Shown: positions 1-32,203 of the stretch, one piece after another
How the letters are laid out: each line of letters opens with the position of its first letter
Position numbering within the stretch: position 1 is the stretch's first letter
From: an uncultured Methanospirillaceae archaeon
Lineage (GTDB): Archaea; Halobacteriota; Methanomicrobia; Methanomicrobiales; Methanospirillaceae
Reading direction: 5' to 3'
Assembly (NCBI GenBank): GCA_949319355.1
Contig: CASGHA010000136.1
Coordinates: 1 to 32,203 of the forward strand
Length of the DNA: 32,203 nt
Position numbers and translations under genes: made by a program
The notes under the pieces: generated by a model
Told to the model about the DNA's origin: nothing
The model's input: the letters and a program-made list of their open reading frames with translations, nothing else
The model's database searches: none

Positions 1-835
1 TCTTGTCAAGGACGACAATCGGCCTTTCAGGGCCGGAGAGGTCCTTTCGCTCATCGGGGCCGACGTCTGCTATACGGTCTATTTCATCAGGCCTGACCAT
101 GACAGCAAATGCCTGTTCTGTCCTCCCTAGACGACGCTTCAGTTCGGGCACGGCCCCCTCGGTGCAGCAGAGGTGAAATCCACCTATGCCCCGGATAGCC
201 ACCAGGTACCCTGAATCGAGAATTTCTGCCGTTTTTGCCACCAAGTCCCCGCATATGACAGTATCTCCATGGGCATCAAGGAGGGACAGGGTGGGACCAC
301 AGGTGGTGCAGGCAATGGTCTGGGCATGATGACGCCGTGAGCTGGGATCGCGGTATTCCGCCCCGCAACCTCTGCACATGGAGAAGTGGGACATGGAGGT
401 CCGCTCCCTGTCGTAAGGGATCCCTCTGATAATACTGTATCGGGGGCCGCAGTTCACACAAGAGGTAGCCCAATACCCTTCATACCGTTGGCCCCGGTCC
501 GAGATATCGGAAAGGCAGGCGTCACATATCGCCACGTCGGGGGGGATCATCCCGGATATGAGGCCCTGTTCACTGTTTTCTATCGTAAAAGAGGCAGGGG
601 CGGGTCCTTCGGTGTCCTGTACGGTAATCTGGTCAATGCGGGCAAGGGGGGGCCCTCTTTTGATCTCATCAAGAAAATCGGAAAAATGGTCTCCAAAAGC
701 GGTTATTTCAACCGTACCCCCGAGGTTCCTGACTGAACCGGTTATCCCGAATTTAATGGCCGATGAATAGATAAAAGGACGGAAGCCCACACCCTGGACA
801 ACTCCTTCAACGAGGATGACCCCTCCTTTTTTCAT
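1..835 (-). CDS. hypF: Carbamoyltransferase HypF, N-terminal part (runs off the window edge)
   Basis: Manual reverse-strand translation from the ATG at 835 gives MKKGGVILVEGVVQGVGFRPFIYSSAIKFGITGSVRNLGGTVEITAFG (acylphosphatase domain), then paired zinc-finger motifs CDAC..CVNCGPRYSI and CRGCGAEY..CTTCGPT, then the start of a YrdC-like region. The frame stays open to base 1. Confidence 0.93.
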   Translation of the reverse strand, partial: MKKGGVILVEGVVQGVGFRPFIYSSAIKFGITGSVRNLGGTVEITAFGDHFSDFLDEIKRGPPLARIDQITVQDTEGPAPASFTIENSEQGLISGMIPPDVAICDACLSDISDRGQRYEGYWATSCVNCGPRYSIIRGIPYDRERTSMSHFSMCRGCGAEYRDPSSRRHHAQTIACTTCGPTLSLLDAHGDTVICGDLVAKTAEILDSGYLVAIRGIGGFHLCCTEGAVPELKRRLGRTEQAFAVMVRPDEIDRIADVGPDERKDLSGPERPIVVLDK

Positions 836-892
836 CGCCCTCGACCCAAGATTTATTGATTTTAGCAGGAATATAGTTATAGGGTTTTATTT

Positions 893-1405
893 TTGACGGG
901 GCATATCAGGATTGTGAATGATGCAGTGGAACTGGTGCCGCTGCTTATCACCTTCAACCAGGTCCATCATAAGGAGATCTATGACATGCTCATCAAGGGT
1001 TGGATGACGGAGGGTGAGTTGTGTAGTCATTATGAACCAGGTGTCGTTTCGGACTGCCTGATGATCCTGCGCAAGGGGAACCTTGTCGAGGAGAAATGGC
1101 GGATGCCTGAACCCGGAAAGAAACCTGAGCGGGAGTTCCATGCATCATACAGCAAGTTCAGGGCTAATTTTCAGTGTGCCTTTAACGAGTTGTCGGACCT
1201 CCTGTATATCTCCAGTTCGAACGACGCGGACCTCCGGGACATCGCCGAACAGATGGAACAAGAGCTCCGGAGCGGCAGTTCTTCCATCAATGACATGGCC
1301 CGGAAGTTCAATGTTAGCCCGATGTTCATCAAGGGACTCGCGAAAAGGATCCCGCACATGGATGTCAAAGGGCAGGGCCTGGTCCTGCTGGATGGAACAA
1401 AGTAA
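893..1405 (+). CDS. ArsR-like winged-helix transcriptional regulator
   Basis: 170 aa ORF with a TTG start at 893 (alternative GTG at 914). Helical wHTH-like sequence including GVVSDCLMILRKGNLVEEKWRMPEPGKKPE; overlaps the next gene. Confidence 0.7.
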   Translation: MTGHIRIVNDAVELVPLLITFNQVHHKEIYDMLIKGWMTEGELCSHYEPGVVSDCLMILRKGNLVEEKWRMPEPGKKPEREFHASYSKFRANFQCAFNELSDLLYISSSNDADLRDIAEQMEQELRSGSSSINDMARKFNVSPMFIKGLAKRIPHMDVKGQGLVLLDGTK

Positions 1406-2198
1406 CGACCCTCTCTCAACCATTCTTCGTAGTAAACGCGACGTTACACGTCTCCAAATCCTTGTCGAAATCACTGAACACCAGCCTGCTGTCAGGCAGC
1501 AGGAAATTGCTGGCAAACTTGGTGTCACGCCCCAGGCCGTTTCAGAGTATATCAGGGAACTCGTGGAAGAAGGGATGGTCAGTGCAAAGGGGCGGGGGAG
1601 ATACGAAGTCACCCGTTCAGGGATTGAATGGGTGCTTGCGCACACCGAGCGTCTTGAAACATACGCCCGTCATGTGCGACGGGATATTATACACCAGGTA
1701 TCGGTGTGGGCTGCAATAGCGCATGAGGACCTCAAAGCAGGTGATGAGGTCGGGGTTTACATGGAGAGCGGCTGGCTCTATGCGTCCCGGCAGCAGCGGT
1801 CTGCGAGTGGGACCGTATTAAATGACGCCAGGCCCGGTGAGGACGTGGGAGTCTCACGGTTGAACGGGATCATAGAACACCAGGAAGGTACGGTCCATGT
1901 ATGCAAGGTCCCGAGGATAGAACGGGGAGGTTCAAGGAAGGTCCGATATGATCTCCTCCAACCCATCGTCGAGGGAGCAGGTTTCGTACTGGCGGTTGGC
2001 CTTGAATCACACATCGCACTTACCCGGGCCGGCCGGCGGCCGGACATGTTTTTTGGCTCACGTGAAGGTGCGATAGAAGCGGCTTTCCATGGCATATCCC
2101 CCGTGGTCGTAATTGTTGACTGGGAGTTTACTGATTTCCTGAAGCGCCTGGAGGAGGTCGGTCTTACGTACCAGATCCATGACCTGATCTCTTCATGA
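1392..2198 (+). CDS. Winged-helix (MarR/Crp-like HTH) transcriptional regulator with C-terminal effector-like domain
   Basis: The ATG at 1392 inside the longer ORF gives MEQSNDPLSTILRSKRDVTRLQILVEITEHQPAVRQQEIAGKLGVTPQAVSEYIRELVEEGMV, a clear wHTH. The upstream part of the 1083 ORF is out of frame with the real upstream gene. Confidence 0.8.
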   Translation: MEQSNDPLSTILRSKRDVTRLQILVEITEHQPAVRQQEIAGKLGVTPQAVSEYIRELVEEGMVSAKGRGRYEVTRSGIEWVLAHTERLETYARHVRRDIIHQVSVWAAIAHEDLKAGDEVGVYMESGWLYASRQQRSASGTVLNDARPGEDVGVSRLNGIIEHQEGTVHVCKVPRIERGGSRKVRYDLLQPIVEGAGFVLAVGLESHIALTRAGRRPDMFFGSREGAIEAAFHGISPVVVIVDWEFTDFLKRLEEVGLTYQIHDLISS

Positions 2199-4267
2199 AG
2201 GTCATTGTTTCCCCTCATAAGCGGAACTACCGGCTGATGTTCATCGACTGGAAGCAGGTCAGGGCGACAGGCTACACCGAGTTGTCAAAAACGGTCAAAG
2301 GCGTCCGTCCTGTCTCCTACCGGCTCAAATGGGCCGGAAAAAAGGATTACCGAAATACTCCGACCCGCGACCTTGTCATGGTACTCAGGAATGCTGAAGT
2401 CCAGCTGGTCAGGCGCGACCAGGACTTTGAAGATTTCCTCCATGACCTTCAGATCCCCTTTTCCATCGTCCGGCTCTGCAGGGTCTGTGCCATGGAAGAC
2501 CGTGTAACTTCGGTCGACAGTAGGAACGGGGTGAAATATGGCAAGGAGGATATCTGCATGGACTGTGCAAAGCGTGAGCTTCGCAGGGAGGTCGCAGGCA
2601 TTGGCCGGCTCGGGCGGCAGGCCCTGCACCACCTTGAAACGGTCCTCGAGGAGGTGAGGGACGTTGACAAGGTTCTTGCCACTCTCCAGGCAGAGGAGGT
2701 CAGGATGGAACGGGCACTTTTTGACAGGCTCGAAGCGCATTCCTTTGTCCAGACATCCCGGCTTTCAGAACTTTCCCTCCCTGATGTATTCGTCAGGGCT
2801 GCGGGTGTTGACAGGCTCATGCCAGTCCAGCAGCTCGCGGTTGATGCCGGCCTGCTGAACGGGAGGGACCTCCTGATCGTTGCCGCAACCGCCAGTGGAA
2901 AGACCTTTGTCGGTGAGCTGGCCGGTCTCACGAACCACCTGGCAGGCCGGGGTCACTTCCTTTTCCTTGTCCCCCTCGTCGCCCTTGCAGTGCAGAAGTA
3001 CGAGAGGTTTTCCGAGCGGTACGGAAAAATCGCACCGGTCTCCCTCATCATAGGAAAGGAACGACTGCGTATTCCTGGAAACCGTTCCAAGGATGGCAGG
3101 AATCCCCGGGCGTCCATAATAGTCGGGACCTATGAAGGGGTCGACCATCTTATGCGGGTCGGGGCCTCCCTCCCACCCATCGGGACGGTCGTAATCGACG
3201 AAGTTCAGATGCTTGAGGACGCTGAACGAGGTCACCGGATCGACGGACTCATCGCCCGGCTCCGTTATCTCTATCCTGAAGCACAGTTCCTGTACCTGTC
3301 GGCGACCATCGGGCTCCCAAAGACCCTGGCCAAAAAACTCGACTGTCAACTGGTCAGCTGGCAGGACCGACCGGTCAGTCTCGAAAGGTACCTCCTATTC
3401 ATGGAACGCAGGCAGAAGATACCTACTATCCGGAAACTTGTGAGAGAGGAGTATGCCAGGGTGTCGGAAAAGGGGTACCATGGTCAGACCATCGTGTTCA
3501 CCCACTCAAGGGCGCGCTGTCATGTCATTGCGGAAGCGCTTGGCGAAGGGATCGCTGCATACCATGCAGGGCTGACTTCCGACGAGAGAAGAGGCATAGA
3601 AACACGGTTTGCTGACGGAAAAATAGTGGCAGTAATTACAACGGCAGCGCTGGGAGCCGGAGTCGATTTTCCCGCCTCGCAGGTTGTTTTCGACTCGCTT
3701 GCCATGGGAATCTCCTGGCTTTCCGTTGCAGAGTTCAACCAGATGGCCGGGCGTGCCGGCCGGCCTGATTTTCACGATCTTGGAAAGGTTGTCATCCTGG
3801 CCGAGCCCGGGGCGTCCTACATGCGTGGTTCTTCCCTGACTGAGGATGAGGTCGCTCTCCAGCTCCTGAAGGGGGAAATGGGTGAGGTTGCACCAGTCCA
3901 CAACCTTGAACAGTCATCAGAAGAGTTCGTTGCAAATGCGGTGGTTGCAAAGGGAAATGTCGCCGGAATTGAAACCATCGAGAGGACAATGGTCGGAGAA
4001 TCAGAGCCCGTAAAGGATATACTTAGACAAAAAGGCCTTATTTCTGAGCAAAAAGGAAAAATATTCATTACTGATATGGCCCGGGTAATGAGCGAACACT
4101 TCATCGGAATTGAAAGACTGGAACTTGTTATCAGACTAATAAAGGAGAAAGAAAGCCCTGTTGCGATAGTTGCCGAGCTTGACTGTGTAACCGAGGAAGA
4201 GTCAGAGAAAGACCGGCCAAAAAGAAAGGACCATGAAAAACGCCGGGCTCACCGGAGAATACCCTGA
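2195..4267 (+). CDS. Archaeal DEAD/DEAH-box (Hel308/Ski2-like) helicase with N-terminal zinc-finger/DUF5814-like region
   Basis: 690 aa. Walker A VAATASGKTFVGE, DEVQ box VIDEVQMLED, SAT motif LSATIG, QMAGRAGR motif VI, and N-terminal CRVC..CMDC. ATGA overlap with the upstream gene. Confidence 0.92.
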   Translation: MKVIVSPHKRNYRLMFIDWKQVRATGYTELSKTVKGVRPVSYRLKWAGKKDYRNTPTRDLVMVLRNAEVQLVRRDQDFEDFLHDLQIPFSIVRLCRVCAMEDRVTSVDSRNGVKYGKEDICMDCAKRELRREVAGIGRLGRQALHHLETVLEEVRDVDKVLATLQAEEVRMERALFDRLEAHSFVQTSRLSELSLPDVFVRAAGVDRLMPVQQLAVDAGLLNGRDLLIVAATASGKTFVGELAGLTNHLAGRGHFLFLVPLVALAVQKYERFSERYGKIAPVSLIIGKERLRIPGNRSKDGRNPRASIIVGTYEGVDHLMRVGASLPPIGTVVIDEVQMLEDAERGHRIDGLIARLRYLYPEAQFLYLSATIGLPKTLAKKLDCQLVSWQDRPVSLERYLLFMERRQKIPTIRKLVREEYARVSEKGYHGQTIVFTHSRARCHVIAEALGEGIAAYHAGLTSDERRGIETRFADGKIVAVITTAALGAGVDFPASQVVFDSLAMGISWLSVAEFNQMAGRAGRPDFHDLGKVVILAEPGASYMRGSSLTEDEVALQLLKGEMGEVAPVHNLEQSSEEFVANAVVAKGNVAGIETIERTMVGESEPVKDILRQKGLISEQKGKIFITDMARVMSEHFIGIERLELVIRLIKEKESPVAIVAELDCVTEEESEKDRPKRKDHEKRRAHRRIP

Positions 4268-4344
4268 ATTGCCAATTCCGGTAAGTATTAATATGACTTT
4301 TGCTTTCATTACACTACTAGGATTTACATCCGGGGTGATCCCCG

Positions 4345-4929
4345 ATGGGATATCTCAAAGGTCATTACGCTTGGATCATTATCATATGCATGCTGGCAGG
4401 GATGTTCGTTCTCATGCCGGCTGTTACCGCCGCTACGAACATTAGTGGTACGAAAACGTTCATGTTCCACCAGGGCGTGTTTGTGCCCACAACCCCTAGT
4501 ACCAATGCGGGCTCCTATGTCCAGATAGGGACTGATGTCGAGTCCGATACAGGATTACAGGAACAGGGTGGTACCCTTGAAGTCAGTCAGTCAGGTATAA
4601 GGGGGGCCGTATCAACCGGGGGTTTAAAGAATACAACAAAAACTCAGGGCTTTTCGAGGGAGATGATGGGCCTGCAGGTCTCGTCATTCGGTGGTTCAAG
4701 TGTTCCGAAAACACTTGGATTCGCCGATAATCCTGACATTTCCTTTACCGACAACCCTGGACAGGTGCAGCAGCTTTTTTCGAAAAGCAGTGCTTTTAAA
4801 GCGGCAACTCCTGTCCTCCCGAAAAGCGGCGGTATAACGGAAAAAACAACGGTGTTTGGAAAGACGGTGGCCACGGTGACCAATATCCGGGCTACCCCCT
4901 CACTCGATAAAACTCACCTTTCATCCTGA
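4345..4929 (+). CDS. Hypothetical secreted/membrane-anchored protein
   Basis: 194 aa ORF with an N-terminal signal/TM segment (AWIIIICMLAGMFVLMPAVTA) followed by a Ser/Thr/Gly-rich polar region. No family recognised. Confidence 0.6.
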   Translation: MGYLKGHYAWIIIICMLAGMFVLMPAVTAATNISGTKTFMFHQGVFVPTTPSTNAGSYVQIGTDVESDTGLQEQGGTLEVSQSGIRGAVSTGGLKNTTKTQGFSREMMGLQVSSFGGSSVPKTLGFADNPDISFTDNPGQVQQLFSKSSAFKAATPVLPKSGGITEKTTVFGKTVATVTNIRATPSLDKTHLSS

Positions 4930-5766
4930 GATAAGGCAGACCCACCTGTCGTACACAGGGTCCCGGTCATTCTCATACATATGTGTCTTTTTTCCGGTTT
5001 CACCAACCTTCCTGGCAACAAATTCTGCTTCTTTTTGGGTACCTGTGCTGATGAGCCCGTTTTCTGTAAGTTTCGCCATGCTTGTAACAATGGGGCCCCA
5101 GATATCTTCGTTAAAGGAAGTAATCTCTCCAAACATCAGCCCGACAGAAAAGGTGGCCGGGTTCACATACGACGGGGCTATGCGTGCATCGATGCACAGG
5201 GTTGATGCCGGTTCGAGCCTGTGCGATGCAAAACCCCGTGAAAGCAGACCCGGGTCATTATCGAACGAAACCGGGGAGAAACCGAGGTTTCGAAGGGCAG
5301 CGGATGCTATCCCGGAACCACAGCAGAAATCAAGGCATGCCCCGGGCTCCAGGCCGTCACATTCCTTCATGAGCAGTTCGAGGACACTCGTCGCTCTTTC
5401 AGGATTGCAGTCTTCGATGGAAGGAGGGACATTCTCACGTATGAACGAGGAAAAGTGTTCCCTTACCGCTGACTCCCAGACTCCACGCGACTCCTGCCAG
5501 ATCTCCCCTGACAACGATTCGAAACGCTCGAGGACTGATACGTCGGGCCTTCTCAGATGGAACGAGGCGGCGGTCCAGGCATCCCTGTTCCCGATGGCAA
5601 GGGCCAGGGGGTTGTCTTCCTCATCTATGAGCAATCGCCCCTCATCTCCGTCCAACCCGGCGATCATCTGGTTGTAGCAGATATCAGGCATCGAGGCATA
5701 ATCAGGTTCGACAAAGGTCAGGGAGGGGACACCAAGAAGTTCATGAGCCAGCATAGGTCTCACCAT
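4921..5766 (-). CDS. Class I SAM-dependent methyltransferase-like protein
   Basis: 281 aa with a motif I-like sequence ACLDFCCGSGIASAALRNLGFSPVSFDNDP. Long ORF packed directly behind apgM. Confidence 0.75.
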   Translation of the reverse strand: MVRPMLAHELLGVPSLTFVEPDYASMPDICYNQMIAGLDGDEGRLLIDEEDNPLALAIGNRDAWTAASFHLRRPDVSVLERFESLSGEIWQESRGVWESAVREHFSSFIRENVPPSIEDCNPERATSVLELLMKECDGLEPGACLDFCCGSGIASAALRNLGFSPVSFDNDPGLLSRGFASHRLEPASTLCIDARIAPSYVNPATFSVGLMFGEITSFNEDIWGPIVTSMAKLTENGLISTGTQKEAEFVARKVGETGKKTHMYENDRDPVYDRWVCLISG

Positions 5767-7001
5767 CAGGCCCCGAATTTTTTCGAACGGTTGACAAGGT
5801 CAAGGGCAATAGGAAGGAGAGAAGGACCGCTGATCCGCGAGAGCCCGCCTTCAGCGCAATCGGTCTCGGCAAAGCGGGTGACCCTGTCCCTCCTTACCCC
5901 TTCCCCATGGATGAGCACAGGGACCGGGTCGGCACTGTGGTCTTTCACCGAACAGGGTGTGCTGTGGTCTCCGCATACGACCAGGATGGTATCGTCAAGG
6001 TCAGACAAAGGTGCCAGCGCCGCATCGATACGGTGAATGAAGTCTCGTTTCTGTTCTGGTTTCCCATCATGGCCAGACTCGTCCGCACCCTTGATGTTCA
6101 TCAGCAGGAAGGGATACGTTTCAAGGGCACCGGTCGCTGCCCGTACTTTACCTTCAAGGTTGGTGTTGACCGAGCCCGTGATGCCCTGCACCGGTATGGA
6201 GTCCAGTCCAACGACCCGCCCGATCCCCGTAATCAGGGAGGCTGCCGAGATAACGGCACCCCTCATTCCGTACCGCTCACTGAACGGCTCCAGCCGCCCC
6301 ATCTCACCTGCACCCCTTACAAGAATGATATTCGCCTGCTTTTCCCCGGCGGCAGCGCGTTCCTTGTTGATTGGGTGAGTGCCCAGGATCTCCCCGGACT
6401 GTTGTATGAATTCGGCCAGGGCACGGGAGGTCTTCATGGCTGCAGGACTTTCCTCTAACGGTCTGATCTCCAGGGGGGCTTTTCCCTCAGACTTCGGATC
6501 GTTTGAGGAAACACAATGGGAGAGGCCCTCCCCCTTAAAGGCGAGAGCTGCCCGGTGGCCGGCCCCTGACCTGAAGCTGACCTTTACTCCGTACTCTGAG
6601 AGATCGACACCTCTCTCAACAGCATTGGACAGCACCGCCGTGTCATGGATCCTTCCTGCACGACGGTCACCTATCTTTCCTGAACTGTCCAGTGTTGCAT
6701 AATTAGCGCGGAAACCGATCATCCCAGGTTCCATATGGATCCCGGACCCCTCAGCCTCAAGGGGCCCCCTACCGGTGTAGCAGGTATATGGGTCATAACC
6801 GAGGAGGCTCAGATGGGCTGTATCCGACCCCGGCCTGATCCCGGGTGCAATGGTGTCCATGATGCCGCATACTCCTGCTGTCGCCAGCTGGTCAAGGACA
6901 GGTGTTTCAGCGGCTTTCAGAGGTGTCATATCTCCAAGCGAGGGACAGGGCCGGTCGCCGATACCGTCAAGTACAAGGAAAAGGATCCGATGAGCGGTCA
7001 T
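5766..7001 (-). CDS. apgM: 2,3-bisphosphoglycerate-independent phosphoglycerate mutase, archaeal type
   Basis: MTAHRILFLVLDGIGDRPCPSLGDMTPLKAAETPVLDQLATAGVCGIMDTIAPGIRPGSDTAHLSLLGYDP, plus C-terminal GADESGHDGKP and VVCGDHSTPCSVKDHSADPVPVLI metal-binding motifs. The ORF track extends to 7043; the Met at 7001 fits the family N-terminus better. Confidence 0.93.
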   Translation of the reverse strand: MTAHRILFLVLDGIGDRPCPSLGDMTPLKAAETPVLDQLATAGVCGIMDTIAPGIRPGSDTAHLSLLGYDPYTCYTGRGPLEAEGSGIHMEPGMIGFRANYATLDSSGKIGDRRAGRIHDTAVLSNAVERGVDLSEYGVKVSFRSGAGHRAALAFKGEGLSHCVSSNDPKSEGKAPLEIRPLEESPAAMKTSRALAEFIQQSGEILGTHPINKERAAAGEKQANIILVRGAGEMGRLEPFSERYGMRGAVISAASLITGIGRVVGLDSIPVQGITGSVNTNLEGKVRAATGALETYPFLLMNIKGADESGHDGKPEQKRDFIHRIDAALAPLSDLDDTILVVCGDHSTPCSVKDHSADPVPVLIHGEGVRRDRVTRFAETDCAEGGLSRISGPSLLPIALDLVNRSKKFGA

Positions 7002-7320
7002 GAGAACAGGTATGGGCTGTACCTCCTTATTCCTGACTGACATGTACCCTCTGAATAATGTGTGACGGAGTTCATAGGAAGGGATAACCGGCAGTTCCAG
7101 GATCAGGGTCGTCCTCCCAAGAGTCGATCATCAATTACTTTTTTATAGGGCTGCCTGAGTGCAGCGAGTGTGAAAGAGGGCAGGACCGAACATACATACA
7201 AATTGGTATCGGCTTCCTGATGGTGCTCTTCAGGGTAATTACTATCGGGTCATCCCAGGCTGGTGGTGAGGGCTCCGGGAATGATTTGGGTTTTCTCTGT
7301 ATTTTCGAAAAAAATAGATA

Positions 7321-7944
7321 TCAGGCAGCCGCAGCCGCAGCGGCGGCAGCCAACGCCGGCCCTGTGACCTCGACCTTCGACTTGGTGATCTCAATCCTTC
7401 TTACCGGATAGATCATCTTTGCCTGCTTGAAGAGTTCTTTTGTGATCTCCCCGCTCAGAACACCGTTTAAGAGGACATTGACATCCCCTGCCGGGAGCTG
7501 GGTAAGGATCGATTCGGTTACCATTTTCCGGATTGCATGCTCCTGGCTTTCCTCTGCCCGTGACAATGTGAAGACCGTTACCGTGACCATGACCCTCCTG
7601 CCATCCCGGGTTACATAGGGGATATGGCAGTCAATCCGCGAAGTCCGGCGCTTGACCATGGAACGGAGGTAGTCCCGGGATATCTCGTGACCTACGAATT
7701 CCGTGTAAGCTGCGTCTCCGGCAACATTACTGATACGCAGCCGTATCTTTACATGCTGCTTTCCATAATCATTCACGACCTCCCCGAGGGTCGTCCCCAT
7801 GACCCTGCCGACCACCTGGTCGGGGGAGGCGGCAATCGTATCGCCAAGGTAGGTCTTCCCGAGCATGTCGGGGGCATATACCTTGTACCAGCTCTTGGCC
7901 TTCCAGCCTTCTACTCTTCTTCCGATCTGTTTTTTCTTTGCCAT
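7321..7944 (-). CDS. rps3ae: 30S ribosomal protein S3Ae
   Basis: MAKKKQIGRRVEGWKAKSWYKVYAPDMLGKTYLGDTIAASPDQVVGRVMGTTLGEVVNDYGKQHVKIRLRI is characteristic of eS1/S3Ae. Confidence 0.96.
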   Translation of the reverse strand: MAKKKQIGRRVEGWKAKSWYKVYAPDMLGKTYLGDTIAASPDQVVGRVMGTTLGEVVNDYGKQHVKIRLRISNVAGDAAYTEFVGHEISRDYLRSMVKRRTSRIDCHIPYVTRDGRRVMVTVTVFTLSRAEESQEHAIRKMVTESILTQLPAGDVNVLLNGVLSGEITKELFKQAKMIYPVRRIEITKSKVEVTGPALAAAAAAAAA

Positions 7945-7971
7945 ATGATTTTCACATCCTTTTCTAATAAT

Positions 7972-9510
7972 TTAGAGGAACCTGAATACCTCGTTCTGTT
8001 CTCCTACGAGGTTTGCAACTGATTCGGGCCAGTTCTCACCGTCGAGGCCCTTCTGGGCGAGAAACGCTGCCGTCCACCGTTCGAGTCCTATCCCCGAACA
8101 TCCGGACCAGCAGGCCTCTCCGCTCTGGATCTTCACGTTGAACCCCGTGGGATACTTGTCACCGTTTATGCTGACGTTCTGGAACTCCAGCCAGTTATCG
8201 TTGTACGGGAGGATTGCCTCGTAATCGGTCGTACCAATCCGTGCGCCGCACCCACATTCTCCTCCGGTCCCGGTCGTGTCAACCAGGCCTTCCTGGGCCA
8301 TGAACCATGGTGTGACCCGTGCGCAACGCCATTCCAGCTCGAGGATCTCCTCGAAGACACGTGTATACTTTTCATGGAGCCGGTCGGCGATGTCAATCGT
8401 CTGCTCCGGAGTACCAAGCCAGAGGATCTCAATACGATGAAACTCGTCCACCCGTTCAATCCCGTGTATTCCCCCGCTTTCGTACCGATGGGACGTCCCG
8501 CTCCTGTCAAAGACCCTGGCAGGCAGGCAGTCGTTTGCCAGGGTCTCGCCCTGGAGGAATGGCCAGAATGAGGGGCACTGGGCATAACAGAGTCCTCCGA
8601 TTGGGCCGTCAATCTTTTCCCGTATCAGGTCCACCGGCACCTCGCCGGTCACCTTAAAGTAATCGCCGACCTCCTCCCAGTACCCGGGGTCCCTGGTCTT
8701 GGGGGTACAGACATAGTAGATCTCAGGGTACACGCCTTTTGCATGCCCGGACTTTTTCCAGACCTCCCAGGGGACCAGCTTCGGGAAGATCATCTCGGTG
8801 AACCCGAGTGGCCGGATGATCTCATCCATGACGATCTGTTCAAATGCCCTAAAGATCCTGACTGACTGGGGGCCATGGATCCACTGGCCGCGGGAGAGTG
8901 CGTGCCTTACCCAGTTCCGCTTCAGCATCTCCTCGGTCGGGTCGCCTGAAAAATGACGTGGTTTACTTGCACTTTCAAAGACAAGGTCCCAGTGCTCTCC
9001 CTTGCCCCCGTACTGTCGTGCGACGATTTTTTCCTCAAGGAGCCGGATAATCCTGTCAGGTATCCGGTTTTCGAGGTCCACTGCGGATACGGTCATGTCA
9101 AGGGTTACACAACCAGGCTCTACCCGTGATCCTGCGATGAAGGGTAACCTGGGTACTACGAGCCCTTCCGGGACATCTCCGAGCAACTGGACCGAGAACC
9201 CTGTAATAGTGATGTTACGGACTCCCAGTCTGGCCTTCCCAAGCGCCTGCGCAAGATGCTTTCGGAGCCTGAAGAGGGCGTCGTGTGCCCGGGTGTAGGG
9301 ACCACTAAGGATAAGGACCGATATCGTGTTTTCCTTTACTGAGTAGTCTTTTATAAAGCCGATTTCCTCAGAAGAAACACCTTTTGGGGCACCTTTTCTG
9401 AAATGAACGGTATTGCAATCATTGACTACTGATGCCAGGGACTCGACCGCATCCGGGGAAAGTGCCCCACTCATCACGATGTCAGCTGTCAGTCTGAAAC
9501 GAGGCTGCAT
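7972..9510 (-). CDS. serS: Type-2 (methanogen-type) serine--tRNA ligase
   Basis: 512 aa with class II aaRS motifs (SGTSHRYESGGIHGIERVDEFHRIEILWLGTP and SGCSGIGLERWTAAFL) and the methanogen-type N-terminal domain. Confidence 0.95.
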   Translation of the reverse strand: MQPRFRLTADIVMSGALSPDAVESLASVVNDCNTVHFRKGAPKGVSSEEIGFIKDYSVKENTISVLILSGPYTRAHDALFRLRKHLAQALGKARLGVRNITITGFSVQLLGDVPEGLVVPRLPFIAGSRVEPGCVTLDMTVSAVDLENRIPDRIIRLLEEKIVARQYGGKGEHWDLVFESASKPRHFSGDPTEEMLKRNWVRHALSRGQWIHGPQSVRIFRAFEQIVMDEIIRPLGFTEMIFPKLVPWEVWKKSGHAKGVYPEIYYVCTPKTRDPGYWEEVGDYFKVTGEVPVDLIREKIDGPIGGLCYAQCPSFWPFLQGETLANDCLPARVFDRSGTSHRYESGGIHGIERVDEFHRIEILWLGTPEQTIDIADRLHEKYTRVFEEILELEWRCARVTPWFMAQEGLVDTTGTGGECGCGARIGTTDYEAILPYNDNWLEFQNVSINGDKYPTGFNVKIQSGEACWSGCSGIGLERWTAAFLAQKGLDGENWPESVANLVGEQNEVFRFL

Positions 9511-9713
9511 AGATCCTCCGCTACTGTTAGGTTGGTAAGGTAATCGTCCACCGAGGCAATGACCGACCGGATCCTGTCCGCACTGATGGTTGTTACGACC
9601 TGGTCTCCATCGGTACCGGTTTTCATCGACATGAGGTTGTCAGGAGAGAGTGAACCGGCTACGGCTGACGGGTCCTGGTGCGGGGTGATGATGCGGCCTG
9701 TTACCCGGGTCAT
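9489..9713 (-). CDS. KEOPS complex Pcc1-like subunit
   Basis: 74 aa, LSPDNLMSMKTGTDGDQVVTTISADRIRSVIASVDDYLTNLTVAEDL; size, motif and position between recJ-like and serS/rps3ae fit Pcc1. Confidence 0.8.
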   Translation of the reverse strand: MTRVTGRIITPHQDPSAVAGSLSPDNLMSMKTGTDGDQVVTTISADRIRSVIASVDDYLTNLTVAEDLCSLVSD

Positions 9714-10921
9714 ACCCTGACTGCCCCCCTGAATGACTCGGAAAAGCCTTTAAAACCGTCCGCCGGGATGGTGGCCCCCGCACGGGTCCGGTGTCCTCCA
9801 CCATGGCCCCCTGCATCCCGTCCAAGTTTATCCATAAGTTCTCCAAGGTCTGTTGATGACTCAACAGGTGAACGGGCTGAAATACGGCATGAACCGTCAC
9901 GACAGGCGTATACCAGAATGGGGGCATCAGGCCGCCAAGTGCCTGCAATTGCATCAGCCACATCAGATGCAACAGTCGGGTTTTCAACGGAAAATACGCC
10001 TTCTTCACATCCCTTGAGAGAAATGAGTGCCTGAACAACGTCAGTACGGTGTTTGCGTGTCACTTCCCAGCCGGCCTCGACTGATCCCGTTTCCCTGAGA
10101 CCTATTGCGAGAGCAAGTCCCCCATGCCCTGTTTTACCACAGGCGTCCATCACCATTGCCAGGGAGGAGGCATCATCTATGACCTCCCTCCCAAGATGGT
10201 AGACATCGCCGAAAAGGGCGAGCATCGCCCCGGGGTGGAGTGAAGTGGCGCTTTCGAGGATAACAAGCGAGAGAAGGGTCTTTACATCTTCCCCGCCTGA
10301 TCCTTGAGATTTTTCAAGAATATCATCAATGGCCGGCTGGTTACCGCTCACGCCTGATAGGAAAGGATTTGTCGCGAGATACAGCCGCTCCTGGAGGTCT
10401 CGGCCAGGGAGGAGGATGCCCCTGCCCGGCTCGATGACTCCGAGGGCCATGGCCTCCTGTATGATTTCCTTGTTCGGACCTGCCAGATTCTGGCCGTCAC
10501 CGATAATGCCACACAACACCAGCCCTGCAAGGTCCCGGTTGTCTCCGAGGCCCTGTGCAACGAGGAACGCCGTGCCGGCTGCCGACAGTTCGTGCTCTCC
10601 GTCAATCCCGAACAACCTGGGATTAACGTGATTAGCCCCCTTGAATCTGGGATGATGGTGATCGATGACCATTACCTTTTCCGGCAGGTCAGGGAGCGAG
10701 GCTCCCAGGTCGGTCAGGAGAATGGGATCATCGGTCTTCAGGTCATCGGTGGTGACGCGCTGTCGTACCCGTACCCGGAACTGCACCCCTGCACGGGACA
10801 TTGCCGCGGCTATGATGGCTGCGGCGGCTATCCCGTCTGCATCGTGATGGGTAAAGACCTCCACGAAACCTGATCGGGAGATTTCCCGGGCAAGGTCGGT
10901 ACACGCGTCAGTGATTCCCAT
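9710..10921 (-). CDS. DHH/DHHA1-family RecJ-like single-strand exonuclease/phosphoesterase
   Basis: 403 aa with FTHHDADGIAAAAII, LLTDLGAS, VIDHHHP and GGHGGGHRTRAGATIP motifs; next to rps15. Confidence 0.92.
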   Translation of the reverse strand: MGITDACTDLAREISRSGFVEVFTHHDADGIAAAAIIAAAMSRAGVQFRVRVRQRVTTDDLKTDDPILLTDLGASLPDLPEKVMVIDHHHPRFKGANHVNPRLFGIDGEHELSAAGTAFLVAQGLGDNRDLAGLVLCGIIGDGQNLAGPNKEIIQEAMALGVIEPGRGILLPGRDLQERLYLATNPFLSGVSGNQPAIDDILEKSQGSGGEDVKTLLSLVILESATSLHPGAMLALFGDVYHLGREVIDDASSLAMVMDACGKTGHGGLALAIGLRETGSVEAGWEVTRKHRTDVVQALISLKGCEEGVFSVENPTVASDVADAIAGTWRPDAPILVYACRDGSCRISARSPVESSTDLGELMDKLGRDAGGHGGGHRTRAGATIPADGFKGFSESFRGAVRV

Positions 10922-10924
10922 GGA

Positions 10925-11383
10925 TTACCTTGACAGCAGAATTTCAGCGGTCTCCGGTTTGTACGTCCAGCCCTTGGCCAGTCGTCCGCTCTTCACGTAG
11001 TACTTGACGAGTCTCCGTACCTTTGACTCGGTCAGGTTGAGCTGCCGCTTGTTATGGACGTCTTTGGTATTCTCGGCAAGGTGCCTGCGAAGGCGCAGCG
11101 CCTTGATGATCAGGTTTATAAGGTCCTCCGGGATCTCGGCTACAATGCCTTTTTCCCTAAGAATCTCATCTATTCGCTTTCCTGTGGCGAGTTTGACACT
11201 TGGGACCCCGTACTTGTCACGGAGGATTAGTCCTATCTTGGCGCTGGGTACGCCTTCCTTTTTCAGGTCGAGGATGACCTTTTCAATCGCCGCGGTATCG
11301 GTGTTAGACCATTCTGGCGCTTCCTTTCGAAACGGCCTGATGGATGCCGAGATACCACGCGTTCGCGCATGTATTCGTGCCAT
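10925..11383 (-). CDS. rps15: 30S ribosomal protein S15
   Basis: From the internal Met: MARIHARTRGISASIRPFRKEAPEWSNTDTAAIEKVILDLKKEGVPSAKIGLILRDKYGVPSVKLATGKRI..LRRHLAENTKDVHNKRQLNLTESKVRRLVKYY. The 43 aa upstream extension in the ORF track is not part of the family. Confidence 0.97.
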   Translation of the reverse strand: MARIHARTRGISASIRPFRKEAPEWSNTDTAAIEKVILDLKKEGVPSAKIGLILRDKYGVPSVKLATGKRIDEILREKGIVAEIPEDLINLIIKALRLRRHLAENTKDVHNKRQLNLTESKVRRLVKYYVKSGRLAKGWTYKPETAEILLSR

Positions 11384-11576
11384 GGTTGCTATTTCACCTC
11401 CTAAAAAGCAGGTAAATCCGAAAAAGAGCCCTATCTCTGGCTCTCTGTAATCCCATAAGCCCTGGGCGGGCAGTGCCGTATAAAACGGACACGTCGGATT
11501 TACATCTGCCACACTCGTCCTACGACCGGAGAGTGCTCAATATTAATAGATGGGAGCGGTCTTAAGGGTATGCCCG

Positions 11577-12809
11577 TCAGTCAGGTCGTCCATAACGGTT
11601 GATCAGGCGGATCAGGTCGCTGAAACCTTCAATTTCCATCTGGAGGACATCTTCCCTCCTCATCCCCATGCTCGTCTCGGCATCGGCGGTAAGGGTTTCC
11701 GGGCCCCTGATGACCTGGCGGGATGTCCCGTCGGCAGACAGGATGGTTGCAGCATCGTGGTCGTGGACAAACGCTCTTCCAGGAATGATGACTGTTTCCT
11801 CACACTCCCCAAGTTCGACTTCCTTCAAGTCATGAGCGGTGATCAGGCATGCTACCTCCTTTTCAACCGCGATGACGTTCCCCGGGAACCCTCTCCTGTC
11901 CAGGATCTCACGTATAACTGGGGCGGCTACAGAGCCGCTCACGACCGTTACCCTGCGTTCCGCTTTCGGCAGGCGCGAAAGTAAAAAGGGTTCACGCCTG
12001 ATGGCAAATGGAGACCCGATATCCGGGTCATATAGCGGGGTGCCGCTGATTTTCATCCTGAACATGCCGTTGAGATCCTCCACGAGGTCCCTGAAGGCGG
12101 GTATGTCCATGACTGGTTGACCGGATATAATTGGTCCGTTTCCAAGGATAAGACCCTGATGAGGTTCATTTGCAAACCTCATGAGGATAAGTCCCTTGGC
12201 CCCGGCCTCGTCAAGCCAGCGGCAGGTTTCGACGAGGGAATCACCATCATTTATCCCCTGCAGGACAACGGCGGCAGCATATACATCGATAGACCCGGCG
12301 AGGTCCCTGAGTACCTTGAGCGATACCTCGGGGGTAGGGTCATGCATATACCGCCGCCGTTGATCCGGGTCTGAAGAAAATACCGTGAATGAGATCTCGG
12401 AAAGACCCCAGTCAACGAGGTTTCGTGCTATTCCTGGGTCGTCAAAGCCCTTTCCGCTGGTATACCCGATATGGAGCGGTGTCTCAGTGTGTGAGAGGAG
12501 GTCAAGAAGACCGGAGAACTCGGGGTAACAGCTCGGGTCGCCCCCGCCGCTGATTGTTATCCTGTCCGGGTCATCATGCATACCGTTAAGATCGGCAAGC
12601 ACGCGTTCGCCGACGTCACGGAGCGGTTTGAACTCCTCGTACCATTCCCTGACCGAACGTCTGCAGTAGTCGCAGCCCTTTTTCCACGGAGGGCAGTACC
12701 TGCAACCGAGTGGTTCCATATCCCCGACCCGCCTGAAATAACAGTATTCACAAAACCCCCTGCAGTCCCTCCCGGGCCTGCCGCCGATGTCAACAGTCAG
12801 GTTCGTCAC
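11577..12809 (-). CDS. mmp10: Methanogenesis marker protein 10, radical SAM methyl-coenzyme M reductase arginine methyltransferase
   Basis: 410 aa, MTNLTVDIGGRPGRDCRGFCEYCYFRRVGDMEPLGCRYCPPWKKGCDYC, with radical-SAM CxxxCxxC and further cysteines typical of Mmp10. Confidence 0.93.
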   Translation of the reverse strand: MTNLTVDIGGRPGRDCRGFCEYCYFRRVGDMEPLGCRYCPPWKKGCDYCRRSVREWYEEFKPLRDVGERVLADLNGMHDDPDRITISGGGDPSCYPEFSGLLDLLSHTETPLHIGYTSGKGFDDPGIARNLVDWGLSEISFTVFSSDPDQRRRYMHDPTPEVSLKVLRDLAGSIDVYAAAVVLQGINDGDSLVETCRWLDEAGAKGLILMRFANEPHQGLILGNGPIISGQPVMDIPAFRDLVEDLNGMFRMKISGTPLYDPDIGSPFAIRREPFLLSRLPKAERRVTVVSGSVAAPVIREILDRRGFPGNVIAVEKEVACLITAHDLKEVELGECEETVIIPGRAFVHDHDAATILSADGTSRQVIRGPETLTADAETSMGMRREDVLQMEIEGFSDLIRLINRYGRPD

Positions 12810-12894
12810 GGATACGAAGACATTGGTCCTGCATCAGGATGAAGTCATCCCCTGAATCGATCCTCCCCGGTTACCAGGAGCCAGGGAGTGCTGT

Positions 12895-14580
12895 TTAATG
12901 GAGTTTCCCCTGTTCCTGACTGTCACCCATCGGTATTATCGCCAGGTCGAACTGGGCCAGGATTGGGGGAAGCAGCCTAATGGCGCTCCGGTCCTTTTCT
13001 TTTTCTGATTCAGGAAGGTCTTCATACGGGATGAGCCATGGGGTCTTTTTCAATTGGACATTCCGTACCGGGCCAATGGTCCAGCCCGCCGCTATCCGCT
13101 CCTCTACCCATCGTTCGTGCTCGATACGGGCGAGCCGTTCGAGGTCTTCCGGGTTGAATGTGTAGAGGGGAATGGTCCAGTCCGAAAGGACTCCAAGCCG
13201 GCATCCAACCGACTCAAGACGTCCAGCTATGGCATCAGCCTGTCTCCTGTTCGATTCCTTCAGACTTTCCGGAAGTTCTTCCCATGGAACGGCTGAGGGG
13301 TTTTCTGCCGGGGTCACGCCGAGTGCAAGCTGCTGGTTAAGGTACCCCTCGTGGATTGCCCGGGCAGTAAGCTCGTGGACATTATCAAAAAGGAGTCTTT
13401 GAGTACATGCCCGTTCCAGGAAGGGGAAAGGTGTGATATTCTGATAAAGCTCGTAACCGGCACCCAGGGTCTTTAAAAATGTCGTGATCCCGTGGCTATG
13501 CCGGGTCCTGATTACCACGGGGACTCTAGTGGTCCCGAGACGCTCCCTGACCGTAACAGCCGCTGAAAGACCCAGGGATTCATCATCGATACAGATGAAA
13601 ATAGCATCCGGTGGATCCGCTCCCTTTGGGATGAAATCGGCCCTGATGAATTCTCCCGAGTCCAGTTTCATATCCTTGGCGTAAATCTCGAACAGTCCCA
13701 GTGTTGCCGGCAGCATCGCCTGCACAAGGTCAACCGCTGCTGTTGCATCAGCGGCGATGACGGTCACCCGGCAGGGCCCGGGTGCCCCGCTGGGCCAGTG
13801 GTCATGCCAGAGCCTGATCGCATGGAGTACCAGACTTTTTCCGAGTCTCCCCGCACCGATAACGACGATATGAAACGAATTGCCCCCTGATACTTTTGCC
13901 GGGACCGGAGTTTCCGCGAGCATGAACGCACCCCCTGTCTGGAACAGGTTGAAAAAATCAAACCTGATCCCGTGACGGCTCCCGAGCCACACCTCGGGTC
14001 CTGTCAGAAGCCGTGTGACCGCTGGCTCCATTATGTGGACGAGACAGGTCAATGCCTCTCCTGTCCTCCGGCCCTCCACGGTATTCCAGGCACGCCCTGC
14101 AATCTCAGCATTTATCCCGTCATCAGTATCTATCGCGATAAGTGCCCTTGCACGGGAGATCCTCGCCTTTCCAAGGAGAGTGGGGGAGGAAGGGCTGCCT
14201 TTTAAGTTGATAATGCCCAGGTGGGAACACCGTTCAGAGAGGCCGGGGTCCTCATCCCTGCAGATCCTGACAACACGCAGACCTGACCTGGAAAGGGCTT
14301 TCACCGTAGCAACAGCCCCCGGGCCGTCTCCACATATCACCAGGTGGTCTTTAAAAAAGAGAAGGTGCAGATGGTGGAGCTGTTCGTATGAAAGGAAAAT
14401 CACAACGAGGAGGAGGGTATAGACCGTGAGCGCACTTAGGATAAACGGGATGTATGTATCGATAAGATAGGCGATGTACAATGCTGCGCATGCAATGCCC
14501 ACCCTGAACAGGTGTTTTCGCAGGGAGGGTGAAAGCAGAGAGGACTCATTTTTATCTGTAAAATTCCCATCGTCAGCCAT
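12895..14580 (-). CDS. Membrane-anchored TrkA-N/Rossmann NAD-binding protein with C-terminal RyR domain(s)
   Basis: 561 aa. Two N-terminal hydrophobic segments, Rossmann motifs LVICGDGPGAVATVKALSRSGLRVVRICRDEDP and IVVIGAGRLGKSLVLHAIRLW, then a RyR signature IEHERWVEERIAAGWTIGPVRNVQLKKTPWLIPYEDLPESEKEKDR preceded by a weaker repeat NVHELTARAIHEGYLNQQLALG..NPSAVPWEELPESLKESNR. Confidence 0.85.
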   Translation of the reverse strand: MADDGNFTDKNESSLLSPSLRKHLFRVGIACAALYIAYLIDTYIPFILSALTVYTLLLVVIFLSYEQLHHLHLLFFKDHLVICGDGPGAVATVKALSRSGLRVVRICRDEDPGLSERCSHLGIINLKGSPSSPTLLGKARISRARALIAIDTDDGINAEIAGRAWNTVEGRRTGEALTCLVHIMEPAVTRLLTGPEVWLGSRHGIRFDFFNLFQTGGAFMLAETPVPAKVSGGNSFHIVVIGAGRLGKSLVLHAIRLWHDHWPSGAPGPCRVTVIAADATAAVDLVQAMLPATLGLFEIYAKDMKLDSGEFIRADFIPKGADPPDAIFICIDDESLGLSAAVTVRERLGTTRVPVVIRTRHSHGITTFLKTLGAGYELYQNITPFPFLERACTQRLLFDNVHELTARAIHEGYLNQQLALGVTPAENPSAVPWEELPESLKESNRRQADAIAGRLESVGCRLGVLSDWTIPLYTFNPEDLERLARIEHERWVEERIAAGWTIGPVRNVQLKKTPWLIPYEDLPESEKEKDRSAIRLLPPILAQFDLAIIPMGDSQEQGKLH

Positions 14581-14888
14581 AATTGCCTGATATCCGTATC
14601 AGGTACGGGGATGCATGAAGTATTATGACTAACGGTTCCTTGCCTTCCTTGTGAATCCTGAAAAAACATGGAATTGTAGTCGTGTTACAAGGCCGCAGAT
14701 TAATGCCGCCAGGCATGCCTGAAAGGAAGGAATGATGCAAAGGCTGTTGATCCAAGGCACATTGCTGTCACGGTTCCCTCATGAGGGCTGTTCACGGGAG
14801 ACCTGGACTCAGAAAACATGCCCGACCTGTTCAAAGGCCTGACCTTGTATCAACGGGTTTGAAGTGTATTTACGTTCATTGACTAGGT

Positions 14889-15385
14889 ATGATGAGGTTT
14901 TCGATAACTGGAAGTGCTGTACTTTATATCGCACTTGTTGTCCTGATTGCAGGGTGCACGGTGCCTGGCTCAGGCCCTTCAGTAACTGAGCCCACTCGTC
15001 CGGCCTCACTGTATGCTGCAGGGGATGTCCTTTCCGGAAACATGACCCTGGCCGGGTACGACACGCCTGACCCGGATGCGGCAATGTACCAGGTTGTTGT
15101 GCTTGGATACCAGCCCGGTCCGGACATGTATGTTTACACGTTTGTCAGGCCGCTTGCGAACGGAAGCTACCAATATGTCCTTCATGAGGACTGGGTGGCG
15201 AAATTAAGCCGTACAAGGGCTGAATTCGAGGCATACGGGCTGAAAAAGAACGGGACCATGTCTCAGGGACAACTCTGGAAGACCTCCTCGTAGATGGTGA
15301 CGTGATTAATGATGCCCGCATGGATGTGTACGATAGGCAAAATGTGTGGATGATGGTCGATTCCTTCGCGGACGTTCGAGTGTAA
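14889..15385 (+). pseudogene. Lipoprotein gene interrupted by an apparent frameshift
   Basis: ORF 14889..15293 starts MMRFSITGSAVLYIALVVLIAGCTVPGS (lipobox-like LIAGC). Immediately after its end the -1 frame reads LEDLLVDGDVINDARMDVYDRQNVWMMVDSFADVRV* to 15385, a coherent C-terminus without its own start. Confidence 0.65.
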
Positions 15386-15473
15386 ATGGGGTCATCATGA
15401 AGTCCGAACGGGAAAAGCGCGTTGATAACTGCCATGGATCAGGAATGCCTGCGGGAATAATCCGGTACAGCCC

Positions 15474-15752
15474 ATGATGCGCAGCAGGGAGATCATCCTC
15501 CAGATGCTCCATGACCCGCGATACTGCATCACCGATGTTGTCGTCTGGTACATCGACCGCGGGGCGCCCGGCGATACCAGTAAGGTTATTGGAAAAGATA
15601 TCCTCTCTGCAGGGAGTCTTGCTCTGGATGTGGCCACACCGGCAGGCACCAAGAACATCCCCTACCACCGGATTGTGCGCATCGTCCACCAGGGAGAGGT
15701 CCTCTGGGACACGAGCTGCCGCAGAGGGGACCCGCCCGGGCACAGCGGGTAA
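15474..15752 (+). CDS. DUF504 (UPF0248/MJ1316-like) protein
   Basis: 92 aa, SREIILQMLHDPRYCITDVVVWYIDRGAPGDTSKVIGKDILSAGSLALDVATPAGTKNIPYHRIVRIVHQGEVLWD matches the DUF504 pattern. Confidence 0.88.
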   Translation: MMRSREIILQMLHDPRYCITDVVVWYIDRGAPGDTSKVIGKDILSAGSLALDVATPAGTKNIPYHRIVRIVHQGEVLWDTSCRRGDPPGHSG

Positions 15753-15791
15753 TCACCTTTTTCTTTTTCAGATGCAATAATAATGGGTTGC

Positions 15792-15864
15792 GCCCCAGTG
15801 GCTTAGCTGGCAGAGCGGCTGACTTGTAATCAGCAGGTCCCGTGTTCAAATCACGGCTGGGGCT
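15792..15864 (+). tRNA. tRNA-Thr (anticodon TGT)
   Basis: Acceptor GCCCCAG pairs with CTGGGGC; anticodon arm GCTGACTTGTAATCAGC with TGT anticodon; T-arm CCGTGTTCAAATCACGG; no encoded CCA. Confidence 0.94.
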
Positions 15865-15865
15865 T

Positions 15866-15888
15866 CAGGACATCGTATCTAAGTCCTG
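15866..15888 (+). terminator. Possible hairpin just after tRNA-Thr
   Basis: CAGGAC-atcgtatctaa-GTCCTG perfect 6-bp inverted repeat followed by a GCGTTTT stretch. Confidence 0.35.
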
Positions 15889-15921
15889 TAGAAGCGTTTT
15901 AACCCAAAAGGGGGCTATCTG

Positions 15922-16780
15922 ATGGGCATGCATTTCGATCATGCACCCACCAGGAAGGACTGTGCTTTTCATGGGTTAAAAGACTCTTATATCGATAGAT
16001 ACTTCAAAAATGCCCTGGCAGAATCCCATATTCTCCCCCAGGACATCGACATCACCATGAAGTATGGAGCCGAGTATGTGTCCTCAAGTGGTAGCTCCAA
16101 ATTCCGGGTTAACAAGGTTGTTTTCACTTTCGTTAACTGGAGAAGGTTCATCGTACCATACCTCTCCAACACCATGGCCGGCATCTTCAAAGGCATCAGC
16201 AACCTCGACCATGCCACCAAGAAAACGGCCCGTTACTGAAGAAGAATACCCTCCATGACTACCGCCTGATTCTCTCGTGTTTTACCAATGGTTTATCGAA
16301 AACGAATATGTCAACCTCCCCGGGAAAAAGATCCGCAACATCCGCATCCCCCAGGTATACCCGATGGCTAAAGTCCATTCCGACCTGCTGACTCCTGAAG
16401 AGGCCGTCGCCAGGGTAACGGCTGCGGAGAAGTCCAGGGACCCGGCAATCATTGTGGCTCCCTCCGGGGGGGTTCCGGATCGGAGAGCTCGGGCAGCTCA
16501 GGTGGTCAGATGTCAACTTTGTCTTCTACGGTGTTGTCGTCAACGTCAATTCGAAAACCGGCAAACCAGGGATATCCGGATTGTCATGTCAGGAGAGTTC
16601 CTGGCTCAGTGGAAGAAGTAATACCCGTTCGAGCCAGTGGGAGAGGCCCGGGTCTTCCTCACGGCTGCACGTTCTCCCTTCCCTCCCGGGACTGTCGACA
16701 AACAACCCAAACGAAACATTGATCTCTTTCAACCGGCAAAAAGGGGTCTTCTCATCCTTTGCTATTAAGGACCCCCTTCA
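15922..16780 (+). pseudogene. Decayed tyrosine recombinase (phage/SSV-type integrase) remnant
   Basis: Collinear integrase-like segments in shifting frames: KVVFTFVNWRRFIVPYLSNTMAGIF; KKNTLHDYRLILSCF; FYQWFIENEYVNLPGKKIRNIR..DLLTPEEAVARV; GGFRIGELGQLRWSDVNFVFYGVVVNVNSKTGKPG; DIRIVMSGEFLAQWKK*YPFEPVGEARVFLTAAR. Several frame changes plus an in-frame TAA. Confidence 0.85.
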
Positions 16781-16799
16781 TTGGAGATCCATTTTTGAA

Positions 16800-18011
16800 T
16801 TATCCTGCTGCCAGTCCTATCGAGAGAAAGTCGTGCTGCCACAGCCACTGGAAGAGCGTGTAGTCGAAGTCCCCGGTGTCGTCCTGGCCCCGAGATCCCA
16901 GAGGGATAGACCGTCCCGCCAGGGTCAGGATCTCGCGGATTGTGCGCTGACCGTCCACCTTGTTCACGAGGGCGGCATGGGCTGGATCAAGGCTCATGTT
17001 CCAGCCCGGTCGATAGACCGTACCAGCGGCAATACCGCAGCGGTACCGGAACGCGGGTATGGCATCGAGGATCTCATGCGAAGTAAAGTCTATCCGGTAT
17101 GTTTTATGCGGGCGGTCGGCACGACAGGCCAAAAAGAAGTGGCAGGCGTTGGTGGAATTGATCCGCTCCATCACAGCCCACTGCCTCTTTTGTGGCAGCG
17201 CCGCGACGGCCGCGAAAAACCCGCATTTTGGCGTCAAGGGCGGGTAATAGGGCGACTTTAGGAACCAGTCCTGGAAGGTGAGCCCGGCGGAGGCGACAAG
17301 ACCGAGGCAGTCATCGACCGTATAACTGCGGTCACGGCCGTGCAGGAACGTGTCGACGAGCCCTGCATCGGACGAGAGGTCCGGGGCTATCGCAAGGTAA
17401 CTCCGGAGCGGGTGTTCCCGCGGCAGCGAGGCGAGAGCGTCCCTGACAACCGCAAGCGATGCTTCGTTCTGGACAAGCCCGAGGTCGCGAAACACCGACT
17501 GAAGCATCTCCACGCCGATCCGCCCGTACCGGGCGTATATCATGATTGCAGCCACGCCCCCGGGCCGCAGGCAGCCGGCAAGGGCCTGCATCCCCAGAGC
17601 GGGATCGGCCAGGTGGTGGAGGACGCCGGTTGAGACGACCAGGTCGAAGTCGCGGCCAAGCGTTCCTACGTCTTCGATCGGGAGCAGGTGCAGCTCCAGG
17701 TTCCGCAGCCGGTACTTGTCCATGAGGTGATGATGATGGTCGAGGGACGGCTGGCTGACGTCGATCGCCACGATGTTCGCGTCCGGGTTCGTGTAGGCGA
17801 ACACCGCCGCCTGGCTGGTGCCGCAGCCGGCAACGAGGATGTCCATGTCCGGCTTGTAGTCCCGGTCCGGCCAGAACAGCCGGTGGGCGTGGGAGGGATC
17901 GAACCACTGCCAGTTGTTTTCCAGCCATGCCGGCAGGTCGGTTATCGGGTCGGGATACACCCACTTCCGGTACTGGTCGGAGACAGCATCGGCGAGCGGA
18001 TCCGGGGTCAT
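16800..18011 (-). CDS. Class I SAM-dependent methyltransferase with C-terminal extension
   Basis: 403 aa, MDILVAGCGTSQAAVFAYTNPDANIVAIDVSQPSLDHHHHLM and FDLVVSTGVLHHLADPALGMQALAGCLRPGGVAAIMIYA. Confidence 0.87.
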   Translation of the reverse strand: MTPDPLADAVSDQYRKWVYPDPITDLPAWLENNWQWFDPSHAHRLFWPDRDYKPDMDILVAGCGTSQAAVFAYTNPDANIVAIDVSQPSLDHHHHLMDKYRLRNLELHLLPIEDVGTLGRDFDLVVSTGVLHHLADPALGMQALAGCLRPGGVAAIMIYARYGRIGVEMLQSVFRDLGLVQNEASLAVVRDALASLPREHPLRSYLAIAPDLSSDAGLVDTFLHGRDRSYTVDDCLGLVASAGLTFQDWFLKSPYYPPLTPKCGFFAAVAALPQKRQWAVMERINSTNACHFFLACRADRPHKTYRIDFTSHEILDAIPAFRYRCGIAAGTVYRPGWNMSLDPAHAALVNKVDGQRTIREILTLAGRSIPLGSRGQDDTGDFDYTLFQWLWQHDFLSIGLAAG

Positions 18012-18321
18012 GTCCGGCAGCCTCCGTTCGAACCCGGATGAAAACCTGACGACGGCTGCAGCTCACCGCTCCCGTACCCGGACGGCGCAACAAGGGGAGC
18101 GGGCATGGCAGGACCTGGGGCGGACATGACGGTTTTTTCCATTGCAGCGGAGTGTGGTGTGGCGGTCATACATATCATTCGTTTACAATAAACCAATGAA
18201 TACCAGCAGCGGTATCAACACTTTAGATAAACACAACTAAAAAAATGTCCTGTCCGGCTCCATCCTTCCGGGTTGCCCCTGCGACCGGCAATACCTGAAA
18301 CACAGAATGAATCACTGCTGT

Positions 18322-20436
18322 TTAGTGGCATGTGCAGGCTTTAACCTGCAGGAACGGTATAACGGGCGTATCGATGCTGAAGTTCCCGGTGGTAATCATC
18401 CGGACATGGGACCCGGTCACGTTCCGGTACACTGCCGGATAGAGATCCTGGAACGTGATGTTGCGGTCAGCCCTGATTATTTCCATCATATTGACCGTGA
18501 ATTCGTCTGATAGCCATTGCTGGATCTCCGGGTCATAGACCGCACTGAGCGAGGGCTCGTTCTTTGCAGATCCGGTCAGGAAGAGGATTCCGGGCGCCGT
18601 CGTTTCTGCTGCAATGCTCTCCTCGAAGCAGGAATCGACCACGAAGGCGAGCTGGCGGTACCGGTGTCCGCTACTCATCGACCCGGTCACCATTTTCATG
18701 TCTTCCGCGGTGAACGAATCGTCTGGCCGGAAGTTGATCTTTCCCGGCGAACCGTGGCTCACGATGTATACGAAGACGTCCGTGCTGTTGCTGCTCCCGA
18801 GGACGACCGGGGTGGCAGCGGTCCTGTTGCCGGTCAGGACACTGACGAGCGTCCGTGCCGTAACGGCAGGCCCGGTGTAGTCCGCGATAGCCTCAGGCCG
18901 GAGGTTTGGGCCTTTTGGGATGTTGTGGACATCGCCCCGGACAGGGTTCTCAGGGACAGTGGGGATGTCGTCATAGAGCATGAGGATGATATGGTCATCG
19001 GAAACTCCCTCATCCCTCAGCAGGTGGTAGACCGCCAGGGCATCCGACTGGTGCCGGTAGTTCGGCCATCCCTCAGAGGGGCCGACAACCACGGCCATGA
19101 AATCCTCATTTTCTCCAAATGGGACTCCTGATGCGGGTTCTTGTGTAGAAACGGACATCAGGCCGGCCGAGGGTGTGGAGAGCCCGGTGGACCCACCCCC
19201 CGACTTCGAAACGGGATTCACATCCTCCGAACCAAATGTCCTGACCGTCCGGAATGTGCCGTTCTCCACGACCCAGTAGGCGTAATAGGTATACAGCGGG
19301 TCGACCCCGAGGTCCTCATCATATTCAAGGCTGCCGCTGGCGCCGGTAATCCATGGGAGCCTTCCGGCCAGGATCTCCTGGATCGCCGTATGTATACCGG
19401 TCGCGTTCCAGCCGGTGACCCTGCCCTCACCGTACACGACCTTCCGGACCGAGTCAGGAAGGGTTTCGGACTGCGCCCTGTCCTGCCGGGCACTCACGAA
19501 TGAGGCGATCATGAGGGCATCGTATGTCGTTGCCGCATAGTACGCGGGCGCATGACCGAACTTCTGTGTGTAGGCCTCAGTAAACCCGGTCGATGGGTCG
19601 GCTGCAGGATTGGTGCCCTCGATCCCCTCCGCAGCAGGGCCGAGCGCCCCGATCATCTGCGGCGTGGCCGAAGCATCGGCAAGGAACAGCCGTGTCCGGT
19701 TCCCGGAACCTGCCATCGCCCGCCGGATGGTTACTGCATCGTCCGGAAAACCTACAGCGATGAGGTACTCCGGACCGGTTTTCAGGGCCGCTGCAACGTC
19801 ATCTCCCAGCGCTGCCGCCCCCGGCTCGAACCGACCGATATACGTGACATCAATGCCGTACTCGGTTGCAAAAAAACCAGTCCAGTCATAGAACGTCTGT
19901 CCGTAGGTGCTGTTCTCGGCAAGGAGCGCCATCCGGGTCACACCTCTCTCTTTCAGGACAGCCAGGATAGTCTTCACCTGTGCGGCATCGCCCTGCGTGG
20001 TCCGCCAGACATAGCCGGACCTGCCGAACGCCCGGATGATGTCGCCTGAGGTCGCGGTCGGGGTGATGAGGACCTTCTTATTTGCGATGAACGCAGGGGC
20101 AAGCGCATAGACCTCGTCGCTCTTCTGCGGCCCGATAATTATTCGGATCGAATCATCGTTGAGCAGATCCTGCGCAAGCGCTGCCGTGTCGCCTGAGCCC
20201 GTGTCCCGGTACACAAGCTCAACCCGGCGCCCTCCAATCCCACCATCGCTGTTGATGGTATCCTTTGCCCACTCAAGCGGTTCCCTGAACTCAACGTCGC
20301 CGGTAAGGGGGAGGAGGACCCCGATCCTGACCGGGGTGAAGGCACGGATTCCCGATAAACCTGCCCAGGTGCCGGCAAGGACGAGGATGGCGATGAGGAT
20401 GATCAGGCCGACCCGTTTTCTGTTAATGGTAATCAC
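18322..20436 (-). CDS. Fusion of type-1 periplasmic binding (LivJ-like) domain and C13 legumain-like cysteine peptidase domain
   Basis: 704 aa, GTG start, N-terminal TM anchor. PBP1: RIGVLLPLTGDVEFREPLEWAKDTINSDGGIGGRRVELVYRDTGSGDTAALAQDLL..IIIGPQKSDEVYALAPAF. C13-like: NYRHQSDALAVYHLLRDEGVSDDHIILMLYDDIPTVPENPVRGDVHN..DVFVYIVSHGSPGKINF..LAFVVDSCFEESIA. Confidence 0.85.
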   Translation of the reverse strand: MITINRKRVGLIILIAILVLAGTWAGLSGIRAFTPVRIGVLLPLTGDVEFREPLEWAKDTINSDGGIGGRRVELVYRDTGSGDTAALAQDLLNDDSIRIIIGPQKSDEVYALAPAFIANKKVLITPTATSGDIIRAFGRSGYVWRTTQGDAAQVKTILAVLKERGVTRMALLAENSTYGQTFYDWTGFFATEYGIDVTYIGRFEPGAAALGDDVAAALKTGPEYLIAVGFPDDAVTIRRAMAGSGNRTRLFLADASATPQMIGALGPAAEGIEGTNPAADPSTGFTEAYTQKFGHAPAYYAATTYDALMIASFVSARQDRAQSETLPDSVRKVVYGEGRVTGWNATGIHTAIQEILAGRLPWITGASGSLEYDEDLGVDPLYTYYAYWVVENGTFRTVRTFGSEDVNPVSKSGGGSTGLSTPSAGLMSVSTQEPASGVPFGENEDFMAVVVGPSEGWPNYRHQSDALAVYHLLRDEGVSDDHIILMLYDDIPTVPENPVRGDVHNIPKGPNLRPEAIADYTGPAVTARTLVSVLTGNRTAATPVVLGSSNSTDVFVYIVSHGSPGKINFRPDDSFTAEDMKMVTGSMSSGHRYRQLAFVVDSCFEESIAAETTAPGILFLTGSAKNEPSLSAVYDPEIQQWLSDEFTVNMMEIIRADRNITFQDLYPAVYRNVTGSHVRMITTGNFSIDTPVIPFLQVKACTCH

Positions 20437-20794
20437 CGTTTCATGAACGACGGGTTATGCAGCCGTTTGGATGCCGGGCATGTGTCGGAAACTCAGGCCG
20501 CGCCGGTTTTTTCTCAATGGAACATGAGGGGATGAATATGATAAGGATACGGGATCCCGCCCGGGTTCCCCACACAGGGCATTTTCCAGGGAAGGGCGGA
20601 CCGGTGCCCGGTTGACAGGGTGGAACCGGGAACGGGGAGTTCTCATGAGTCTCATTCCTTGTGCCGCGGTATCCGGCAGGGTTCACATCTCCCTTTTTTC
20701 TGATGTCCTGAACGCTCACCGGGGTAATACCGTTTTTCGTTGTTCGCGGGATGTATGCCCCCCCCTCTTCGTATCGGTATGGCAATCCAATTTT

Positions 20795-20805
20795 TTTATA
20801 ATATA
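20795..20805 (+). promoter_or_regulatory. Candidate archaeal TATA box for the Gly-rich repeat gene
   Basis: TTTATAATATA about 20-30 nt upstream of the ATG at 20826, compatible with a leaderless transcript. Confidence 0.5.
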
Positions 20806-20825
20806 CCTGCTCCCCATTTCAGTAT

Positions 20826-21389
20826 ATGGCAGACACGCCCCCATCCATTGCACACAGGAAACTCGCAATTTTCCTTGTTGTGCTTGCAGTCATTGTAACG
20901 ATCATCGCAGTGGCCTGGTATTTCAAAGTGGAACTCCCACCACAGCAAGCCCTGGATCACGCACCCGTATGGAATAGTGGAGACGGGGGCGTGACGGGTA
21001 CCGGGGCTAATGGTGGTGCAGGTGGTTATGCGGCTTCCGGTGGAAACGGCGGTAACGGTGGTGACGCCGGCGTGACAGGTACCGGAGGTAATGGCGGTAA
21101 CGGGGGTTATGCGGCTTCTGGTGGAAACGGCGGTCAAGGTGGTGACGCCGGCGTGACGGGTACCGGGGGTAATGGTGGTTGAGGTGGTTATTCGGCTTCA
21201 GGAGGAAACGGCGGTAAAGGTGGAGACGACGGCGTGACTGGTACCGGTGGTAATGGAGGACCAGGAGGTTTCACTGGTTCTGGTGGAAACGGCGGTGCCG
21301 TAGGAGACGCCGGCGTGACTGGTACCGGCGGTAATGGCGGTGCCGGTAGTTAGGCAGGTAACGGTGGATACAGCGATTCAATATCATAG
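20826..21389 (+). pseudogene. TM-anchored Gly-rich (PGRS-like) tandem-repeat protein gene, interrupted by in-frame TGA and TAG
   Basis: Starts MADTPPSIAHRKLAIFLVVLAVIVTIIAVAWYFKVELPPQ, then repeats of GDAGVTGTGGNGGNGGYAASGGNGGNG. Stops at TGA 21180-21182; the same frame continues with repeats to TAG 21351-21353 and final TAG 21387-21389. Confidence 0.7.
20979..21389 (+). repeat. Tandem array, 81-bp (27-codon) unit, four full copies plus a partial fifth
   Basis: Units begin at 20979, 21060, 21141, 21222 and 21303, each opening GGN GAC NNN GGC GTG ACN GGT ACC (GDxGVTGT). Confidence 0.93.
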
Positions 21390-22844
21390 CGAAAGGGTCA
21401 GGCTGTTGTGAAGGCCGGACCCGATACCTTTACATTATCCCTACAAACTGCACGATATCTGCCTGCCAGTTTGCTTCACTTTTTTTCAAACCGACGGACC
21501 TAAGTCCCAGTCAACCCCTACTCGTGAAACCCGGTATATAGCGCAATCAATTCCCTTTTTGAAAATAATTGCCAGGAAAATCGGGGATAATTCCTCAAAA
21601 TTCGTTTATTGAATGACTTCTCATGTTTGACACTATGGAAACCAGTTTGTATCGTGAAGAGGCTTATTGGCATCCCAAACATTGAGAGAATCATCAAAAG
21701 ATAATAAGCACCTGTTGAAAGAAGAATATCTGAACACGAAGATTTTGTTTTCTAGCCTTAAAACGTTCAATTCCTCAGGATTGTTTGATTTCTCGATGAA
21801 ATTTCTCAACCTCCCGGGACATTCTTTAGATGATTCATGACGTTCCGGGTTCATGGATAAGAGGGCTGTCCTGTCCCCCACAATACCGGTTCATTTTCGA
21901 CATGAACCATTTTGGACAGTTTTAAATGACCATATCCACAAAGCTGAGCCTTCCATCCCTTTTCAGGAACATCCACCTCTGAAACGGCCTTATAGAAAGA
22001 CAAACCGTGTATTACTTGCCTGTTTAATCTCAACCGGCGGGAAAATGCCGGTTCATCCTTTGGAGGCGTTTTAATTTTTCCCTGATGGGATACTCCCTAT
22101 CGAAAAGAGCGCAATGCGGCTGGAACCCGCGTTCTTTCGTTTATCCAGCATTTCCTGAAAATAATCATTCCTTGTTCTGGTGTCGTGTCCGAGGTCATAT
22201 ACTCTGGAATCCCCAGGAATGATGGAGGTCCCACCAGTCGGGAACGGTATTACCAACCGTATCCCTTTCACCACCCGGGAGTGTTTTCCGCTTCAGGGGG
22301 AGGATACCAGGTCTATCCGGTTTGAATAGGGCTTGTCCGGGGTTGCGGAATACCTGATCAGTAAGCCGTAATCCTTCTCAATCATCGGTAAAGACTCCTG
22401 CCAGAGCACTCCTGTCTTTGAAGAGGACCTCTCAGGAAATCTATTTCTTGAATTACAAGCTGCCTGAATCCATGACCCGGGAATGCAACGGGCTGCTTCG
22501 GTACAAGTACACATCCGATACGAGGCAACGAGAAATAGGAGGTAATCTTTTTCATGATATCGTTGCGGATTCACGAATTATTGCTCCGATTGCATATCCA
22601 ACATCCATAATCGCATTTTAGGCGAAGGATCTTTCGGTAAACCTCGTAAATCCTGCCATTTATTCCGAATACGAAGGGTGTACCTGGTCTGCTGGAAAAC
22701 CGGCGAAATCGGGAAGTTGGAAACCGGTTTCAGTTCTGCGACCCGGATCGGCCGTTATCCGTCTTCCAGACCGCCGCGATCGCAATAGAAGAGATAATGT
22801 AGCTATTCTACACATGGTGAATGAACCAGGAGGCAGAAGGGGGC

Positions 22845-25085
22845 ATGCGTTGGATCAATCCGTTTGCAGTTGTTGCGGGCATTGTGAACCGGTTTCCAGT
22901 CGCAATCCTCGTGGCGATGGTCGCCCTCGCCATCGTGGCAATGATGTTCATGGCGGCGATCCCGCCCTATACGATATCGGACGAGTACATGGACAAGAAC
23001 TCGCCCGAGGGGGTTGTTTTTGACGCCTACAGCGCCCGCTACATGCAGGACACCTACATCCTTTTCATCCATGCGGGGGATGTCACGGACCCGGCACTCC
23101 TCTCTGACCTCCTGATCCTCGAGAACCAGATCCGCCGTATCAACCAGGTCAATTCGACGATTACCATTGCGGATGTGGTTGCGCAGTCCAACGGCGGGGT
23201 AATCCCAGGCACGAGCGCAGAAGTCCGGGCAATCATTGACAGCCTCCCCCCCGACACCAGGCGACAGTTCGTTCCGGACCCACAGACCCTCCTCGGGTAC
23301 ATCGTACTTGACCAGGGGTTGCCGACGGACGCCTCCTTCAAAATTGAACCGGTCGTCGTCAGGACCATCGCGGAGGCCACTCTCCCGCCAGGGGTATCAA
23401 TCGAAGCGACCGGCAATACGCCGCTGAACTACGAGATAGCCGTGTGGATGACGGTCAACTTCATCCTCCTGGTCATCGGAGCGATGGTACTCATGCTCAT
23501 CGTGAAGTACCTCCTCTGGTCCAAGATACGGTACTGGATCCTGCCGGTCGTGCTGCTCACCTTCGGGCTGTTCTATACCTTCGGTGTCATGGGCGTCCTC
23601 GGGATACCAGCAAACGACGGGGCCGTCGCAGCATTCCCCATCCTCCTCGGGCTCGGCATCGACTACGCCGTTCAGTTCCACTCGCGGTTCGACGACGAAT
23701 GCCACGTTCACGACCGCAAGGACGCCCTCTCCCTGACGGTCACCGCGGCAGGTCCTGCAGTCCTTACTGCCCTCGTGGCGACGTCACTCGGGTTCCTGGC
23801 GATGTTCATCAGCCCGATTCCCATGATCCGGACCTTTGCGATGGTCTCCATCATAGGGATAGTCTGCTGCTACCTCACAGCGCTTTTTGGGTTCGGGGCA
23901 TTTGCCCACGTCCTGAAGTACACCCCGAAGCCCCCCGGGGACTCTATCGCCGACCGTATCATGACTTTCTATGATACGGGTCTTACGGCGATCTCATCGG
24001 GGGTGGTGAAAATTGCCGTCCCGATCGTGATCATCTCGATACTCGTTGCAATGGTAGGGATCTCGCTCGACCACGGCATTCCGGTCGATGCTTCACAACA
24101 GTCGCTTGCACCTTCAGACATGCCGGCGGTGGTCACTGCGGACAAGGTCGAGTCGATTGCAGGATCACTCACTCCTCTGCCGCTCTATGTCCAGGGCCTC
24201 GACCCCCGGACCATACCAGGGATCAAATGGACCGACCGCTTGTGCGGTCTCCTGGAGAAAAACTATGATAAAATCTCCAGCATCGACAGCATGTCATCCA
24301 TCGTCCGATCGCACAACAACGGAGTCCTCCCTGAAAACCAGGCAGAACTCGACCGCGTGCTCGCGTCCATCCCGCCAGACCAGCTCCATACCTACCAGGT
24401 CGATGATACCACCTCGATCATCATGATCAATACGCTTGCGATGGAGATCGACGAACAGGTCGCCTTTTCAGACAACGTTGAGCGGGATATCGCCTGGCTC
24501 GGGCCACCCCCCGGGGCAATGGTCACCCCGACCGGGTCCTTTACCCTTTACACCATCCTCACCAAGCAGGTGATCGAAAACAAGGACCAGATGACATTTC
24601 TCGGGTTTGTCCTGATATTTGTCTTCCTGCTGCTCGTATACCGGAAGGGGATTGCCCTGACGCCGCTTGTCCCGATCATCTGCGTTATCGGCTGGAACCC
24701 GATCGCAATGATCCTGCTCGGGCAGAGCTACAGCATCCTGACCGCGGTCCTTGGTTCGATGACGATAGGGATCGGGTCGGAATACACAATCCTCATCATG
24801 GAGCGGTATCTCGAGGAGTTCCAGGAGTCCCATGACCGGATAGAGGCGATGAAGCGGGCGGTCCGGAAAGTCGGCACCGCGGTCACGGTGTCAGGGCTCG
24901 TTACCGCGGCAGGCTTTTCCGCACTCATGATGTCGTCCTTCCCGATCCTCTCCGGGTTCGGGCTTGCAACGGTGGTCGTGGTCATACTCTCGCTGGTAAG
25001 CGCGGTCGTGGTGATGCCTGCGACCCTCGTACTCGCCAGCCGGTTCGGAGCGGCAAAATCCACTCCTGAACCCTCAAAAATGTGA
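22845..25085 (+). CDS. RND superfamily (HAE3/MMPL-type) permease
   Basis: ORF 22821..25085; the Met at 22845 is preceded by an AGGAGG-like RBS. Two duplicated RND halves with membrane segments, GLGIDYAVQFHSRFDDE and SMTIGIGSEYTILIMERYLEE. Confidence 0.9.
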   Translation: MRWINPFAVVAGIVNRFPVAILVAMVALAIVAMMFMAAIPPYTISDEYMDKNSPEGVVFDAYSARYMQDTYILFIHAGDVTDPALLSDLLILENQIRRINQVNSTITIADVVAQSNGGVIPGTSAEVRAIIDSLPPDTRRQFVPDPQTLLGYIVLDQGLPTDASFKIEPVVVRTIAEATLPPGVSIEATGNTPLNYEIAVWMTVNFILLVIGAMVLMLIVKYLLWSKIRYWILPVVLLTFGLFYTFGVMGVLGIPANDGAVAAFPILLGLGIDYAVQFHSRFDDECHVHDRKDALSLTVTAAGPAVLTALVATSLGFLAMFISPIPMIRTFAMVSIIGIVCCYLTALFGFGAFAHVLKYTPKPPGDSIADRIMTFYDTGLTAISSGVVKIAVPIVIISILVAMVGISLDHGIPVDASQQSLAPSDMPAVVTADKVESIAGSLTPLPLYVQGLDPRTIPGIKWTDRLCGLLEKNYDKISSIDSMSSIVRSHNNGVLPENQAELDRVLASIPPDQLHTYQVDDTTSIIMINTLAMEIDEQVAFSDNVERDIAWLGPPPGAMVTPTGSFTLYTILTKQVIENKDQMTFLGFVLIFVFLLLVYRKGIALTPLVPIICVIGWNPIAMILLGQSYSILTAVLGSMTIGIGSEYTILIMERYLEEFQESHDRIEAMKRAVRKVGTAVTVSGLVTAAGFSALMMSSFPILSGFGLATVVVVILSLVSAVVVMPATLVLASRFGAAKSTPEPSKM

Positions 25086-25090
25086 ATCTT

Positions 25091-26419
25091 TTATTCTTTC
25101 CTGAATTTTCGCCCGAGCGACCACCCGGCATATGCGAGAATGGCGACGATACCCACGAGTGCAATCATGAGCGGCCGGTTCCCGGTGACTGCCTCGGTGC
25201 CTTCGGGTGACTGGACGCTGACCCCGAGGCTCGCCCTGTCAGAGAGCATCTGGGCTCCGAGTCCGTCACGGTATTTCACCTCGGTATCAAGCGGGTACTG
25301 TTTCCCTGTTATCGCCGATTTTGCAGAAATTTCAAACTGTACGGTCCGTGTTTCACCGGGCCCGAGAAACCCGAGCACGGCAGTGTCTTTTGCAGGCACG
25401 ATGAGATGGCTGCCGATGATCTTTGCCTCGGCTTCTGCTGCAGGGGAATCCCCTGTATTCGTGTAGGAAACATTGACGGTGGCCGATTCACCCGGGTGTA
25501 TCACGATACCGGGGCTGTCCACCTTAAATTCGGCTCCTTTTGCCACCTTTATGCCGACCGGGACGGAAGGAGTGTTCCGGGTGCTGCCATCGCTCTCCCG
25601 ATATGTCCCCTGGAGGACAGCGGGATACAACCCGGCCTCGGTGTGGTCTTTCACGGCGATTCTCACCCGTATCGGTGTAGTCGCCCCCGGTTCGAGCCGG
25701 TCGATATACGTGCTCCCTTCAACGACCCTGAACGTCACGTTGTCGAACGGGACAATGGTAAAAGTGACCTCGCTTCCCGTCTCATGGCCGACATTTTTCA
25801 CCTCGCCGGCCAGGTATCCCTGGGTCCCGGGGACGAGGTTTTCCTGCGTCAGGTTGAGGAGAATCGGCCTGACCTCAGGCCTGATAGTGATCCCGACCGG
25901 GACGGTCACTGCCCTTTCGCGGTAGAGCGGCTGGACCGTTGACCGTCCTTCTCCTGTCAGGGGTATCGCGTAGACGTACCGGTACTCAAGGCTCAAGAGG
26001 ATGGCATGGGACCCTGGGAGGGCTTTCTCGTCAACGGTCCCGCTAATAGTGAACGGGACCTTGGCGCCAACCCCGATATCACCGAGCAGGACCGGAGGAC
26101 TTTCGACGGTGACCGGTGCACCGGACTCCAGGGGGCTCATGACGACCCCGAGTGCCGTTCGTGGGTCGTAGGTGTCGGGGGGAAGGAGCGGGGCTACCTT
26201 AACCTTGGTGTCCTGGTCCTTGTTTGTCAGGACGACGGTCATGGCGAAGGTGTCGCCAGGGTAATACCGGGGGTCACTCACGACGTGTGCCGAGAGGTCC
26301 GGCTCGAGACCCGGGTCATAGATATACCCGAGAGCGGTGCAGGGAGCCGCCGTCAGGGTGATGCAGAGGAGGAACGCAGCCATGAGGCAGGTGCAGCGCA
26401 GTAATGCGGGATAGATCAT
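25091..26419 (-). CDS. COG1361/CARDB-like extracellular beta-sandwich protein with C-terminal TM anchor
   Basis: 442 aa with signal peptide, repeated NEW3/CARDB-like domains (LVPGTQGYLAGEVKNVGHETGSEVTF, IHPGESATVNVSYTNTGDSPAAEAEAKI) and a C-terminal TM (LMIALVGIVAILAYAGWSLGRKFRKE). Confidence 0.82.
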   Translation of the reverse strand: MIYPALLRCTCLMAAFLLCITLTAAPCTALGYIYDPGLEPDLSAHVVSDPRYYPGDTFAMTVVLTNKDQDTKVKVAPLLPPDTYDPRTALGVVMSPLESGAPVTVESPPVLLGDIGVGAKVPFTISGTVDEKALPGSHAILLSLEYRYVYAIPLTGEGRSTVQPLYRERAVTVPVGITIRPEVRPILLNLTQENLVPGTQGYLAGEVKNVGHETGSEVTFTIVPFDNVTFRVVEGSTYIDRLEPGATTPIRVRIAVKDHTEAGLYPAVLQGTYRESDGSTRNTPSVPVGIKVAKGAEFKVDSPGIVIHPGESATVNVSYTNTGDSPAAEAEAKIIGSHLIVPAKDTAVLGFLGPGETRTVQFEISAKSAITGKQYPLDTEVKYRDGLGAQMLSDRASLGVSVQSPEGTEAVTGNRPLMIALVGIVAILAYAGWSLGRKFRKE

Positions 26420-27732
26420 GGCGCCTTGCCTTGGGACCCTGTCGTCTTCTTCCGGCGGTACCAGAGGAGCGCACCCCCCGCGATGATGAGTATCACCAGG
26501 ACCACCCCGGCTATCCCGGGTGCCGGATCAGCCTGGACGTCGATCGGCACCGGTATGTTGTCGGAGGTGTACACCGTTCCCCTCTCATCGGTGTACTGCA
26601 CCTCGGAGTCTGCCGAATAGCTCTTGACCATGGCACTGCCATCGGTTTTCACGCTGAATACCGCTGTAGCTGACTCCCCGGGGCTGAGGTCACCAAGGTA
26701 GGCGGTGTCGTCATCGCTCGAAAACGGGTTGATGACGCTGATACGGGCCTTCGCATTGTAGACCTTCGCGTTTCCGGCATTCCTGTACGTAACTTTCACG
26801 GGGAGTTTCGAGCCGGGACTGACGACCGAGGACGTGTTCACCTGTTCGAACACAATCTTGTCCTGGAACGATACTCCGGCGGTGACCGGGGGTGAGGTCG
26901 CGGCAGCGCCCCTGAAGTCTTTATAAACCGCGTAGAGGGACACAGGATATGAAATCACCGGGGCTGCCTCGCCCGATACCGCGACCTTGAAACCCGGCTG
27001 GATGGTACTTCCGGGAGGGAAGTCCCCGATATAGACACTGTTGCTGAACGGAACAATCGGACTCGCACCTGCGGGGACAAGGAAGAGCGACGTGCCAGTC
27101 CCTGTGTCCTGGCCGGTGTTCCTGATGGTAAAGGTGATGACCCCTTCCTTTCCCGCATAGAGGTCAGAACTTTCGACCTTTTCAACGGTGAGGACCACCA
27201 TCCGCCTTATTTTTACCGGCACCGGAAGGACGGTGTCATCCTCCTTGAAATAGTACTCCATGTCGGCGGTCCCCTGCTGCTCGACCCGGGGCACATAACT
27301 GTAATTAATCCTGGCAAACATCGTGTAGTTGCCAGCCGGGGCAGACTCCGGTACATCGACCGTGAAGGTCGCAGGGACGAGCTGTCCGGCCTTGACGTCC
27401 CCGATGATCTGGGGGTTGGACCGCACCAGCACCGGCGAATCCCCGGGGAGGAGCCCGATGATGGCGGACCGGGCGGTGGTGGGGGGGTACATGGGGTCTA
27501 TCGAGAGGTAATTGTGGAACTCCATCGTGACGGTGCCCTTGTTCCCAATGGTGACCGGGAGCTCGGTGGTCGCCCCGGGGACCAGTTCAGAGGTCGATCC
27601 GAGGGAGACAAAAAGATCGGGCCCGCCCGAGAGGTAGCGCTCCCCTGCCAGACAGGGGGATATCAATAGTCCAATCCCGATACATGCTATGAATATCCCC
27701 GTCATGAATCCCGTTCTATCCATCCAGATCAT
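26416..27732 (-). CDS. COG1361/CARDB-like extracellular protein, paralogue of the downstream gene
   Basis: 438 aa with signal peptide, repeats such as LYAGKEGVITFTIRNTGQDTGTGTSLF and VSPGSKLPVKVTYRNAGNAKVYNAKARI, and a C-terminal TM plus RRKK. 4-nt ATGA overlap with the next gene. Confidence 0.82.
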   Translation of the reverse strand: MIWMDRTGFMTGIFIACIGIGLLISPCLAGERYLSGGPDLFVSLGSTSELVPGATTELPVTIGNKGTVTMEFHNYLSIDPMYPPTTARSAIIGLLPGDSPVLVRSNPQIIGDVKAGQLVPATFTVDVPESAPAGNYTMFARINYSYVPRVEQQGTADMEYYFKEDDTVLPVPVKIRRMVVLTVEKVESSDLYAGKEGVITFTIRNTGQDTGTGTSLFLVPAGASPIVPFSNSVYIGDFPPGSTIQPGFKVAVSGEAAPVISYPVSLYAVYKDFRGAAATSPPVTAGVSFQDKIVFEQVNTSSVVSPGSKLPVKVTYRNAGNAKVYNAKARISVINPFSSDDDTAYLGDLSPGESATAVFSVKTDGSAMVKSYSADSEVQYTDERGTVYTSDNIPVPIDVQADPAPGIAGVVLVILIIAGGALLWYRRKKTTGSQGKAP

Positions 27733-27967
27733 CCCCGATCAATATCCAATGTCATTGTATTACGGATCGGATTGTATTAATCTGCCGTAGTTCTTCAGGG
27801 GTAGGAGGATATGGCAAAAAAGGATGCTCATTAAGGTCATCCGGAATGGCATCAGATGGGGGAGGTCCCATTTTTTATGCTGCAAGTGGAGTTCTATCTG
27901 CGGATCCTATAGATATTTAATGTGCTCAGGTCCGTTCTTGAATGCTCCGGATCTTTTTAACCTTTAA

Positions 27968-28189
27968 ATGGTAAAAATGGTAGAAAAAACGTTTGAATGG
28001 ATGGAAAAGAACAATATCCATACAGCGGTTGAAAATGGCCTTGAACGGAATATACTTCCCTTAAGGGGCGAAAAACACCTGGAGGTCGCCTTGGAGGGCT
28101 CCCGCTTGGATACGGGTTTATTTAAGGAGAATTTAAAGAACCGGAATATGAGCAGTCAATTTTTCTTCAAGGAAAAGCGGGACCTTTGA
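27968..28189 (+). CDS. Small hypothetical ORF
   Basis: 73 aa, MVKMVEKTFEWMEKNNIHTAVENGLERNILPLRGEKHLE; no family recognised and coding status uncertain. Confidence 0.25.
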   Translation: MVKMVEKTFEWMEKNNIHTAVENGLERNILPLRGEKHLEVALEGSRLDTGLFKENLKNRNMSSQFFFKEKRDL

Positions 28190-28456
28190 TAACCTACAGT
28201 GGGGCCTGAAGATGATAGGGGTGTTGCTCCATGGCACCGGCTGTTCAGATCAAATGTCATCGTACGAGTCACCTTCCGGCTGATAAGGGCCGGTTAATCT
28301 GCAGGACCGCCTTTATAAGTAGTTAAAACGATTTGCCGTGCCTGGTTCCGTAGATATCGATACCGCGGTGTCACGGATCAGGTCATCGATGGTAAAGAAG
28401 GCCCCAGATCCCTGCTAAAACCGTGGCCCCTTTCATTCAACGACCAAACTTATGGT

Positions 28457-28786
28457 TCAACTGACAGAGTCGTCCTTAAATTCCAGGCTCCGGACATCTC
28501 CGGGCTTAAACCTCTTGAATTCCCGGAGGAGCGCCTTGCGGTATTCGTCTATCTTTTTTGTCGGGATGTAGTTGAAACGTTGGACTCTCTTTACGAGTTC
28601 GTCAGTAATCTGCTCGTCGTTCGTGAATTTTTTGTTGTATACATCAAGGAGTATCCAGTCCAGCCTGTCTATCCCGGTTTCTTTGCCGTCGATTGTTATC
28701 TTCTTAATCTTGACCTGGTCAGGCGGGATCCCGCCGCAAATGGAACAGTAATATCCGTCCTTTGGATCGCCGCTCATGAATTCCAT
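28457..28786 (-). CDS. Small conserved CxxC-containing archaeal protein of unknown function
   Basis: 109 aa, GYYCSICGGIPPDQVKIKKITIDGKETGIDRLDWILLDVYNKKF; resembles small methanogen proteins with a YCSICGGIPP motif. Confidence 0.7.
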   Translation of the reverse strand: MEFMSGDPKDGYYCSICGGIPPDQVKIKKITIDGKETGIDRLDWILLDVYNKKFTNDEQITDELVKRVQRFNYIPTKKIDEYRKALLREFKRFKPGDVRSLEFKDDSVS

Positions 28787-29005
28787 CCCCCCTGCCAGGA
28801 TCTAAAATGATCCGGAGAATCTGCCGTGAGAATGCACTTCTGGTGATTCCGGGAAGCATTTAATCGCAACTTTCCTCGCGGTGGTTCCTGGTAGCTGGTA
28901 GAGCCACCTCCGGGCATCTTACCGATCTCCCTCCTGGTCCTCACATTCCCACCTGTTTTTCGTTCATTGGCTTTGTCCGGGCTTAAGAAAAAAGTTGGGA
29001 GCTTT

Positions 29006-30622
29006 TCAGGCCTTGAGCATACGGGCCATATCTGCCTGGACCGTTGTGTTGGGTTTGAGGTCAAACTGCTTTACAAGCACGTCGAGCACTGCCGGAGATA
29101 CAAAGCCGGGGAGTTTGGGCCCGAGGGTTATGTCCTTTACTCCGAGCGAGAGCAGTGCAAGGAGCACGAGTACAGCTTTCTGTTCGTACCAGGCAATATT
29201 GTATGAAACCGGAAGCTCGTTGATGCCAACGCCAAATGCCTTTGCGAGCGCCTGTGCAATCACGACCAGTGAATAGCAGTCATTACACTGCCCGGCATCG
29301 ATGACCCTTGGGATACCACCTATCGTGCCTAATCCAAGGCCGTTGTACCTGTACTTGGCGCAGCCGGCTGTGAGAATGACCGTGTCATTAGGGAGTGCCT
29401 TGGCGAATTCCGTATAGTATTCACGCTCCTTCTGCCGCCCGTCGCAACCGGCCATGACCAGGAACCGTTTTATGTCCCCACTCTTCACCGCGGCAACGAC
29501 CTTGTCCGCCAGGGCAAGGACTGCGTCGTGCCCACACCCGGTGATGAGATCATTTCTACTCCCCGGCAGGGGCGTCGGTGGCTGACAGGTCTTGGCAAAG
29601 GCAATGATCTTTGAAAAGTCCTTCCTTCCCCCCGGGCCTGCTTCAACGTGCAGGACCCCCGGGTATCCGGTCAGGCCGGTAGTGAAGAGGCGGGCTTTGT
29701 AGGTATCTTTCGGGGGTACGAGGCAATTGGTCGTGAAAAGCACCGGGCCGTTGAACTGTTCGAACTCTTCCTTCTGGTGCCACCATGAACTGCCATAGTT
29801 CCCGACCAGATGCGGATATTTCCTGAACGCCGGGTAGGCATGTGCAGGAAGCATCTCTCCATGGGTATAGACATCGACACCAGCGTCGCGGGACTGTTCG
29901 AGGAGCATCTCGAGATCCTTGAGGTCGTGGCCAGTGATGAGTACTCCCGGACGCTTTGCGACTGTGGTTTTCACGCTGGTAATCTCCGGCTTGCCGTATG
30001 CGGACGTGTTTGCCTCGTCAAGCAGCGCGAGAACTGAGACCCCCGTTTTCCCGCACTCCATAACAAGGCCGATCATTTCAGGTACAGGGAGATCCTTGAG
30101 CATCGATGCCAGTCCTTTCTGGATGAAAGTAGTGATTTCTGCATCCGTTTTTCCAAGAACCGCAGCATGGGTATAGTAGGCCGAAATCCCTTTCAGACCA
30201 AAGAGAAGTGTTGAACGGAGTGATCTGACATCTTCGTCTGCAGTTGACAGGATGCCGACGGACGGTGCCTTTGCAAGGATGTCACTTTCTCCCTGAGATT
30301 TCCAGGTACATGCATCTGGCTCATCACTGCCGCTTTCGGGAAGGGCGTCCCGGATCTTTATGGCTTTGGTAATGAGCATTGTGAATCTGGACTTGTCGAA
30401 GTTGACATTGGTCAACGTAGCAAATAGGGCTTCAGCTACAAACAGGCCTGCATCAGGATTACCATTTCCCTGCTCCATCGCTGCCAGGTTTCGCACGGAG
30501 ACCCCTTTGCAGAGGTATACGAGCACGTCCTGGTACGCAGCGATTTCATCTTCCTTTCCGCAGACACCCTTGATAGTACATCCAGTACCTTTCACTGTTT
30601 CTTCACACTGGTGACAGAACAT
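29006..30622 (-). CDS. hcp: Hybrid cluster protein (hydroxylamine reductase)
   Basis: 538 aa, MFCHQCEETVKGTGCTIKGVCGKEDEIAAYQDVLVYLCKGVS, plus VFTTNCLVPP, TAGCAKYRYN and DAGQCNDCYSLVVIAQALA cluster motifs. GGAGGAGG RBS upstream. Confidence 0.96.
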   Translation of the reverse strand: MFCHQCEETVKGTGCTIKGVCGKEDEIAAYQDVLVYLCKGVSVRNLAAMEQGNGNPDAGLFVAEALFATLTNVNFDKSRFTMLITKAIKIRDALPESGSDEPDACTWKSQGESDILAKAPSVGILSTADEDVRSLRSTLLFGLKGISAYYTHAAVLGKTDAEITTFIQKGLASMLKDLPVPEMIGLVMECGKTGVSVLALLDEANTSAYGKPEITSVKTTVAKRPGVLITGHDLKDLEMLLEQSRDAGVDVYTHGEMLPAHAYPAFRKYPHLVGNYGSSWWHQKEEFEQFNGPVLFTTNCLVPPKDTYKARLFTTGLTGYPGVLHVEAGPGGRKDFSKIIAFAKTCQPPTPLPGSRNDLITGCGHDAVLALADKVVAAVKSGDIKRFLVMAGCDGRQKEREYYTEFAKALPNDTVILTAGCAKYRYNGLGLGTIGGIPRVIDAGQCNDCYSLVVIAQALAKAFGVGINELPVSYNIAWYEQKAVLVLLALLSLGVKDITLGPKLPGFVSPAVLDVLVKQFDLKPNTTVQADMARMLKA

Positions 30623-30664
30623 TTTCCTCCTCCGTTAGAGTTTCTTTTGGGTACAAGATATCAA

Positions 30665-30681
30665 TATAATACTAAATTATA
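30665..30681. promoter_or_regulatory. Palindrome between hcp and hxlR-type gene (candidate operator overlapping TATA elements)
   Basis: TATAAT-actaa-ATTATA perfect 6-5-6 inverted repeat in the 87-bp divergent intergenic region. Confidence 0.45.
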
Positions 30682-30709
30682 AATAAGGAGAAGTTTCCAT
30701 TTCCATACC

Positions 30710-31069
30710 ATGCATGATTCATGCACGGTCAGCAGGACTGTCAGGTATCTCTCAAAGCGCTGGACGCTTCTTATCATACTCGAACTCTACAAGGGCAGCC
30801 AATACACGAGGCGTTTTTCAGAACTTCGCGATGCGCTTCATGGGATAACACCGAAGGTCCTCTCCGAACGGCTCAAGGAACTTGAGGAGGAGGATATCAT
30901 CACGAGAAAGGTTGATGCAACTGCATTCCCTGTCCGGACCGAGTACACCCTGACAGAAAGCGGTCTCGAAATCGTGGACATCATCAGGGAAATCAAGAGC
31001 TGGGCCTTGAAATGGAAGATTATCAATGCCCCCTGCGGCCAACAGGACTGCAAGGTGTGCGTGTTGTGA
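30710..31069 (+). CDS. HxlR-family winged-helix regulator
   Basis: 119 aa, MHDSCTVSRTVRYLSKRWTLLIILELYKGSQYTRRFSELRDALHGITPKVLSERLKELEEEDIITRKV; C-terminus CGQQDCKVCVL. Confidence 0.9.
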   Translation: MHDSCTVSRTVRYLSKRWTLLIILELYKGSQYTRRFSELRDALHGITPKVLSERLKELEEEDIITRKVDATAFPVRTEYTLTESGLEIVDIIREIKSWALKWKIINAPCGQQDCKVCVL

Positions 31070-31497
31070 ACATCTCTCTATCCCGTCTTGCCAGTCCGGG
31101 CTCCCAGATCATGCTGAACATGTGTCGTGACAGCGCTATTGACGGTCTTGGGTCCGAACCGGGGTGTCCTGGCTCAATCTGGCACTATCAGCGTTGAACA
31201 TAGCAATTATGACATTTTCCGGAATTTGACGACGAAAGGATTCCCCTCTTGGATGGTTACTGGCATGACCCTGTATTGAATTCAGAGACTATCTGGTCGA
31301 GGAGCATCCGGTTATTTTTCATTTTTCACCATCATGTAGGCTTGAATCGTTCAGGCCTCAAGATAGGCAGCAAACGAGGCCATTAGGTTATTTCGTCAAA
31401 TAATAATCTATTGTCGATAATTCATGGTAGTGTAAGGATTTGGGTCCTGTTTACTTCATGTACTCCGTAAAAATGGCATGACGAATGCTACGGCTAT

Positions 31498-32052
31498 TCA
31501 GGTGTTTTTCTCTTCTTCTGTTCCCAATGGTGGGAGTAACCGCCTGCTGCGGAGTACGAGCCACCAGAAGGGGATGAGTGTGAGGAGGGAGATAACTCCA
31601 GCGAAGAGATAGATGGAATCGATCCCCCAGACCATCAGCATGATACCGAAAATCAGGGGTGGGACCACGATCCCGATGCTCAACACGGTGTTAAAAGCCC
31701 CCATTGCAACCCCCTGGCCCAGTGTCCTGCCATCAAGGGTAACCACCGCGGTAGCGGCTGCTATTGCTATTGCATTGCCCACACCGATCAACAAGGCGAA
31801 GAGAGCGACTGCAGGGAGCATCCGGACATATACCCGGCTTATGGTCCCAACTGAGACCATAATCGTGCCGATTACTATCATGTACGACCGTTTGTACCGG
31901 TCAGCCAGATTTCCAAAGTATCCGAGACTTATGGCCATGGAAAGCACCTCGATTGCTATGATCAGGCCTATAATGGCTGCAGAGAAGCCGTCCTGGGTCG
32001 CAGCGAGAACAGGGATGAAGACCACGAACGCTGCATAGGGAAAGGTGTTCAT
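31498..32052 (-). CDS. MFS-type transporter, half-size ORF (possibly truncated or split)
   Basis: 184 aa with about six hydrophobic segments and MFS motif A-like GYFGNLADRYKRSYMIVIG. An in-frame stop lies just upstream of the Met. Confidence 0.65.
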   Translation of the reverse strand: MNTFPYAAFVVFIPVLAATQDGFSAAIIGLIIAIEVLSMAISLGYFGNLADRYKRSYMIVIGTIMVSVGTISRVYVRMLPAVALFALLIGVGNAIAIAAATAVVTLDGRTLGQGVAMGAFNTVLSIGIVVPPLIFGIMLMVWGIDSIYLFAGVISLLTLIPFWWLVLRSRRLLPPLGTEEEKNT

Positions 32053-32203
32053 AAAACGAAAGAAAAATGTAACTGTTCAGCTCCGACCGCAAGATCCTAG
32101 TACAATGAAGTCATAGTAAAAATTAGTGGCTGAAAACAACCCGAATGCCCAGAAAGATAACAGCAATTCAGAATTATACCCTGCAGCCTATGTTCAATCC
32201 CTT

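Follow-up and report, generated by a model that had tools for sequence, protein, structure and literature searches.

The stretch of archaeal DNA analysed here (32,203 nucleotides, referred to as the window) carries a gene that joins a type-1 solute-binding protein (SBP) domain to the catalytic domain of a legumain-family (C13) peptidase. On balance, and with confidence only just better than even, we read its product as a surface-anchored, Asn/Asp-specific hydrolase that is targeted or gated by its amino-acid-type SBP domain. The ligand gating of the protease and the identity of its client proteins are speculative parts of this reading. The SBP-C13 fusion family is apparently undescribed and prokaryotic legumains in general appear to be little studied, as the literature searched (subscription journals and preprints lay outside the search) contained only passing mentions of C13 peptidases in archaea and bacteria.

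Architecture of the fusion protein

A preliminary description of the window had reported an uninterrupted open reading frame of 704 aa combining a membrane-anchored periplasmic-binding domain with a legumain-like region. Its coordinates were right; the strand, which had been left unstated, is minus (Table 1). The GTG start is backed by relatives, the N-termini of which (MITINRK or MIPIERK) open at the same point. The order of the domains is signal anchor, type-1 SBP and full legumain-family catalytic domain.

Table 1. Features of the SBP-C13 fusion gene and its product, in window coordinates. Row counts refer to the alignment of 74 full-length sequences.
Feature	Position	Strand	Remarks
SBP-C13 fusion gene	18322..20436	minus	704 aa, GTG start; start point common to relatives
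N-terminal membrane anchor, residues 6-33	20338..20421	minus	AlphaFold helix 6-33; basic N-terminus, then hydrophobic stretch
Type-1 periplasmic-binding (HAAT/LivK-like) domain, residues 35-405	19222..20334	minus	PF13458 match; LivK 3td9 fold; pocket mapping
Linker, residues 406-444	19105..19221	minus	Gly/Ser/Thr, low-complexity; low pLDDT; variable across family
Peptidase_C13 (legumain-type) catalytic domain, residues 445-690	18367..19104	minus	PF01650; human legumain fold; no C-terminal LSAM prodomain
N459-Y460-R461-H462	19051..19062	minus	Asn42-equivalent catalytic Asn and S1 Arg44/His45; N in 73/74 rows, Y/R/H in 74/74
Catalytic His561, after Ser560 (legumain Asp147 position)	18754..18756	minus	74/74 rows
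Catalytic Cys603	18628..18630	minus	73/74 rows
S629, equivalent of legumain S1 Ser216	18550..18552	minus	74/74 rows
D644, equivalent of legumain S1 Asp231	18505..18507	minus	D in 37, N in 37 of 74 rows

An AlphaFold model calculated from 30 family members reached a mean pLDDT of 89.9 and a pTM of 0.87, low confidence being confined mainly to the linker and the C-terminal end. The helix that it places at the N-terminus, together with the basic residues there, fits the transmembrane anchor of the preliminary description. The protein is predicted to be inserted in the membrane by this anchor with both domains being extracellular, and we infer a location on the cell surface. Many of the bacterial members look like lipoproteins from their N-termini.

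The C13 domain carries the catalytic set of legumain

Pfam Peptidase_C13 (PF01650) matched residues 448-680 with an E-value of 4.3e-50 (171.1 bits against a cut-off of 22.8), and a PDB sequence search with the fusion protein matched legumains at 1e-32. When the model was compared with the PDB by Foldseek, human legumain (7fqh) was retrieved with a TM(target) score of 0.91 and an rmsd of 1.8 Å. In the alignment with legumain H561 corresponds to His148, C603 to Cys189, N459 to Asn42, R461 to Arg44, H462 to His45, S629 to Ser216 and D644 to Asp231. The S1 pocket of legumain consists of Arg44, His45, Ser216 and Asp231 (PMC4357240), and the roles of the Asn42-type catalytic Asn and of Arg44/His45 in that enzyme have been described (PMC4357240, PMC8491156). 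Conservation was counted in 74 aligned full-length rows, i.e. the window protein and 73 further loci; the catalytic His and Cys, which had been reported as retained, are near-invariant (Table 1), and E627 is kept in 73 of the rows.

Sequence and fold place the fusion protein in peptidase family C13, yet it is not legumain proper because the prodomain is missing: the chain ends about 15 residues past the catalytic domain, lacking the C-terminal activation peptide/LSAM region that controls and stabilises legumain (PMC4357240), and has an N-terminal SBP domain and anchor instead. From the catalytic residues and the conservation of the S1 pocket, catalysis is strongly predicted for the C13 domain, which would be an Asn/Asp hydrolase cutting after Asn or Asp in surface or extracellular proteins.

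Another difference from legumain concerns ligation, as Asp147, Glu190 and Ser215 of the human enzyme are replaced by Ser560, Phe604 and Pro628 in the window protein. The Ser in front of the catalytic His had already been pointed out in the preliminary description. In human legumain the corresponding substitution, D147S, leaves protease activity wild-type-like while transpeptidation is much reduced, and Glu190 and Ser215 likewise regulate ligation (PMC8491156). Since these ligase-favouring residues are replaced, a hydrolase rather than a ligase is expected. The C13 family does include GPI transamidase and ligases and the enzyme is predicted to reside on the surface, so that a GPI8- or sortase-like transamidase joining surface proteins to an anchor might be considered, but with all three ligase-favouring positions changed we regard this as improbable.

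The SBP domain resembles amino-acid receptors

Pfam Peripla_BP_6 (PF13458) matched residues 35-310 with an E-value of 5.3e-35 (122 bits against a cut-off of 31.7), LivK-type SBPs were matched at 1e-15 in the PDB sequence search, and the Foldseek comparison with the PDB gave the LivK-like structure 3td9 with a TM(target) score of 0.79. Both domains named in the preliminary description are thus supported by sequence profiles and by the model. The amino-acid ligand of LivJ is contacted by residues that we take to be Ser79, Thr102, Tyr150, Tyr202 and Glu226. Aligned to LivJ-type proteins, the window SBP domain retains the pocket equivalents S106, T127/A128/T129, Y178 and D254. Across the 74 rows S106 (Ser79 position) is kept in 92%, T129 (Thr102) is Thr or Ser in 97%, Y178 (Tyr150) is kept in 89% and D254 (Glu226, with Asp for Glu) in 96%, whereas the equivalent of Tyr202 varies. 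The domain belongs to the family of the HAAT receptors LivJ and LivK and would share most amino-acid pocket positions with them, and because these residues are kept an amino-acid-type ligand is predicted for it.

A different role is conceivable, in which the SBP domain would be a recruitment or scaffold module that docks substrate proteins or a partner SBP and would not work as an on/off switch for a small ligand. The loss of the Tyr202 position fits such a role; conservation of the other pocket residues at about 90% or more across several phyla is, however, not readily accounted for if the domain is just a scaffold, and we consider this role rather unlikely, though it is the alternative that we take most seriously.

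The fusion is widespread and under purifying selection

PF01650 matches were found in 35 of 232 Methanomicrobiales genomes. Strong matches (E below 1e-41) numbered 33, in 30 of the genomes, and 29 of these 33 lie in frames of 672-760 aa; the other four comprise two at contig starts (G164 and G190), one with a frame-broken SBP part (G191) and one from which most of the SBP is missing (G158). A weaker C13-like group in the same order (E 1e-14 to 1e-4) has larger frames and another architecture, e.g. in G218 and G213. In an even, phylum-wide sample of 394 genomes strong C13 matches were confined to Methanomicrobiales.

Two short patterns, run against 84,980 species genomes, yielded 276 loci. The best 80 of these belong to Methanomicrobiales, Bacteroidota, Spirochaetota, Fibrobacterota, Myxococcota/deltaproteobacteria, Actinomycetota and single bins of other groups, and nearly all of them are full-length and collinear; the two-domain order is the same in all 74 aligned rows, which represent many phyla, a recurrence that chance could not nearly explain. 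In a sample of 198 Bacteroidales genomes all three strong C13 matches lie in frames of 700-782 aa. The fusion, initially presented as that of an archaeon, is indeed present there but is not peculiar to archaea, and the taxonomic survey that had been suggested at the outset finds it in some 30 of the 232 genomes of Methanomicrobiales as well as in several bacterial phyla. In the groups sampled, legumain-grade C13 domains are hardly ever seen without an amino-acid-type receptor fused to them. The family tree largely follows phylum, with seven label changes where the minimum is six.

Close pairs of fusion genes gave dN/dS values of 0.15-0.23, i.e. the fusion is under purifying selection. Near the window clade two copies are damaged: in G158 (locus L119) the C13 frame is intact with most of the SBP missing, and in G191 (L118) the SBP is frame-broken. 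As G158 keeps the C13 domain without most of the SBP, the SBP may be dispensable or this copy may be decaying. For the family as a whole, a dead or decaying protein is extremely improbable, despite these two copies from the nearest clade, because the catalytic and S1 residues are near-invariant and dN/dS is near 0.2; a catalytically dead enzyme was rejected on the same evidence. An assembly chimera of two genes, the possibility of which had been raised in the preliminary description, is equally improbable as an explanation and was rejected, since the same fusion recurs in dozens of independent assemblies, including those of the cultured Methanocalculus taiwanensis and Methanospirillum stamsii.

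The SBP domain does not serve a transporter in several genomes

No ABC permease or ATPase gene is adjacent to the window gene, in agreement with the preliminary description. We searched for PF02653, the permease family of both HAAT and Bmp receptors, which was detected in 12 of 14 control genomes. No PF02653 permease scored above threshold in eight fusion-bearing genomes (G192, G193, G194, G166, G201, G213, G019 and G110), one of which, G192, carries two copies of the fusion. The window's own genome contains one PF02653 permease pair, on another contig, and such permeases also occur in G158, G195, G165 and G197, elsewhere in the genome.

With no permease above threshold in these eight genomes, the SBP does not act as an ABC receptor there, and in much of Methanomicrobiales it cannot serve a LIV-type transporter. 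Unlike LivJ and LivK, it is tethered to a protease and has no cognate permease in its vicinity. Its membership of the HAAT/LivK group and the permeases encoded elsewhere in five genomes would suit an ABC-transporter receptor to which an accessory protease has been joined to provide amino acids for import. The eight genomes, G192 with its two copies among them, speak against this and make it very improbable, consistent with the earlier proposal that the binding domain is not part of a transporter. Since the SBP domain does not serve an ABC transporter, we read it as a putative sensor or targeting module that would gate or steer the protease. In the hydrolase reading favoured here it would stand in, as a regulator, for the C-terminal prodomain that legumain has and the fusion protein lacks.

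A second SBP gene accompanies many of the fusion genes

Clustering of neighbouring genes produced one recurrent gene, encoding a Bmp/PnrA-like SBP (PF02608; E 8e-44 for the archaeal partner, weaker in some bacteria). It lies on the same strand as the fusion gene, on the downstream side in archaea but in most bacteria on the upstream side, and usually overlaps it, by exactly four bases in 15 loci. A sensitive profile search found this partner in 13 of 30 Methanomicrobiales loci and in 33 of 60 other loci. In six more of the 30, comprising all six Methanospirillum-type loci, a second Peripla_BP_6 protein takes the place of Bmp. A second SBP gene is thus present at roughly half of the loci. Pairwise identities of SBP and partner are correlated (Spearman about 0.8), some of which is accounted for by shared ancestry alone. 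The archaeal partner belongs to the same family as the usual Bmp/PnrA proteins and differs from them in that its gene overlaps, or is fused to, an SBP gene and that several of the genomes have no PF02653 permease above threshold.

In about 20 Methanomicrobiales genomes open frames are long enough for a fused Bmp. The three that were read (L131 in G047, L132 in G201 and L133 in G078) encode single chains of 720-840 aa, composed of Peripla_BP_6 and Bmp without a protease, with an SBP 40-42% identical to that of the window and a Bmp 35-39% identical to the partner. Judged by sequence, these fusions link the two receptor types. Every partner seen is itself an SBP, and this, together with the protease-free fusions, fits an SBP-SBP complex as expected if the SBP domain docks proteins. 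If the SBP domain acts as a sensor, as we prefer, the second, co-translated SBP would complete the sensing unit in much of the family.

In the window's lineage this partner is missing from the locus. No partner SBP was found at the window locus or in the window's own genome (78% complete), indicating that the two-SBP arrangement is not required in this lineage, and no Bmp remnant adjoins the window gene. As the nearest relatives (L006, L007, L011, L014, L016 and L017) also have no partner and a decayed Bmp remnant lies beside the G181 copy (L130), the partner is either optional or has been lost more than once. Elsewhere, Bmp proteins adjoin Cache-domain (sCache_2/dCache_2) sensor proteins (L137:3574-6032 and L138:2976-5387).

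Candidate clients in bacterial operons

In Bacteroidales and Treponema the same-strand neighbours of the fusion gene include MACPF lipoproteins as the commonest family (12 of 71 neighbours scanned, a biased frequency as some of the 71 had been pre-selected by clustering), and also BACON-domain and LIP-like lipoproteins. The perforin-like MACPF lipoproteins were seen in the SBP-C13 operons L076, L083, L102, L103, L106, L108 and L109. In six genomes with MACPF matches, all ten lie on the SBP-C13 contigs and within the SBP-C13 loci, as far as coordinates were matched. The MACPF context may serve as a lead to substrates and is not evidence on the archaeal gene. In the preliminary description, the domains, the anchoring and the non-transporter role have held up, while the second SBP genes and the MACPF lipoproteins of the bacterial operons had been missed.

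A bolder idea, which we put forward tentatively and consider unlikely as a whole, is that two co-translated extracellular SBPs, one of them carrying the legumain protease, form a ligand-controlled surface 'shedase' or activator of neighbouring surface proteins, the clients of which would include MACPF pore-forming lipoproteins in Bacteroidales and Treponema. If true, such a module, spanning Archaea and Bacteria and absent from the papers searched, would represent prokaryotic protease-coupled receptor signalling without a transporter or a kinase. In Bacteroides, surface proteins that include an antibacterial toxin are activated or released by fragipain, a C11 protease, and its relatives (PMC9308784). 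These surface lipoprotein proteases belong to clan CD like the fusion, an analogy only, as fragipain is a C11 and not a C13 peptidase, has Arg/Lys and not Asn/Asp specificity and possesses no SBP domain.

Should the gating be real, the fusion would be a protease-linked receptor of Archaea and gut bacteria that is testable in cultured hosts. It would also constitute a new way of regulating a clan CD protease, in which an SBP replaces the prodomain, and a candidate for the enzyme that processes some of the MACPF proteins in gut bacteria.

Further genes in the window

No conserved neighbours were found in the window's own subclade. The window protein had no PADLOC match to anti-phage defence systems, no match in phages and no NCBIfam model above cut-off, and a Bacteroides homologue had no match in plasmids. 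On the minus strand, positions 12895-14580 encode a protein with a TrkA_N and a RyR (ryanodine receptor) domain and N-terminal membrane segments. The plus-strand segment 20826-21350 includes an ORF of 118 aa, the short product of which has a membrane segment at its N-terminus and repeats rich in glycine and asparagine. The repeats run on in frame past a TGA (about 21180) as far as a TAG (near 21350), so that this is perhaps a surface repeat protein that has been broken. It is separated from an MMPL gene by some 1.4 kb (21400-22800) without a convincing gene. The region 22821-27732 encodes an MMPL/RND-type transporter beside two secreted CARDB/NEW3-like proteins that carry membrane segments at their C-termini, likely a surface export set.
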